Origin: Candidatus Enterococcus wittei
Lineage (GTDB): Bacteria > Bacillota > Bacilli > Lactobacillales > Enterococcaceae
Assembly: GCF_002140175.1 (NCBI RefSeq)
Contig: NZ_NGMO01000001.1
Span: 720,504-778,196 of the forward strand
Direction of reading: 5' to 3'
Length of the DNA stretch: 57,693 bases
The translations under genes were made by a program, and so were the position numbers. Positions 1 through 57,693 of the stretch are shown piece after piece. The notes beneath the pieces are model-generated. The model did not search any database, was not told the DNA's origin, and worked only from the letters and a program-made list of their open reading frames with translations. Each line of letters starts with the position of its first letter. Within the stretch, counting starts at the first letter, position 1.

Positions 1-853
1 CCTCTATACTTTCAATAAAGTCTTTCTCTTGATATTCTAAACAAACTTCATCATATGTAGAACCTGGATATCCAACCACAGATTCATCATAAAATAAATT
101 TCCAAAAATTTTCTTAAATAGGCTGATATTTTTCCCTAATATGGTTATCATTTTACTAAAACCTGATATTAGGTGAATCTTTTTATTAGATATTCTGGCA
201 ATTGCTACTACCATTTCTGAAGTATCAACTAATTTTTCATTTTGCGGGTGAAAAGTACCTGATAGATCAAAATCAATTCCCAATTTTATAAATGCATTTA
301 AATTTTTTATATACAGCATACTCCTCTTATTATTAACTTTAGGAAAAAAAGGAATCACTTTTGCTAATTTTGAAAGTTTTGCATAATTACCTACCGCATG
401 TGGTCCGTAAATCATTGGTGGCCTTATAATAAGAACCTTAAATTTTGAAGTATTTAATGTCCGTATTAAATTTTCCGCTTCTAGTTTAGATTTACCATAA
501 TTATTGATAGGATGAGGAATTGTTTTTTTTGTTATTATGCCCTCTTCTAATCCATAAACAGCCATTGTACTAAAAAAAATAAATTGCTTAACTTTTTCTT
601 TTTGGGATTTTTTAGCAATTTCAACTGCTAAATCTCGATTTATCTTAAAATAGAGTTCCGAAGATACATCTTTTTTATGGACTATTGCTGCTAAATGAAC
701 AACCGTATCATAAGAAGAAAAATCATGTTTTCGCCACTCTTTTCCTCTTACACTTATACTATCAATCTGATAAGCTTCACCAAACTGCATCATCCATTTT
801 TTAAATGAGGTTCCAATATAACTATGTTCTCCAGTAATCAGGATTTTTTTCAT
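1..853 (-). CDS. NAD-dependent epimerase/dehydratase (SDR), C-terminus cut by window edge
   Basis: An extended short-chain dehydrogenase that probably edits a nucleotide sugar for the polysaccharide. 284 full codons are visible and the frame is open to base 1, so the C-terminus lies outside. The N-terminus MKKILITGEHSYIG is a Rossmann nucleotide-binding loop with Ser in place of the middle Gly. The catalytic Ser is followed by the Tyr-Lys pair in NNYGKSKLEAE near residue 155. The start ATG overlaps the sugar transferase stop (ATGA, 850-853), so translation is probably coupled. Its place after an initiating transferase would suit a UDP-sugar 4-reductase or epimerase of the WbpV/WreQ kind, but the substrate cannot be read from sequence. 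Confidence 0.85.
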   Translation of the reverse strand, partial: MKKILITGEHSYIGTSFKKWMMQFGEAYQIDSISVRGKEWRKHDFSSYDTVVHLAAIVHKKDVSSELYFKINRDLAVEIAKKSQKEKVKQFIFFSTMAVYGLEEGIITKKTIPHPINNYGKSKLEAENLIRTLNTSKFKVLIIRPPMIYGPHAVGNYAKLSKLAKVIPFFPKVNNKRSMLYIKNLNAFIKLGIDFDLSGTFHPQNEKLVDTSEMVVAIARISNKKIHLISGFSKMITILGKNISLFKKIFGNLFYDESVVGYPGSTYDEVCLEYQEKDFIESIE

Positions 854-1464
854 TTGTCATCCTCCTTCTTCACTGCCCCAGTACCACCTTCAACTACTCC
901 ATCACTTTTAAATACAGAGACAATCGTCAGAACAAAGCATTTTACATCCATCCAAAATGTGATATGTGCTGTGTATTCACCATCTAGCTTTGATTTATCT
1001 TTAATTTCTAACTCATCCCTACCACTAATTTGTGCTAAGCCAGTCAATCCAGGACGAATATCATTAGCCTTGTATTTATCACGTTCTTCAATAAGATCAT
1101 ACTGGTTCCAAAGAGCTGGTCTAGGACCGATAATTGCCATATCACCTTTTAAAATATTAAATAATTGAGGTAGTTCATCTAAACTTGTTTTTCTCAGAAA
1201 TTTCCCCACTCGTGTAATGTAGAAATCCGGATTAGATAATAAATGTGTAGGTATCTCTTTTGGTGTATCTATTTTCATTGTGCGAAATTTATAAATATTA
1301 AAATATGACTTGTTTTTCCCAACCCGCTTTTGCTTAAAGATCACAGGTCCTTTTGAATCTAATTTGATCAAGATACACAAAAGCAAAAAAATCGGTGATA
1401 GTAAAATAACTCCAACTAAAGATAATAAAAAATCCAACCCTCTTTTTAACCAATCTTTGTACAA
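850..1464 (-). CDS. Undecaprenyl-phosphate sugar phosphotransferase (initiating sugar transferase)
   Basis: Bacterial sugar transferase family (PF02397). It attaches the first sugar-1-phosphate to undecaprenyl phosphate at the membrane and so starts a repeat unit. The protein is 204 aa: one N-terminal hydrophobic segment (about residues 8-32), then the family landmarks FKQKRVG, KFRTM, DELPQLFNILKGDM and GPRP. I chose the TTG at 1464 because GGGGGAG lies at the right spacing before it, 10 bp after the CapD stop. An ATG at 1503 would add 13 residues but overlaps capD and has no clear ribosome binding site. It is the short monotopic form, without the long PglB/WbaP N-terminal membrane domain. 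Confidence 0.9.
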   Translation of the reverse strand: MYKDWLKRGLDFLLSLVGVILLSPIFLLLCILIKLDSKGPVIFKQKRVGKNKSYFNIYKFRTMKIDTPKEIPTHLLSNPDFYITRVGKFLRKTSLDELPQLFNILKGDMAIIGPRPALWNQYDLIEERDKYKANDIRPGLTGLAQISGRDELEIKDKSKLDGEYTAHITFWMDVKCFVLTIVSVFKSDGVVEGGTGAVKKEDDK

Positions 1465-1474
1465 TTTACTCCCC

Positions 1475-3295
1475 CTATTTACTCGAAGCTTTCGCAAAGG
1501 CAACGATTTCTTTTGCTAATTCATGGTCGTCTTCAGGTAACGCATGAACAAAGTCCATGACTTGCTGAAGTGGGTAACCTTTGATGTTTCCAACAAAGAT
1601 CTTTTCATAGACCGCTTCATTATTTTTTTCTTTGTCTAACAGTAATTCTTCGTACAGTTTTTCTCCAGGACGGATCCCTGTTTCGACAATCTCGATCTCG
1701 TCTTCTGAGTATCCACTTAAACGGATCATGTTCTTCGCCAGATCAACAATTCTTACTGGTTCACACATGTCTAGAACAAAGATTTCCCCACCTTTTGCTA
1801 AGGCACCTGCTTGAACGACCAGACGACTTGCTTCGGGGATCGTCATGAAGTAACGTGTCATCCGAAAATCGGTTATTGTGACTGGACCTCCATTGGCGAT
1901 CTGCTCTCTAAATACAGGGATGACACTTCCTCGTGAGCCTAAGACATTGCCAAAACGCACAGCAGAAAACTTAGTATGTCCTTCTTCATTTAATCCTGTG
2001 ACGATCATTTCAGCGATACGTTTTGTTGATCCCATCACATTTGGTGGATTATTGGCTTTATCAGTTGAAACCATCACGAAGTTTTTTACGTTAGCTGCTT
2101 TGGCTGCTTCTGCCACATTTTTTGTGCCATAGACATTATTTTTAACTGCTTCTCTAGGATTGTATTCCATCAGTGGTACATGTTTATGCGCTGCGGCATG
2201 GTAAACGATGTCTGGCTGATATTCTTGCATCAAGCGAAAGATTTTTTTACGGTCTTGGATATCGGCGATAATTGGAATGATTTCAGTGTGACTATTGGAA
2301 TTTTTTATCGTCAATTCACGATGGATCAAATAAATGGAGTTCTCCCCATGACCAACGAGGAGAAGTTTTTTTGGTGAAAATGAAAGGACTTGGCGACAGA
2401 TTTCAGAACCAATGGAACCACCTGCTCCTGTGACAAGAATCACTTTTTCTGAAAGCTGATCTTTGATTTTTTCTAAGTCTAACTGGACTTCTTCTCTGCC
2501 TAAAAGATCGACTACATCGATTTCTTTTAACCGAGAAACGCTGATTTTCCCTGAAACGATTTCTTCAACAGAAGGAATGGTATTCATCTTTACTTCTTTA
2601 TTTTCGATCAGATGAAAAATCTCACGGATTCTCTTACTTGGCAAGGAAGGAATGGCGATTGTGACCACATCAATATTCAATTGATCGATCAATTCAGGTA
2701 AATCATTGGTATTACCTAATATTTTCAAACCAGATAAGTAGGTCTTGTATTTATTGGGATCATCATCGATAAAACCAACTACTTCAATGTCATTGATTGC
2801 TTTGGAACTAATCAAACTATTATATAAAATCCGGCCACCTTCACCGGCACCAATGATCAGTGTACGATTTTTATTTGGTATTCTCCCCCGAGGATGTTCT
2901 TTATGCTCAATATAGATCCGCCAGCCTAAGCGACTACCAATGATCAAGAATAATGACATGACATAGGTCAGGATTTCTAAGCGCAGACTGATCTGTTGTA
3001 AAAATAAGTACAAAAACAAAAAACTAGAAAAAAAGGAACAGCTTACCGCAGCAAAGATCGCAGACATTTCATTTAGGTTCGTATAGCGATTGATCCGTGT
3101 GAATGTTTTGAAAATAGACCCATAACCTAAATACAATATAATCGAACATAACATACTTAATACTAAATAATTGTTCGCAATCCCAACATACGGATCCATG
3201 AAGATATAACTGAGGAAGTTAGAGATTGCTAGTAATAGACTATCTACCAACACCAATATCATTACTTTTCTTTTTCTTGTAAGCTCAAACAACAC
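1475..3295 (-). CDS. capD: CapD/WbpM-like membrane nucleotide-sugar dehydratase
   Basis: 606-aa polysaccharide biosynthesis protein. In this family the reaction is UDP-GlcNAc 4,6-dehydration, the first step toward deoxy-amino sugars. Four hydrophobic segments fill about residues 10-115. A CoA-binding-like Rossmann domain follows (LIIGAGEGG near 148), then the catalytic SDR domain starting VTGAGGSIGSE near 290. The catalytic region reads STDKANNPPNVMGSTK, with Met replacing the usual SDR Tyr, as is normal for CapD/WbpM enzymes. The start is GTG, preceded by AGGGGG. It lies 20 bp from the phosphatase gene in the same operon and fits an E. faecium-type capsule locus. Confidence 0.9.
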   Translation of the reverse strand: MLFELTRKRKVMILVLVDSLLLAISNFLSYIFMDPYVGIANNYLVLSMLCSIILYLGYGSIFKTFTRINRYTNLNEMSAIFAAVSCSFFSSFLFLYLFLQQISLRLEILTYVMSLFLIIGSRLGWRIYIEHKEHPRGRIPNKNRTLIIGAGEGGRILYNSLISSKAINDIEVVGFIDDDPNKYKTYLSGLKILGNTNDLPELIDQLNIDVVTIAIPSLPSKRIREIFHLIENKEVKMNTIPSVEEIVSGKISVSRLKEIDVVDLLGREEVQLDLEKIKDQLSEKVILVTGAGGSIGSEICRQVLSFSPKKLLLVGHGENSIYLIHRELTIKNSNSHTEIIPIIADIQDRKKIFRLMQEYQPDIVYHAAAHKHVPLMEYNPREAVKNNVYGTKNVAEAAKAANVKNFVMVSTDKANNPPNVMGSTKRIAEMIVTGLNEEGHTKFSAVRFGNVLGSRGSVIPVFREQIANGGPVTITDFRMTRYFMTIPEASRLVVQAGALAKGGEIFVLDMCEPVRIVDLAKNMIRLSGYSEDEIEIVETGIRPGEKLYEELLLDKEKNNEAVYEKIFVGNIKGYPLQQVMDFVHALPEDDHELAKEIVAFAKASSK

Positions 3296-3315
3296 TTTTG
3301 CCCCCTAAATAACTT

Positions 3316-4056
3316 TTATACGATCGGCCCATAATCTTTTGCGGTGATCTTTACTCCGTTGACCACGTCTCTAGTGACTTGATCCATCATTTCGATCTTT
3401 TGTTGGCCAAATTTCTTTTCGACAGTCTTATACGCTTTAGCCATATAGAAATCTCGGTCTTTCCGACTATGGGCATCTGAAGCGATCATTTGGACAAGAT
3501 TATGTTCAATCAATTTTTCACTCAGTTTTTTCACTTGTTTTCCATAGATACCAACTAAACTAGGTGCTGTTAACTGAGCCAAACATCCCATATTCAAATA
3601 AGGGAGTAACAAATTGGGTTCTTCTTGAAATCCGAGATTTCTTTCTGGATGTACGATAATTGGAATGATACCCATTTTACGTAGCTCAAAAAATAAACTT
3701 TCGGTGTAATCAGGAATGTTACGAGTGGGAAGTTCTGCCAACAAGTAGCGATCTGTGACGTCAGCAAACAAGATCTTATCCTGTTTGATTTCATCAATCA
3801 GTTCTCGCTTGATTCTTACTTCTTGACCTTCAAATAACGTTAAAGGAATATTGCGGGCATCGAATTCTTTTTGCAAGGCTTCGACTGATTTTATAACATC
3901 TGTTTTCTCATTGGTATAACGTTGGTTATGATGGGGGGTGCACAAAATATGAGTGATTCCTTGTCGAACGGCTTCTTTGGCCATGGCGATCGAATCAGCG
4001 AGCGTTTTCGCCCCGTCATCGACCCCCGGTAAAATATGACAATGTAAATCAATCAT
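3316..4056 (-). CDS. ywqE: PHP-family protein-tyrosine phosphatase (CpsB/Wzh/YwqE)
   Basis: 246 aa, the usual length for this Mn-dependent phosphatase, which dephosphorylates the tyrosine tail of the cognate BY-kinase and so sets polysaccharide length and amount. Metal ligands are visible: MIDLHCHILPGVDDG at the N-terminus, CTPHH near residue 40, EGQEVR near 77, VHPERN near 138 and ASDAHS near 191. It lies directly downstream of the kinase (17-bp gap), the standard Wzh position. It is cytoplasmic, with no membrane segments. Confidence 0.93.
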   Translation of the reverse strand: MIDLHCHILPGVDDGAKTLADSIAMAKEAVRQGITHILCTPHHNQRYTNEKTDVIKSVEALQKEFDARNIPLTLFEGQEVRIKRELIDEIKQDKILFADVTDRYLLAELPTRNIPDYTESLFFELRKMGIIPIIVHPERNLGFQEEPNLLLPYLNMGCLAQLTAPSLVGIYGKQVKKLSEKLIEHNLVQMIASDAHSRKDRDFYMAKAYKTVEKKFGQQKIEMMDQVTRDVVNGVKITAKDYGPIV

Positions 4057-4073
4057 TTTCGGTCACTTCCTTA

Positions 4074-4754
4074 CTAATAATAATAATAATTGACATCTGC
4101 ATTAGCCTTTGCCCCGTTGTAGACAACACCTAGGATTCTTGCTTGTGCAATCGTCAATAACTCTTTTGCTTTCAATAACTCATATTTGATGGTTTTTCTC
4201 TCTCTAACTACTAAGAGTGTCCCATCGGTTTTTGCTGCTAAGATCTGCGCATCTGTCACAGTCGCAATCGGTGGCAAGTCGAAGATTACTAGATCAAACT
4301 TTGCGGCTAACTCAGCAATGATCTCTTCCATTCGTTTAGAATCTAACATTTCGGAAGGATTCGGTGGTTTTGGTCCACTTGTCATGACCCAGAGATTTTC
4401 CACAGCACTTGGGGAGTAATAGTTTTCTGCTTGACCTCCTCGATCGCCAATATAATTACTTAGACCATTGACATTAGGTAATTGGAACGTCAATGCAACA
4501 CTTGGCTTACGTAGATCAGCATCCACGATCAATACTCGTTTGCCACTATTGGCAAAAACAACCGCTAAATTGGCCGCAGTGGTGGACTTTCCTTCACCAG
4601 GACCTGAAGAAGTGACGACCATTGTCTTTAGTTCTTGATCAACGGAAGCAAATTGGATGTTGGAACGAATGGTTCGGTATTGTTCGGAAACCATGGCATT
4701 TTTATCAGTGATACTTAAAAGGGAAACAGGTAAAATTGTATTTTTCTTTTTCAT
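4074..4754 (-). CDS. ywqD: BY-type tyrosine kinase (CpsD/Wze/YwqD)
   Basis: 226-aa cytoplasmic tyrosine autokinase. Walker A is GPGEGKST at residues 51-58, Walker A' is LIVDADLRKP at about 75-84, and Walker B is VIFDLPP. The protein ends in a tyrosine cluster, NYYYY (223-226), encoded by four TAT codons just before a TAG stop. This tail is the family's autophosphorylation site. Activation needs the membrane partner encoded 11 bp upstream, and the phosphatase gene follows. Together these regulate export and chain length of the polysaccharide. The TAT run could be prone to slippage (see findings). Confidence 0.94.
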   Translation of the reverse strand: MKKKNTILPVSLLSITDKNAMVSEQYRTIRSNIQFASVDQELKTMVVTSSGPGEGKSTTAANLAVVFANSGKRVLIVDADLRKPSVALTFQLPNVNGLSNYIGDRGGQAENYYSPSAVENLWVMTSGPKPPNPSEMLDSKRMEEIIAELAAKFDLVIFDLPPIATVTDAQILAAKTDGTLLVVRERKTIKYELLKAKELLTIAQARILGVVYNGAKANADVNYYYY

Positions 4755-4765
4755 GCAACTTCTCC

Positions 4766-5542
4766 TTATACACGTTTTCGTGAACGACGGCTTTCTCTTG
4801 CTTCATTTGTTTCAATTGTCTCTGTCGGTATTGTTTGAAACATCCGGCCGTTTTCAAGTTCTTTCTTCGTCATCTCATTCACTTCTCCAAGAATTGGTAA
4901 GCCTAACTCTTCTGTGACGAAACGTTCATCTTTGACGGTTTTGTCCAACAATTCCAATAAAAAAGCAAGTCCGACACCAATCATCAATCCGATCAACCCA
5001 CCGATCAAAACGTTCAATTTATTGTTAGGTGAAACAGGTACAGGATTGCTTTGAGCGGTTGAAGTAATTGTCACTTTATTGACATTCAGTACATCTGTTG
5101 CTTTTGACTGGAACGTTTGAGCAGTGACATTGGCAATATCAGCCGCATGATCTGGATTATCTGCCGTAGCTACGATCTGGAACATCTGTGAGTTTTGGGA
5201 TTGTTCCACGCTGATGATTTCTTTCAATTGACCCTTTGTCAAACTTTGGGCATGTTCTTGTTCAAGTTGTTTTTGGACATCATTGATGACGACATCTCCC
5301 AAGATCATGTCTTTGTAGGTATTGATCAACATGACATTGGCGTTCACATCTTGTAGATTGGTATTCGTGTTTTCAGCTTTTGACTGAACGATCAACTCTG
5401 CTGATGCACTATATTTTGGGGTGATCAAAAAGAACGTCAACCCAGCAGCGATCGCAAAGCCTGCAAGCATCGTCGCTAAGATGAGTAACCATCGCTTCCG
5501 TACAATGCCAAATAATTCTCCTAAACTAATCGTTTCTTCCAT
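4766..5542 (-). CDS. ywqC: Wzz/CpsC-type chain-length regulator and tyrosine kinase modulator
   Basis: 258-aa membrane protein with the Wzz topology: a transmembrane helix at about residues 18-40, an extracellular coiled region, and a second helix at about 180-203, followed by a cytoplasmic tail of about 55 residues that in this family docks and activates the BY-kinase. The segment before the second helix contains PVSPNNKLN, the proline-rich pattern typical of Wzz proteins. It is separated by only 19 bp from the upstream membrane-protein gene, so the sortase cassette and the polysaccharide genes probably share a transcript. Confidence 0.92.
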   Translation of the reverse strand: MEETISLGELFGIVRKRWLLILATMLAGFAIAAGLTFFLITPKYSASAELIVQSKAENTNTNLQDVNANVMLINTYKDMILGDVVINDVQKQLEQEHAQSLTKGQLKEIISVEQSQNSQMFQIVATADNPDHAADIANVTAQTFQSKATDVLNVNKVTITSTAQSNPVPVSPNNKLNVLIGGLIGLMIGVGLAFLLELLDKTVKDERFVTEELGLPILGEVNEMTKKELENGRMFQTIPTETIETNEARESRRSRKRV

Positions 5543-5561
5543 TTTTTCTCCACTTTCTATT

Positions 5562-6416
5562 TTAGTATCTTTTTTTGACTTTACGTCTTCGAAGCATTTC
5601 GCTTAAAAGCCAGACGATCAAACTACCAACGAGCAGTACGATCCCCCACTGGATGAATGTAACAATAAAATCGGTGAGATAAGTTGTTAGAAAATGATAA
5701 AGCGATTTTGAATTGATACCGATACGCTCAATCATTTTAGATAGGTATACAAAAAGCGGTAATGCTAAAAGCATTAATCCGGCGCCACCAATTGCGTAAC
5801 TTAAATAGCGTAACGCACGGTGGAAGAAGCGAGTATCAATCGCAATAAGTGCAATAATCATCAAGGCAGTAACCGTCAACGAAAAAAAGATCATCAAAGT
5901 CAATGTTTTTGAATAGCCCATCACTTGTTTTCCATACACTAAAAGGTACGGGATCTCGATGTAATCACTGAAAGACTGTGCGGCAGAATTTTTCAAATTA
6001 TCGATGGATTGTTGCGTTTGCGCAGTAATCTCATAATTTTTTTCTTTCGCATAATCTTCGACTTTTTGCTGGATCTTTTCTTTGACTTCCTCTGTTCCTT
6101 CAATTAAAAACGGTATATCTGTATAGATACTTCGAATATAGTGCGAAACATTTTTTTGGACATATGCCCTTGGTACCGTGTCAGCTAATACTTCTGCAGG
6201 AATGTTACTTCCTCTTCCAAGATCGCTGATTCTTTCATTGATTTCTGTCGTAATCGTTTCAACATAATTTGACTCTTGCATCGCTTCTTCCATGAATTGT
6301 TGATTGAACAAAGTGGTTTTTAAAACGAGCAAAGTCATACCGGCAAATAAGCTGAGTGAACAAATGAATGTCAGCACCCAGCGTGATGCCTTTTGCATAA
6401 ATTTTTGCTTACTCAT
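5562..6416 (-). CDS. Polytopic membrane protein of the sortase cassette, function unknown
   Basis: 284 aa. One N-terminal hydrophobic segment (about 13-33) is followed by about 130 mostly hydrophilic residues predicted outside the cell, then three strong transmembrane helices (about 171-195, 204-227, 250-274) and a basic tail (RRRKVKKRY). I do not recognise a named family. It sits 9 bp after the sortase gene and 19 bp before the Wzz-like gene, so it links the sortase pair to the polysaccharide operon. It might scaffold or regulate the sortase or present the substrate, but that is inference from position only. Confidence 0.8.
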   Translation of the reverse strand: MSKQKFMQKASRWVLTFICSLSLFAGMTLLVLKTTLFNQQFMEEAMQESNYVETITTEINERISDLGRGSNIPAEVLADTVPRAYVQKNVSHYIRSIYTDIPFLIEGTEEVKEKIQQKVEDYAKEKNYEITAQTQQSIDNLKNSAAQSFSDYIEIPYLLVYGKQVMGYSKTLTLMIFFSLTVTALMIIALIAIDTRFFHRALRYLSYAIGGAGLMLLALPLFVYLSKMIERIGINSKSLYHFLTTYLTDFIVTFIQWGIVLLVGSLIVWLLSEMLRRRKVKKRY

Positions 6417-6425
6417 AGTTCCCTC

Positions 6426-7112
6426 CTATTTATTAGGATTGATCAACGGACCTTCAACCAGCTCACAGATAACGAAAAGCCGTTCATCCGTCATTCCTAA
6501 ACTATCAACAGGATAGCAAGTGTAGAGAAGTAAGAGTGGTTTGTCTCTTTGACTGATCAATTGATTGATTTCTGGATCATCTTTGTGACGAATAACCGTT
6601 TCTTTGACTTGGTATTGGTAATTTGCATAGGTCGTATTTGCAGTCACGATATCATTCGTTTGAATCCCACTTAGTTTACCGAAACCATCTACATTATGGC
6701 CACCGACTAATGTAGTTCCCACTTCACCTATGTAAACGGAACCCATATATTGTCCGGCACCTTTTCTTAATATCTCATCGGTATCTCCAAAATACAAAGG
6801 CACATTCAATTTCAAAGCATCCACAATGATTTCTCCGTAACGTTCTCCACCTCGAGGGTAAGTGATCTTACTAGAAGCTAATTCATTGTTTTTATCTTTT
6901 TCAACATCTTGATCATTGATTGCTTCAAATGTCTGCTCTTTCGTGTCAAATGATGGCACATCTGACAATAAGAATAGATTTAAGGAAGATGTTGCAAAGT
7001 GAATGACAGGTCGCCCAATCACGTACATGAGAGAATAACCAACTGCTAAAAAAAAGATAGGGACAAAAAGCATTGCCCCTAATCTTTTCAGCAGCTTGCG
7101 CTTTTTATGCAA
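6426..7112 (-). CDS. Sortase, class D-like transpeptidase
   Basis: 228 aa with an N-terminal membrane anchor (about 11-33) and a sortase domain. The catalytic triad is visible: His139 in VGGHNVDG, Cys199 in LLYTCYP and Arg211 in DERLFV. TCYP followed by a short loop to DERLFV resembles class D sortases more than housekeeping SrtA (TLxTC). The ATG overlaps the end of the substrate gene by 8 bp, so the two are translationally linked. The enzyme would cleave the neighbour's sorting motif and join it to peptidoglycan or another nucleophile. Class assignment needs a profile search. Confidence 0.88.
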   Translation of the reverse strand: MHKKRKLLKRLGAMLFVPIFFLAVGYSLMYVIGRPVIHFATSSLNLFLLSDVPSFDTKEQTFEAINDQDVEKDKNNELASSKITYPRGGERYGEIIVDALKLNVPLYFGDTDEILRKGAGQYMGSVYIGEVGTTLVGGHNVDGFGKLSGIQTNDIVTANTTYANYQYQVKETVIRHKDDPEINQLISQRDKPLLLLYTCYPVDSLGMTDERLFVICELVEGPLINPNK

Positions 7113-7686
7113 TTTTCGTTTTTCTTCCTACTACGACCGCACCTGCTGCGACTAATAGTAATGAAGCAATGGCAATTGCACTTGAGGCAAAGTTAGCACC
7201 TGTTTGTTTCACTGGTGAGTTCGTACTGAAAGCTAGTGACGTTGACCCATCAGCATTTTTCATACCGATTTGAATATCACTTAAATTCCAACTTAAAACC
7301 ACCAAACCCAACGCATCAGCAACTCGCGTCACTTCTTGTTGGATCTGTAGAATAACATCTCGTGGCAACGCACGGATTAAATCATCCAGCGTATTCACTC
7401 CTGACATATCGATTGTTACTGCACTTAATAGATTACGTACGTTTTCGATACCAGAAACAGCAATATCCACTTGTGCATCGGTTAAATCATTTTGTTTCAA
7501 ATGATTTTCGGCTTGTGTGATATACGTAGCAGGAACAGTAAATTCTTTATCCTGGATACGTACTGGTTCGTTCAACAAGTCAAGGATCCGTTGCTCATTC
7601 GCATTGATCGCTCCAGCAGCATCGACTGGTACAGTAAACAATAAAACAGTGAAAAGTACAATTATAGAACTGACAAACTTTTTCAT
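7105..7686 (-). CDS. Small cell-surface protein with non-canonical sorting signal (sortase substrate)
   Basis: 193 aa. There is a clear signal peptide (cleavage likely after VDAAG, near residue 25), a helical extracellular domain of about 100 residues, and a C-terminal sorting signal: SPVKQTG (157-163), a hydrophobic stretch (166-186) and a basic tail GRKTKIA. The motif keeps the T-G of LPXTG but has VKQ in place of LPX, so the partner sortase should have altered specificity. AGGAGG precedes the ATG, and it is the first gene of the long minus-strand operon. The mature domain (QRILDLLNEPVRIQDKEFTV) belongs to no family I can name. Confidence 0.85.
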   Translation of the reverse strand: MKKFVSSIIVLFTVLLFTVPVDAAGAINANEQRILDLLNEPVRIQDKEFTVPATYITQAENHLKQNDLTDAQVDIAVSGIENVRNLLSAVTIDMSGVNTLDDLIRALPRDVILQIQQEVTRVADALGLVVLSWNLSDIQIGMKNADGSTSLAFSTNSPVKQTGANFASSAIAIASLLLVAAGAVVVGRKTKIA

Positions 7687-7746
7687 TCATTCGACCTCCT
7701 TTGCTATATTATAATAGGAAGAATTTTACGCTTCCATAACACCTAT

Positions 7747-7778
7747 GTAGAAAATAACGGTTTATTTTTATTTTCTAC
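7747..7778. promoter_or_regulatory. Inverted repeat in the leader of the sortase/polysaccharide operon
   Basis: GTAGAAAAT (7747-7755) and ATTTTCTAC (7770-7778) form a perfect 9-bp inverted repeat 60 bp upstream of the surface-protein start. A TATAAT-like box lies between it and the AGGAGG site. It could be an operator or an mRNA leader hairpin. The remaining bases to 8005 show no gene and no clear terminator for tsaD. Confidence 0.4.
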
Positions 7779-8005
7779 AAATTTAATACTATCATATAGA
7801 TTTGCGTGAGACAATTTATAGAACCCGGTTTCAAAAATTTATTTTAGCTTGAACCTTCTTGGAATATCAAGACACAAATCGTATCAAATGTCTAGGAAAA
7901 TTCTCAATATTTATTCCTATTATTTCATAAATCACATGATTCTATCTATCCTACATTCAATATGGAAATTCACATATTCTTTATTGCTTTTTAACATAAC
8001 TAAAA

Positions 8006-9031
8006 TCAAGCCAATGTTGCTCCTGGTTCGGCATTTAACCGGTAATCTGCCACATGTCCTTTTTGCCATTCGATATGTGCAGCTGCACCGATCATGGCAG
8101 CATTATCCCCACAAAGTCGTAAAGGGGGAATAATCAATTCAACTTCAGGCAACTCTTGATTCAACGTTTCAGCTAATTTTTCTCGTAATCCTTGATTCGC
8201 TGCGACCCCTCCCGCTACGATCAATTGTTTAATGGGATAAGCTTTACATGCTCGCAAGGTTTTTGTAACTAAGACTTCGATGACACTTGCTTGGAAACTA
8301 GCGGCCAGATCAGCCTTATCTAAGCTTTCCTCTCGTTGTTGCGCATTATGCACCAAATTGATGAATGCACTTTTCAAACCACTGAAACTAAAGTCATAAT
8401 TGGGTTCGTGGATCATGGCACGAGGAAAATCATAAATATCCTTTCCTTGGTGAGCCAATTGATCGATTTCCTTTCCACTAGGATAGCTCAACCCCAATAC
8501 ACGTCCTACTTTGTCGTAAGCTTCACCTGCTGCATCGTCTCTTGTTTCCCCGATGATCTCATATGAACCATCTTCTTCCATATAGACGAGTTCTGTATGC
8601 CCACCACTGACAAGTAAAGCCATCAATGGAAACTTAAATGGTTGCACATAACGAGCCGCATAAATATGGCCGGCCATGTGATTGACTGGGATCAAAGGTA
8701 AATCATTGGCCCAAGCAAAGGCTTTGGCTGCTGAAATACCGATCAGTAGGGAGCCAACGAGACCTGGACCATAAGTCACAGCAACTGCGGATAGCTGATC
8801 AGTGGTAACTTTGGCTTCTTCTAATGCTTCGTTGATACACAAAGTGATTTGTTCCACATGATGTCGACTCGCCACTTCAGGTACGACACCGCCAAATCGT
8901 TTGTGACTGTTGATTTGTGAAGCGACGATGTTGGAGAGGATCTCATGACCCTCTTTCACCACAGCCACACTTGTTTCATCACAGCTTGATTCGATTGCTA
9001 GAATTAATTCTGGCTTGTTTTCTTCATTCAT
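8006..9031 (-). CDS. tsaD: tRNA N6-threonylcarbamoyladenosine transferase TsaD
   Basis: 341-aa ASKHA-fold protein. With TsaB, TsaC and TsaE it makes t6A at position 37 of ANN-decoding tRNAs. The signatures are [14 protein letters not shown] at the N-terminus, the metal-binding [10 protein letters not shown] near residue 110, VSGGHTELV and [11 protein letters not shown] chose the ATG at 9031, in an ATGA overlap with rimI and after GGAG. An upstream in-frame start at 9061 would add ten residues inside rimI. It is the last gene of the operon tsaB-GNAT-rimI-tsaD. Confidence 0.97.
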
Positions 9032-9504
9032 TTTATCGTCTCCGTTTTTAACTTTGTACACATGATGACCGCATCTTCTACTGGATCATGATAATAGGAC
9101 TTCCGGCGACCTAATGTCCGGAATTTTTCTGAGGTATAGAGTCTTTTTGCGGCTTCATTCGATACCCGCACTTCTAAAAAGACACTATACGTTCCCTTTT
9201 CTTTCTCCTCATTGAGCAATTCACGAAGTAATTGTCGCCCGTATCCTTTATGTTGTTCAGTAGATGCAACGGCTAGATTAGTTATTTCAACTTCATCGAT
9301 CACTTTCGTATACCCAATAAATGCTTTCAATTCTGAATCTTCAATCAATAACAAATACACAGTTTGCGGTTGTTTAAGGTCTTCTAGATATTGTTCTTTC
9401 GTCCAAGGTGAACCATATTGATACGCTTCTTTACTTAATTCCCATAGACGAAGAGCTAATTCTTCTTCATTGAAGTCGTTTTTTTGATAAATCACTTTAT
9501 TCAC
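9028..9504 (-). CDS. rimI: Ribosomal protein S18-alanine N-acetyltransferase RimI-like
   Basis: 158-aa GNAT acetyltransferase. The acetyl-CoA pyrophosphate loop is visible as [10 protein letters not shown], preceded by EITNLAV and followed by [14 protein letters not shown], the classic RimI signature. It would acetylate the N-terminus of S18. Its stop overlaps the tsaD start, and its own start overlaps the end of the preceding acetyltransferase gene by 4 bp. A second GNAT gene lies directly upstream, so which of the two is the true S18 enzyme is uncertain. Confidence 0.9.
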
Positions 9505-10055
9505 TCGTTTTCTATAATTTTGACCATATCTAAGGCATCTTCATTTGTTTCAGTATAATACCCTTTTTTGACTTTTCTAGATTGGAATCCTAGATTCCGA
9601 TAAAGTCGTTGGGCTTCTTGATTTCCTATCCGCACTTCTAAAGAGAGCGTCTCACATTGATTAGTTTGTGCAAATTCTTCAATTTCATTGATCAAGTAGG
9701 TGCCAATATGCTGTCGTTGATAGGTAGGATTGACCGCAATATTTGTCAGATGACAATCCAAACCCAAAATCCGTGAGCCAACAAATCCAATGAGGTTGGC
9801 TTGATCAAAAGCTCCTAAATATAAGGTTAGAAACGGAGAAGTCAGCTCTGATAAAAAAGCACTCTTCGTCCAAGGTAATTCCCCTTGGTAAACTTCCCGT
9901 TCCAAACTCAATAACGCCTTGATATCTTCCACTGTCAACTCTCTCAACTGATAGGTCTTATCAGAGATCATGATGATTTTTTCAGGGTAATCTGCTCTTG
10001 CTTGTACCAAGGTTCTGATATAGGCTTTTACCGTCGCTTTAAATTTTTTCAACAT
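9501..10055 (-). CDS. Second GNAT acetyltransferase of the tsa operon (RimI-like)
   Basis: 184 aa. An extra N-terminal stretch of about 30 residues precedes a complete GNAT domain with the motifs CHLTNIAVNPTYQRQHIGTYL and LEVRIGNQEAQRLYRNLGF. It is clearly a paralogue of the next gene. AGGAGA sits 9 nt before the ATG at 10055, inside the last codons of tsaB. Tandem RimI-like genes next to tsaB/tsaD are usual in lactobacillales. The substrate of this longer copy is unknown. Confidence 0.88.
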   Translation of the reverse strand: MLKKFKATVKAYIRTLVQARADYPEKIIMISDKTYQLRELTVEDIKALLSLEREVYQGELPWTKSAFLSELTSPFLTLYLGAFDQANLIGFVGSRILGLDCHLTNIAVNPTYQRQHIGTYLINEIEEFAQTNQCETLSLEVRIGNQEAQRLYRNLGFQSRKVKKGYYTETNEDALDMVKIIENE

Positions 10056-10761
10056 AGCTTTCTTCTCCTGGCGAATGAGTCTCCAACCATTTTTCTTCTG
10101 CTTCTACCCTTTTAAGATAGCGTGGGAGAAAGGCTTGAATATCTGTCACTGGTTCCATTCTTGCACCTAGCTCTGCGATCACGCTCCCACTGGGCAAGTC
10201 CCATGAAGCATTCGGATTGATTATTGCTTGTGGTAATCCTTCACTGATTTCCTCTGCAAATTTTTGGCAATCACTGCCAACAAAAAAAATTGGTTCATCG
10301 AACTCTGCCAACCGTTTGATCAAATCAGAGAATGCGATATGTAGATCATCAAGAACCGTTTCAAGAAATTGCCCTTTGTGTCGATAAGCTCCAGCATAAA
10401 CATTCTTTCTTCTCGCATCAAAAATAGGCACAATGATCGCATCGATTCCTACACAATTAGCTGCAATTGCAGCCAAACTTGATACACCAACCAATTCTTT
10501 ATTCAGCGTATCCGCTAGTGTTTTAGCGGTCGTGACACCGATTCTTAGTCCTGTATATGATCCCGGTCCGCTTGACACAGCGATACGGTCGATTTCTGAT
10601 GGCTTTAATTGGATCGAGGCAAATAGCTGATCCAATGCTGGCATTAATGTAAGACTGTGATTTTTCTTTTTATTGATTTGGATTTGTCCTAACACCGTAT
10701 GATCTTCTACTACGCCAATCGCTAAGGGTTGATTGGCTGTATCTATACCTAAAGTAATCAT
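10039..10761 (-). CDS. tsaB: tRNA threonylcarbamoyladenosine biosynthesis protein TsaB
   Basis: 240-aa ASKHA-family partner of TsaD. N-terminus MITLGIDTANQPLAIG and the motif SSGPGSYTGLRIGVTTAKTLA are diagnostic for TsaB/YeaZ. It lacks the metal-binding histidines of TsaD, as expected. It is the first gene of the operon. The promoter should lie within 10762-10830, where TACAAT and TATAAC boxes occur on the minus strand, but the -35 is unclear. Confidence 0.96.
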   Translation of the reverse strand: MITLGIDTANQPLAIGVVEDHTVLGQIQINKKKNHSLTLMPALDQLFASIQLKPSEIDRIAVSSGPGSYTGLRIGVTTAKTLADTLNKELVGVSSLAAIAANCVGIDAIIVPIFDARRKNVYAGAYRHKGQFLETVLDDLHIAFSDLIKRLAEFDEPIFFVGSDCQKFAEEISEGLPQAIINPNASWDLPSGSVIAELGARMEPVTDIQAFLPRYLKRVEAEEKWLETHSPGEESYVEKI

Positions 10762-10831
10762 CTATCTGTTCCTTTCCATAATCCGATATCGTTATACATT
10801 GTAGCATACTTTAAAGAAAAAAAGGGTACGA

Positions 10832-10869
10832 AAAAGTGATTGGTTGCTCCGACACAACCAATCACTTTT
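10832..10869 (-). terminator. Intrinsic terminator of the gal operon
   Basis: A perfect 15-bp stem (10832-10846 with 10855-10869) and an 8-nt loop, flanked by A/T runs, lie 28 bp beyond the galR stop. The hairpin is symmetric, but its position fits the end of galE-galT-galR transcription. Confidence 0.85.
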
Positions 10870-10896
10870 CCATTTTCAAGAAATTTGTATTTCTCT

Positions 10897-11895
<999 letters not shown>

Positions 11896-11918
11896 CTATT
11901 TATAAGATAAGCACTCTT

Positions 11919-13403
11919 TTACAAAGTTTCAGTAAAACGTAAAAATGCGGCTTGTCCTTCTTCATCTCGTTTAAACACGCCGGCATCTTCAAGCACTCGT
12001 GCAAACACTTTACCCACAGCTTCATTGATAATCGGCGTTGCTGTTTCTTCAGTGATTTCAGGATTGGCTTGTTTCAATTCTTCTGCCCATTCACGATGAT
12101 ACTCGGCTATTTGATTTTCTTTTCCAAGCAAATAATGTTTAACTTCTTCTAATTCTGATTTCAAACGTGGTGGCAGTACGGCTAATCCCATGACTTCAAT
12201 CAAGCCTATGTTTTCTTTTTTGATATGCTGGATATCCCGATGTGGGTGGAAGATCCCTTCTGGATGTTTTTCAGAGACGTTGTTGTCTCGCAGGACTAGA
12301 TCTAGCTCGAAATAATCATCACGCCTTCTGGCAATCGGTGTAATCGTATGATGAGGTGTACCATCATTTGAAAAAGCAGAAATGAAAACAGATTCATCTG
12401 AATAATTCTGCCACTTTTCTAAGACAGCCGTAGCAGCTTTTACAAGAAGCTCCTTATTTGGTGACTGCAGACGGATCACTGACATTGGCCATTTGACGAT
12501 TCCAGCAATCACTTGTGGGTATTCAGTTAGTTTGATCAGTTTTTCCATCGGTGCTTTAGCCATCGGAAATTCGTGTCTTCCTGCCTGATAATGATCATGA
12601 GATAGGATCGATCCACCTACGATCGGCAAATCCGCATTTGAACCTACAAAATAATGTGGTAAGACTTCTGTGATTTTCAATAATCTGTTAAATGTTTCTT
12701 TAGTGATACGCATAGGTCGGTGTTCTTCCGATAAAATAATCGAATGTTCATTGTAATAAGCATAAGGAGAGTATTGGAAACCCCAACTTTCACCATCTAA
12801 GTTCATCCGAATGATTCGGTGATTTGTTCGTGCTGGATAGTTCAACCGCCCTTGATAGCCTTCATTTTCCATACATAACATACAGGTTGGATAATCCACT
12901 TGAACCGCTTGTCTTTCGGCAGCGATCTGCTTAGGATCTTTTTCTGGTTTAGAAAGGTTGATCGTGATTTCCAATTCTCCATATTTAGATGGGTAAGTAT
13001 AATGAACGTTTTTAGCAATAGCTCGTGTTTTTATATAGTCATTATTACGACTCAATTGATAGAAATAATCTGTTGCTTCTTCTGGGCTTTTAGAATAGTG
13101 TTGTGCAAAAAAAGCATTGACGACAGAAGGTGGTGGTGTTAAGAAATCCATCAGTTGCGCTTCGAAAATTTCACGTTGTGCAGGAATATCGGAAATCACA
13201 CCATTCTTTTGAGCATGCAACACTAAACGATCCATCAGTTCCACCGATGTTTCTTCAACTGGTCGAGCTTCTGTCGCTTCTACTGCATCTTCCCCAAGCA
13301 TTGCTACTAGACGATTTCTGAGATAGACACGGTCCATCTCCATCCAACCACCAGCCGCAATCGCTAGAGTCACAAAATCATTCACTGTTTGGCTGATCGA
13401 CAT
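11919..13403 (-). CDS. galT: UDP-glucose--hexose-1-phosphate uridylyltransferase, class 2 GalT
   Basis: 494 aa, the long Firmicutes form of GalT, exchanging galactose-1-phosphate with UDP-glucose in the Leloir pathway. MSISQTVNDFV and TMCLMCxNEGYQGR-type Cys motifs (PTCMLCMENEGY) are visible, with SHDHYQAG as the likely active-site histidine region. I prefer the ATG at 13403 after AGGTGAG. A GTG at 13412 would abut the galE stop but sits inside that ribosome binding site. No galK or galM lies nearby, so galactokinase must be elsewhere. Confidence 0.94.
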   Translation of the reverse strand: MSISQTVNDFVTLAIAAGGWMEMDRVYLRNRLVAMLGEDAVEATEARPVEETSVELMDRLVLHAQKNGVISDIPAQREIFEAQLMDFLTPPPSVVNAFFAQHYSKSPEEATDYFYQLSRNNDYIKTRAIAKNVHYTYPSKYGELEITINLSKPEKDPKQIAAERQAVQVDYPTCMLCMENEGYQGRLNYPARTNHRIIRMNLDGESWGFQYSPYAYYNEHSIILSEEHRPMRITKETFNRLLKITEVLPHYFVGSNADLPIVGGSILSHDHYQAGRHEFPMAKAPMEKLIKLTEYPQVIAGIVKWPMSVIRLQSPNKELLVKAATAVLEKWQNYSDESVFISAFSNDGTPHHTITPIARRRDDYFELDLVLRDNNVSEKHPEGIFHPHRDIQHIKKENIGLIEVMGLAVLPPRLKSELEEVKHYLLGKENQIAEYHREWAEELKQANPEITEETATPIINEAVGKVFARVLEDAGVFKRDEEGQAAFLRFTETL

Positions 13404-13412
13404 TGTGCTCAC

Positions 13413-14402
13413 CTACTTCTCATAGCCATTAGGATGACTCTCATGCCATGCCCAAGCTGTTTTAATGATTTCATTGATATCCGTATAGCGAGGCTCCCAA
13501 CCAAGAACAGTTCGTGCCTTTTCACTGGAAGCTACTAAACGACTTGGATCACCTTCACGTCGCGGCACTACTTTAGCAGGGATCTCACGTCCAGTCACTT
13601 CTCTTGCTGCTTCTAGCATTTCTTTCACAGAATAGCCTTTACTGCTGCCTAAATTGAAGAAGTTGCTTTCATTACCAGCTTGTAAATATTCTAAGGCTAA
13701 AATGTGCGCCGCAATTAAATCTTCTACTTGTACATAATCTCTGATACATGTCCCATCTGGAGTATTGTAATCATCTCCAAAAATAGCTAATGCCTCTCGT
13801 TGACCCAATGCAACTTGTAAAATAATCGGCACTAAATGAGTTTCTGGTGTATGATCTTCCCCAATCGAGGCATCTGATTTTGCTCCTGCCACATTGAAAT
13901 AACGAAGCGCTACATAGCGCATCCCATAAGCTTTGTCGCACCATTTCATCATTTTTTCCATTGTCAATTTACTTTCACCATATGGATTTTTCGGATTCGT
14001 CGGTGTCTCTTCCGTAATCGGTGACACTTCTGGTTCGCCATAAGTCGCTGCAGTAGAAGAAAATACAATATTCTTCACGTTGTATTCATGCATCACTTCT
14101 AATAGGATCTGCATACCATAGACATTATTATTGAAATATTTCAACGGCTTTTCTACCGATTCTCCTACCAGTGAACTCGCAGCAAAGTGTAAGACACCCT
14201 CAATGGATTCTTGTTCAAATACCGAACTTAAAAACGCTTTGTCCCGGATGTCCCCTTCGTAAAAATGTGCTTTCGGATGAATCGCTTGTTTATGTCCAGT
14301 CAATAAATTATCAACAACCGCTACTTCATAGCCTTTTTCAATCAATTGGTCAACAGCGTGAGAACCAATATAACCTGCCCCGCCTAGTACTAAAATTGTC
14401 AT
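13413..14402 (-). CDS. galE: UDP-glucose 4-epimerase
   Basis: 329-aa extended SDR. It has the Rossmann loop GGAGYIGSH, the TFSST-like active-site segment [11 protein letters not shown], and the catalytic Tyr-Lys in [11 protein letters not shown]. It interconverts UDP-glucose and UDP-galactose, serving both galactose catabolism and sugar supply for the polysaccharide genes earlier in the window. AAAGGAG precedes the ATG. It is the promoter-proximal gene, and a TACAAT box lies about 45 bp upstream. Confidence 0.96.
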
Positions 14403-14505
14403 AATAAGACTCCTTTACTCGAATGATTATATCTGTTATTTATTGTAACAAAAGAAACGATAAGAAAATAGTCACTTTACAGATCAAGTTCCTTCTTTCC
14501 ATTTT

Positions 14506-14539
14506 ATTTAGTAAATTTATAATAAAACATTTACTAAAT
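14506..14539. promoter_or_regulatory. Paired 11-bp palindromes, candidate GalR operator
   Basis: ATTTAGTAAAT (14506-14516) and ATTTACTAAAT (14529-14539) are reverse complements of each other and each is itself palindromic around its centre. Their centres are 23 bp apart, about two helical turns. They lie between divergent galE and DUF3042. Binding by GalR is inference from position and LacI-type symmetry. Confidence 0.5.
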
Positions 14540-14646
14540 ATTTTCAACAGATTTATTGAAAAGGATTACAATTAATCGTAAGACTAGCCTTTTTCATCAT
14601 TTTGTTTCATAATAAAGACAACAACTAATAAACGAGGTGGAGAATT

Positions 14647-14814
14647 ATGAAGAAATTTGTATCTGGGATTTTAGTAGGAAGCTTAGCAACTGTAGCAGCA
14701 GTCGCAGGCGTAGTTGCTTCTGTCAAAAAAACAGTCATCGATCCAATCGATGAAAAAGAAGCCATGATCGAAGAAAACCGTAAAAAAGCCATGAGAAAAC
14801 GCGTTTCAAGATAA
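14647..14814 (+). CDS. DUF3042 family small protein
   Basis: 55 aa, beginning MKKFVSGILVGSLATVAAV and ending in a charged helix (KEAMIEENRKKAMRKRV). One N-terminal hydrophobic segment is followed by a conserved acidic/basic tail, matching the DUF3042 pattern of lactobacillales. AGGTGGAG stands before the ATG. It is monocistronic, divergent from galE, and its stop codon abuts the first unit of the hairpin repeat array. Function unknown; a membrane-associated role is likely from the hydrophobic segment. Confidence 0.88.
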   Translation: MKKFVSGILVGSLATVAAVAGVVASVKKTVIDPIDEKEAMIEENRKKAMRKRVSR

Positions 14815-15174
14815 GGTCGTGAAAAAGCCGTCCAGCTCTGAGTAGTAAGAAAAAAAAACGAGAAAATAGCTTCTTCTATTTTTTCGTTTTTTGACTTACT
14901 ATTGAAAGAGTTGGCTTTTGAACACCGTTTACCAAGGTCGTGACAGCAGCGCCTTGATTCGAGCAGTAAGGAAGAATCTCAGAAAAATAGCTTTTCATTT
15001 TTTTTGAGATTTTGACTTAGTGCCGAGAATCAGCTGATGGAACACCGTCTATCAAGGTCGTGAGAGTTGGGTTTTGACCTGAGTAGTAAGACAAAAAATC
15101 GGAAAATAGCTTCTCCTATTTTTTAATTTTTTGTCTTAGTGCCGAAGGTTACCCACTCGAACGCCGTGAATCAA
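14815..15174 (+). repeat. Three tandem ~120-bp hairpin repeat units (left inverted arm)
   Basis: Units at 14815-14935, 14936-15055 and 15056-15174 each begin GGTCGTGA, contain GAGTAGTAAG or GAGCAGTAAG, then an AT-rich hairpin with AAAATAGCTT in its loop region, then CTTA, and end near GAACACCGT...TCAA. The stems differ in sequence but remain self-complementary (for example AATCTCA with TGAGATT in unit 2). A similar array lies inverted at 17975-18302. The first hairpin may terminate DUF3042 transcription. Confidence 0.85.
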
Positions 15175-15269
15175 GGTCGTGAAAATTTAGTTCTCTCTTA
15201 CTTTCAAATGTTCCCTGGCAAAATGACTGTTATCGAGTCTTGCCATAGTTGATCTTGATGGAAAACAAA

Positions 15270-15441
15270 GGGCGTGGGATCAAAATGTTATTTTCTTTTG
15301 TTTCATGCTCTAAATACATACATATAAACAGCGAAAGTAGAAGCAATTTCGAGAAATAAGCCAAAATTCACAAAAAACTGAAAAGCCATTCCCGTGAATC
15401 ACTTCTTATCTATCGGAGTTAAACGCTTCTATCCCAGCCTC
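15270..15441 (+). repeat. Intergenic repeat, second family (copy 1)
   Basis: Begins GGGCGTGGGATCAAAATG and ends AACGCTTCTATCCCAGCCTC, with an internal imperfect hairpin around TTCACAAAAAACTG. Related copies lie at 28337-28503 (minus) and 52266-52380 (plus). No coding potential is visible. Bases 15175-15269 hold nothing I recognise. Confidence 0.75.
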
Positions 15442-15510
15442 TCTTTTTATGTCCGTTCTAGTTCTTCTATGATAATATTCTGACAGAAATAAAAAGAACA
15501 AAACAATCGA

Positions 15511-15558
15511 AAAATACCAAAGGAACGGAAACTTATTTTCGTATTTCTTTGGTATTTT
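15511..15558 (-). terminator. Terminator after the FAD oxidoreductase gene
   Basis: A perfect 12-bp stem (AAAATACCAAAG at 15511-15522 with CTTTGGTATTTT at 15547-15558) and a loop that can pair internally, 28 bp past the stop of the minus-strand gene. Confidence 0.75.
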
Positions 15559-15585
15559 TTTGAATATGGCTCATTCTATTTTCTT

Positions 15586-17379
15586 TTAATTTTTGTTGTT
15601 TAAAATCAATTGTGCAATACGATCTGTCTGCCGTAAATTCCAAGAATCACTGACTGGACGTGGAACCGAAGCTGTTAGCCAATCGACTCCTTCAATAGGG
15701 ATACCAATACAAAACAGGTTGGTTTGAATGGTTCCTCGTGCATCGATCACTTGATAAGTGGCACGATCAACGTCGATTGCGCCTGAACAGAAGGTGCAAG
15801 ATTCATCACTAAATTGAAAGGATCGAACGAGACCATCTTTACGTAAATGTTGAAGTATCGGATTTTTAGAAGTAGCCAAATCGTTTTTTGGTAAGCGTGC
15901 TTCAATTAAATAACGACTTTTTATCTCCTCACTCTCATTATAAAATCCATTCTTTACTCGGTGTACAGTGAATGGTGGGGTAATAAAATGAAAAATCCCT
16001 GCTTCTACTAGAGCTTTCAATTCTTTTGTCCGCAAGAGTGGCGGCCCGATCGTCCAAAATGCATCAAGTGGTGTAAACCATTCCCATAATAATTCTTGAT
16101 ATTCTTTCGCTGAAAAAATTTCCCACATCATTGCTTGATGGATCAGATTACGCCAATCTTTCAATGCATCAAACGTAGCAAGCAAGGCACTACCACCCGG
16201 TGTTTTTTCGGTTTCACGGATTTGATGGTCAAGATAAGCTTGAATCTCTTTCTGATAATTATCTGATAAATCAACAAGCTGCCACGACCATTTGTAAGGA
16301 AGTAATTCAAGATAATTTTCACACAGCTCGTTGTCTGACTTATTTTTAACCATATATTCAATGTTATTTTTGGGGATCTTCAAAGAATGTTCTTCCACTA
16401 CTTTTTTATAATAATACAATTCAACTTCTTGTTTTAGTTCAGCAAAAAAACGTTTTCCAGTAAGCTTGCCAGCAGAATGAAGCGTGTTCATATAGTCTTT
16501 TGTTAATCTCTCAGGGATGGCTAGTGTTCGACTTTCTTTTCCTTTACTCCCACGAGGAAAATAAGGCAGCCCATGACGTGAACCAGCGTATACAGTAGGT
16601 TCTTTCCCTGAAGAATGGTAGATCATTTTACCAGCAACTTCTTCAAAACGGCCGCCTCTTTTTAATGTGAATAATGCGACGTAATCAAAGAAACTCAATC
16701 CTAACCCCCGAATAAAGACCACTTCTTTAGCTGGGATCTTGGTGATATCAACATCAGCAGGATTAGCAGGTGGTTGATAAAAAAGCTGGTCCTTTTTTGC
16801 ATGATCACTCAGCTTCTGTTCCTCTTCTGTCAACTCGTTTTTCCAATGTCCCGTTGCTAAAACTAAAGCATCCACCAAAACCGATTGACGTGCTGTTTCC
16901 AAAAGAAAATGTCTTTGTACTTTCTTGATCCCCGTCACCATCGATTGGTTGCATTGGATGCTATCAGGGAACTGTTGATGTAATCGCTCGAAAAACCAAC
17001 GTTGGTATGCGCCAAAAAGACGCCGACTTGCTGGTTCATTTTCCGCTAAGCATTGGGCTTCTACAATCAAGCCTTGAGTATTCTTTTCTTTTATCTTTGG
17101 AATAAATCTCCTTGCTTCCTGCTTGCTCCATTGATATAAATCAGGACCAGAAGCTATTATTCCGCCACTGGAGATAGTTTCATCTGTAAACAAGGTTACC
17201 TGAGAAGAAATGGAATTCATCAGTAATTCTTCGGATTGATTCAAGCGCCAAACTTGCCCGCCAGGACCACAAGGGTCAAAAATAATGAGTTGGATATCTT
17301 GTTTTTTTTGATTATTTACAAGCAGTCTTTCTAGCATGCTCAAGCCACGTGGTCCTGCGCCAATGATTCCGATTTTCAT
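15586..17379 (-). CDS. FAD/NAD(P)-binding protein (PF13454 type), substrate unknown
   Basis: 597-aa cytoplasmic flavoprotein. The N-terminal FAD loop is IGIIGAGPRGLSMLERL, followed by GPGGQVW, and a second ATG-type motif VLATGHW lies near residue 185. Later landmarks are IRGLGLSFFDY and the C-terminal FCIGIPIEGVDW. This is a large Firmicutes family whose substrate is not known to me. The start overlaps the DUF488 stop (ATGA), so the two are co-translated. The pair sits between inverted repeat arrays. Confidence 0.85.
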   Translation of the reverse strand: MKIGIIGAGPRGLSMLERLLVNNQKKQDIQLIIFDPCGPGGQVWRLNQSEELLMNSISSQVTLFTDETISSGGIIASGPDLYQWSKQEARRFIPKIKEKNTQGLIVEAQCLAENEPASRRLFGAYQRWFFERLHQQFPDSIQCNQSMVTGIKKVQRHFLLETARQSVLVDALVLATGHWKNELTEEEQKLSDHAKKDQLFYQPPANPADVDITKIPAKEVVFIRGLGLSFFDYVALFTLKRGGRFEEVAGKMIYHSSGKEPTVYAGSRHGLPYFPRGSKGKESRTLAIPERLTKDYMNTLHSAGKLTGKRFFAELKQEVELYYYKKVVEEHSLKIPKNNIEYMVKNKSDNELCENYLELLPYKWSWQLVDLSDNYQKEIQAYLDHQIRETEKTPGGSALLATFDALKDWRNLIHQAMMWEIFSAKEYQELLWEWFTPLDAFWTIGPPLLRTKELKALVEAGIFHFITPPFTVHRVKNGFYNESEEIKSRYLIEARLPKNDLATSKNPILQHLRKDGLVRSFQFSDESCTFCSGAIDVDRATYQVIDARGTIQTNLFCIGIPIEGVDWLTASVPRPVSDSWNLRQTDRIAQLILNNKN

Positions 17380-17741
17380 CCATCCACCTGCTTTTCTATG
17401 TATTCTTTTAATACAACCGCTTGATTTTCTTTTTCATTTTTTGCTGCATAGACCAATGTTACCACAGGTTCTTGTTTGACTAGTGCTATTAATTGCTTTA
17501 CAGCTTGTTGCTTTTCTGTATCTGTTTGTAGTTCTTGTCGATAAGCTTTCACAAATGAAGGAAAGTTTTCCGATTGATGGCCAAATGTTTTTCTAACTTC
17601 TGTACTTGGTGCAATCGCCTTTAACCATAGATCTAAATGTGCGTGTTCTTTTGATATCCCACGTGGCCATATTCGATCAACTAAAATACGGTAACCATCA
17701 CTTTCTTCATAGTCTTCGTAAATTCGTTTCAAGTGGATCAT
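17376..17741 (-). CDS. DUF488 family protein
   Basis: 121 aa beginning MIHLKRIYEDYEE. Family hallmarks DGYRILVDRIWPRGISKE, LDLWLKAIAPS and VTLVYAAKNEKENQA are present. The family is widespread and its biochemical role is unsettled. It is the first gene of a two-gene operon with the FAD-binding protein, with its own promoter at 17773-17801. The coupling suggests a shared redox or stress role, by inference only. Confidence 0.88.
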   Translation of the reverse strand: MIHLKRIYEDYEESDGYRILVDRIWPRGISKEHAHLDLWLKAIAPSTEVRKTFGHQSENFPSFVKAYRQELQTDTEKQQAVKQLIALVKQEPVVTLVYAAKNEKENQAVVLKEYIEKQVDG

Positions 17742-17772
17742 TGCTTATCACTTCTTCCTTATTGTTAAATTG

Positions 17773-17801
17773 ATCATAGCACAAATCTTCACTTATTTGA
17801 A
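17773..17801 (-). promoter_or_regulatory. Sigma-A type promoter of DUF488-oxidoreductase operon
   Basis: On the minus strand TTCAAA (17796-17801), a 17-bp spacer and TATGAT (17773-17778), about 32 bp upstream of the ATG, with GGAAG between. Confidence 0.65.
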
Positions 17802-17881
17802 AAACAAAGGAAGGACAAAAAGTTGGTTCTATCTCTTTACTATTTAAGACGAATCATTAATATTCGAGTAATGGGTCAATT

Positions 17882-17919
17882 AAAAAAGACCATAAAACAT
17901 TATGCTGTTTTACGGTCTT
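17882..17919 (-). terminator. Intrinsic terminator between repeat array and DUF488 promoter
   Basis: Fourteen-bp arms (17886-17899 with 17906-17919, one mismatch), followed on the minus strand by six T. It would stop readthrough from the rhodanese gene and the repeat array before the DUF488 promoter. Confidence 0.8.
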
Positions 17920-17974
17920 CTTTATTTTTAAAAGTATAATATCAATGTACTTTGTTGTATATTCCAGCAACTAT

Positions 17975-18302
17975 CTTGAGTAAGATAAGTCAAAAAACAA
18001 AAAAAGTGAAAAGCTATTTCTTTTTTGTTTTATCACCAGTACATAACGCCGTTATTTACAACCTTGATAGACGGCGTTCCATCAGCTGATTCACAGCACT
18101 AAGTCAAAATCTCAAAAAATATGAAAAGCTATTTTCTGAGACTCTTCCTTACTGCTCGAATCAAGGCGCTGCTGTCACGACCTTGGTAAACGGTGTTCAA
18201 AAGTCAGATCTTTCGATATTAAGCCGAAACTTGAAAAAATATTAGGAGCTATATCCTCAAGTTCCTTCTTAATACTCAGAGCTGAACGGCTTTTTCAGAA
18301 CC
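17975..18302 (-). repeat. Three ~120-bp hairpin repeat units (right inverted arm)
   Basis: Read on the minus strand, units at about 18302-18183, 18182-18064 and 18063-17975 repeat the same order as the left array. The middle unit is nearly identical to 14936-15055 for over 100 bp, including GGTCGTGACAGCAGCGCC and the stem AGTCTCAGAAAATAGC. The outer units have different but self-complementary stems (GAACTTGA with TCAAGTTTC). The array begins 9 bp after the rhodanese stop. Confidence 0.85.
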
Positions 18303-18310
18303 TTTTTTTC

Positions 18311-18706
18311 CTATACTTTTTTGCTTTTGATTTTTCCTGACCAGCTGTCGTAACCGCCTTTAAGAATGTAGATATCTTTATAGCCTGCTTTACGTAATTG
18401 GTTGGCTGTTCGGATGCTTAAGCTCTTTTTTTGGTCGTAGATATAAATTGGTTGGTCTTTGCGGATCGAACCAAGAGAGTTTTTCAATACAGTATAAGGA
18501 ATGTTTCTCGCTCCTAGAATATGTCCTGCATCAAACACATCTTTTTCACGTACATCAATGACTTGGGCTCTACGCATGCCTTCACGAAAAGCTTCTTCTT
18601 CAAGAACTGTCGCTGAGCGTTTTACCATCACGCGTAAGTAAATTTCCCAAAATGCAATTCCAAGAATGATCAATAATAAAATGATATTAATAACCCATAA
18701 AACCAT
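18311..18706 (-). CDS. Membrane-anchored rhodanese-like protein without catalytic Cys
   Basis: 131 aa. A transmembrane helix (about 3-25) precedes one rhodanese domain with the landmarks IDVREKDVFDAGHILGARN and YILKGGYDSW. The active-site loop expected to start with Cys reads IYDQKKSLSIR, so Asp replaces the nucleophile and sulfurtransferase activity is not expected. YqhL-like proteins of lactobacillales have this substitution. It lies 14 bp after glucokinase at the end of the rhomboid-yqgQ-glk operon. Confidence 0.88.
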   Translation of the reverse strand: MVLWVINIILLLIILGIAFWEIYLRVMVKRSATVLEEEAFREGMRRAQVIDVREKDVFDAGHILGARNIPYTVLKNSLGSIRKDQPIYIYDQKKSLSIRTANQLRKAGYKDIYILKGGYDSWSGKIKSKKV

Positions 18707-18720
18707 GTAATGCCTCCACC

Positions 18721-19686
18721 TTATTCTGCAAATTTCAAGGCTAAAGAAGCAGCACCGATCACGCCAGCCTCATTCCCTAATTCTGCTAATTTGATTTTTG
18801 TTGATTCTCTTACTTGTGGGAATGTAAATTCTCTAAAGTATTTTTCTACACGACTGCGTAAAAACTCACCAGCTGCAGAAACGCCGCCACCTAAAACAAT
18901 ACTTGATGGATTCAATGTATTTCCTAGATTCCCACATGCTAAACCTAAGTAGAAACATACACGATCTACTACTCGTAGACCAAAAACATCGCCTGCTTCT
19001 GCCATTTCAAAGATGTCTTTACTTGTCACTTCTTCTCCATTATCAAGCATTGCTTTTAATTTTGAATCCCCAGCGTATTCTTCTGCCAGTGCACGAGCCA
19101 CACGAACTACTCCGGTCGCACTAGATACTGTTTCTAAGCAGCCGCGTTTCCCACACGTACATTCAAATCCATTTGGATCAACTGTGATATGCCCGATTTC
19201 ACCAGCTGCTCCGTTCACACCGTGTAGTAAGTTTCCACCAGCAACGATTCCACCACCGACACCTGTTCCAAGTGTTACAAAAACAACATCAGGGTCATTT
19301 TCGCCAGCACCTTTCCAGCGTTCGCCTAAGGCTGCCACATTCGCATCATTATCAATGGCAAATTTGATACCAGTGCCTTCTTCAATCAATTTTTTGACAA
19401 ATTGGAGTTCAATCCAATTTAAATTATAAGCACCGATTACTGTACCAGCTTCACTATCGACGCTACCTGGTGTACCCATGCCGATACCAATAAAATCTTC
19501 TGCTTTCATATTGTATAAATTCAACCGATGATTGATAGATTCAATGATTTCAGGAATGATATGTTTTCCATCATCCAAAATATTGGTATCGATACTCCAT
19601 TTTTGTTGAATCTCTCCTTCCGGTGTCAAAATTGCAAATTTTGCAGTTGTTCCACCTAAATCAATCCCAATAATTTTTTTGTCCAT
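18721..19686 (-). CDS. glk: ROK-family glucokinase
   Basis: 321 aa. ATP-binding DLGGTTAKFAIL lies at the N-terminus, EIGHITVD is the substrate-binding EIGH segment, and the zinc motif CTCGKRGCLE is intact. It phosphorylates glucose in the cytoplasm. The ATG at 19686 overlaps the yqgQ stop (TAATG). AGGAAA lies 9 nt before it, and an upstream in-frame frame extension has no suitable site. Gene order rhomboid-yqgQ-glk-rhodanese is conserved in Bacilli. Confidence 0.96.
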   Translation of the reverse strand: MDKKIIGIDLGGTTAKFAILTPEGEIQQKWSIDTNILDDGKHIIPEIIESINHRLNLYNMKAEDFIGIGMGTPGSVDSEAGTVIGAYNLNWIELQFVKKLIEEGTGIKFAIDNDANVAALGERWKGAGENDPDVVFVTLGTGVGGGIVAGGNLLHGVNGAAGEIGHITVDPNGFECTCGKRGCLETVSSATGVVRVARALAEEYAGDSKLKAMLDNGEEVTSKDIFEMAEAGDVFGLRVVDRVCFYLGLACGNLGNTLNPSSIVLGGGVSAAGEFLRSRVEKYFREFTFPQVRESTKIKLAELGNEAGVIGAASLALKFAE

Positions 19687-19898
19687 TACCATTTTCCTTT
19701 CTTTCGGCTTTCTTCTACTCGGTGCTCTCTTTTTAAGATGCGCCATGCGGTCATGTATGTATCATGATCTATCAAATGACTTTCGTAAAGCTGACGTAAC
19801 TCGATCGTCATCAATTCGATGTCATAAATGCGTGCACCTACATAGATAAAGATACCAAATTTTTTGAACAGCTGTTGTACATCATACAAGCTCTCCAT
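19686..19898 (-). CDS. yqgQ: YqgQ family small protein
   Basis: 70 aa, cytoplasmic and mostly helical (MESLYDVQQLFKKFGIFIYV), matching the DUF910/YqgQ family found between rhomboid and glucokinase genes in Firmicutes. It overlaps the glucokinase start. The function is unknown. Confidence 0.9.
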   Translation of the reverse strand: MESLYDVQQLFKKFGIFIYVGARIYDIELMTIELRQLYESHLIDHDTYMTAWRILKREHRVEESRKKGKW

Positions 19899-19918
19899 CT
19901 CAAAGCACTTCCTTCACA

Positions 19919-20623
19919 TTATACAAGTAAACCGTAATTTTTTAAACCCAATAAAACACATATTATCAAAAGAAAAACAAAAATGATGACGGATAAGATC
20001 CGTTGATGAATCGAATAATCGTTGAACCTCTTTGGTAACCCAACAATATTTCCAATCAAAAAGCCACCAATGATCCCACCGACATGGCCCCATATGTCAA
20101 CAGAAGGATCCATCAAACTAAAAAAGAATGACAGCGCAATAAATGTCACATAACGCCGGACTGTCTGAGTCACCAAATAATCATTTTTATAGTGAAAGCC
20201 CAAAATGAAAAGTGCACCGAAAAGACCAAAAAGTGAAGTGCTAGCTCCTCCTGAGAGAACACCTGCATCATTAAATGCAAAACTGACAAGATTTCCCATA
20301 ACACCACTTAGCAGATAAATAAAGAAGAAACGAGTATGTCCATAGAGTGTTTCGATTTGTTCTCCCATAAAATATAAAATCAAGGAATTCATGATAAAAT
20401 GCACTAAGCCGAAATGGATAAATATCGGAGTGATCAGACGCCACCATTCATTATATATAACAATAAAGGGTCCATACATCCCCATATGCTTAGGGATATC
20501 CAAAAAAGGAAATAGTTCGATTCCGATAAAAACGATGGTTTGAATCCCCAAAAAAAGATAAGTCAAAAGCGGCCTTCTAAGCCATGCTTTTAATTTTATT
20601 TGTTGTTGATACGTCAAATTCAT
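19919..20623 (-). CDS. gluP: Rhomboid family intramembrane serine protease
   Basis: 234 aa with six to seven hydrophobic segments. The catalytic serine lies in GGASTSLFGLFGA (S of GAST) and the histidine in DIWGHVGGIIGGF. The N-terminal cytoplasmic part is short and it lacks the TPR extension of Bacillus GluP. It begins the yqgQ-glk operon. Its upstream region is the right end of an IS607-type remnant, so its promoter may lie inside that remnant or in the short 20624-20640 stretch. Confidence 0.92.
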   Translation of the reverse strand: MNLTYQQQIKLKAWLRRPLLTYLFLGIQTIVFIGIELFPFLDIPKHMGMYGPFIVIYNEWWRLITPIFIHFGLVHFIMNSLILYFMGEQIETLYGHTRFFFIYLLSGVMGNLVSFAFNDAGVLSGGASTSLFGLFGALFILGFHYKNDYLVTQTVRRYVTFIALSFFFSLMDPSVDIWGHVGGIIGGFLIGNIVGLPKRFNDYSIHQRILSVIIFVFLLIICVLLGLKNYGLLV

Positions 20624-20639
20624 ATAAAACCGTTGCCAA

Positions 20640-20820
20640 AAATCTATAAATATTTCTAACCAACTATAAAAGTTGTCAGATTTATGTTTATTTCCTGTTT
20701 CTACATGTCCGATTTTGCCACTTGCTCGCTACTCTCGTTTGCTTTAACACTCCGCAGGCGTTAATTCGGATACAACGAATCCTACATATCTACGTTTCTG
20801 TTTCAGTAGAAGCTCGTAGA
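20640..20820 (-). ncRNA. Putative TnpB guide (omega) RNA region and element right end
   Basis: The 180 bases after the TnpB stop hold no ORF but contain GTAGGATTCGTTGTATCCG, ATTAACGCCTGCGGAGTG and a purine-rich tail on the minus strand, resembling the conserved GCCTGCGGAG-type 3' ends of TnpB elements where the omega RNA is encoded. The exact 3' end and guide are not defined. Confidence 0.45.
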
Positions 20821-21729
20821 TTAAGCAATATAACTCGCTAAATTTAGACTTGCATTATAATCTCTATCCGCTGTATATCCGCATTCTTCACAATGATAGG
20901 TGCGATCAGACAATTTCAAATCTACTTTCTTATATCCACATTCGTGGCATAGTTTTGAGCTTGGATAGAACTTATCTGCTTCTACTAATTCAATGCCATA
21001 GTCTTCACATTTATACTGTAGTTGGCGTTTGAACTCATAGAATTTTTGTTGTGCGACTGATTTAGCTAAATGCTTATTTTTCATCATTCCCTTTACATTC
21101 AATGTTTCGACAACGATTTTCGATGGTTTGGTTTTCACTATCTCCGTTGTTGTTTGATGGATGTGGTTCTGACGAATATTTCCAAGTTTTCGATGGGTAT
21201 GCCGAATTTCTTTTTCTAATTTATAGATGTTACATGTTTTGACAAATCGAGTTCCCTCCTTGTTCATCTCGTATTTTCGAGAGACTTTACGCTGTAACCG
21301 ACGTAATCGTTTCTCAATCTTTCTTACTTTGCCTGTTTTGTTAATATTTTTGTAGACTTTACCATTAGATACAATCGCTAAGTCTTTGATACCAAGGTCA
21401 ATCCCCAGTATTTCTCCTGTTAAGTTCTGTGTTGGTTGCACTTCATCAATACCAACTGAAATATACCAATACTTCCCATCAAAACTAATTCATGGATTAG
21501 AATACTTTGTATTCATTGGGATTTGTTCACTAGTTTTTACCCAACCGATTTTTTCAAGTAAAACGTGTTCTTCAGAATAATAACGAGTACCACCTTGTGA
21601 AACATGGGCAGATTTCAATTTCCCTTTTTTATCCCAGTTTCTCAAGGTTTGTGGCGTTACGCCTATTTGTTTTCCAAATTCACCTATTGAATACATAGTC
21701 ATAGTTTTCACCTCAATAGGAGTATACAA
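20821..21729 (-). pseudogene. tnpB: IS607-type remnant: TnpA HTH fused to truncated TnpB with in-frame stop
   Basis: 21490-21729 encodes a MerR-like helix-turn-helix (YSIGEFGKQIGVTPQTLRNW, GGTRYYSEEHV), the N-terminus of an IS607 serine recombinase. It then runs directly into TnpB-like sequence (KIGWVKTSEQIP...KYSNP) and a TGA. Beyond the stop, in the same frame, comes FDGKYWYISVG and the rest of TnpB: RuvC-I GIDLGIKD, RuvC-II VVETLNVKG, zinc ribbon CHECG...CEECG and RuvC-III DRDYNAS. The nuclease core looks intact, but the TnpB N-terminus and the recombinase catalytic domain are gone. Transposition on its own is unlikely. Confidence 0.85.
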
Positions 21730-21802
21730 AAAATCGCTAATATAGCCTATATTTTTATAGATATTTATATATTTGTTTTAACTATTGTTACCCTCCTTGT
21801 TT

Positions 21803-22345
21803 TTAGTCAATCCATAATTGTTGGATTTTTTGATCAAAGCTTTCTGGCTCCCATTCGCTATTAAGTAATTCACGAAAAACAAGACTACACGTAGCATTCG
21901 AATAACGTTTCAAGTAACGGTCATAATACCCACCGCCAAAACCGATCCGATATCCTTCTGGATGATAAACGAGTCCTGGAACAATGAGCAAATCAATTTC
22001 TTCTGGTAGAAATCGCTGATTAGACACCGGTTCAAGTACACCAAAACTTGAACGTTTGAACATAGTATCTTTTGTCCATTCATAAAAAGTCATTTGTCGT
22101 TTTGGTAATGTCTTTGGGACAATAATGATTTTCCCCTCCACCCTTGCCTGTTCAATGATGGGCTGAGTAGCTACTTCAAATTCACTGGAGATCGTTATTC
22201 CAATGACTTTTGCTTGCTTCCACGAATCACTTGCGTATAGTTGTGAATAGATCCTTTGCTCTTTTTGCTTTTTACTTCCGCTAGCAGCAATTTTTTTAAG
22301 TCTTTCGATACCCGAACGACGTAGTTCTTCCTTTCGTTGTTCCAA
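21803..22345 (-). CDS. fau: 5-formyltetrahydrofolate cyclo-ligase
   Basis: 180 aa. It converts 5-formyl-THF to 5,10-methenyl-THF using ATP. The N-terminus (MEQRKEELRRSG) is the usual basic start, and the signatures FEVATQPII, DLLIVPGLVYHPEGYRIGFGGGYYDRYL are intact. It was once probably the gene upstream of rhomboid in the conserved Bacilli order. The IS607 remnant now separates them. Confidence 0.93.
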   Translation of the reverse strand: MEQRKEELRRSGIERLKKIAASGSKKQKEQRIYSQLYASDSWKQAKVIGITISSEFEVATQPIIEQARVEGKIIIVPKTLPKRQMTFYEWTKDTMFKRSSFGVLEPVSNQRFLPEEIDLLIVPGLVYHPEGYRIGFGGGYYDRYLKRYSNATCSLVFRELLNSEWEPESFDQKIQQLWID

Positions 22346-22437
22346 ATGATCACCTTCCTATCCTACGTTAAAATGGTAGCGGAAAACAGACAAAATAGCA
22401 ATTGAACTTTCCACTAAATTTCCGTTCAGATAAAGCA

Positions 22438-22482
22438 AAAAGACAGATGAAGTTTTTTCCCATGCACCTCAATCTGTCTTTT
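22438..22482 (-). terminator. Terminator downstream of the siderophore importer genes
   Basis: An 11-bp perfect stem (AAAAGACAGAT at 22438-22448 with ATCTGTCTTTT at 22472-22482), about 280 bp beyond the last fecCD gene and followed by T-rich sequence on the minus strand. Confidence 0.6.
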
Positions 22483-22564
22483 CTATTGATAAATCCATAA
22501 AATAAATACACGATCCATCGCTCAACCAACTCTGATTCTTCCTACTATTATTCAAGATTGGCGA

Positions 22565-22711
22565 TTAATGGCTAACACCTCTTTTGGCTAAGTGTTCTTC
22601 TCTAGCTGATTCATCCTTCGAACGTGTGTAACTTAGTTTTATTTTTTCAATTTTTATTCTTAGTATTTTATTCTCAATCTTTTGAACCAGTACATCTATT
22701 AAAAGCGACAC
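22565..22711 (-). other. Possible short ORF or gene remnant
   Basis: A frame open for about 66 codons on the minus strand ends at 22565. It has no ATG, only a GTG at 22711 without a good ribosome binding site. The putative 48 aa are lysine-rich and end EEHLAKRGVSH. It may be the tail of a decayed gene between the importer and its terminator. The rest of 22483-22763 shows nothing. Confidence 0.2.
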
Positions 22712-22763
22712 ATCGAGATCACCAAGAATTTTTTTACGCTTTATGATTGTAGCAAAGGTAAAC

Positions 22764-23768
22764 TCATTGAGTGAGCTGCTTCTTTTGCATGCGAAAGAGC
22801 AAGTAAAGAAAATAGGGTGCCCCCATCATTGCAATCAAGATACCTGTAGGGATTTCACCATTTGGCAAAATCAGACGAGCAATAATATCTGCGACATTCA
22901 CAAATAGTCCGCCAAAAAGCCCACTTAAAACAAATGTCCACGGTGTTTCTTTTCGTAAGAGGATTTTTGCTGCATGAGGCGCAAGAAGACCAACAAAAGA
23001 TAAACTTCCTGCCACAGCAACACTTCCACAAGCTAATCCGACAGCGCATAATAATAGGATGGACTGACTTTTCGAAACATTTAGCCCCAGACTTTGAGCC
23101 CTTTCAGCACCGAAAGATAAAATTTCGATCCTGCGGCTATAGAAGAATGCAACAGGCAATAAAACGAAGGCCCATGGTAGAAAAGCCCAAACGTAAGGCC
23201 AACTCGCTCCCCAAATCGATCCAGCCAGCCAAGAATTGACAAATCCATAGTTTTCCTTAGAAATCCTTATCGTGACTAACAGCATCAAAGCAGAAAATCC
23301 AGCATTGACAGCAATACCTGAGAGAAGTAATCGGTTTAGCGCTAACCGCCCAATACGGCTATAAGCGATAAAGTAAACTAAAAATGCTGCCACTGTTCCT
23401 CCTATAAATGCTAATATTAATAAAAGAAAAGGCAAAGTATGGTTCGAAAAGAAACCTAGATAAAGCATCACGAAAAAACCAGCTCCAGAGTTGATTCCTA
23501 AAATACTTGAATCGGCTAATTCATTTCGAGTCACGCCTTGCAGTAAATAACCTGCTGCTCCTAAACAGGCCCCTGCTAATAAACTGATGATTAGACGTGG
23601 CAAGCGAAATTCAGTAATAACAAGTTGTTGTGCTGGACTTCCTTGTCCTAAGAATACATCCATCACTTGATCTGCATAAATCAATGGTGTACCGATCATT
23701 AGACTAGCCAGACCACTAAGCGCCCAAAGAGCGAGCAAACTAGCAGCTATCCAGTATCCTTTTTTCAT
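22764..23768 (-). CDS. FecCD-type iron-siderophore ABC permease, subunit 2
   Basis: 334 aa, about nine to ten transmembrane helices. FecCD landmarks include LPRLIISLLAGACLGAAGYLLQG, NELADSSILGINSGAGFFVM and GSLSFVGLLAPHAAKILLR, the EAA-like contact with the ATPase. The start overlaps the upstream permease stop (ATGA). With its partner it forms the membrane channel of a ferric siderophore importer. Confidence 0.92.
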   Translation of the reverse strand: MKKGYWIAASLLALWALSGLASLMIGTPLIYADQVMDVFLGQGSPAQQLVITEFRLPRLIISLLAGACLGAAGYLLQGVTRNELADSSILGINSGAGFFVMLYLGFFSNHTLPFLLLILAFIGGTVAAFLVYFIAYSRIGRLALNRLLLSGIAVNAGFSALMLLVTIRISKENYGFVNSWLAGSIWGASWPYVWAFLPWAFVLLPVAFFYSRRIEILSFGAERAQSLGLNVSKSQSILLLCAVGLACGSVAVAGSLSFVGLLAPHAAKILLRKETPWTFVLSGLFGGLFVNVADIIARLILPNGEIPTGILIAMMGAPYFLYLLFRMQKKQLTQ

Positions 23769-24754
23769 AGACGTTCTCTCCTTATTTGAACCAGTAAAAA
23801 TGGCACACCGATCAATGAAATGACCAAGCCAAATGGGGTTTCAAATGGTGGATGGATCATCCGTGCCACAAAATCTGCAAGCATGACTAAGATCCCACCA
23901 GCAAAAAAAGAAGCAGGTAACACAAAGCGATAGTCCGTTCCCATAAACCCACGAACGATAGGAGGAACCATTAAGCCAATAAAAGAAACGGGGCCAACTA
24001 ACGAGACAGCAATCGCTGCTAAAATAGACACTAATAGAAATACTAAGAACCGTGTTCTGGTCGGATGACCTCCAAGGGCAATCGCATGGGATTCACTTAA
24101 ATGAATCAGTGAGATCGACTTTCCTAATAAAAAAGCACCGGTAGCTGCAAGAACATAGATAGGGAATAGTACCTTCAATTGATGCCAAGTAATATTTGCT
24201 GCTCCACCAACAAACCAAAAAGTCAGATCTTGTTGCAAATTAAAAAGTTGAGTCAATGCTTGACTGATCGCTGTAAAAAAGGAACTGATTGCTACCCCGG
24301 CTAAAATCATCTGCATCGGGTTCAAGCCAACTTTTGAAAAACTGAAAAATCCTAATACAATCAACGTAACCACTAGCGAGCCAATCAAAGAGACAAGAAA
24401 AACCGCAAAAGAAGAAACCTTTGGCCAAAAAGCAAAACTAAGAGCCATGGCTAATGATGCGCCTGCATTGATCCCCAGCAAACCCGAATCTGCTAGATTA
24501 TTCCGTGTGACTCCTTGCATCAACGCCCCACTCAAAGCAAAACAACTCCCTACGAGAAATGCACCTAAGACTCGTGGCAAACGAATGTTTCGAATAATTT
24601 GTTGTGATTGATTCGCAGGATCAAATTGAATGAATGCTTGCCATAGCTCATGCTTACCTATTTCAGACACCCCATTGGATAAAGAAAAAGTAAAAACGAG
24701 GAGCGCAAGTAAAAGTAATAAGCTAAGTTTTTGATATTTTTTATTTGTCTTCAT
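23765..24754 (-). CDS. FecCD-type iron-siderophore ABC permease, subunit 1
   Basis: 329 aa, polytopic and clearly paralogous to the next gene. It shares LPRVLGAFLVGSCFALSGALMQG, NLADSGLLGINAGASLA and VGPVSFIGLMVPPIVR. It is coupled by 4-bp overlaps to the ATPase gene upstream and the second permease downstream. Confidence 0.92.
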   Translation of the reverse strand: MKTNKKYQKLSLLLLLALLVFTFSLSNGVSEIGKHELWQAFIQFDPANQSQQIIRNIRLPRVLGAFLVGSCFALSGALMQGVTRNNLADSGLLGINAGASLAMALSFAFWPKVSSFAVFLVSLIGSLVVTLIVLGFFSFSKVGLNPMQMILAGVAISSFFTAISQALTQLFNLQQDLTFWFVGGAANITWHQLKVLFPIYVLAATGAFLLGKSISLIHLSESHAIALGGHPTRTRFLVFLLVSILAAIAVSLVGPVSFIGLMVPPIVRGFMGTDYRFVLPASFFAGGILVMLADFVARMIHPPFETPFGLVISLIGVPFLLVQIRRERL

Positions 24755-25554
24755 TTAGTGCCCTCCTGATTTCGAATAAGATCGTAAGTTAACAGGACAG
24801 GCTTATTAGTTTCAGGCAAATCTATAATTTGTGCATCAATCTCAAAAATTTCTTGCATCCAAGATTTCGTTATGACTTCTTTCGGGGTTCCTTCGACCAC
24901 TAACTCCCCTTGCTTCATACCAATCAAATAATCAGAAAAACGCGAAGCATGATTGAGGTCATGGATTGACATCAAAATCGTGGTCCGTTTGACACGATTG
25001 ATTTCTTTTAATAATTCAAGTATCTCTAATTGATGGGCAGGATCTAAAAAAGTAGTTGGTTCATCAAGAATCAATATATCAGCTTCTTGTGCCAATGCCA
25101 TAGCGATCCAAACTCGTTGCGCTTGTCCACCAGATAAGCTAGCCACATCTCTTGAACGTAAAGGAACTAAGTTTGTTGCTTCTAAAGCCCATTCAATGGC
25201 TTGAAGATCTTTTTCATCCATCGCACTAAAAAGTTTCTGATAAGGATATCTACCATAGGAAACGACTTCTTCGACTGACATTCCTGAAGGAGAATCACTT
25301 GTCTGAGCGAGTAAAGCTAATTTACGCGCCAATTCTTTTGAATGATAAGTCGTGACCTCTCGTTCATTGACAATGATCTTTCCATTAGTTATAGGCAAGA
25401 TTCGGGCAAAACTTTTTAATAACGTCGATTTCCCGCTTCCATTTGGTCCAATCAAACTAGTGATTTTTCCTTCGGGGATATCGACAGACAAATGTTCTAT
25501 GATTTTTTTATTGGGGTAACCAGCAGTTATTTCAATAGCTTTTAATCGTGACAT
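24751..25554 (-). CDS. Iron-siderophore ABC transporter ATPase (FecE/FhuC type)
   Basis: 267 aa. Walker A GPNGSGKST, signature LSGGQAQRVWIA, Walker B ADILILDEPTTFLD and switch His in MSIHDLNHA are all present. The ATG at 25554 follows GGGGGGAAG. A longer frame starting at 25587 would run through the Fur box and is rejected. First gene of the three-gene importer operon, divergent from the binding-protein gene. Confidence 0.95.
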   Translation of the reverse strand: MSRLKAIEITAGYPNKKIIEHLSVDIPEGKITSLIGPNGSGKSTLLKSFARILPITNGKIIVNEREVTTYHSKELARKLALLAQTSDSPSGMSVEEVVSYGRYPYQKLFSAMDEKDLQAIEWALEATNLVPLRSRDVASLSGGQAQRVWIAMALAQEADILILDEPTTFLDPAHQLEILELLKEINRVKRTTILMSIHDLNHASRFSDYLIGMKQGELVVEGTPKEVITKSWMQEIFEIDAQIIDLPETNKPVLLTYDLIRNQEGTK

Positions 25555-25569
25555 GTCTTCCCCCCTTTT

Positions 25570-25615
25570 GATGAAAATCATTCTCAATTATGAAGCTACT
25601 TCACAAATTCGTCAA
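25570..25615 (-). promoter_or_regulatory. Promoter and Fur box of the importer operon
   Basis: On the minus strand TTGACG (25610-25615), a 17-bp spacer and CATAAT (25587-25592). Immediately downstream GATGAAAATCATTCTCAAT (25570-25588, plus-strand sequence) matches a Fur-type inverted repeat, so repression under iron-replete conditions is expected. Confidence 0.75.
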
Positions 25616-25649
25616 GCATAAGTTTAGGTTATTCTAAGGTAAAAAACGG

Positions 25650-25702
25650 TTGACACCGCTTCTAAAATCAGGAATAATAGCAATTGAGAAAGATTCTCAA
25701 TT
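25650..25702 (+). promoter_or_regulatory. Promoter and Fur box of the siderophore-binding lipoprotein gene
   Basis: TTGACA (25650-25655), 17-bp spacer and AATAAT (25673-25678), followed by the palindrome AATTGAGAAAGATTCTCAAT from 25682, which covers the expected transcription start. It mirrors the box on the divergent side. Confidence 0.8.
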
Positions 25703-25719
25703 ACGTTTGGAGGCATGAA

Positions 25720-26679
25720 ATGAAACGAAAAAATAAATTCTTCACAATCACAAGCACTTTATTGGCTATTGGTGTATTCGCTGCATGTTCGCCAGCTTCT
25801 AAGCAAACAGATAATACAGCTTCTTCCACTACAAATATCGATAACGGGACCCATACTGTAACTGATACTTTAGGTCATTCAGTAAAAGTTCCAAATCAAC
25901 CAAAACGGATCATCGGTAGTTACTTAGAAGACTACCTCATTGCATTAGGCGAAAAACCAGTTGCCCAGTGGACCGTTGGTAGCGGATCAGTTCAGGATTA
26001 TTTACAAGAGGATTTAAAAGAAGTTCCTACGATTTCTTATGATCTTCCTTATGAAAATGTCTTGAGTTTTGAGCCGGATCTTTTATTGGTCTCTTCTTCA
26101 GCCACAGTTGAAGGAGGAAAATATGAACAATACCAAAAAATTGCGCCTACTTATGTAGTTAAGAATGGAACAGATGTGACTTGGGAAGATCAACTCCAAG
26201 ATATTGGTCACGTCTTGAATAAGGAAGACAAAGCCAATGAGATCATCTCGGATTATCAATCACACGCCAAAGAAACAAGAGAAAACCTTGCAAATAAAAT
26301 CGATGGGAAATCTGCGGCTGTCTTGTGGGTCACGAATAACTCTGCTTTTATGGTCAGTCAAAATCGCTCAAGTGGCAGGATCGTTTACGAAGATTTGAAA
26401 TTCGAAGTCCCTGCACTTGTAGAAGAAGTTTCCAAAGAAGCAACTTCCGATTGGTCAGCTATTTCATCTGAAAAATTGGCTGAACTAGATGCTGATTATC
26501 TTATTCTAGTAAATAGCGATGAACAAGCCGCAATGTTTGATGAACCTGCTTGGAAAAACCTAAAAGCTGTCAAAGAAAATCACGTGTTAGAATTTGGTCC
26601 AGACTCTAGCTGGTTATACAACGGACCGATTGCCAGTCGCCAAATGATCGATGATATCAACAAAGAATTAACGAATTAA
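25720..26679 (+). CDS. Iron-siderophore ABC transporter substrate-binding lipoprotein
   Basis: 319 aa. A lipoprotein signal ends at Cys23 in GVFAAC, so the mature protein is anchored to the outer membrane face. A class III periplasmic-binding fold follows (VTDTLGHSVKVPNQPKRI, FEPDLLLV, WSAISSEKLAELDADYLIL), typical of FecB/FhuD proteins. GGAGG lies 6 nt before the ATG at 25720. A TTG frame from 25684 overlaps the Fur box and is rejected. It delivers ferric siderophore to the divergent FecCDE complex. Confidence 0.94.
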   Translation: MKRKNKFFTITSTLLAIGVFAACSPASKQTDNTASSTTNIDNGTHTVTDTLGHSVKVPNQPKRIIGSYLEDYLIALGEKPVAQWTVGSGSVQDYLQEDLKEVPTISYDLPYENVLSFEPDLLLVSSSATVEGGKYEQYQKIAPTYVVKNGTDVTWEDQLQDIGHVLNKEDKANEIISDYQSHAKETRENLANKIDGKSAAVLWVTNNSAFMVSQNRSSGRIVYEDLKFEVPALVEEVSKEATSDWSAISSEKLAELDADYLILVNSDEQAAMFDEPAWKNLKAVKENHVLEFGPDSSWLYNGPIASRQMIDDINKELTN

Positions 26680-26775
26680 CTGGCATACGTTCTCGAACGA
26701 TCCGTATAAAAAAAGATTTCATATGTACAATGATCATCAAAAAAACTGTGACAATAAGCCTAGCTTGAAAGAAAA

Positions 26776-26829
26776 AAGTCGGAGAATGACGAAAACAAAT
26801 CGTTTTCGTCATTCTTCGACTTATTTTTT
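26776..26829 (+). terminator. Strong intrinsic terminator after the lipoprotein gene
   Basis: A 21-bp stem with a single wobble (26776-26796 with 26802-26822), a 5-nt loop and then TTATTTTTTA. Confidence 0.9.
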
Positions 26830-26898
26830 AATGAAAAACATAGTCACAACCTCTACCATATTTATTGTATCAAATACTCTCCTATAATTGAGAGGAAG

Positions 26899-27390
26899 TT
26901 ATTTTTTTTGCCATTTTTGAAAGCGATGTGGATAATGATTTTCTTTGTCCACGATCCCTTCATGTTCTTCTACTAACTCAAACTCACTAAAGTCAATGTC
27001 TCCGATATACGTATCCCCAGTAAATTCCGCATCGATCAACGTCCGCCAAATAATTGCTGTTTCAGGAAGTAACGCTTGAAAGATGCGACTTCCGCCAGAG
27101 ACGTAGATATCTTCATCTACTGTTTTAGCATAAGCTAGTAATTCTTCAATGGAATGCATGACTTCTGCATTTTCTTTTGTTTGAAAGTCCTTTTGTGTAG
27201 TCAAGACGATGATATGACGATAAGGAAGCGACAGATCACCCATTCCTTCATACGTTTTTCTACCCATGACTAAGATCCGATTCATCGTATGCTCTCTGAA
27301 AAAACGCATATCATTTGGTAATCGCCAAGGCAAAAGACCATCCTTACCAATCAGACCATTCTTATCTTGTGCCCACATTGAAATAAACAT
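26899..27390 (-). CDS. folA: Dihydrofolate reductase
   Basis: 163 aa. It reduces dihydrofolate with NADPH. The active-site region GLIGKDGLLPWRLPNDMRFF includes the conserved Asp, MGRKTYEGMG binds cofactor, and YVSGGSRIFQALLP is the second NADPH loop. No thyA precedes it, unlike in many Firmicutes. The E. faecium-like sequence is part of my organism guess. Confidence 0.95.
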   Translation of the reverse strand: MFISMWAQDKNGLIGKDGLLPWRLPNDMRFFREHTMNRILVMGRKTYEGMGDLSLPYRHIIVLTTQKDFQTKENAEVMHSIEELLAYAKTVDEDIYVSGGSRIFQALLPETAIIWRTLIDAEFTGDTYIGDIDFSEFELVEEHEGIVDKENHYPHRFQKWQKK

Positions 27391-27432
27391 CTACTGCCAC
27401 TCCTTCCTCCTACTTACTCCCCTTATATAAAT

Positions 27433-27467
27433 AAAAAAAGCTCGGGACTTCACCCAAACTTTTTTTG
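27433..27467 (-). terminator. Terminator of rpmG
   Basis: An imperfect stem (GCTCGGG with CCCAAAC) extended by A-run and T-run flanks, 10 bp past the rpmG stop. Confidence 0.7.
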
Positions 27468-27476
27468 TTAAAAGAA

Positions 27477-27626
27477 TTATTTTGTTTCACGGTGTAACGT
27501 AACTTTACGTTCGCGTGGGCAATATTTTTGTTTTTCCAAACGATCAGGATTGTTACGTTTGTTTTTGCTTGTTAAGTAATTACGTTCTTTACAAGAAGTA
27601 CATTCTAAAGTAATGTTTACGCGCAT
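27477..27626 (-). CDS. rpmG: 50S ribosomal protein L33
   Basis: 49 aa starting [17 protein letters not shown] and ending KVTLHRETK. It keeps the first CxxC (CTSC), but the second pair is reduced to a single Cys (YCPRERK), so zinc binding is doubtful. Lactobacillales usually carry several L33 paralogues, and this is the CTSC/CPRE version. A short gene, clear RBS (GGGAGGG) 7 nt upstream and a terminator downstream support it. Confidence 0.93.
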
Positions 27627-27855
27627 GTTTTTCCCTCCCATTTTAACTAGAATTCTCTAAGAAGACTCTCAGACTTGAATATCTTACCATGATTTTCAAC
27701 AGATTGCTAGCCTTTTTCATGAATTTGTTAAGTAGATCTACTTGACGTGTAAAATGGCAGCATTTTTCGCGAATGAAACAGATTATTTTTCTTTTTCTGA
27801 ACACACGCTTACACTAATAAATATAAATTGTGATTTTTTATAGGAGGAGATAATA

Positions 27856-28302
27856 ATGCCTTGGAACATGAACGATTTTCCACCAGCCATGAAAAACTTA
27901 GAAGATCTGACCCGTAAAAAAGCAATCGAGATTGGTAATGCCTTATTAAGTGAAGGCTACCCTGATGACCGAGCAATCCCCATCGCAATCAGTCAAGCGA
28001 AAGAATGGTACGACGATGCGGATGAAGAAGAAAAAAAAGCATTCTCTCATGAAAAAAATCCACAAAAAAATGACTCCCATGAGCAACACCCGCATACAAA
28101 AAAATTATTAAATGCCAATGTGCTTATAAAATATGAAGAAGATCACTGGATCGTACAATCTGAAGGAGCTGAAAAAGCGAGTAATCACTTTGATACGAAA
28201 CAAGAAGCGATTGAAAAAGGCAAAGAAGTGGCCCAAAATAAAGAGTCCACACTGATTATCTATAAACAAGATGGTAAAAAAGAGCGAGAAATCAAGTATT
28301 AA
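27856..28302 (+). CDS. YdaT-like protein with C-terminal DUF2188
   Basis: 148 aa, hydrophilic. The N-terminus MPWNMNDFPPAMKNL and EGYPDDRAIPIAISQAKEW match Bacillus YdaT. A charged linker leads to a DUF2188 domain (HWIVQSEGAEKASNHF...STLIIYKQDGKKERE). DUF2188 proteins are often general-stress genes in Bacillus, but their role is unknown. A TATAAA box about 35 bp upstream and AGGAGG precede it. Monocistronic. Confidence 0.85.
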   Translation: MPWNMNDFPPAMKNLEDLTRKKAIEIGNALLSEGYPDDRAIPIAISQAKEWYDDADEEEKKAFSHEKNPQKNDSHEQHPHTKKLLNANVLIKYEEDHWIVQSEGAEKASNHFDTKQEAIEKGKEVAQNKESTLIIYKQDGKKEREIKY

Positions 28303-28336
28303 TAGAAAGTTATACTCAAAATATCCTAACAAAAAA

Positions 28337-28503
28337 GGCGGAAACAGAAGTAATCACTCCAAGAAATAAGAAGGAATTCATGAAAATTGCTTTTTCAAAT
28401 TTTTGTGAATTTCAGCTTGTTTCCGAAGGGTGGCTTCTGCTTCTGCCATTTATACGTGTTTTGGGCGTGGAACAAAAAGAAATAACACTTTTGCCCCACG
28501 CCC
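28337..28503 (-). repeat. Intergenic repeat, second family (copy 2)
   Basis: On the minus strand it starts GGGCGTGGGGCAAAAGTG, forms a hairpin ending TTGTTCCACGCCC, continues CAGAAGCAGAAGCC, includes a nested hairpin around TTCACAAAAATTTG, and ends TTACTTCTGTTTCCGCC. It follows the asnB stop and may terminate it. It matches the copies at 15270 and 52266. Confidence 0.75.
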
Positions 28504-28546
28504 TTTATTTTTTAAATTTTTTTAGTACAACTTGTTTTTTCTAGAA

Positions 28547-30442
28547 TCAGACCGTTACATAATCGATCGCTTCTGCTTGAGGGATCGTTTCATCAATGAA
28601 GTAGACTTTATACCAAGTCAAGAAGCTAAAGATCGTCCAGATTTTCCGTTGTTCTTCTCTTCTTCCTTCATGATGGTCATTTAATAATTGCATGATTTTT
28701 TCTTGATCAAAGAATTCTTTTGCAAAATCAGCTTCAAATAACGCCTTCACTTGTTGATAGCCATGCTCTTCTTTTAACCATGCTTTGATCGGCACAGGGA
28801 AACCTAACTTCACACGATTCGACCATTCTTCTGGCAAATGTTTTTTTGCCGCTTGTCTAAAGACATCTTTTGTATTGTTTTGATTTAAAAGAAATTTACT
28901 TGGAATTTGTTGTGCCAATTTCATGACTTCGATATCTAACAAAGGCACCCGTACTTCTAAAGAACTAGCCATAGATAGTTTGTCAGCTTTTAATAGAATA
29001 TCTTTTGGCATCCATTGGTGAAGATCGACATATTGCATTTTGTTTATTTCATCTTCGATTTTTTCTGTATTTGCATAATGTTCTGTCATGATTTCACTGA
29101 CAGAGGGTGCATTTTGGAACTCTTTCGTTAAGAATGTTTCAGCTTCTGTTTCTTCAAATACACGAGCATGACCAATGAAATATTCTTTAGCCGGTGCTAA
29201 AGATTCATACAAATGGATGCGCCCATGGAAGTTTTTCATTTTACCAATTTTTCGTCCGAGATTATATCTTGTGCCTTTTGGTAATTTTTTCAACCCTTGG
29301 GCAATGACACGAATAAATTTGGAATTCGTGTGGAAACCATACGTTTGATAACCAGCAAATAATTCATCTGCCCCTTCACCTGATTGAACGACACGAACAC
29401 TTTGTGAAGCTAAGTTCGCTAAAAAGTATAGTGGAACACAAGACGGATTAGAATCCGGTTCATCCAAATGGTACTGGATCAATGGGAAGGCCTTGAAGGA
29501 CATATCGCCATCGATTACTGCTGCTGTGTTATCCAAATCAAGCATTTCTGTTAATTTTCTTGCTTCGATTGCTTCATTATAGGTTTTGTCATCAAAACCG
29601 ATTGAAAAAGAGTGGTCGGGTTTTAAAACAGAAGTGACATAACTAGAGTCCACCCCACTGGATAAAAATGACCCAACTTCCACATCACTGATAGTATGAG
29701 CTTTAATTGAATCTGTCACAGTTTGATCGATTTGGTCGATCCATTCTTGACGTGAGTGTTCTCCTTTTGTTTCGAAGTCTGCATCCCAGTACTGTTGGAT
29801 ATCTAATTGACCATCTTTATAAGTGAAATAGTGTCCTTCTGGTAAACGATGCACTCCTTTAAAAAAGGTTTCGCCATTTAAAGGAGAATATTGAAAGGTC
29901 ATATACGGTTTTAAAGCTTCTTTGTTCAACTCTTTATTAAAATCTGGGTGTGGTAAAAAACTTTTGATCTCAGAACCAAACATAAAGGTGCCATTCATTT
30001 CAGCATAGTAATAAGGTTTGATCCCAAAATGATCTCTTGCTCCGAATAATTCATTTTTTTCATTATCCCAAATGGCAAAAGCAAACATCCCACGAATTTT
30101 TTGTAATAAGTCAGTTCCCCATTCTTCATAGCCATGTAACAAAACTTCTGTATCTGCATGGGTTTGAAAAACATGTCCAGCTTTGATCAACGTTTCTCTT
30201 AACGGTTGATAATTATAGATCTCTCCGTTGAAAATAATGATTTTTGTACGATCTTCATTATAGATAGGTTGTGTTCCACCCTCTAAATCAATGATACTCA
30301 AACGTCTAAATCCCAAAGCAACTTGCTGATCAATGTACTCCCCTGAACTGTTAGGTCCACGGTGAATAATTCGATCCATCATTGCGTTAACTATTGCTTT
30401 TTTATTGTCTTTATGATTAACAAATCCTACGATACCACACAT
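28547..30442 (-). CDS. asnB: Asparagine synthase (glutamine-hydrolysing)
   Basis: 631 aa. The N-terminal Ntn glutaminase starts MCGIVGF with the catalytic Cys exposed after Met removal, and RGPNSSG and GEIYNY follow. The C-terminal synthetase has the pyrophosphate loop SSGVDSSYV. I chose the ATG at 30442 because Cys must be residue 2. It makes asparagine from aspartate using glutamine and ATP. In Firmicutes this longer type also includes members that amidate cell-wall precursors, and that possibility is open. No T-box is visible upstream. Confidence 0.93.
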   Translation of the reverse strand: MCGIVGFVNHKDNKKAIVNAMMDRIIHRGPNSSGEYIDQQVALGFRRLSIIDLEGGTQPIYNEDRTKIIIFNGEIYNYQPLRETLIKAGHVFQTHADTEVLLHGYEEWGTDLLQKIRGMFAFAIWDNEKNELFGARDHFGIKPYYYAEMNGTFMFGSEIKSFLPHPDFNKELNKEALKPYMTFQYSPLNGETFFKGVHRLPEGHYFTYKDGQLDIQQYWDADFETKGEHSRQEWIDQIDQTVTDSIKAHTISDVEVGSFLSSGVDSSYVTSVLKPDHSFSIGFDDKTYNEAIEARKLTEMLDLDNTAAVIDGDMSFKAFPLIQYHLDEPDSNPSCVPLYFLANLASQSVRVVQSGEGADELFAGYQTYGFHTNSKFIRVIAQGLKKLPKGTRYNLGRKIGKMKNFHGRIHLYESLAPAKEYFIGHARVFEETEAETFLTKEFQNAPSVSEIMTEHYANTEKIEDEINKMQYVDLHQWMPKDILLKADKLSMASSLEVRVPLLDIEVMKLAQQIPSKFLLNQNNTKDVFRQAAKKHLPEEWSNRVKLGFPVPIKAWLKEEHGYQQVKALFEADFAKEFFDQEKIMQLLNDHHEGRREEQRKIWTIFSFLTWYKVYFIDETIPQAEAIDYVTV

Positions 30443-31461
30443 CAATTTTCACATCCTACTAAAATTACTTTTCTCATTGGCTACCACATGAATCTTATCA
30501 TATGAAAATGTCAAGAACGACTAATTTCCCTCTTACATTTTTGTCACATGAAAACATATATTGAAAATTCCATTCCTTTTCATTTGAAAAGAAGTTTCAC
30601 TACTTAATTTACCATGTTTTTTTCAAGTAAGCTACTGGATTCTCTCATAGTTGAAAAATATTTTTCGTTATTCAGTAAAACAATACTTTACTAAATCAAA
30701 TGCATGTTTTTTAGAACTACCTATCTAAAAAAGCTGCTGTATTAGCTATCAATTAATGCTGAAGTTTTAATTCAGAAATAATCCCTAGTTTTTTTAAATT
30801 TGTTTTTCATTAAAAATCCATTGTTGAACATCAGAAAGATTAACGGACGAAAAATAGCTGGAGCAAGTATTATGATACAGATTTTTCAAAGTTTATAAAA
30901 TTTGAAAAACCACTATTTTCTATATGACAGAAATTTTTTTAAATCATTTCCCCACCGCCCACTGTTGAACTATTCATAAAACCAAATCTTCTCACAATAC
31001 GGAAAAATATGAATCTATTCTAACTATTGATTCTTTCGGTCATTCAATTAATTGTTCAAAGTTGCAACAACACTGCCTAGTTACAATCAGCAGACCTTGA
31101 AGCCACAAAAAAAATATTTGTTTTATCTTATCTAGGAATTAAGTAAGACCTAATGAAAATGGAGTGAGTTTCAATTATCCATTGAAAACCAAAAAAGACA
31201 CGACTGAAACCGTGTCTCATGTGGCTATAAACGAACCATAAGCGATAAGATCATGTGAAGGATACTTTTCTTCATCATACAATATAGAGATTAAATTAAT
31301 ATATCTTGCCTCACCCAACCTATCGCAGTTGAGAGAGGTTCATTTCGTACAGCAAACTATTGTTTCTAATTTGTGAAAAACTAGCCTCAAATCTTTCACT
31401 TTATTACGTATACTGATTACATAAATATCGATAGGAGAAATTAAAATGGAGTGATTTTTGT
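30443..31461. other. AT-rich intergenic region without recognised genes
   Basis: About 1 kb upstream of asnB. TTGACATTTTC at about 30510 on the minus strand may belong to the asnB promoter. TTCAGTAAA with TTTACTAAAT at 30671-30694 resembles the gal palindromes. No ORF with a ribosome binding site or structured leader was seen. The base composition is more AT-rich than the neighbours, as in decayed acquired DNA. Confidence 0.5.
31197..31237. repeat. Degenerate copy of the tRNA-Ser 3' flank (possible relic att site)
   Basis: GACACGACTGAAACCGTGTC followed by TCATGTGGCTATAAACGAA matches 33705-33745 (GACACGACTAAAGTCGTGTC, TGTTGTGGCTATAAAGGAA) at about 34 of 41 positions, in the same orientation. 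It includes the tRNA terminator hairpin and the first bases of the tRNA end, as expected for a displaced attachment-site flank of an element integrated at tRNA-Ser. Confidence 0.5.
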
Positions 31462-31582
31462 ATGGCTAAGAAAGTTATTCACGAAGAAGAATGTAAATGA
31501 ACAAACATCTAGAGTTCAAATTAAATTAGGAAAATCTAAAAAACAGGCGTTAGCAAAAATTGAATCAAACGATAGCCTGTGA
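31462..31582 (+). pseudogene. Short frameshifted ORF upstream of the orphan gene
   Basis: ATG at 31462, after GGAG, gives MAKKVIHEEE and then a stop after two more codons. Removing one base near 31491 would continue VNEQTSRVQIKLGKSKKQAL to a stop at 31582, a 39-aa basic protein. It looks like a small accessory gene broken by a single-base change, or a sequencing error. Confidence 0.4.
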
Positions 31583-31633
31583 TGAACAACCTATCAATCA
31601 TAAATATATATACATAGATTGGAGAGATTAATA

Positions 31634-32371
31634 ATGGAACACGCTGTTTCAAAGAATACAGAAGATGGACTAGGACAACTATTATCAAACAAAAAACTGC
31701 AAAAGCGGAGCTTACATAAAAAAATACAACAAGCTAATGAGAAAATTAAGAATACGCTAGATAATCCAAGATTAAATCAAGCAATAGCAACTGACAAATC
31801 ACCTATCATTTCTCTTCAAATTAAAGCCAGGAGATTTAAACTAATGGCGTTAAATGGGGATTTGAGCAAGAGCGGTCCACTTCTTAAAAGGCGTCTGGCA
31901 TCAAAACAAAGTGTTCATTCACACAATAATTCAGTACAGCAAAATATTAAATTAGAGGAATCTGAAATTCAGGTGTTAGAAGAATCGATGAAACTATTAA
32001 CGAAATGGACGAACGCTGAAATGGAATCTGGAATTCAGGTATTACTACAAGAATTGTCTCAAGCGATAGCCTATGGCGAAAAATCGATCAATCATGTTTT
32101 ATTAAACGAGGCTAAACAAGAACCATTCCACTTTGAATCTAAACAACTTCCGACATTAGCAAACCGAATGGAAAATCTTCCTAGCCCGAATCGAAAAGCA
32201 GCAGAAGTAACACTCGAACAGTTATCAAACATAGATCCGAAAGTGATAAAAGGATCGTTAAGGATTAAGTTAGCAACAGCATTATTCGAACAGAATCTAG
32301 TTTACCTTAACCAAATATCGTCTAAAAGCTATGTTAAACACTCATCTTTCTCTCATGAACCGAGAGCTTAA
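31634..32371 (+). CDS. Orphan hypothetical protein of the tRNA-Ser island
   Basis: 245 aa, soluble, helical and rich in Lys/Gln/Ser. It starts MEHAVSKNTEDGLGQLLSNK and later has a repeated phrase, ESEIQVLEESM and ESGIQVLLQEL, suggesting internal helical repeats. I recognise no domain. GGAGAG lies 7 nt before the ATG at 31634, which is preferred to the TTG at 31619. It is the only substantial intact ORF between the relic att site and the integrase remnants, so it is probably cargo of the decayed element. Confidence 0.6.
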   Translation: MEHAVSKNTEDGLGQLLSNKKLQKRSLHKKIQQANEKIKNTLDNPRLNQAIATDKSPIISLQIKARRFKLMALNGDLSKSGPLLKRRLASKQSVHSHNNSVQQNIKLEESEIQVLEESMKLLTKWTNAEMESGIQVLLQELSQAIAYGEKSINHVLLNEAKQEPFHFESKQLPTLANRMENLPSPNRKAAEVTLEQLSNIDPKVIKGSLRIKLATALFEQNLVYLNQISSKSYVKHSSFSHEPRA

Positions 32372-32440
32372 TCTCAAATTTCTATATATGCTCATTAAAG
32401 TTGGCTATTTTATAGAATGAAAATGATTAAAAACGATGAA

Positions 32441-32505
32441 AAGGTAAAAGCTCGTTTAGGTCATTCTGATATCCAAACGACCATGGATACCTGTGTAAAC
32501 ATTTA
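32441..32505 (+). pseudogene. Tyrosine recombinase C-terminal fragment (older integrase)
   Basis: The frame reads KVKARLGHSDIQTTMDTCVNI then stop. This is the conserved LGHxxIxTT box of tyrosine recombinases, with the catalytic Tyr replaced by Cys. The remainder of that integrase is missing. It is distinct from the pseudogene that follows, which has its own C-terminal box. Confidence 0.65.
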
Positions 32506-32552
32506 AACAACTAAAAAGTATTAAAAAAAGATGAAAAAAATATCAGTTTAGT

Positions 32553-33688
32553 ATGTATTTAGGAGTTGATCCACTAACAGGAAAAAAGAAAGACAACTCG
32601 ACATGGTTCTAGCACTCCATTAGCCCTGTCTCTTATACACATCTAGATGTGTATAAGAGACAGGTTATAGCACTCCATTAGCCTTTGCGAGAGCTTTAAA
32701 AAGGTTAGAAAAGATATTAGAAGTTTCTATAACACAAAAGAGTAAAAAATTTGAATATATTTACAATCTCTGTTTTGAAAACTACAAAAAGACCATTAAA
32801 GACAGTATTTGATCCTCCATTAAATAAATTTTTGATACTCATATTCTGAAAATATTTAGAGCTAAATTTATTAATGAAATAGACGTTTTTTTCTGTCAAG
32901 ATGCAGTAACTACATGGTCTGATAGTCACTCTGAAATTTTCAAGAAAAGCAAAAATTACATATCTAGTGTTTTTGATTATTCTACTTCTTTACAAATCAT
33001 AACTTGCAAATCCTATGAAATTAGTTTCTGTTCCACGCGGTGAAGCTCTAATCATTGAAGATATAAAAAACGAGTTTTATATCAAAAAAGAATTAATTGA
33101 ACTTTTAGAAGTGATAAGAAATGATGAAAGATATTTATTCTTCTCTCTTTTAGCCTTTACAGGCATAAGAAAAGGAGAAGCTTTTGCTTTACAGTGATCT
33201 GATATTGATCGCTCAATATTAATAAAACTGTTACAAGAGGGTATCAAGATAGGTTAATCGTAAATAATCCTAAATCGAAGTCTGGTAAAAGAAAAAACTA
33301 TCTACACAACGTTATCATTAGTTTATTGAAAAAGGATTATTTAAAAAATAGAAATGTTGTTTTTATTCAAAATGATAATGGGATTTTCCATCATGATAGT
33401 TTGTTATATAACCCTACAATTTCACATTCTTGGATTAATATCATATGAACATCATCCAGAACCAACTAAAAGGATTACGCCTCACGGTTTTCGACATAAT
33501 CATGCCTATCTCCTTTTCGAATCAGGAGCCTTTCTAAAAGATGTTTAGGGAATGTAGTTATTCAAAACACTTCAAGTATTTACACTTATGTAAGTGAAAC
33601 TCAAAAAAAAAAAGTCATAAATGATTTTATAGCTTTTATGAAGGATAATACTCAGGGAAGTCAAAAGGAGAGTCAAAAAATATTTTAG
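32553..33688 (+). pseudogene. int: Degenerate tyrosine integrase next to tRNA-Ser
   Basis: Scattered frames spell an integrase in order: YLGVDPLTGKKK (N-terminal arm-binding box), LARALKRLEKILE, KKFEYIYNLCFENYKKTIKD, WSDSHSEIFKKSKNY, NPMKLVSVPRGEA, LLAFTGIRKGEAFALQ (first catalytic Arg), THGFRH-like PHGFRHNHAYLLFESGA, and IYTYVSETQKKK (catalytic Tyr). Multiple frameshifts and stops break it, and adapter sequence interrupts it at 32626-32663. It ends 51 bp from tRNA-Ser, as an integrase of a tRNA-targeting element would. Confidence 0.8.
32626..32663. other. Inverted Tn5/Nextera mosaic ends: probable library adapter artefact
   Basis: CTGTCTCTTATACACATCT (32626-32644) is followed at once by its reverse complement AGATGTGTATAAGAGACAG (32645-32663). 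This is identical to the Nextera mate-pair junction adapter. The flanks are a near-perfect repeat, GGTTCTAGCACTCCATTAGC at 32605 and GGTTATAGCACTCCATTAGC at 32663. It is unlikely to be native DNA, and the local sequence should be treated as unreliable. Confidence 0.93.
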
Positions 33689-33698
33689 GCTAAAAAAT

Positions 33699-33730
33699 AC
33701 AACAGACACGACTAAAGTCGTGTCTGTTGT
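33699..33730 (-). terminator. Terminator of tRNA-Ser
   Basis: A perfect 14-bp stem (33699-33712 with 33717-33730) with a 4-nt loop, followed by GTATTTTTT on the minus strand, just after the tRNA 3' end. Confidence 0.9.
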
Positions 33731-33738
33731 GGCTATAA

Positions 33739-33826
33739 AGGAAGGTACGGGACTTGAACCCGTGCACCACATTACTGCGGCTCGCCGGATTTCGAGTCCG
33801 GTGCATTACCACTCTGCCAACCTTCC
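33739..33826 (-). tRNA. tRNA-Ser (anticodon CGA)
   Basis: 88 nt. The acceptor arms GGAAGGT and ACCTTCC pair. The anticodon stem CCGGA/TCCGG encloses loop CTCGAAA, giving anticodon CGA, which reads UCG. A long class II variable arm (CCGCAGTAATGTGG) and T-loop GGGTTCAAGTCCC are present. CCA is not encoded. It serves as the apparent integration target of the remnant to its left. Confidence 0.95.
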
Positions 33827-34039
33827 ATGAGTACTATTTTTAAACTTTTCTCTTAAAAAGTCAAGACTATTTCAATTCTTCAGTAAAAAAAAATTCTATA
33901 TCCTGAACATCTATTCAAACGAATAGGCTCATGATTCCTATTTTTCCAATAAGCCAATAGAATGTTAATAAGCTTCCTTTATTCCTTCACTTATTTTACA
34001 TTTGAATAAGAAGACTGCCACGTTATCAAATCCAAATCA

Positions 34040-34091
34040 AAAAAACTTCTTTCTTCTGAAGATTACTCTTTAGAAAAGAAAGAAGTTTTTT
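34040..34091 (-). terminator. Terminator of the TetR-family gene
   Basis: A perfect 16-bp stem (AAAAAACTTCTTTCTT at 34040-34055 with its complement at 34076-34091), directly after the gene's stop codon. Confidence 0.85.
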
Positions 34092-34093
34092 GA

Positions 34094-34660
34094 TTAACGA
34101 ATTTTTTCAGGATTTTCAATTTTTAAAATAGATTCAATTGTTTGTTGGATAATCGAGATGATTTGTTCTTCTGTTGGATGCATAATACTTGATGACATCA
34201 GTGAAGCAATTCCTGTAATCGTTACCCAAGTTCCTGTATGCAAAGCATCGATATACTCATCGGATAAATCTTTGTATCGTTCATCTTGCTTGACGATATT
34301 CCGGAAATAATTATAAGAGAAATCATGTATTTTTTGTCCGTTGCCATGTTCATCAATATAAAGAGCCATGTATAGGCTATGATTTTTCTTCGCAAAGTAA
34401 ATATAATTTAGACCTAAATCAATAATTTTATCACCCGTGCGTTCAACTGGAAAAACATCTTCTTCCAATTGTTGGAAAATCAGATCCAATAATGTATTCT
34501 TCAGATCTTCCATATTTTTAAATTCTAAGTAAATCGGCTGAGTAGATATCCCCATCTTTTTTGCAATATTTCGAGCAGTGAACCCTTTGAATCCTTCTTT
34601 TGCAACAACTTCATAAGCAGCTTTAAGAATTTGATCCTTCGTATAGACTTTTCTTCTCAT
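34094..34660 (-). CDS. TetR/AcrR-family transcriptional regulator
   Basis: 188 aa. The N-terminal HTH is TKDQILKAAYEVVAKEGFKGFTARNIAKKMGISTQPIY, quoted here only in part: residues about 5-45 carry the TetR fold with recognition helix STQPIYLEF. The C-terminal ligand domain is family-specific. The ATG at 34660 follows GGGGGAG. An ORF start at 34675 is rejected. It is divergent from the DUF1576 gene and probably controls it. Confidence 0.88.
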   Translation of the reverse strand: MRRKVYTKDQILKAAYEVVAKEGFKGFTARNIAKKMGISTQPIYLEFKNMEDLKNTLLDLIFQQLEEDVFPVERTGDKIIDLGLNYIYFAKKNHSLYMALYIDEHGNGQKIHDFSYNYFRNIVKQDERYKDLSDEYIDALHTGTWVTITGIASLMSSSIMHPTEEQIISIIQQTIESILKIENPEKIR

Positions 34661-34686
34661 AATAAACTCCCCCACTTTACTACATT

Positions 34687-34775
34687 ATATGTTGTTTTAT
34701 TTTAACCGATTTCTACCTGTTTTTGCAAATAATATACTTAAATTGTTATATTTTAAAAAAATAATATGTTGTTTT
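34687..34775. promoter_or_regulatory. Direct repeats in the tetR-DUF1576 intergenic region
   Basis: ATATGTTGTTTT occurs at 34687-34698 and again at 34764-34775, each with A/T flanks. On the minus strand the first overlaps a TATAAT box for tetR. These are candidate binding sites for the TetR protein. The remaining bases to 34912 show no gene. Confidence 0.35.
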
Positions 34776-34912
34776 TATTACTTCAAAAATATTTCGAATT
34801 TTTATCTTTATAATTTGATTACCCTTACATTTTTTGGTTTTATGCTGAAATGGAGTTGACCTACAGTTTTCATTCACGTTATAGTTAAATAAATTGAAAA
34901 AGAAGGTGTGTA

Positions 34913-36241
34913 ATGAAGAGAAAAAATGACGTTATTTATATTCATCCCCAAAAAAGAACAATCAATCAACGAAAGAACTATTTTTTCCTTATTTTTACTG
35001 GAATGTTTTTTCTTATCATTGGGTTATCAACAGATACATTCACCAATAATATCCGCGGTCTTTACACCATCATGACCTCCCCAAGCAACTTATTGACAGA
35101 CTACTTAGCCTTAGCAGGATTTGGCAGTGCTTGCATTAATGTTGGCTTATTGACTTTATCCGCCGTGTTACTGGCTTATCGTCAGAAAGTTATTTTAAAC
35201 GGAGCTTTGTTTGCTTCAATCTTAACTGTCGCTGGTTTCTCCTTTTTTGGGAAAAATCTATACAACTCGATTTCAATTATTATTGGCGTATACTTATATG
35301 CACGTTATACACACAAACCGTTTTCTCAATATATCATGGTTGGACTTTTTGGCAGTGCATTATCTCCTGTAGTCAGTTACATTACTTTTGGAATGGGACT
35401 ATCTCTTGCTTTTGGTGTGTTTCTAGGAAATTTAGCTGGGATTCTTATTGGCTTTTTACTTCCTATTTTAGCTGTTCAAACATTAACTTTTCATCGAGGA
35501 TTCACTTTATATAATATAGGGTTCACTTCAGGTTTGATCGCGATGATCATCACTGGGACGTTACGCTTATTTAGTTATTCGATCGAAGTTCGTTCGATCA
35601 TTTCAACAGACTACCATCATCGATTGACTTGGATGATTTTCATATTTTTTATTTTAACCGCCTTTTGTGGCTTTTTCTTTAATGCATCCAAGTTCGTTGG
35701 TCTTAAAGAAATTTATAAAGCTTCTGGTAAACTGACGACCGATTTCATTGCGACTTCGGGCATTGGTGCTACACTGATGAATATGGGAATGGTTGGATTA
35801 TTACTCTCCTCTTACGTCTTGTTTGTTGGAGGCACGTTGAATGGTCCAATCGTTGGTGCTATCGTTTCAGTTGCTGGGTTTAGTGCCTTTGGTAGTCATG
35901 TCCGAAACTCTTTTCCAATATTAGTCGGGATTTATTTGGCTTCTCTTCTTGGAACATTTTACGAATTAAATCACACGACAATGCTAGTAGCAGCTATATT
36001 TGGTACTGGTCTTGGCCCGATCAGTGGTTTTTATGGCAGTTTATATGGTGTGATTGCAGGGTTTCTACATATTGCATTAGTCCATAATGTCAACACGCTA
36101 CATGGAGGTTTAAACTTATATAATAGTGGATTTTCAACAGGCTTCATTGCAGGCGTGCTTGTACCAATCCTAGAAAATTTCACGTTGAATAGAAAGGAAA
36201 AGAATACATTTGGAAAAAGAATTATCAAAAAGGATCATTGA
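34913..36241 (+). CDS. DUF1576 family polytopic membrane protein
   Basis: 442 aa with ten or more hydrophobic helices. It looks like two related halves: the phrase GFGSACINVGLL near residue 70 recurs as GIGATLMNMGMVGLL near 285, and TVAGFSFFGKNLYNSISIIIG near 105 recurs as SVAGFSAFGSHVRNSFPILVG near 320. HRGFTLYNIGFTSG and HGGLNLYNSGFSTG are further matches. A transporter-like duplicated fold is likely, but substrate and function are unknown. Confidence 0.88.
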   Translation: MKRKNDVIYIHPQKRTINQRKNYFFLIFTGMFFLIIGLSTDTFTNNIRGLYTIMTSPSNLLTDYLALAGFGSACINVGLLTLSAVLLAYRQKVILNGALFASILTVAGFSFFGKNLYNSISIIIGVYLYARYTHKPFSQYIMVGLFGSALSPVVSYITFGMGLSLAFGVFLGNLAGILIGFLLPILAVQTLTFHRGFTLYNIGFTSGLIAMIITGTLRLFSYSIEVRSIISTDYHHRLTWMIFIFFILTAFCGFFFNASKFVGLKEIYKASGKLTTDFIATSGIGATLMNMGMVGLLLSSYVLFVGGTLNGPIVGAIVSVAGFSAFGSHVRNSFPILVGIYLASLLGTFYELNHTTMLVAAIFGTGLGPISGFYGSLYGVIAGFLHIALVHNVNTLHGGLNLYNSGFSTGFIAGVLVPILENFTLNRKEKNTFGKRIIKKDH

Positions 36242-36545
36242 TGAAATCCTTTCTTATTTTTATGCCTATGATATCTTGGAAATCCGAATTGGGTTAGAAT
36301 ATACAGAAGAAGGCTTATATATGGAATTTCAAGGAATCACTGATGTTCCTCCAACTAATTTAGCAATGTTGGCGGATTTTCTAAACACCCCTCGAGATCC
36401 AAGCATGGAAATCTACTATCAAGAACTATTAGGCTTACCTTCACATGGTGAAGAAATTTATCGATTAATCGGAAACATGATTGACGATGTCGAAATCATG
36501 TATGATCAGCCCGTCCTAAACATCAAACTTTTTCGCCGTATCTAA
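36210..36545 (+). CDS. Small acidic protein coupled to DUF1576
   Basis: 111 aa, acidic and without membrane segments, starting with TTG at 36210 (EKELSKRIIDEILSYFYAYD). It overlaps the DUF1576 gene by 32 bp. AAAGGAAA lies upstream at a rather long spacing, so the exact start is uncertain. I do not recognise a family. The overlap implies co-translation and a shared role, possibly a cytoplasmic partner of the membrane protein. Confidence 0.7.
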   Translation: MEKELSKRIIDEILSYFYAYDILEIRIGLEYTEEGLYMEFQGITDVPPTNLAMLADFLNTPRDPSMEIYYQELLGLPSHGEEIYRLIGNMIDDVEIMYDQPVLNIKLFRRI

Positions 36546-36739
36546 AAAAACAGAGCAATAAGACTAAAAAATTTGTTTAAATAAGTCTTTAGTAGGATGC
36601 TTTTAAAAAAAGAATCCTCTATACTTGGTTTGAACTTACAATTTTGTTTGACGAATCTCACAAAAAAAAATGGCACAAGTGCTCATCTATCATGTAAAGT
36701 ATAGCTATAAAATGAACGTCTCGAAGGAGTGAACAAAGA

Positions 36740-37336
36740 ATGAATGTTGCAGTATCCCGTAGATTAATGAATATCATTTCAATCATCGGCTTAGGATTTT
36801 CTATCGCCATCACTGTTTATTTTATTAATCTAGGTGTTTTTAAAGACTTAGATGCATTAAGAGGATTAGTTGGTGATTCCATTATTTTAGGACCGATCAT
36901 TTTTATCTTCATTCAAATATTGCAAGTCGTCATTCCAATCATTCCAGGCGGGATCAGTACCGCTGCTGGTGTATTGATTTTTGGTCCTTATGCTGGTTTT
37001 ATCTACAATTATGTCGGAATCTGTATTGGTTCGGTCATTATCTTTCTATTAGGTCGGAAATATGGCAAACCATTTATCTTGTCTATGATCAGTGATAAGA
37101 CCTACGACAAATACATTGGCTGGCTTGATAATCAAAGTCGTTTTGAAAAGATGTTTGCTTTAGCGATTTTCTTGCCTGTTGCACCAGATGACGCCTTATG
37201 TTTGATGGCAGGTTTAACAAATATTTCTATAAAAAGATTTACGTTGATCATCTTGATTGCCAAACCGCTTTCCATCTTCTTGTATAGTATGGCACTGATT
37301 TACGGTGGCCATTACCTCACTGGTCTTTTAGGCTAA
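36740..37336 (+). CDS. TVP38/TMEM64 family membrane protein
   Basis: 198 aa with five to six hydrophobic helices. The family core is GGISTAAGVLIFGPYAGFIYNYVGICIGS, seen around residues 73-100, followed by GRKYGKPF and FLPVAPDDALCLMAGL. Members of the DedA/VTT superfamily act in membrane lipid scrambling or transport. GGAGTG precedes the ATG. It is followed by its own terminator, so it is probably a single-gene unit. Confidence 0.9.
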   Translation: MNVAVSRRLMNIISIIGLGFSIAITVYFINLGVFKDLDALRGLVGDSIILGPIIFIFIQILQVVIPIIPGGISTAAGVLIFGPYAGFIYNYVGICIGSVIIFLLGRKYGKPFILSMISDKTYDKYIGWLDNQSRFEKMFALAIFLPVAPDDALCLMAGLTNISIKRFTLIILIAKPLSIFLYSMALIYGGHYLTGLLG

Positions 37337-37357
37337 TGATTTTCTTAAAAGAAAAAC

Positions 37358-37398
37358 AAAGAGTACTGCAAGGAAAATCAACCGCAGTGCTCTTTTTT
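37358..37398 (+). terminator. Terminator of the TVP38-family gene
   Basis: 12-bp arms with one mismatch (37358-37369 and 37384-37395), then TTTTTT. Confidence 0.85.
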
Positions 37399-37438
37399 CT
37401 GTTCCCATGCGCTATAATGTAAAAAAGTAGGTGATAAT

Positions 37439-39241
37439 ATGATAAATTATTTAAAACGCAGTATAGGAAATACTTGGGATTTCCTGATGGGTACGCAAGC
37501 TTACTTTCGTGATGTACTGTTAATGCACGGCTTTATTTTGTTTATCTGTCTGCCATTTTTGAACAGTACGACACGTTTTATTTTGCATCGTGGTGCCATC
37601 GATTATATTTCTACCGATAATCTCTTAACGATTATCTCTCAACACCCTGGGGTACTTTTTTCACTACTTGTCGTTTTATTGTTGATTCTGTTTTTGGTCT
37701 ATTTTGAGTTTACCTTTCTTTTGATGAGTGTTTATTTTATCAAAAAAGAAGAACCAGTCTCATTGAGACAATTACTGCAAATGACGATCCAGCAGTTGAA
37801 AAAAGTTCGACCTTTGACTTTTTTGTTTTTCTTAGCTTATTTTTTCCTGATTTTACCAATTAGTGGCTTAAGTTTTAACTCCGACTTATTATCAAAAATC
37901 AAAATTCCTGCTTTTATCATGGACTTTATTTTTACCAATCGTTGGATCATTGTTAGCTCTTTTGTTGTGTTCTATCTATTTCTTGGTTATATCGGGATCC
38001 GTTTGATTTTTGCACTTCCGGAAATGATTCTGAGAGACCGCCCTTTTCGAGAATCGGTTCGTGAAAGTTGGCGTTTAACAAAATCACGGATTTTTGCCAT
38101 TATCGGACAATTCATCATTATTGGTGGAAGTATCTTGATTCTCTCTTTTGGAGGTTATTTAGGGATTATCGCCAGTCAATCGATTGTAGAACAATTTTTC
38201 CCAGAATATTCATTAATCAGTGCGGTTTTCGCAATGACTTTATTACAAGGTGTATTATTGTTCAACATCGTGATGTCCACTGTAGGGATCTTTTATATCA
38301 TCATTGACTTTATGGATGATGAAGGCTTTTTACCTGAGATTCCAAGTTGGTATTCACCACAAAAATTGATCAAGCGACACTCAGCTTTAAAAAACACTGG
38401 TTTGATTCTATTTGCTGTCTTTTTCGGTGTTGGCGTTTGTCTATACAATATGGATTATTTGACTTCTGCCTCACAAACAAGACCTATTACTATTTCTCAT
38501 CGGGGAGTAAGTGCCAGTAATGGTGCCCAAAACACCTTAAAAGCCTTGGAGAAAACGAGTCGTGATTATCACCCTGATTATGTAGAGATGGATATCCAAG
38601 AAACAAAAGATGGTCAATTTGTCGTTATGCACGATTTCAATTTAAGAAACTTAACAGGCGTCAATAAAGCTCCACAAGATCTTACATTGAAAGAACTAGA
38701 AAAACTAAAAGTGACTGAAAATAGTGTAAAAGAGCCAGTTGTCTCCTTTGATACTTACTTGGCAAAAGCCGCAGAATTAAAGCAAAAGCTTTTAATTGAA
38801 ATCAAAACAACGAAAAAAGATTCACCGGATTTAGTTAAACGCTTTGTCGCACAATACCAAGAACAGATTTTAGAGCACGGACATATATTGCAAAGTTTGA
38901 CCTATCAAACAGTCTCTGACTTGAAACAAGAAAACCCCAATTTTTATGTAGGTTATATTTTACCCTTTAATATTGTTGGTCCACCTGTGTCCCCCGCTGA
39001 TTTTCTGACAATGGAATACAGTACCATCAATCGAAACTTTATTAACTCCGCCCACGAAGATGGCAAAAAAGTGTATGTTTGGACGCTCAATGATTCTGAC
39101 GGGATGAGTCGAATGATGTTCTATGGTGTTGATGGCATCATTACAGACGATATGAAAATTTTGAATGAAACGGTCAAAGAAACGGATGAAGAGATCACTT
39201 ACTCTGACAAATTACTTAATTTTGTATTAGGTGTTGGGTAA
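37439..39241 (+). CDS. Membrane-anchored glycerophosphodiester phosphodiesterase
   Basis: 600 aa. The N-terminal half (about residues 15-330) is a multi-helix membrane domain of the GDPD-associated type (PF10110), and a further helix lies near 320-340. The C-terminal GDPD domain starts at TISHRGVSASNGAQNTL with the catalytic pairs VEMDIQETKDG and VVMHD, and ends with VWTLNDSDGM and GVDGIITDD. It would hydrolyse glycerophosphodiesters, possibly from lipid or teichoic acid turnover, outside the cell. A TATAAT box lies at 37413-37418. Confidence 0.92.
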   Translation: MINYLKRSIGNTWDFLMGTQAYFRDVLLMHGFILFICLPFLNSTTRFILHRGAIDYISTDNLLTIISQHPGVLFSLLVVLLLILFLVYFEFTFLLMSVYFIKKEEPVSLRQLLQMTIQQLKKVRPLTFLFFLAYFFLILPISGLSFNSDLLSKIKIPAFIMDFIFTNRWIIVSSFVVFYLFLGYIGIRLIFALPEMILRDRPFRESVRESWRLTKSRIFAIIGQFIIIGGSILILSFGGYLGIIASQSIVEQFFPEYSLISAVFAMTLLQGVLLFNIVMSTVGIFYIIIDFMDDEGFLPEIPSWYSPQKLIKRHSALKNTGLILFAVFFGVGVCLYNMDYLTSASQTRPITISHRGVSASNGAQNTLKALEKTSRDYHPDYVEMDIQETKDGQFVVMHDFNLRNLTGVNKAPQDLTLKELEKLKVTENSVKEPVVSFDTYLAKAAELKQKLLIEIKTTKKDSPDLVKRFVAQYQEQILEHGHILQSLTYQTVSDLKQENPNFYVGYILPFNIVGPPVSPADFLTMEYSTINRNFINSAHEDGKKVYVWTLNDSDGMSRMMFYGVDGIITDDMKILNETVKETDEEITYSDKLLNFVLGVG

Positions 39242-39247
39242 TTTTAA

Positions 39248-39290
39248 AAACGCGCTTCCTCTTGTTGAAAAAACAAGAGGAAGCACGTTT
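39248..39290. terminator. Bidirectional terminator
   Basis: 19-bp arms with one mismatch (39248-39266 and 39272-39290) and a 5-nt loop, between the convergent GDPD gene and the small minus-strand gene. Confidence 0.85.
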
Positions 39291-39306
39291 CTAATAAACA
39301 TTTTAC

Positions 39307-39426
39307 TTATCTTTCTTTGGACTCTTTTGATTCCTTAACAGCTCGAACGACTGATAAAATTGCTGGGATGGCAGAAACTACTGCTAAAATAATTCCCAAT
39401 TTACTTGAACCTCTTCTTTTTTGCAT
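39307..39426 (-). CDS. Small single-span membrane protein
   Basis: 39 aa: a basic N-terminus (MQKRRGSSK), one hydrophobic helix (about 10-28) and a charged tail (KESKESKER). The ATG at 39426 follows AAGGGGG at 7 nt, and a very good promoter precedes it, so it is likely expressed although tiny. A longer frame reaching 39507 is rejected. No family recognised. Confidence 0.75.
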   Translation of the reverse strand: MQKRRGSSKLGIILAVVSAIPAILSVVRAVKESKESKER

Positions 39427-39450
39427 AGTGATTCGCCCCCTTCTTTTTTC

Positions 39451-39479
39451 ATTATAGAGAAGTTTATTCAATTTCTCAA
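39451..39479 (-). promoter_or_regulatory. Promoter of the 39-aa membrane protein gene
   Basis: Minus strand TTGAGA (39474-39479), 17-bp spacer and TATAAT (39451-39456), about 25 bp before the ATG. The stretch 39508-39790 shows nothing else. Confidence 0.75.
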
Positions 39480-39817
39480 AAAATGTGTTTTCTCTAACTT
39501 GATCCATTTAAAAAATAACTTATTTTCACTTGAACGCTTATTACGATTGGTTAACAGTCGGTAAATAAATTCTAACTTGTTTGTTTTATGCTATCTAAGC
39601 TTCACTGGCTAGACAACCCTATTTGCTCCAATAAAGAAAGATTCTTCATCCTACTGACTAAATTAGCCTTGATTTAAGGACAAAACCTCTTAATCCAGTA
39701 ATTCTAAAAGCAGTTAAATTGTAAAAACAATGCTGCGGTGCTAAACTAAAGATGTACTCGAGAGTTTCATGGAAGTTTTCATGAGTGCTGATTTTTCAAA
39801 TGAAAGGAGAATAAAAG

Positions 39818-39967
39818 ATGACATTTACAAAAACAAATATGGATTATCGTGTTGCATTTAATACTGCGACAAATCGTTTTATTGCAATTGATGCAAGTAA
39901 CGAAGAACACGTGGCATTTGGTATCACCATTGAACAAGCTATCAAAGCATTGCATGAATCTAACTAA
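39818..39967 (+). CDS. Small hypothetical protein
   Basis: 49 aa (MTFTKTNMDYRVAFNTATN ... IEQAIKALHESN), soluble, probably a small beta-alpha fold. AAAGGAG precedes the ATG at 8 nt, and a strong terminator follows at 40012-40058. I do not recognise the family, but the signals and amino-acid composition look like a real gene. Confidence 0.7.
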   Translation: MTFTKTNMDYRVAFNTATNRFIAIDASNEEHVAFGITIEQAIKALHESN

Positions 39968-40011
39968 GGAGTGATCCATTCTAATGTCAGTTGATCCTTT
40001 GGATATTGAAT

Positions 40012-40058
40012 AAAAAGACGTTTTGTTTGGCTATTAGTTGCCGCCAAAACGTCTTTTT
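40012..40058. terminator. Intrinsic terminator, bidirectional
   Basis: A perfect 14-bp stem (AAAAAGACGTTTTG at 40012-40025 with its complement at 40045-40058), between the convergent 49-aa gene and the holin gene. Confidence 0.88.
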
Positions 40059-40121
40059 TGTTTTCTCATGTCGACCTATCGTCTTTCATTCCAGTTCTAC
40101 TACTCTTCTCCCATGCTTATT

Positions 40122-40511
40122 TTATTTTTTGCATTTCCCTTGTTCTTCCGAGTAATCTGTTAATCTTTTTAAGCGATTCTTGATAAATTCAGGAACAGGA
40201 ACACCCAACTTTCTTAAATTTTCAATAACTGACAATCCATAAATGCCACAATAAGAAAAAACTAGAGCTATCCCCATTACCTCAAATCCTGTGATTTTCA
40301 AATACGGATAAGCAACTAAAACCAGTGTGATTACCAATAAATACTTCACAGTTTCTTTCCAAATCCTTTTTTTGTCCATTTTCTTTTTTCCTAGATATCG
40401 ACAAAATCCCGTAATAAAATCAGCCACAAGAATAAGCATAAATACATGGATATACACATTATTGATTAAGTTTTTAAACTCGGTGAATAACATAAGATTA
40501 TCAATAATCAT
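40122..40511 (-). CDS. Phage holin family protein (TcdE/PF05105 type)
   Basis: 129 aa with three hydrophobic helices (about 20-40, 53-72, 76-98) and a basic tail. The first helix carries ADFITGF, the D-x-x-T-G pattern of the holin_4_1 (TcdE/UtxA) family. GAGGGAGAG precedes the ATG. In phages such holins permeabilise the membrane to release endolysin, and relatives release toxins or bacteriocins. No endolysin lies nearby. A promoter with an operator (40773-40801) points at it from about 255 bp upstream. Confidence 0.85.
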   Translation of the reverse strand: MIIDNLMLFTEFKNLINNVYIHVFMLILVADFITGFCRYLGKKKMDKKRIWKETVKYLLVITLVLVAYPYLKITGFEVMGIALVFSYCGIYGLSVIENLRKLGVPVPEFIKNRLKRLTDYSEEQGKCKK

Positions 40512-40638
40512 CTGCTCTCCCTCTACTTTCTCTTCTATATTGATTGAATTTAAAAAAATAAAAGACTCATCTCCCTTTTGATTTTTATTTGAAAAACATA
40601 TACATAAAATCGCAAAAAAGCGAAAGACAGCGTATTCT

Positions 40639-40801
40639 TTGACACAAGATAGCTTTTAAGCTATTATGTTTACAGAACGAATAAGAAAAATATGAATGGA
40701 CGAACCATCGATTTTTCTTAATCTATCGCTGATTTATTTGCTTAACTGCTATTTAAAATAGTTGATGAATAAACTATAATAGCTTAAAAGCTATTTGTCA
40801 A
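40639..40801. promoter_or_regulatory. Face-to-face promoters with shared palindromic operators
   Basis: Plus strand: TTGACA (40639-40644), 17-bp spacer, TATTAT (40662-40667), pointing to the XRE gene. Minus strand: TTGACA (40796-40801), 17-bp spacer, TATAGT (40773-40778), pointing to the holin. Both spacers carry ATAGCTTTTAAGCTAT (40649-40664; minus strand of 40779-40794). A weaker palindrome CTATTTAAAATAG lies between (40749-40761), and a second plus promoter TTTAAA-17-TATAAT sits at 40752-40780. This is the layout of a repressor-controlled switch. Confidence 0.75.
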
Positions 40802-40856
40802 TAATAATGACTTTTATGCTATTTATTCTTTTTCGTTTCTTAGGAAGGTGGTATTT

Positions 40857-41219
40857 ATGACATTAGTCACACGTATCAGAGAACTAGCAGATGAAAAAAA
40901 AGTAACATTTGCTGAAATCGAACGAGCCATAGGCATTTCCAATGGACAGATCAGAAGATGGGACAAGGTTTCCCCTAAATCTGAAAATCTAAAAAAAGTG
41001 GCAGATTATTTCGGTGTATCTACCGACTATCTGCTAGGTAGCAATCAAGTACCAAAATGGGCAAACAACGAGGATTTAGTAGAATTGGATAAGATGCTGA
41101 ATTCAAATGTCAACATGGCTTATGGTGGAGAAATGTTGACAGATGAGGAGAAACAACGTGTCAAAGATGTCTTGACCGGCCTTTTCTGGGAATTCAGAAA
41201 ACGAGACAAAGAGATGTGA
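40857..41219 (+). CDS. XRE-family HTH transcriptional repressor
   Basis: 120 aa. The phage-repressor HTH covers about residues 5-60 (TFAEIERAIGISNGQIRRW, YFGVSTDYLLG). The acidic C-terminal part has no peptidase motif, so it is not a self-cleaving repressor. The next gene encodes an ImmA-like protease, as in ImmR/ImmA pairs. The ATG at 40857 follows GGAAGGTGG; a GTG at 40848 is rejected. The palindromes upstream are its probable operators. Confidence 0.9.
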   Translation: MTLVTRIRELADEKKVTFAEIERAIGISNGQIRRWDKVSPKSENLKKVADYFGVSTDYLLGSNQVPKWANNEDLVELDKMLNSNVNMAYGGEMLTDEEKQRVKDVLTGLFWEFRKRDKEM

Positions 41220-41225
41220 TTTCAT

Positions 41226-41654
41226 ATGGAGATAGATGTGATCAAACTAGTCAGTACCCTCAAACGAACCTACCAAACGGCTAATCCGTTTTTGATTTCC
41301 GAAAAGATGGGAATTGAAATTAGATACGTTTCATTTCTTGAAAATCCTAAAGGACAATTTCAAGAACTAATGGGTTATCCGATCATTCTTTTGAACGAGT
41401 CATTAAAAGAATCTGAAGAACGATTTTACATCTGCGCACACGAACTTGGGCATGCCCTATTTCATCATGGATTATCAAGCTACTATGTGTCTACAAGAAA
41501 GTCACGTAGTAAATCAGAAAGCGAAGCGAACTGCTTTGCTGCGAATCTGATCGTTTCTCTATATAAAGAAGATAACGAGCAGTATCCTAGAAAAATCGAG
41601 GAATTAACAAATTTATACGGACTTCCAGAAAGTTCCTATAGATTTTTAATTTAA
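41226..41654 (+). CDS. ImmA/IrrE-family metallo-endopeptidase
   Basis: 142 aa. The zinc motif HELGH (in CAHELGHALFHHG near residue 75) and a downstream Glu in SESEANCFAANLIV define the family. In ICEBs1 and related phages the protease cleaves the adjacent repressor after DNA damage or a signal. It starts 6 bp after the XRE stop. By analogy it would inactivate that repressor and release both controlled promoters. Confidence 0.9.
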   Translation: MEIDVIKLVSTLKRTYQTANPFLISEKMGIEIRYVSFLENPKGQFQELMGYPIILLNESLKESEERFYICAHELGHALFHHGLSSYYVSTRKSRSKSESEANCFAANLIVSLYKEDNEQYPRKIEELTNLYGLPESSYRFLI

Positions 41655-41684
41655 TTTATTGATCTAAATCAACAAGGAGGAATT

Positions 41685-42479
41685 ATGAGTATTTTTTTAA
41701 CATTAATTGGGTTCTTTGGATTTCTATTTGGGATAGGTTTTTTAGTTTATTCTTTTTTTTCAAAAAAGAAACGATCAAAGAAAAAGATTAGCATCGGAAT
41801 TTTAGCAACATTTGTAATTATGGTGATTGGTATCGCTCTTGCTCCACCAGTTACTGAGCAAGCAGAGACAAGTATTACCAAGTCCACCACTAGTTCAACT
41901 GTCTTGGATACCTCTTCTGAAAGTCGAGAAAAAGACAAAGCTGAAAAAGCCCTAAAAAAAGAACAAAAAGCTAGAGAAGAAACTGAAAAAAAATTACAAG
42001 AAGAACAGAAAACTAGAGAAGAAGCTGAAAAAAAATTACAAGAAATTAATCAAAAAACTTCAACAGCTGAAACACTTTTAGTCCAAGCAGAGACAAATCC
42101 AACAAGGGATAACTATAACTCTGCATTATCAGCTATTCAATCTATCCCTGGTGGAAATCCAAATTTATCTGCTCGATTAGCTAATGTTGATTCCACTATC
42201 AAAGCAACTGAGGCAGCTCAGATAGCTGAGCAACAAAGACAGCAAGAAATTGCTCAGGAACAAGCAAGACAAGTCGCAGCTCAAGCTGAACAGCAAAGAC
42301 AAGCTCAAGAACAAGCAAATCAGGCTGCGCAACAACAAAATACCCAACAGACAATATTAGTTACAAGAACTGGTGCTAAATATCATGTTAGAAAATGTGG
42401 AAATGGCACTTATACACCAGCAACTTTAGAAGAAGCACAATCTAGAGGGTTGACGCCTTGCGAAAAATGTTTCAACTAA
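41685..42479 (+). CDS. Membrane protein with coiled coil and C-terminal Cys/His metal-binding motif
   Basis: 264 aa. Two N-terminal helices (about 3-24, 34-52) are followed by a Ser/Thr-rich stretch and long charged coiled coils (repeats of EKKLQEEQKTREEAE type, about 85-130) and a Gln/Ala-rich segment (180-225). The end, YHVRKCGNG...GLTPCEKC, matches a small YHxxxC...CxxC domain seen in phage and surface proteins. It shares an operon with xre-immA (31-bp gap). Function unknown. Confidence 0.8.
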   Translation: MSIFLTLIGFFGFLFGIGFLVYSFFSKKKRSKKKISIGILATFVIMVIGIALAPPVTEQAETSITKSTTSSTVLDTSSESREKDKAEKALKKEQKAREETEKKLQEEQKTREEAEKKLQEINQKTSTAETLLVQAETNPTRDNYNSALSAIQSIPGGNPNLSARLANVDSTIKATEAAQIAEQQRQQEIAQEQARQVAAQAEQQRQAQEQANQAAQQQNTQQTILVTRTGAKYHVRKCGNGTYTPATLEEAQSRGLTPCEKCFN

Positions 42480-42555
42480 CTTAATTTTTAAGCACTATTG
42501 ATATTGTAAAAAGAATAGTCTTCTTGGACTTCTCTTTGATTCTTGAAAACACTAC

Positions 42556-42593
42556 TTTTTTATTTAGAGCCATAGGATGGCTCTAAATAAAAA
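42556..42593. repeat. Perfect hairpin without U-tract
   Basis: 17-bp perfect arms (42556-42573 region with 42577-42593) around a 3-nt loop AGG, core TTAGAGCCAT/ATGGCTCTAA. Both 3' arms are A-rich, so it is not a standard intrinsic terminator on either strand. Confidence 0.6.
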
Positions 42594-42628
42594 AGATATG
42601 GTAATCAAAAATCAACTAAACAATTTTA

Positions 42629-42668
42629 TACAAAAAAAGACAGTCATTGAGCGACTGTCTTTTTTGTA
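42629..42668. terminator. Bidirectional terminator
   Basis: AAAAAAGACAGTC (to 42645) pairs with GACTGTCTTTTTT (from 42653), with A and T runs on both sides, between the convergent coiled-coil gene and pgi. Confidence 0.85.
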
Positions 42669-42693
42669 TAGCACTATTTTTAGTTCCAAAAAC

Positions 42694-42726
42694 GATAAGG
42701 TACCAACTTGTTTTAAGTACCTTATC
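42694..42726 (-). terminator. Terminator of pgi
   Basis: A perfect 10-bp stem (GATAAGGTAC at 42694-42703 with GTACCTTATC at 42717-42726), followed on the minus strand by GTTTTTGG. Confidence 0.7.
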
Positions 42727-42752
42727 TCTAAATCTTAATAAAAACCCTTATT

Positions 42753-44099
42753 TTAAAGGCGTTCGTTCAATTCTTTCGCAAGGTCTTCAAAGCCTGGTTT
42801 GCCTAGAAGTGCGAACATGTTTTTCTTATAAGCTTCTACACCTGGTTGGTCAAATGGATTGATCCCATTCAAGTAACCTGAGATGCCGACAGCAATTTCA
42901 AAGAAGTACATAGTATAACCTAGAGTGTAAGCATCCATTTCAGGGATTTTTACCAATAAGTTCGGTACATCTCCATCTGTGTGGGCAAGTAATGTTCCTT
43001 CGAAAGCTTTTGTGTTAACAAAGTCGATTTCTTTGCCTTGTAAATAACCTAGTCCATCTAAGTCCTGTTCTTGTTCAGGAATCGTAATTGATTTACGTGG
43101 TTTTTCCACTTTAACGACTGTTTCAAAAATGTTGCGGCGACCTTCTTGAATGTATTGACCTAGTGAGTGCAAGTCAGTAGAGAAGTTTGCACTTGAAGGA
43201 TAGATTCCTTTTTGGTCTTTTCCTTCTGATTCACCGTACAATTGTTTCCACCATTCATTGAAATATTGCATGCCTGGTTCATAATTGATCAATAGCTCAG
43301 TCACTTTTCCTTTACGGTAAAGGATATTACGCATTGCAGCATATTGATAAGCTTCGTTTTCTTCTAATTTGTCACTTGAGTATGCTTTACTTGCATCAGC
43401 AGCACCTTGCATCAAAGCATCGATATCTGCTCCGCTAACTGCGATTGGCAATAAACCAACAGCTGTCAATACAGAGAAACGTCCGCCGACATCATCAGGA
43501 ATAACAAATGTTTCCCATCCTTCTGCATCTGCTTCTACTTTAACCGCACCTTTTGCTTTGTCTGTTGTTGCATAGATACGTTTATTTGCTTCTTCTTGTC
43601 CATATTTCTTAACAAGTAATTCTTTGAATACACGGAATGCGATGGCTGGCTCAGTGGTTGTACCTGATTTTGAGATAACATTTACTGAGAAGTCACGGTC
43701 ACCGATAACTTCGATCAAGTCAGCTAGATAAGTTGAGCTGATCGAGTTTCCAGCAAAGAAGATTTGTGGTGCTTTACGTTCATCGTTTTCTAAAACATTA
43801 TAGAATGTATGTTGTAAGAATTCGATTGCCGCACGAGCGCCAAGGTAAGATCCTCCGATACCGATTACGACAAGTACTTCGGAATCAGATTGGATTTTTT
43901 TAGCAGCTTCCTTGATACGGGCAAATTCTTCTTTGTCATAATTCGTTGGTAGGTCGATCCAGCCACGGAAATCACTACCTGCACCTGTACCTTCACGTAA
44001 TAATTTATCAGCAGTAGTTACTTGGCTTTGCATATAGCCTAACTCATGTTCATTGACAAATGGTGCAACTTTTGAATAGTCAAAATGAATGTGTGCCAT
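42753..44099 (-). CDS. pgi: Glucose-6-phosphate isomerase
   Basis: 448 aa, the usual Firmicutes length. It interconverts glucose-6-phosphate and fructose-6-phosphate. Landmarks are [34 protein letters not shown] (phosphate binding), [19 protein letters not shown] and [17 protein letters not shown] precedes the ATG. It is probably transcribed alone. Confidence 0.97.
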
Positions 44100-44210
44100 T
44101 TTTATTCCTCCTTAAAGTTTCAATCTACAGGTTCTACTTTACGTTTTTTTTACAAATTTTTCAAGCAAATAAACGAGATCATTCTAATATTTCCAAGAAA
44201 ATTTCATTTA

Positions 44211-45560
44211 TTAGACAAGTCCTTGTGCAGCCATCACTTTTGCTACTTTTTCAAAGCCAGCAACATTTGCTCCTAGCAAGAGATTTTTTTCATCTCCAAA
44301 GCTGGCTGCAGTACGGCGACAAATAGTATAAATATTGGCCATGATTTCATCTAATTGGGTATCTACTTGCTCACTCTCCCAAACGAGACGTTGAGCATTT
44401 TGACTCATTTCTAAGGCAGAAACAGCTACTCCACCTGCATTGGCTGCTTTTCCAGGACAGTACCACACTGCTGCTTTTTCAAATACAGAAACAGCATCTA
44501 AGGTACAAGGCATGTTTGCTCCTTCTGCAACGATCTTCACACCATGTTTGACAAGATTGTCCGCTAATGAATCATCGATTTCATTTTGTGTCGCACAAGG
44601 TAATGCAATGTCGACCGTTTCTTTTAATGTCCAAACGGATTCACCTGCGTGGTATTCGGCAGAAGATCGCTTATTTGCATACTCCGTTAACCGTTGACGT
44701 TTGACCTCTTTGATTTCTTTTAACAGTTCTAGATCGATTCCTTCTGGATCATAAATGTAGCCACTTGAATCGGAACATGTAACGACTTTCCCACCTAATT
44801 CATGGACTTTTTCAATAGCATAGATGGCTACATTCCCACTACCTGAAACGAAGACCGTTTTTCCTTCAAAAGTATCTTGCTCTTCTTTCAATAAATGCTT
44901 CACATAATAAACCAATCCATATCCAGTTGCTTCTGTTCGTATCTTACTTCCCCAAAAATCTAAGGATTTACCGGTTAGAACACCTGCATCGTATTGTTTC
45001 AATCGTTTGTATTCACCAAATAGATACCCAATCTCTCTTGCACCTACACCGATATCTCCAGCTGGGACATCGACTGAAGGGCCGATATGTTTGGCTAATT
45101 CAAGCATAAAGCTTTGGCAGAAACGCATGATTTCATTATCAGATTTTCCCTTTGGATCAAAATCACTTCCGCCTTTTCCGCCACCGATCGGCAAACCAGT
45201 CAAACTGTTTTTAAAAATTTGTTCAAATGCTAGAAATTTCAGAATACTTAGATTGACACTTGGATGGAATCTTAGCCCGCCTTTATAAGGTCCAATAGCT
45301 GAATTGTATTGGATTCGATAGCCACGGTTGACTTGCCAATTCCCTTGGTCATCTTGCCAAGGCACACGAAACTGGATGATACGCTCAGGTTCAACAAGTA
45401 TTCCCAAAATATTTTTTTCAATATATTCAGGATGCTTTTCTAAAAATTGAATAACTGTTGGCATAAATTCATCGACAGCTTGTAAAAATTCTGTCTGTCC
45501 TTCATCTTTACGGTGAAGTTGTTCTTGAATGGATTGTACATATTCTCTTGCATTGGACAT
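44211..45560 (-). CDS. gdhA: NADP-specific glutamate dehydrogenase
   Basis: 449 aa, the hexameric type. PIGGGKGGSDFDPKG contains the catalytic and substrate Lys residues, and VFVSGSGNVAIYAIEK is the nucleotide-binding Rossmann loop. It links 2-oxoglutarate and ammonia to glutamate. It begins 111 bp upstream of pgi, with no obvious terminator seen between them, so partial cotranscription is possible. Confidence 0.96.
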   Translation of the reverse strand: MSNAREYVQSIQEQLHRKDEGQTEFLQAVDEFMPTVIQFLEKHPEYIEKNILGILVEPERIIQFRVPWQDDQGNWQVNRGYRIQYNSAIGPYKGGLRFHPSVNLSILKFLAFEQIFKNSLTGLPIGGGKGGSDFDPKGKSDNEIMRFCQSFMLELAKHIGPSVDVPAGDIGVGAREIGYLFGEYKRLKQYDAGVLTGKSLDFWGSKIRTEATGYGLVYYVKHLLKEEQDTFEGKTVFVSGSGNVAIYAIEKVHELGGKVVTCSDSSGYIYDPEGIDLELLKEIKEVKRQRLTEYANKRSSAEYHAGESVWTLKETVDIALPCATQNEIDDSLADNLVKHGVKIVAEGANMPCTLDAVSVFEKAAVWYCPGKAANAGGVAVSALEMSQNAQRLVWESEQVDTQLDEIMANIYTICRRTAASFGDEKNLLLGANVAGFEKVAKVMAAQGLV

Positions 45561-45673
45561 AGGTTCACGCTCCTTTATTCATCTGTTCTTATTTTAGCCT
45601 ATCTTGTTCACTTCCTCAAAACATTTCCTGCGCAAGTCCTTCAAATATGCTACACTCTCTGTGAGGTGAAGAT

Positions 45674-46933
45674 ATGGAAAAAACATATGACGTGATAGTT
45701 GTGGGTGCCGGCACAAGCGGTATGATGGCTGCAATCAGTGCGGCAGAACAAGGCGCAACTGTCCTGTTGATCGAAAAAAACAAAAGAGCTGGAAAAAAAC
45801 TATTGATGACAGGCGGTGGTCGATGTAATGTCACTAACAATCGTTCTGTTGACGATTTGATTGCCCATATCCCCGGAAACGGTAAATTTTTATACAGTAC
45901 ATTTGCCCAATGGGATAACTTTGCGATCATGAACTTCTTCGAATCTCAAGGGGTTCATCTAAAAGAAGAAGACCATGGCAGGATGTTCCCAGTAACAAAT
46001 AAATCGAAAACAATCATTGATGCATTAGTCAATCGCTTAAAAGAACTGGACGTCACGATGTTTTTTGGCGAACAGGTAGTAAAACTGATCCATAATGAAA
46101 ATCAAATTTATGGTGTTCGTACAGAATTAGAAGAGTTCAGAGCGAAAAGTGTCGTCTTGACTACAGGAGGAAGAACCTATCCTTCCACTGGTTCCACAGG
46201 TGATGGGTACAAACTAGTGAAAAAAGTAGGTCATACCGTTACACCCCTTTATGCAACAGAATCTCCCCTAATCTCGGAAGAACCATTTATCCAAAACAAA
46301 GTATTGCAAGGTCTTTCTTTACAAGATATTTCTCTTAGTGTCTTGAATAAAAAAGGAAAAGTCGTCACTGAACATACCATGGATCTACTATTTACCCATT
46401 TTGGTATTTCTGGTCCTGCAGCTTTACGTTGTTCTAGCTTTGTCAATAATGAGTTGAAAAAAGATGAAGGCCCAGTGACAGTATCTCTTGACTGTTTTCC
46501 AGAAGAATCAGTGCATGAATTGATCCAACGATTGACGGAGAAATGCAAGGATTCCAAGAAAACTTTAGCCAATGCTTGGCGGGGCATTTTACCTGAACGT
46601 CTATTACAGTTTTATCTTGAAAAATTAGAACTGACAGAACAAACCGGGAGTCAAACAACTGAAAAACAAATCCAAGCATTTGCAGAGTTATGTAAAGAAT
46701 TTCAAATAAAAATCAACAAAACTTTTCCGATTGAAAAATCGTTTGTAACTGGTGGTGGAGTCTCTTTAAAAGAAATCAATCCTAAGACTTTAGAAAGCAA
46801 ATTGATTGCAGGTTTGTTTTTTGCTGGGGAATTGTTAGATGTCAATGGTTATACTGGAGGATTCAATATCACTGCTGCGTTTGCAACAGGCCATGTCTCT
46901 GGCATGCACGCGTCTTTACAAAGTCAATGGTAA
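45674..46933 (+). CDS. NAD(P)/FAD-dependent oxidoreductase (HI0933/YhiN family)
   Basis: 419 aa. N-terminal FAD motif DVIVVGAGTSGMMAAISA, then the family box MTGGGRCNVTNN, a middle domain with FTHFGISGPAALR, and the C-terminal FVTGGGVSLKEINPKTLESK and GFNITAAFATG. Widespread bacterial flavoproteins with unclear substrate. GAGGTGAAG precedes the ATG. It is divergent from gdhA. Confidence 0.92.
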   Translation: MEKTYDVIVVGAGTSGMMAAISAAEQGATVLLIEKNKRAGKKLLMTGGGRCNVTNNRSVDDLIAHIPGNGKFLYSTFAQWDNFAIMNFFESQGVHLKEEDHGRMFPVTNKSKTIIDALVNRLKELDVTMFFGEQVVKLIHNENQIYGVRTELEEFRAKSVVLTTGGRTYPSTGSTGDGYKLVKKVGHTVTPLYATESPLISEEPFIQNKVLQGLSLQDISLSVLNKKGKVVTEHTMDLLFTHFGISGPAALRCSSFVNNELKKDEGPVTVSLDCFPEESVHELIQRLTEKCKDSKKTLANAWRGILPERLLQFYLEKLELTEQTGSQTTEKQIQAFAELCKEFQIKINKTFPIEKSFVTGGGVSLKEINPKTLESKLIAGLFFAGELLDVNGYTGGFNITAAFATGHVSGMHASLQSQW

Positions 46934-47040
46934 AATTAACCATATAAAAGCCATATACCATGTATAATAGTAGATCATCATTCATCTAATGGACTTGTTA
47001 AAGAGCCGTTTGATGGTCAAAAAATTGTTACTCAATAGTA

Positions 47041-47103
47041 AAAAATCAAGCAGGAGAATAAAAAATGGCAAACCCATTATCTACTCTCCCGCTTGATTTT
47101 TTT
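47041..47103 (+). terminator. Long nested hairpin, possible terminator with tiny ORF inside
   Basis: AAAAATCAAGC-A-GGAGA (47041-47057) pairs with TCTCC-C-GCTTGATTTTT with one mismatch, followed by T. The loop holds a second hairpin AATGG/CCATT. Within it AGGAGA precedes an ATG at 47065 encoding 14 aa (MANPLSTLPLDFFV). The simplest reading is terminator of the flavoprotein gene. The rest of 46934-47332 shows no gene. Confidence 0.55.
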
Positions 47104-47332
47104 GTCTAAACGATGTTCAACTGGATTCAAAAACCTTCATACTATAAGAAAAAAGTGAAATCAAGAAATTCATTTTCCAGATTGATTCCCCAACGCATCT
47201 GTCGCGTCCATCCTCTATCATTTTATCATACGTTGTCTTCTTATGGATGGTTAAAAAGATAGGCTTCGTCACCAAAGCTAACAATCAGGGATAAAAGATA
47301 CTATTTTTCGATTATTTGTTTTACTGCTGAGA

Positions 47333-47833
47333 TTAGATCTTTTCTTTTTCCACTTGAATATCCGCAAATGTAGCGTGGGTCAATTCAGCAATGTCTTTAG
47401 GCGCTAACTCTATTTGTAAGCCACGCTTTCCTGCTGAAATAATAATTTCTGGGTAGTTTTGTGCCGTTTCTTCAATGAATGTCGGAAATTGTTTCTTCAT
47501 GCCGATTGGTGAACACCCACCGCGGATATAACCTGTCGTTTTTTCAAGGTCCTTCAAATGAAGCATCTCTACTTTTTTATTTCCCGATACTTTTGCTAAT
47601 TTTTTCAAATCCAACTCATTATCCCCAGGAATAACTGCTACGATTGGACCAGTCACATTACCTACCGCCACTAATGTTTTGAAAATAGGAGAATCACTTT
47701 CTCGCAATTGACTAGCGACTTCCGTAGCACTGAGATGGGTTTCGTCCCATTCATATTCGTATTCTGTATAAGCAATCTTTTTTTGTTCGACCATACGGAT
47801 CGCATTCGTTTTTACTTGTTTCTTTTTTGCCAA
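47333..47833 (-). CDS. ybaK: Cys-tRNA(Pro)/aminoacyl-tRNA deacylase YbaK/EbsC
   Basis: 166 aa of the YbaK/ProX editing fold. It hydrolyses mischarged tRNA, typically Cys-tRNA(Pro). Landmarks are IFKTLVAVGN, VAVIPGDNELDLKKLAK and GYIRGGCSPIGMKK, with the conserved Lys near residue 45 and the GxxSP-type loop. It starts 15 bp downstream of aroD in the operon methyltransferase-aroD-ybaK. Confidence 0.92.
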   Translation of the reverse strand: MAKKKQVKTNAIRMVEQKKIAYTEYEYEWDETHLSATEVASQLRESDSPIFKTLVAVGNVTGPIVAVIPGDNELDLKKLAKVSGNKKVEMLHLKDLEKTTGYIRGGCSPIGMKKQFPTFIEETAQNYPEIIISAGKRGLQIELAPKDIAELTHATFADIQVEKEKI

Positions 47834-47848
47834 ACTCTTTCACCTTCG

Positions 47849-48619
47849 TCATATTTCATTTTCATGTAATAAATTAAGGATATTTCTCAATTCTCTGACA
47901 GGCAACTGTCCTGGTGCAGAAGTATGATCCACATCTAAAGCTCCGAATGTGATGGCCGACCCTGTCACATTTCCAGCAAGTCTAGAAACCATCCCAAGCT
48001 CACCCATGGACATGGTCACTAGCGGTATCGAGACGAATGCATGGGCACGCCGTGTCAACTCCATCAAACGTAGAACATCCCGTTCATTATTAGGCATCAC
48101 GGCGATTTTACCGATACTTGCGCCAAAATGTTCCATCATATTCAACCGATATAATAAAACAGGATCTGCTGGAGTTTCTTTAAAATCATGATTGCTGATG
48201 ACTAACGGAATTTTTCGTTGGTGGATTTCTTCTAACAACCCTTTTTCCAAACTTTCGATTTTAAATAATTCCATATCGATCAAGTCTACTAATTCGGTAT
48301 CAATCATATATTTATATAAATCATGGTATTCTCGAATCGAGATGTCACGTGAACCACCTTCAGATAAGGTTCTGAAGGTCAGAAGTAAAGGCAGGCCTTC
48401 TAGCATCTCATGAATGAGGACCAATGTTTCTTTCACTTTTGCTTCATCAAAAACTTCTTGATAATAATCAATACGCCATTCGACCAAGTCTGCTCCAGCT
48501 TCTCTTGCTAAAATTGCTTCACGTAAAAGTGCTTCTCTTGTGGTGCCTGTCAATGGTGCACAAATCTTTGGTCGCCCTGAGCCAATCGTTACTCCTTTTA
48601 CTTTGAACAATTCCTTCAC
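47849..48619 (-). CDS. aroD: 3-dehydroquinate dehydratase, type I
   Basis: 256-aa class I aldolase of the shikimate pathway. It has LVEWRIDYY, LLLTFRTLSEGG, VISNHDFKETP (active-site His) and GKIAVMP, with the Schiff-base Lys in that last motif. The C-terminal GSAITFGALDVDHTSAPGQL is characteristic. It lies outside any aro cluster, which is common for the type I gene in enterococci. Confidence 0.95.
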   Translation of the reverse strand: MKELFKVKGVTIGSGRPKICAPLTGTTREALLREAILAREAGADLVEWRIDYYQEVFDEAKVKETLVLIHEMLEGLPLLLTFRTLSEGGSRDISIREYHDLYKYMIDTELVDLIDMELFKIESLEKGLLEEIHQRKIPLVISNHDFKETPADPVLLYRLNMMEHFGASIGKIAVMPNNERDVLRLMELTRRAHAFVSIPLVTMSMGELGMVSRLAGNVTGSAITFGALDVDHTSAPGQLPVRELRNILNLLHENEI

Positions 48620-48625
48620 GCCCTC

Positions 48626-49798
48626 CTATTTTTTAATTTGGTAAATAAATACTTTTAGGTAGTTACCTTCTGGGAAAGAAGCGATTGTTTGGAAATCATT
48701 CGGCAAGCGATAAACCCCGATAATTTGATAGTCTACGCCAGTTGCAAGCAATTCATCTTCAATCATTGCTTGGAATTGGTCGACGGAAACATTTGCTGCA
48801 TTTGTTGAAGCAACCAAGATCCCATCATCTGAGAGGATCGCTAAACTGTCTTTCACTAACTCGCCATAGTTCTTTGCTACTCGGAAGACTTTTTTCTTAT
48901 TCCGAGCAAAACTTGGTGGGTCAAGAACAATCACATCATAACTCAAGTTCTTTCTTTGTGCATATTTGAAATACTCAAAAACGTCCATCACGATGATTCG
49001 TTGGTCTTCAGTAGATAAACCATTTACTTCAAATTGTTCCCGAGTCTTTTTCAAGCTTCTTTTGGCCAAGTCCACACTCGTAGTTGTCGATGCCCCACCC
49101 ATTGCAGCTGCTACTGAAAATGCCCCAGTATAACTAAACATATTCAAAACAGATTTTCCTAACGCTAAACCATCGATCAATGCGCCACGTACTTCTTTTT
49201 GATCTAAAAAGATTCCAGTCATTAACCCTTCATTCAGATAAGTCGCATAAGTTACACCATTTTCTTTGATCAATAAAGGTTCGACTGCTACTTCACCAGT
49301 CACATGCTGGCTTTCTGGAAGGCGTGTGGTTTCAAAACGAATCTTTTCATAAATCCCCAGAACTTCTGGATAAACTACTTGAAACGCAGCAATCAATAAT
49401 CTACGGTGCTTATACAGTGTCTCATTATACCAAGAAAAAACAGCAAATCGATCATAATAATCGATCGTCAAACCTCCGATTCCATCACCTTCTCCATTAA
49501 ACAAGCGAAAAGCAGTCGTTTGTTCATCGGAAAAATAAATGGTTCGTTGTTCTTTTGCCCCAAAGAATTTTCTTTCAAAAAAAGCTTGATCAAATGGTTC
49601 ATCCTGTTGGCTCAAGATCCAGCCAATCCCTTTATTTTGTTTTCCTAAATAGCCTTTCCCCAAAAAATTCCCTTGAGGATCCACCAATTCCACCCAATCG
49701 GTTGTGATTATCTTCGCTTGCACTAGATCTTCTTGCTGAATCAATGGATAGCCTTTTTTAAATTTTGTACTTGCTCTTTTTTTGATATTGATTTTCAT
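48626..49798 (-). CDS. Class I SAM-dependent rRNA methyltransferase (RlmI/YwbD type)
   Basis: 390 aa. A short N-terminal PUA-like domain (about 1-75, GYPLIQQEDL) is followed by an RlmI-like domain and a Rossmann methyltransferase with VLNMFSYTGAFSVAAAMGGA (SAM loop), VSVDLA-type TTSVDLAKRSL and the catalytic VLDPPSFARNKK. Predicted 23S rRNA cytosine-C5 methylation; the exact position is not determined here. First gene of the operon with aroD and ybaK. Confidence 0.92.
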   Translation of the reverse strand: MKINIKKRASTKFKKGYPLIQQEDLVQAKIITTDWVELVDPQGNFLGKGYLGKQNKGIGWILSQQDEPFDQAFFERKFFGAKEQRTIYFSDEQTTAFRLFNGEGDGIGGLTIDYYDRFAVFSWYNETLYKHRRLLIAAFQVVYPEVLGIYEKIRFETTRLPESQHVTGEVAVEPLLIKENGVTYATYLNEGLMTGIFLDQKEVRGALIDGLALGKSVLNMFSYTGAFSVAAAMGGASTTTSVDLAKRSLKKTREQFEVNGLSTEDQRIIVMDVFEYFKYAQRKNLSYDVIVLDPPSFARNKKKVFRVAKNYGELVKDSLAILSDDGILVASTNAANVSVDQFQAMIEDELLATGVDYQIIGVYRLPNDFQTIASFPEGNYLKVFIYQIKK

Positions 49799-49997
49799 TG
49801 CTTCACCTGCTTCTTCATTCTCACAGTTAAGTATACCAAAAAAGCAACTGCTTGTCTTAATGCTTCTTTGGTATCCTAAAGTCTTTGTAGACAGTTTTCT
49901 AGCTATTTACCTGCATATACATCTAAGAGATTTTCCAAGCGATTTTTAGTCAAACTAAAGAAAATCTTAACCTATCCGTACCAATCTTTAGTTTCAA

Positions 49998-50026
49998 TTG
50001 ACACTATTTTATCCTACGAGTAGAAT
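49998..50026 (+). promoter_or_regulatory. Promoter of ltaS
   Basis: TTGACA (49998-50003), 17-bp spacer, TAGAAT (50021-50026), giving a leader of about 70 nt. The region 49799-49997 holds no gene. Confidence 0.8.
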
Positions 50027-50100
50027 AGTAAGGAATATGTTTATTGTAAAGATGGTTTCATGACACTCTTTTACTTAGTTAGAGTGCGGAAAGGAAGATT

Positions 50101-52236
50101 ATGTTGAAATCTATAAAAACACCCGCCTTTTTGAACAAGAGGCTTGGATTTTTTTCTTTATTAGCTGTCTTGTTATGGCTAAAAACAATTATTGCTTATC
50201 TATTTGATTTTCATTTAGGCATTGAAAGTGGCATCCAGTATTTTATTCTATTTATCAATCCAATTGCTACTACCCTATTGTTACTAGGAATTGCCTTATA
50301 TGTCAGAAGAACGAAAGCTTCTTACATCACCATGATGATTATTTATTTCCTATTAACTTTACTGCTATTTTCTAATATTACTTATTATCGTGAATTTACA
50401 GACTTTATCACGATCAATACGATGTTAGGTGCTGGAAAAGTAGCAAGTGGCTTGGGAGAAAGCGCCTTGCGTTTGTTTAGACCTTATGATGTTTTTTATT
50501 GGTTAGATATTATTTTGCTTACTGTATTATTGATTACTAAAAAAATCAAAATGGATCCTAAACCTGTTCGTGCTCGAATGGCATTTGCTGTTTCCACTTT
50601 AGCCGTGATGATCTTCTCTGGAAATCTTTTTCTAGCCGAAGCTGATCGCCCAGAGCTTTTGACACGTACTTTTTCTCGAGATTACTTGGTCAAATACCTA
50701 GGACTAAATGCCTTTGTCGTCTATGATGGAATCCAGACTTATCAAACAAACCAAGTGCGGGCAGAAGCAAGTCCAAATGACATGAAAGAAGTAGCAAACT
50801 ATGTCAAAGAGCATTATGCAAAGCCAAATAAAGACTTATATGGGATTGCTGAAGGTAAAAATGTGATCTATATCCATTTAGAAAGCTTCCAACAATTTTT
50901 AATTGATTACAAATTGACGGATGAAAATGGTGTAGCTCATGAAGTGACACCTTTCATCAACAGCTTGTACCACAGTAATAGTACATTTAGTTTTGATAAT
51001 TTCTTCCATCAAGTAAAAGCTGGAAAAACAAGTGACGCTGAGACATTGATGGACAATTCATTGTTTGGTTTAAATCAAGGATCACTCTTCACTCAATTAG
51101 GTGGCAAAAATACGTTCCAAGCAGCTCCTGATATTTTGAAGCAAACAAAAGGCTACACCAGTGCAGCTTTCCATGGAAATGCTGGTACCTTCTGGAACCG
51201 TAATGAAACCTATAAGAGTTTTGGTTATGATTATTTCTTCGACGCTTCTTACTATGATGTCAACGATGAAAATTCATTCCAATATGGGCTACATGACAAA
51301 CCCTTTTTTGAACAATCTGTTAAATATTTAGAACGTCTACAACAACCGTTCTATTCTAAATTCATCGCTGTTTCAAATCACTACCCTTATTCAAAATTCA
51401 CGAATGAAGAAGCTGGGTTCCCTCTAGCGAACACGAGTGACGAAACAATCAATGGTTACTTTGCCACTGCTAACTATCTCGATACTGCTGTTGAAGAATT
51501 CTTCAACTATTTAAAAGCAAGCGGCTTGTATGATAACTCAGTCATCGTTCTTTATGGAGATCATTACGGTATCTCTAATTCAAGAAACAAATCTCTTGCA
51601 GAATTAGTCGGGAAAACAAGTTCTGATTGGACAAACTTTGATAACGCACAAATGCAACGTGTTCCTTATATGATCCATGTCCCTGGTCAAACAAATGGCG
51701 GAATCAACCATACTTATGGTGGACAAGTAGATGCTTTACCTACACTTCTCCATTTGTTAGGAGTTGATTCAAAAAATTATATCCAACTAGGTCAAGATCT
51801 CTTTTCTTCAGACCATGATCAAATCGTCTCATTTAGAGATGGAGACTTCGTGACTCCTAAGTATACCTACTATGGTGGAGCCGTTTATAGTACAGAAACT
51901 GGTGAGGTAATCGCTGAACCAACAGAAGAAGTTCAACAGGAAATCGATAAGATTCGAGAAGCCGTCAGAGAGCAATTAGCTGTTTCTGATCAAATCAACA
52001 ACGGCGATCTCCTTCGATTCTATACAGATAGTGAATTAGAACCAGTAGATCCAACAACTTTTGATTATAAAAATGGCTTAGACCATCTGAATGAAAGAGA
52101 AAAATCTCTCGGTGACAAATCAACAAGTGTATTTAGTCAAAACAATGGTCAAAGTACTCAAAGTCTTTACCAAACACGTACCTACCAAGATATCAATGGT
52201 GTGCCAGTTACTGAACCATCAGAAAATGAAGAGTAA
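50101..52236 (+). CDS. ltaS: Lipoteichoic acid synthase LtaS-like
   Basis: 711 aa. Five N-terminal membrane helices (about 15-210) and a long linker lead to an extracellular sulfatase-like domain. The nucleophile Thr lies in KAGKTSDAETL, and the metal ligands in YIHLESFQQF and LYGDHYGIS. It polymerises glycerol phosphate from phosphatidylglycerol onto a glycolipid anchor. The C-terminal tail of about 100 residues is hydrophilic. GGAAGGAAG precedes the ATG. Enterococci usually have two such enzymes, and which one this is cannot be told here. Confidence 0.94.
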   Translation: MLKSIKTPAFLNKRLGFFSLLAVLLWLKTIIAYLFDFHLGIESGIQYFILFINPIATTLLLLGIALYVRRTKASYITMMIIYFLLTLLLFSNITYYREFTDFITINTMLGAGKVASGLGESALRLFRPYDVFYWLDIILLTVLLITKKIKMDPKPVRARMAFAVSTLAVMIFSGNLFLAEADRPELLTRTFSRDYLVKYLGLNAFVVYDGIQTYQTNQVRAEASPNDMKEVANYVKEHYAKPNKDLYGIAEGKNVIYIHLESFQQFLIDYKLTDENGVAHEVTPFINSLYHSNSTFSFDNFFHQVKAGKTSDAETLMDNSLFGLNQGSLFTQLGGKNTFQAAPDILKQTKGYTSAAFHGNAGTFWNRNETYKSFGYDYFFDASYYDVNDENSFQYGLHDKPFFEQSVKYLERLQQPFYSKFIAVSNHYPYSKFTNEEAGFPLANTSDETINGYFATANYLDTAVEEFFNYLKASGLYDNSVIVLYGDHYGISNSRNKSLAELVGKTSSDWTNFDNAQMQRVPYMIHVPGQTNGGINHTYGGQVDALPTLLHLLGVDSKNYIQLGQDLFSSDHDQIVSFRDGDFVTPKYTYYGGAVYSTETGEVIAEPTEEVQQEIDKIREAVREQLAVSDQINNGDLLRFYTDSELEPVDPTTFDYKNGLDHLNEREKSLGDKSTSVFSQNNGQSTQSLYQTRTYQDINGVPVTEPSENEE

Positions 52237-52265
52237 TACTTTATCCATAAACAGACAAAACTTAA

Positions 52266-52380
52266 GAGCGTGGAACAAAAGCATTATTTACTTTTGTTCC
52301 ACGCTTTTAATACATATAAACGGCGGGAGCAGAAGCAACTCCTTCTTATTTGTCGGAGTTAAACGCTTCTGTCCCAACCT
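52266..52380 (+). repeat. Intergenic repeat, second family (copy 3, shortened), with ltaS terminator
   Basis: A perfect 15-bp stem (AGCGTGGAACAAAAG at 52267-52281 with its complement at 52291-52305) plus TTTT acts as an intrinsic terminator. The remainder (GGAGCAGAAGCAACTCC ... CGGAGTTAAACGCTTCTGTCC) matches the ends of the other copies but lacks about 55 bp of the internal section. Confidence 0.8.
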
Positions 52381-52474
52381 TTTTTCTTGTTTTTATTTTG
52401 ATTTCGTTATTTCTCTAAATGAATTTCATACTTTATTCATATTCGTTTTCTATACTATTTTCGAGGTGAAAAGT

Positions 52475-53203
52475 ATGAAAATGCTTCAGTATTCTACTGC
52501 TCGATTATTTTACTATAAAAAGCAAACATTGCTTTATTGTTTGTTTTCAGGCTTTTCTGCTTTACTATTATTGATTAGTTTTAATCTGTATCATCTACAG
52601 ACAACGTTATATCAGCAATTGAATGAGCGTATCCAACTCTTTGATGCTTCGGAAATCAAAGAAAATTTACCTTCAGCAAATGTCGTCCAAGATTTTTATG
52701 TCTTTATGATTGTAGGGCTACTTGGCGTATTTGGGCTCTTTTATTTTATTTTCTTTCTCCACTCCCTTCGTAAAAATCGATTTGAATTAATCAATTGGCG
52801 TTTAGCCGGATTAACGAAAACAAAGATTTTCCTATTTTTATTTTGGCAGCAAATCTTACCGATTGTCTTAAGTTGTGCCACACTATTTCTAGTGGTTTTT
52901 AGCTTTCAAACAATCTATCAAGAATTACTACAGAAAATCAATCTAATGATTTTAGAGCTATTTGAGTTACCGAATCTTTCATCTGCTCTTTCTTCCCATA
53001 GTGGATTTTCTATTTTCGTCGATCAGCAAACATTTTTTAAAATCGACTTTATCAGTGATACCTTTATTACAGATACAGTTAAAAGTATAGGACAAACACT
53101 AATGAGTCTAATTTTAATCAGCACAGTACTCAGTATCGGGCTATTTTTGATCTTTAACCAAATTTCAAAAAGAAAGAAGGGGTTATTCGATGAACCAAGA
53201 TAA
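52475..53203 (+). CDS. FtsX-like ABC permease homologue
   Basis: 242 aa with four hydrophobic helices (about 18-42, 72-98, 112-140, 205-230) and a large extracellular loop between helices 1-2 and 3-4, the topology of a minimal FtsX/MacB-type permease. FELINWRLAGLTKTKIFLF resembles the cytoplasmic coupling segment of these permeases. The ATG at 52475 follows GAGGTGAAA. A longer frame from 52091 runs inside ltaS and is rejected. It overlaps the next gene by 14 bp. Confidence 0.75.
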   Translation: MKMLQYSTARLFYYKKQTLLYCLFSGFSALLLLISFNLYHLQTTLYQQLNERIQLFDASEIKENLPSANVVQDFYVFMIVGLLGVFGLFYFIFFLHSLRKNRFELINWRLAGLTKTKIFLFLFWQQILPIVLSCATLFLVVFSFQTIYQELLQKINLMILELFELPNLSSALSSHSGFSIFVDQQTFFKIDFISDTFITDTVKSIGQTLMSLILISTVLSIGLFLIFNQISKRKKGLFDEPR

Positions 53204-53699
53204 TCTATGGATGAACTTTCAAGGCTTTACCGTTTTGTTTTGTTCAAAAGAAAAACAAGATGTGATTTTCAAAGAGATAAAAGAACAACTTCTTTCACAA
53301 AACCAGTTAGATATTATGATGATCCAAAACCAATGGCCATTTTTCCCTTATTTGAAATTAAAAGATCATGTTTTTTTGAATTTGCCAGAAAAGCAAAAAA
53401 AAGCAAATCATCTTTGGTATCCGCAACTACAGATCGATTCATCCCTATTTAAATACAATCCAGATGAATTGACTGCTTTAGAAAAAATCAAATTACAATT
53501 GCTCCATGCAATTCTTGCCCAAAAAAAGGAACTGATCGTGGAAGATCCAATTGATAAATTAACTATCCCAGAGACACAAGAATTACTGGATATTCTCTCT
53601 TATTTAGTCAAGGATCAATTATTCTCCATCTTACTCATTACACACGATCAAACAGTGGCATCCAGTCCTTTTGTTGATCATTATGAAGAAGCAAGTTGA
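53190..53699 (+). CDS. Degenerate ABC-transporter ATPase-like protein without Walker A
   Basis: 169 aa. The C-terminal half keeps the ABC order: a signature-like LTALEKIKLQLLHAI, a Walker B-like KKELIVEDPIDKLT and the switch-His region ILLITHDQTVA. The position of the P-loop reads VLFCSKEKQDVIF, with no GxxGxGKS, so ATP binding is not expected. AAGGGG precedes the ATG. With the FtsX-like gene it forms what may be a repurposed regulatory pair. Confidence 0.75.
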   Translation: MNQDNLWMNFQGFTVLFCSKEKQDVIFKEIKEQLLSQNQLDIMMIQNQWPFFPYLKLKDHVFLNLPEKQKKANHLWYPQLQIDSSLFKYNPDELTALEKIKLQLLHAILAQKKELIVEDPIDKLTIPETQELLDILSYLVKDQLFSILLITHDQTVASSPFVDHYEEAS

Positions 53700-53719
53700 A
53701 AGAAAAAAAATCTCCCAAA

Positions 53720-53755
53720 CAAAGAGGCTTAGGAATGCTTTCCTAAGCCTCTTTG
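53720..53755. terminator. Bidirectional terminator hairpin
   Basis: A perfect 16-bp stem (53720-53735 with 53740-53755) and a 4-nt loop, between the convergent ABC-like gene and the histidine kinase gene. Confidence 0.85.
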
Positions 53756-53806
53756 ATCCTTTCGAGAATACTCATGACTTTAAACGATAAAAGTTCAAGC
53801 AATCGA

Positions 53807-55249
53807 TTATTCAATTTCTACATCTGGAAGTTTGATGGTAAATGTCGTTCCCTTACCTAATTCACTTTCAACTTCTATTTTCCCTTTATGAAGTCGAACC
53901 AATTGTTGGACGATTGGTAAGCCAAGTCCAGATTCTCCATACTTCGTGTTTTTTCTAGATGGATCCACTTTATAATAGCGATCCCAAATACTTTTCATTT
54001 GTTGTTCGGTCATGCCGATTCCAGTATCAGTAATTTTGATGATCGTTTCAAGATACCCTTTTTCAAGTGTGATCGTGATCTGACCATTTTCTGTAAATTG
54101 AATCGCATTTTGGATAATATTGACCAATATTTGGACAAACCGATCGTAGTCAGCGTAAACATCTACATGTTCCGGTGCTTGTAATACTAGCTTATTACCT
54201 GCAGCTTCTGCCTTTGGTTCAAGCTGAGAAATGATATTTTGTAAGGTTTCTGTGCCATCAAATTTCTTGATGACCATGCTAATCTGATTCGTACGGATTT
54301 TCTCATAGTCAAGATTTTCATTCACGAGACGAATCAAGCGTTCTGTTTCATTTTTCATCAACTTGATCGCATTTTCTCTTTGATTTTCAGGAATAGCATT
54401 GTATTCTAGGCCCTCCAAAAGACCATTGATCGTGGTCAAAGGTGTCCGCATCTCATGGGAGGCATCCGCCATGAATTGTCGTCTACGGTTTTCTTGCTCC
54501 TCAATTTCTGCTTGGGATTCTTTTAATGAATTGGTCATCTTATTGAAATCATCCGCCAATTCATCAAACTCATCTCGATCATGCACTGGCAATTGCACAT
54601 CGAAATTTCCATTTGTTACTTCTTTTGTGGCACTTCTTAAACGATTGATCCGTTTTACTTGAAATGCCGCAAAGGCGTAACTGGCAATAATGGCAATGAT
54701 ACTAGAAAAAACGAATCCTTTAAATAAGTTTAATGTCACTGAACGTACACTATTATCGATATTTCGTGCAGGTTGACTGACAACTAAACCACCGTAAAAT
54801 TCATGGTTCAGATTGAATGGCACTAAGGCATAAGATGTCGCTTGGTCTTGTCCTAAAATATTTCTTTTAGAAGTAAATTTAACTTGTTGCCCATTTCTCA
54901 GTCGATCCCATTGTTCTGCTTTAATTGTAAAATCTAAAAACGCCCCATTTGTTGGATAAATGACACGTTCATTTTTATCAATAAAAATGAAATTCACATT
55001 TTGTTCAGTCAATACTTGCTCAGTCAACAATAACGCATTTTGAAAGGCTTGATCTTGGGTCAACTGAGGAAACGTATCCGTATAAGTCTGTGTTGTTTTC
55101 TCCACCGATTCGGCATATCCAAAAAGCTGCTGATAGTTGTTTTCTTCAATCGTTTGTTTCGTCAGCTGCGTAAATGATACACCGACGATCAAAATAATCA
55201 TCACGATCATTCCACAAAAAGCCAATAGTTGTTGATATAAATAACGCAT
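53807..55249 (-). CDS. Sensor histidine kinase
   Basis: 480 aa. Two membrane helices (about 8-30, 167-190) bound an extracellular sensor domain. HAMP follows (about 190-245), then HisKA with the phosphoacceptor in ADASHEMRTPL, and HATPase boxes NIIQNAIQF, DTGIGM and GLGLPIVQQL. It would phosphorylate the response regulator, whose stop overlaps its start (TGATG). The stimulus is not known. Architecture is that of cell-envelope sensors such as those near LTA or wall genes. Confidence 0.93.
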   Translation of the reverse strand: MRYLYQQLLAFCGMIVMIILIVGVSFTQLTKQTIEENNYQQLFGYAESVEKTTQTYTDTFPQLTQDQAFQNALLLTEQVLTEQNVNFIFIDKNERVIYPTNGAFLDFTIKAEQWDRLRNGQQVKFTSKRNILGQDQATSYALVPFNLNHEFYGGLVVSQPARNIDNSVRSVTLNLFKGFVFSSIIAIIASYAFAAFQVKRINRLRSATKEVTNGNFDVQLPVHDRDEFDELADDFNKMTNSLKESQAEIEEQENRRRQFMADASHEMRTPLTTINGLLEGLEYNAIPENQRENAIKLMKNETERLIRLVNENLDYEKIRTNQISMVIKKFDGTETLQNIISQLEPKAEAAGNKLVLQAPEHVDVYADYDRFVQILVNIIQNAIQFTENGQITITLEKGYLETIIKITDTGIGMTEQQMKSIWDRYYKVDPSRKNTKYGESGLGLPIVQQLVRLHKGKIEVESELGKGTTFTIKLPDVEIE

Positions 55250-55965
55250 CAGGCAACACCTGAATCATCAAATTTATACCCTACTCCCCAAACAGTTTGA
55301 ATGACTTGAGGGCCTACCTTTTCGATTTTTTGACGCAACTTTTTAATATGAGCATCAACAGTTCGCTCATCCCCAAAGTACTGATAATCCCAAACTAACT
55401 CAAGTAATTGTTCCCGAGAAAATACTTGTCGTGGTTTTTTTGCCAATGTGAATAATAAATCAAATTCTTTTGGTGTCAATCCATTGATTGGCTGGCCATT
55501 TAGATAAGCTTCTCTTGTTTTAGTGTTCATCTTAAAATGCTCTGTCTGGATATCAAATTGTTGATCTGCCAATGGACTTTCTTCTTTTGCTTCTGCCAAT
55601 TCACTGCGTCGATGCAAAGCCTTCATGCGAGCAATCAGTGTTAAAGGACTAAACGGTTTAGTCACATAATCATCCGCCCCCATCTCTAAACCGATCACTT
55701 GATCACTTTCAGAATCACGAGCAGTTAACATAATGATTGGTACGGTACTTGAAACTTTACGAATCTCACGACCAACCACCATTCCATCCATAGTTGGTAG
55801 ATTTAAATCCAGAGTTACCATATCCCAGTGATGAGGATTTTCCAAAAAAGCATCCAAGCCTTCTTTTCCATCATATTTAAAAGTGGCTTCCCAGCCTTCA
55901 TTCAAAAAAAACATCTGCATCATTTCGGATACGGATTGATTATCTTCAATCATTAAAATGTTCAT
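55249..55965 (-). CDS. OmpR/PhoB-family response regulator
   Basis: 238 aa. The receiver domain has the phosphoacceptor Asp in VTLDLNLPTMDG, conserved Thr in IIMLTARD and Lys in YVTKPF. The winged-helix DNA-binding domain ends in ERTVDAHIKKLRQKIEK and TVWGVGYKF. I chose the ATG at 55965, 7 nt after GGAGGG; in-frame ATGs at 55971 and 55980 are possible. It overlaps the SdpI-like gene by 20 bp and the kinase by 1 bp. Confidence 0.94.
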   Translation of the reverse strand: MNILMIEDNQSVSEMMQMFFLNEGWEATFKYDGKEGLDAFLENPHHWDMVTLDLNLPTMDGMVVGREIRKVSSTVPIIMLTARDSESDQVIGLEMGADDYVTKPFSPLTLIARMKALHRRSELAEAKEESPLADQQFDIQTEHFKMNTKTREAYLNGQPINGLTPKEFDLLFTLAKKPRQVFSREQLLELVWDYQYFGDERTVDAHIKKLRQKIEKVGPQVIQTVWGVGYKFDDSGVA

Positions 55966-56296
55966 GTTCATTCCCTCCATTTTTCAGGTCAAATTGTTGT
56001 AGCTTTTTTTCTGTTAATATAAAAATCGGCATGATAGGAAAAACTAACAGTAACATCTCGATGATAAAATAGTTCGTTTGACCTGTTGTTTTTAAATAAT
56101 AGCCAATCAATGTCATTCCTAAGCCAAACAGTAAGAAATATTTCCCACTGGTAATTTGTGCCAAATGCCAATGTTTCTCTGTTTTTGCTGCAAGTGATGA
56201 ATAATACCCATAAAAAGGAAGGTTTCCTTTAGATGGTAGAATCAGAAACAATAGTCCTATGATTGACAAGAAGATACCCACCGTTAAAAAAATCAT
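55946..56296 (-). CDS. SdpI/YfhL-like membrane protein
   Basis: 116 aa with three helices (about 2-21, 50-72, 78-98). YGYYSSLAAKTEKHWHLAQITSGKYF resembles the SdpI signature in which a bulky loop precedes the second helix. SdpI in Bacillus is both an immunity protein and a signal sensor. AGGAGG stands before the ATG at 56296; an upstream start at 56371 is rejected. First gene of the two-component operon, so it may feed the sensor. Promoter candidates TTGGTT-17-TATACT and TTCAAA-18-TATAAA overlap at 56318-56350. Confidence 0.75.
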   Translation of the reverse strand: MIFLTVGIFLSIIGLLFLILPSKGNLPFYGYYSSLAAKTEKHWHLAQITSGKYFLLFGLGMTLIGYYLKTTGQTNYFIIEMLLLVFPIMPIFILTEKKLQQFDLKNGGNEHEHFND

Positions 56297-56438
56297 CTTT
56301 TCCCTCCTAAATCTCTGTTTATAGTATACTCTAAAATTGTATTTGAACCAATAAATTCGGGAATTCTTCACGAAAGGTTTGTGTTTTGTTCAATCTTTGT
56401 TAATATAAGGATATTCAACTAAAAAAGGAGTTTTTTTT

Positions 56439-57212
56439 GTGTTAGATTATCAAGCAATCACGTTTTTCGATCTTGACGGCACCTTACTAGATGCTAAATC
56501 AACGATCACACCTGAAGTAGCCGAAGCGATGCAAAAGTTAAAGGAAAACAACATTCTTCCAGTTATTGCTACCGGCCGAACAGAAGCCGAAATTAAAACG
56601 ATCATGCAAAACGCAGGGATCACTTCTGCAGTCACAATGAATGGTTCTTTTATCAGCGTTGAAGGACAAGAAGTTTATTCTGTACATTTTTCAACAGAAG
56701 AATGCAAAAAGATGCATGACCATGTCCAACGACAAGGCCATCAATTATCTTATTATAATCGAGAAAATATTTGGTGTACGGATCATAGTCAAACGATGAT
56801 CAAAGCCTATGACTATATTCATTCAGATGTTCCACCTATCAACCCATATGCTTTTCAAGATCATCCTATCAATATGTTGCTGATCCTTTCAGAATCTGGG
56901 GATGAATATTACCATGAAAATTTTCCTGAATTCACCTTCTATAGAAACGGCCCATATTCGATTGATACAGTGAAAAAAGGAATTTCAAAAGGTGCCGGTG
57001 TACAACGACTAAAAGAAAATTTACAGTTGGAACATGTACCAACTTTTGGTTTTGGCGATGGCCCAAATGATTTTGCATTGTTAGAAGCCTGTGACCATAA
57101 AATCGCTATGGGCAATGCTTACGATGGTTTAAAAGACATCGCAACCTTCATCACCAAAAATAATACAGACCATGGGATTGTCCATGCACTGAAGCATTTT
57201 GACTTGATCTAA
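56439..57212 (+). CDS. Cof-type HAD-IIB phosphatase
   Basis: 257 aa. The HAD nucleophile motif is FFDLDGTLLD, motif II is ATGRT, the catalytic Lys region is VKKGISKGAG and motif IV is FGDGPNDFALLEA. The cap domain of about 90 residues is the C2 type. Members dephosphorylate sugar phosphates or flavin mononucleotide, and specificity is not predictable. GTG start after AAAGGAG with an 8-nt T tract. Confidence 0.93.
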   Translation: MLDYQAITFFDLDGTLLDAKSTITPEVAEAMQKLKENNILPVIATGRTEAEIKTIMQNAGITSAVTMNGSFISVEGQEVYSVHFSTEECKKMHDHVQRQGHQLSYYNRENIWCTDHSQTMIKAYDYIHSDVPPINPYAFQDHPINMLLILSESGDEYYHENFPEFTFYRNGPYSIDTVKKGISKGAGVQRLKENLQLEHVPTFGFGDGPNDFALLEACDHKIAMGNAYDGLKDIATFITKNNTDHGIVHALKHFDLI

Positions 57213-57431
57213 AGACATGGACATAGGTTTGTTTGACTTTGACGGATGTGCTGAAGAAAAGGAATTGTCATTATACATGTCGCATCCTTAAGAAAATCAA
57301 TGCGTCTCGCCACGCTAAACAGACGGGTATCTTATTTGACGAAAATCTGAAAAAAGCAATAAGCCTCTCTTTATAACTATTTATTTAAAGTGTTCATGTT
57401 CAAAAGTTCAAGAAGCAAAACCAGCAAAAAG

Positions 57432-57476
57432 AAAAGGTGTTAGAATCCATTTATATCAAGGATTTTAGCACCTTTT
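57432..57476 (+). terminator. Intrinsic terminator downstream of the HAD gene
   Basis: 17-bp arms with two wobble pairs (57432-57448 and 57460-57476), then TT. It lies 220 bp beyond the stop. The remaining bases of 57213-57693 hold no gene I can support. Confidence 0.7.
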
Positions 57477-57693
57477 TTAAATTGATTGAAATTCCAAAAT
57501 AAAGACGGTGGAAAACAAAATATTGTTAAACTGATAGCAATTGGAACAAACTGGTCTAGTCAATGATCGAGATTAGTCCTCTTCATCTAGCATGTCTATT
57601 TCCAATCCATAAAAAACTCGGCCTAAACGATTGTTTCTATTTTTAATAAAAATATTTCTCTTACCCTTTACCATTTAGCTTATACTATTTATA

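What the first reader, a model, noticed from the sequence alone, without database searches (positions are those of the whole stretch)
40122..42479. Stand-alone holin switch: TcdE-like holin, XRE repressor, ImmA protease and a coiled-coil membrane protein
The sequence shows a holin gene facing left and an xre-immA-membrane protein operon facing right. Promoters for each (TTGACA-17-TATAGT and TTGACA-17-TATTAT) point toward one another across about 160 bp. Both spacers contain the same 16-bp palindrome ATAGCTTTTAAGCTAT, extended by TTAT on the same side. Known ImmR/ImmA systems work by proteolysis of the repressor. It follows, as inference, that damage or a signal could activate ImmA, clear XRE and turn on the holin, giving regulated membrane permeabilisation, lysis or protein release without phage structural genes. 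The overlapping transcripts could also act as antisense RNAs. A decayed prophage is the alternative.
Basis: partly seen in the sequence, partly recalled or inferred. Interest (0 to 1): 0.78.

Follow-up and report, generated by a model that had tools for sequence, protein, structure and literature searches.

The report
Phage holin switch kept by enterococci
Some enterococci appear to have kept, from long-dead viruses, little more than the on-off switch and the membrane-hole gene, and natural selection has preserved both, so the pair probably does something for the bacterium that remains to be tested.

Summary
The layout is real: a PF05105/TIGR01593 holin (-) and xre-immA (+) driven by two face-to-face promoters, each carrying the same 7-2-7 inverted repeat. 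It is a phage lysis/lysogeny switch. The resident prophage and 24 viral loci (near-copies of one type) have the same operators beside a 72-75% identical XRE, and in two other species partly or wholly preserved elements at this very site (pgi 3' end) carry xre-immA in the same place and orientation, with an integrase. Here the leftward promoter faces only a holin. The holin|xre-immA block lies between GDPD and pgi in 4 of 15 genus genomes (this one and three of the E. mundtii complex, one clade), with both promoter-operators conserved and the holin under purifying selection. In another genus a second locus, xre-immA one way and arpU-holin the other, with the same kind of operators, is kept in 16 of 22 species (holin dN/dS about 0.04); 2 of these 16 still have an endolysin there. 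So phage switch-plus-holin units were apparently domesticated at least twice. The coiled-coil gene is variable cargo. What the holin does for the host (suicide, release, defence) is inferred, not shown. Nearest precedents: Listeria monocin/MpaR, E. coli DLP12 lysis module.

The parts
40122..40511 (-). Holin, 129 aa, Phage_holin_4_1 / toxin-secretion holin subfamily, with several hydrophobic stretches
40639..40667 (+). Rightward (lysogenic-type) promoter TTGACA-17-TATTAT for xre-immA
40649..40664 (+). Operator 1, ATAGCTTTTAAGCTAT, in the spacer and first 3 bases of the -10
40773..40801 (-). Leftward (lytic-type) promoter TTGACA-17-TATAGT facing the holin
40779..40794 (-). Operator 2, identical to operator 1, wholly in the spacer
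40807..40822 (+). Weaker third operator-like site (3 mismatches), at the place of the third site of related phages
   Evidence: read; compare
40857..41219 (+). XRE repressor, 120 aa
41226..41654 (+). ImmA/IrrE metallopeptidase, 142 aa, HELGH motif
41685..42479 (+). Coiled-coil membrane protein with C-terminal Cys/His motif: lineage-specific cargo; could be co-transcribed, not part of the conserved switch

Best explanation
The block is a domesticated remnant of a prophage that once sat at the 3' end of pgi: the phage's lysis/lysogeny switch (face-to-face promoters, XRE repressor, ImmA peptidase) with the leftward lytic promoter now feeding only a holin. Shown by sequence: the parts, operators shared with phages, orthology at one locus, purifying selection, and relatives of the switch in integrated elements at the same site. 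Inferred: XRE binds the operators and shuts the holin promoter; a stress signal (single-stranded DNA or similar) activates ImmA, XRE is cleaved, and the holin is made and permeabilises the membrane, ending in death, lysis or release of cell contents in some cells, to the benefit of the population (release of proteins or DNA, or abortive infection).
For: Same block at the same locus in 4 of 15 genus genomes, each with GDPD and orf49 on the left and pgi on the right; the four form a clade in the GDPD tree (93/92), and the three XREs put in a tree form one (94/86). Two of them are E. mundtii N55263 and Pe161. Identity to the window: holin 63-64%, XRE 84-85% (two genomes), ImmA 84%, GDPD 81-82%, pgi 96-97%. 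Holin dN 0.27-0.28 against dS 2.2, 2.9 or not measurable; within the E. mundtii complex dN/dS 0.22-0.26. A holin without selection stays open in 1 of 4000 simulations at 0.6 substitutions per site. Both promoter-operators stand out as conserved among diverged bases. Phage origin: the resident prophage has the same facing operators, as have 24 of 38 viral loci examined; in G005 and G006 an integrase, immA (78-81% identical) and xre lie next to pgi in the orientation seen here, and pgi-end copies lie 26 kb off (G005) or on another contig (G006). Parallel in another genus: 17 of 22 genomes with the XRE at one locus, 16 with the holin, holin dN/dS median 0.036. A -35-plus-operator pattern over 395 genomes of 80 genera hit 13 places: 4 pgi blocks, 8 of the second locus, 1 resident prophage (reversed control pattern: 1 hit in each of 2 other genomes).
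Against: No expression, binding or toxicity data. No endolysin beside the holin here, so plain lysis is not assured; at the second locus 3 of 17 genomes still have one, so 'holin alone' is not the only kept form. In 1 of the 4 genomes (G012, E. mundtii Pe161) the end of XRE is altered by a frameshift. The holin diverges faster (63-64%) than XRE and ImmA. dS is saturated between the window and E. mundtii, so that omega is rough. XRE and ImmA have hardly a solved relative by sequence (ImmA none at E 0.01, XRE one at 2e-6), so cleavage is by analogy. The GDPD clade is below the strict support mark. The 24 viral loci are near-copies, not independent.
Confidence: 0.72

Rival explanations
1. Neutral prophage debris: xre-immA and holin are leftovers in slow decay, with no benefit to the host.
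For: Elements and integrase pieces at pgi in other species; G012 XRE end shifted; single genomes G011 and G003 hold similar switch-lysis remnants at hup and rplL that look like plain deletions of prophages.
Against: Open frames after saturated synonymous divergence, operators conserved on both promoters, and a second locus kept in 16 of 22 species with holin omega 0.036.
Confidence: 0.13
2. Immunity gene: the retained XRE protects against related phages that share its operators; the holin is kept only as a passenger.
For: Operators nearly identical to those of the resident prophage and 24 viral loci; XRE 72-75% identical to theirs.
Against: Does not explain purifying selection on the holin or conservation of its promoter; a prophage with nearly the same operators lives in the same genome.
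Confidence: 0.1
3. Transport or vesicle function without killing: low holin expression permits protein release, as proposed for holin-dependent secretion.
For: The holin scores above cut-off to TIGR01593, toxin secretion/phage lysis holin; G007 has an NlpC/P60 protein downstream of immA.
Against: No conserved secreted cargo beside the block: it differs between the four genomes. Repressor control suggests a harmful product.
Confidence: 0.05

Closest known systems
Listeria monocin / MpaR system (PMC6872733, passages read)
   Same: Domesticated phage element; CI-like repressor and DUF955 metalloprotease pair; deletion of the repressor lethally activates monocin and lysis genes; the protease also cleaves a resident prophage's repressor
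   Different: A larger element (monocin) than switch plus holin; the repressor pair here is tied to a holin only
Listeria cI-cro/mtz-tim locus (PMC8235301, passages read)
   Same: Conserved phage-derived XRE switch acting on sensitivity to lysis
   Different: Controls a metzincin and TIMP-like pair and lacks an ImmA; here a holin with ImmA
E. coli DLP12 lysis module (PMC7918800, abstract read)
   Same: Lysis genes of a defective prophage domesticated by the host, affecting vesicles
   Different: Holin-endolysin-spanin operon; no XRE/ImmA switch described in the abstract
Other co-opted lysis cassettes (review PMC8987985, passages read): biofilm lysis in P. aeruginosa, vesicles and spores in B. 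subtilis
   Same: Phage lysis genes serving the host population
   Different: Not described there with an XRE/ImmA-holin unit
ImmR/ImmA of ICEBs1 and CapH/CapP of CBASS
   Same: XRE repressor plus M78 peptidase; capH is the top PADLOC hit of XRE, capP the second of ImmA; ssDNA activates CapH cleavage by CapP (PMC10904395, passage read)
   Different: Control a conjugative element (recalled) or a defence operon, not a holin
Phage 186 / P2 switch (PMC7498355, passages read)
   Same: Lytic and lysogenic promoters face to face
   Different: A Gram-negative phage; different repressor and operators (recalled)

Membership tests
Phage_holin_4_1 / TcdE-like holin | Profile match above curated cut-off | tested here: met
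   PF05105 64.7 bits (cut-off 22.2), TIGR01593 53.2 (cut-off 40.2)
Phage_holin_4_1 / TcdE-like holin | Forms membrane lesions | not testable with these tools
   Only hydrophobic stretches computed
ImmR/ImmA regulatory pair | XRE repressor gene directly followed by an M78 peptidase with HExxH | tested here: met
ImmR/ImmA regulatory pair | Peptidase cleaves the repressor on a signal | not testable with these tools
   By analogy only
CBASS CapH/CapP | Next to a CD-NTase/cap operon | tested here: not met
   Holin: no PADLOC match; coiled-coil protein: only weak JetC and DndD matches; flanks are GDPD and pgi (by sequence)
Intact prophage | Integrase, replication, packaging and structural genes near by | tested here: not met
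   None among the frames between GDPD and pgi in the window. E. mundtii-complex cargo: the 7 proteins scanned gave NlpC/P60, deaminase, acetyltransferase, type I restriction N-terminus or nothing; the remaining frames were only read by eye
Domesticated prophage element | Orthologous locus in several species, vertical descent, purifying selection | tested here: met
   second locus
Holin-lysin (type 10) secretion system (features recalled) | Holin with a cognate endolysin and secreted cargo | tested here: not met
   No endolysin among the frames beside the holin in the window; cargo variable

The most novel reading that the evidence does not exclude
A recurrent host defence: bacteria keep a phage-type operator switch wired to a holin so that a replicating phage of the same immunity type, by titrating XRE with its many operator copies or by raising ssDNA that activates ImmA, sets off premature membrane permeabilisation and aborts its own burst. 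The unit would have arisen at least twice in Enterococcaceae and be widespread in one genus.
Probability: 0.2. Interest if true: 0.85.

Novelty: new variant of a known kind. Interest (0 to 1): 0.66.

Why it matters
It offers two separately placed, apparently vertically inherited loci in which a prophage was stripped to its decision switch and its holin (plus an ArpU-like activator at one). One can then ask directly what a holin under XRE/ImmA control does for a bacterium: programmed death, release, or phage defence. The operators shared with phages predict cross-talk that can be tested. In nine paper searches I saw no such unit described, in the listings and the passages I opened. One paper lists a 390-base holin gene as unique to E. 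mundtii CRL1656 among nine enterococcal species, with no genomic island named for it (PMC4076982, Table 2): the same length as this gene and probably the same, not checked.

Tried and rejected
Four-gene operon as the unit: rejected. immA is followed by different genes in each of the four genomes; relatives of the coiled-coil gene lie in the stretch beside GDPD in G010, G014, G005, G009 and G003, without holin or switch in that stretch (in G009 and G014 the contig ends before pgi).

Viral contigs by the four-holin alignment: no relative. Phages by holin protein: 92 records, all below 60% identity, best 53.5%, so no recent donor of the holin was seen. Plasmids and phages by DNA: only parts matched. 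Genome contigs by holin alignment: 3 loci, all E. mundtii; two are the block, one lies among tail-type genes.

Solved structures: nothing useful. No structure prediction was run.

Naming the second genus (g9): a flagellin search (0 of 26 genomes) speaks against the motile enterococci; no name was obtained. Five of its 22 genomes lack the locus; four of these have the neighbouring gene with another upstream neighbour, one (G110) has no close copy of it.

Whether the pgi and g9 XREs go back to one domestication: the tree leaves it open (16 of 38 inner branches open); different sites, different holins and the presence of arpU favour two. Some rows of that tree (such as L010-L022) have another DNA-binding domain and serve as outgroup only; G012 and 8 of the 17 g9 XREs were not put in.

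The text is mended accordingly.

Full report
What is there. Between a membrane GDPD gene (37439-39241) and pgi (42753-44099, named from its sequence) the window holds a holin on the minus strand and xre, immA and a coiled-coil membrane protein on the plus strand. Two sigma-70-like promoters stand face to face, 40639-40667 (+) and 40801-40773 (-). Each carries ATAGCTTTTAAGCTAT, a 7-2-7 inverted repeat, read in the same sense relative to its own promoter, far beyond chance (0.05 expected, 0 of 100 shuffles as high). The start sites would lie some 90 bp apart and face each other, so that each transcript would cross the other promoter (inference from the promoter positions).

It is a phage switch. 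The window's genome (G000:C1) has at 860 kb a prophage with xre-immA (72% identical DNA; XRE 72%, ImmA 79% identical protein) and the same two facing operators with 1 and 2 mismatches to the 19-mer, with phage-like genes on the left (by eye). Of 80 viral loci encoding a relative of XRE I examined 38 for operators: 24 (L091-L114, XRE 74-75%, nearly all alike and so not independent) have them at -237, -80 and -49 from xre, except that one lacks the middle site and one has a mismatch in the first and an extra weak site; the other 14 have fewer or none. Two Listeria phages carry an XRE 74% identical. The window has a weak third site at the matching place, 40807-40822.

The block is fixed at one place. 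By DNA, 14 of 15 genomes of the genus have some match to the 2.4-kb query, mostly parts of xre-immA or of the coiled-coil gene at other places, whose context I did not study. The holin|xre-immA block itself lies between GDPD/orf49 and pgi in four: G000, G007, G008, G012. In the other 11 no holin, xre or immA was found in the stretch fetched beside GDPD; in G002, G009, G011 and G014 the contig ends before pgi, and in G005 and G006 the stretch ended inside an inserted element. In G001 and G013 orf49 and pgi are under 200 bp apart, as an empty site would be. The four genomes form a clade in the GDPD tree (93/92).

Site of entry and likely ancestor. In G005 the whole pgi lies at C2:1900171-1901529 and a second copy of its last 85 bases at C2:1928048-1928132, about 26 kb off, between pgi and GDPD. 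The DNA between them holds, from pgi outwards, a tyrosine integrase, immA (81% identical to the window's), xre (61%, with another DNA-binding part), and at the far end tail-type frames, a PF16079 holin and an Amidase_2 endolysin. In G006 the order xre, immA (78%), a phage-type frame, integrase, pgi is seen on one contig, and a 91-base pgi-end copy lies on the contig of GDPD. In both, xre-immA point as in the window. Shorter traces: a 45-base pgi-end match in G010, and integrase C-terminal pieces in G004 and G009 (PF00589 E 0.0008, under the cut-off; a frame in G012 that I had thought another piece has no match). G004 has a pgi-end copy about 70 kb away, unexplained. No left-hand copy was found in the window. 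So the block most simply comes from a pgi prophage that lost the stretch from the lytic promoter to the holin, the endolysin and the integrase (inference).

Selection. Against the E. mundtii complex the holin has dN 0.27-0.28 with dS 2.2, 2.9 or not measurable; xre and immA dN 0.08-0.12. Within the complex the holin dN/dS is 0.22-0.26. In simulations without selection the holin frame stays open in 13 of 4000 runs at 0.3 substitutions per site, 1 of 4000 at 0.6, 0 of 4000 at 1.0. In the intergenic alignment the two promoter-operator stretches and the third site stand out; E. mundtii-complex operators differ from the window's by at most one base each. Against: G012 has a frameshift near the end of xre.

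A second, wider instance. A search of 105 family genomes for the 19-mer with 2 mismatches hit 28 genomes (51 places); the reversed control pattern hit 21 genomes (25 places), so the bare count says little. What counts is the place: 17 of the 28 belong to one other genus (g9), and there the sites lie between immA-xre on one strand and an ArpU-like activator (phrog_248) followed by a PF05105 holin on the other (11 loci read, of which two were chance matches in other genera; 17 neighbourhoods; families). In the 17 fetched neighbourhoods (16 of 20 kb, one of 14 kb) the switch lies among the same chromosomal genes, with exceptions: in G098 none of the five left-hand reference genes is within reach, and a second holin-endolysin pair lies about 10 kb away; in G115 and G109 the right-hand MFS gene is missing; several have inserts next to immA or the holin. 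In the genus, 17 of 22 genomes have the XRE at 75% identity or more and 16 the holin at the locus. The 17th, G109, has there another PF05105 holin followed by an Amidase_5 endolysin. An Amidase_5 endolysin also follows the holin in G105 and, after other frames, in G114. By tblastn with these three endolysins, the remaining 13 neighbourhoods other than G098's have no relative. So the ancestor probably had arpU-holin-endolysin, and most lineages kept the holin only. Further holin copies in five genomes (G098, G112, G114, G115, G118) lie beside tail- or lysin-like genes (by eye). The facing promoters and their repeats can be followed in the 17 genomes, loosely in G109. Median dN/dS against G104: holin 0.036 (15 of 15 pairs), xre 0.060 (16 of 16), immA 0.032 (14 of 16 measurable), arpU 0.043 (9 of 16 measurable), three flanking genes 0.012-0.069. 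The holin there is about as constrained as its housekeeping neighbours.

How specific is the pattern? A -35 box plus operator, searched in 395 genomes of 80 genera of the order, matched exactly at 13 places in 12 genomes: the four pgi blocks, eight g9 loci and the resident prophage; the reversed pattern matched once in each of 2 genomes. It missed the other g9 loci, which differ by a base or more.

Other remnants. In G011 immA-xre and arpU-holin-amidase diverge at hup; in G003 a phage-lysozyme-domain gene and holin diverge from xre-immA at rplL; among the frames of 90 aa or more in the 20 and 16 kb fetched I saw no phage structural gene by eye. The right-hand neighbour of the G011 locus also stands beside a holin-amidase module with tail-type genes in G013 (by eye), which suggests a prophage stripped of its middle. 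Such single cases may be neutral debris; the pgi and g9 loci are not easily so.

Mechanism. XRE shutting both promoters, ImmA cleaving XRE on a signal, and the holin opening the membrane follow from ImmR/ImmA (recalled), MpaR and CapH/CapP (PMC6872733 and PMC10904395, passages read) and are not shown here. PADLOC places XRE nearest to CapH, and ImmA nearest to RmrA-type proteins and CapP. What is gained is open. A population-level benefit by death or release is my first choice; phage defence through shared operators is the boldest reading that the data allow.

Family membership. It is a holin of a known family under a known type of switch; the arrangement as a selected unit is what is new. It is not a CBASS, not an intact prophage, and not a holin-lysin secretion system as defined.

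Noticed in passing
window 20692-20758 (-): RAGATH-18 RNA (67.1 bits, gathering score 44.9).
   Followed up: no
window 33015-33548 (+), beside tRNA-Ser 33739-33826 (-): Two short frames that look by eye like pieces of a tyrosine recombinase next to the tRNA; similar pieces near the same genes in G007 (L045). Perhaps a second integration scar.
   Followed up: no
L055 4892-7492 (G003): Phage-lysozyme-domain gene and holin diverging from xre-immA beside rplL.
   Followed up: partly
L048 8115-11202 (G011): immA-xre diverging from arpU-holin-amidase at hup: a lysis-only prophage remnant.
   Followed up: partly
L240 8912-12287 (G109): The g9 locus with a different PF05105 holin and an Amidase_5 endolysin: either the fuller ancestral cassette or an exchange.
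   Followed up: partly
L315 and L316 (G005:C2 1901400-1929399): Partly decayed element between pgi and its repeated 3' end: integrase, a 545-aa frame that looks by eye like a SIR2-type defence protein, immA, xre, an ArpU-like frame, tail-type frames, holin, amidase.
   Followed up: partly
G005 and G006 XRE (L315 4862-5242, L317 981-1364): ImmA is 78-81% identical to the window's, but XRE only 59-61%, with a different N-terminal DNA-binding part: immunity specificity seems to be swapped while the ImmA partner stays.
   Followed up: no
window 39818-39967 (+): Conserved 49-aa frame between GDPD and the block, seen in 13 of 15 genomes; function unknown.
   Followed up: no
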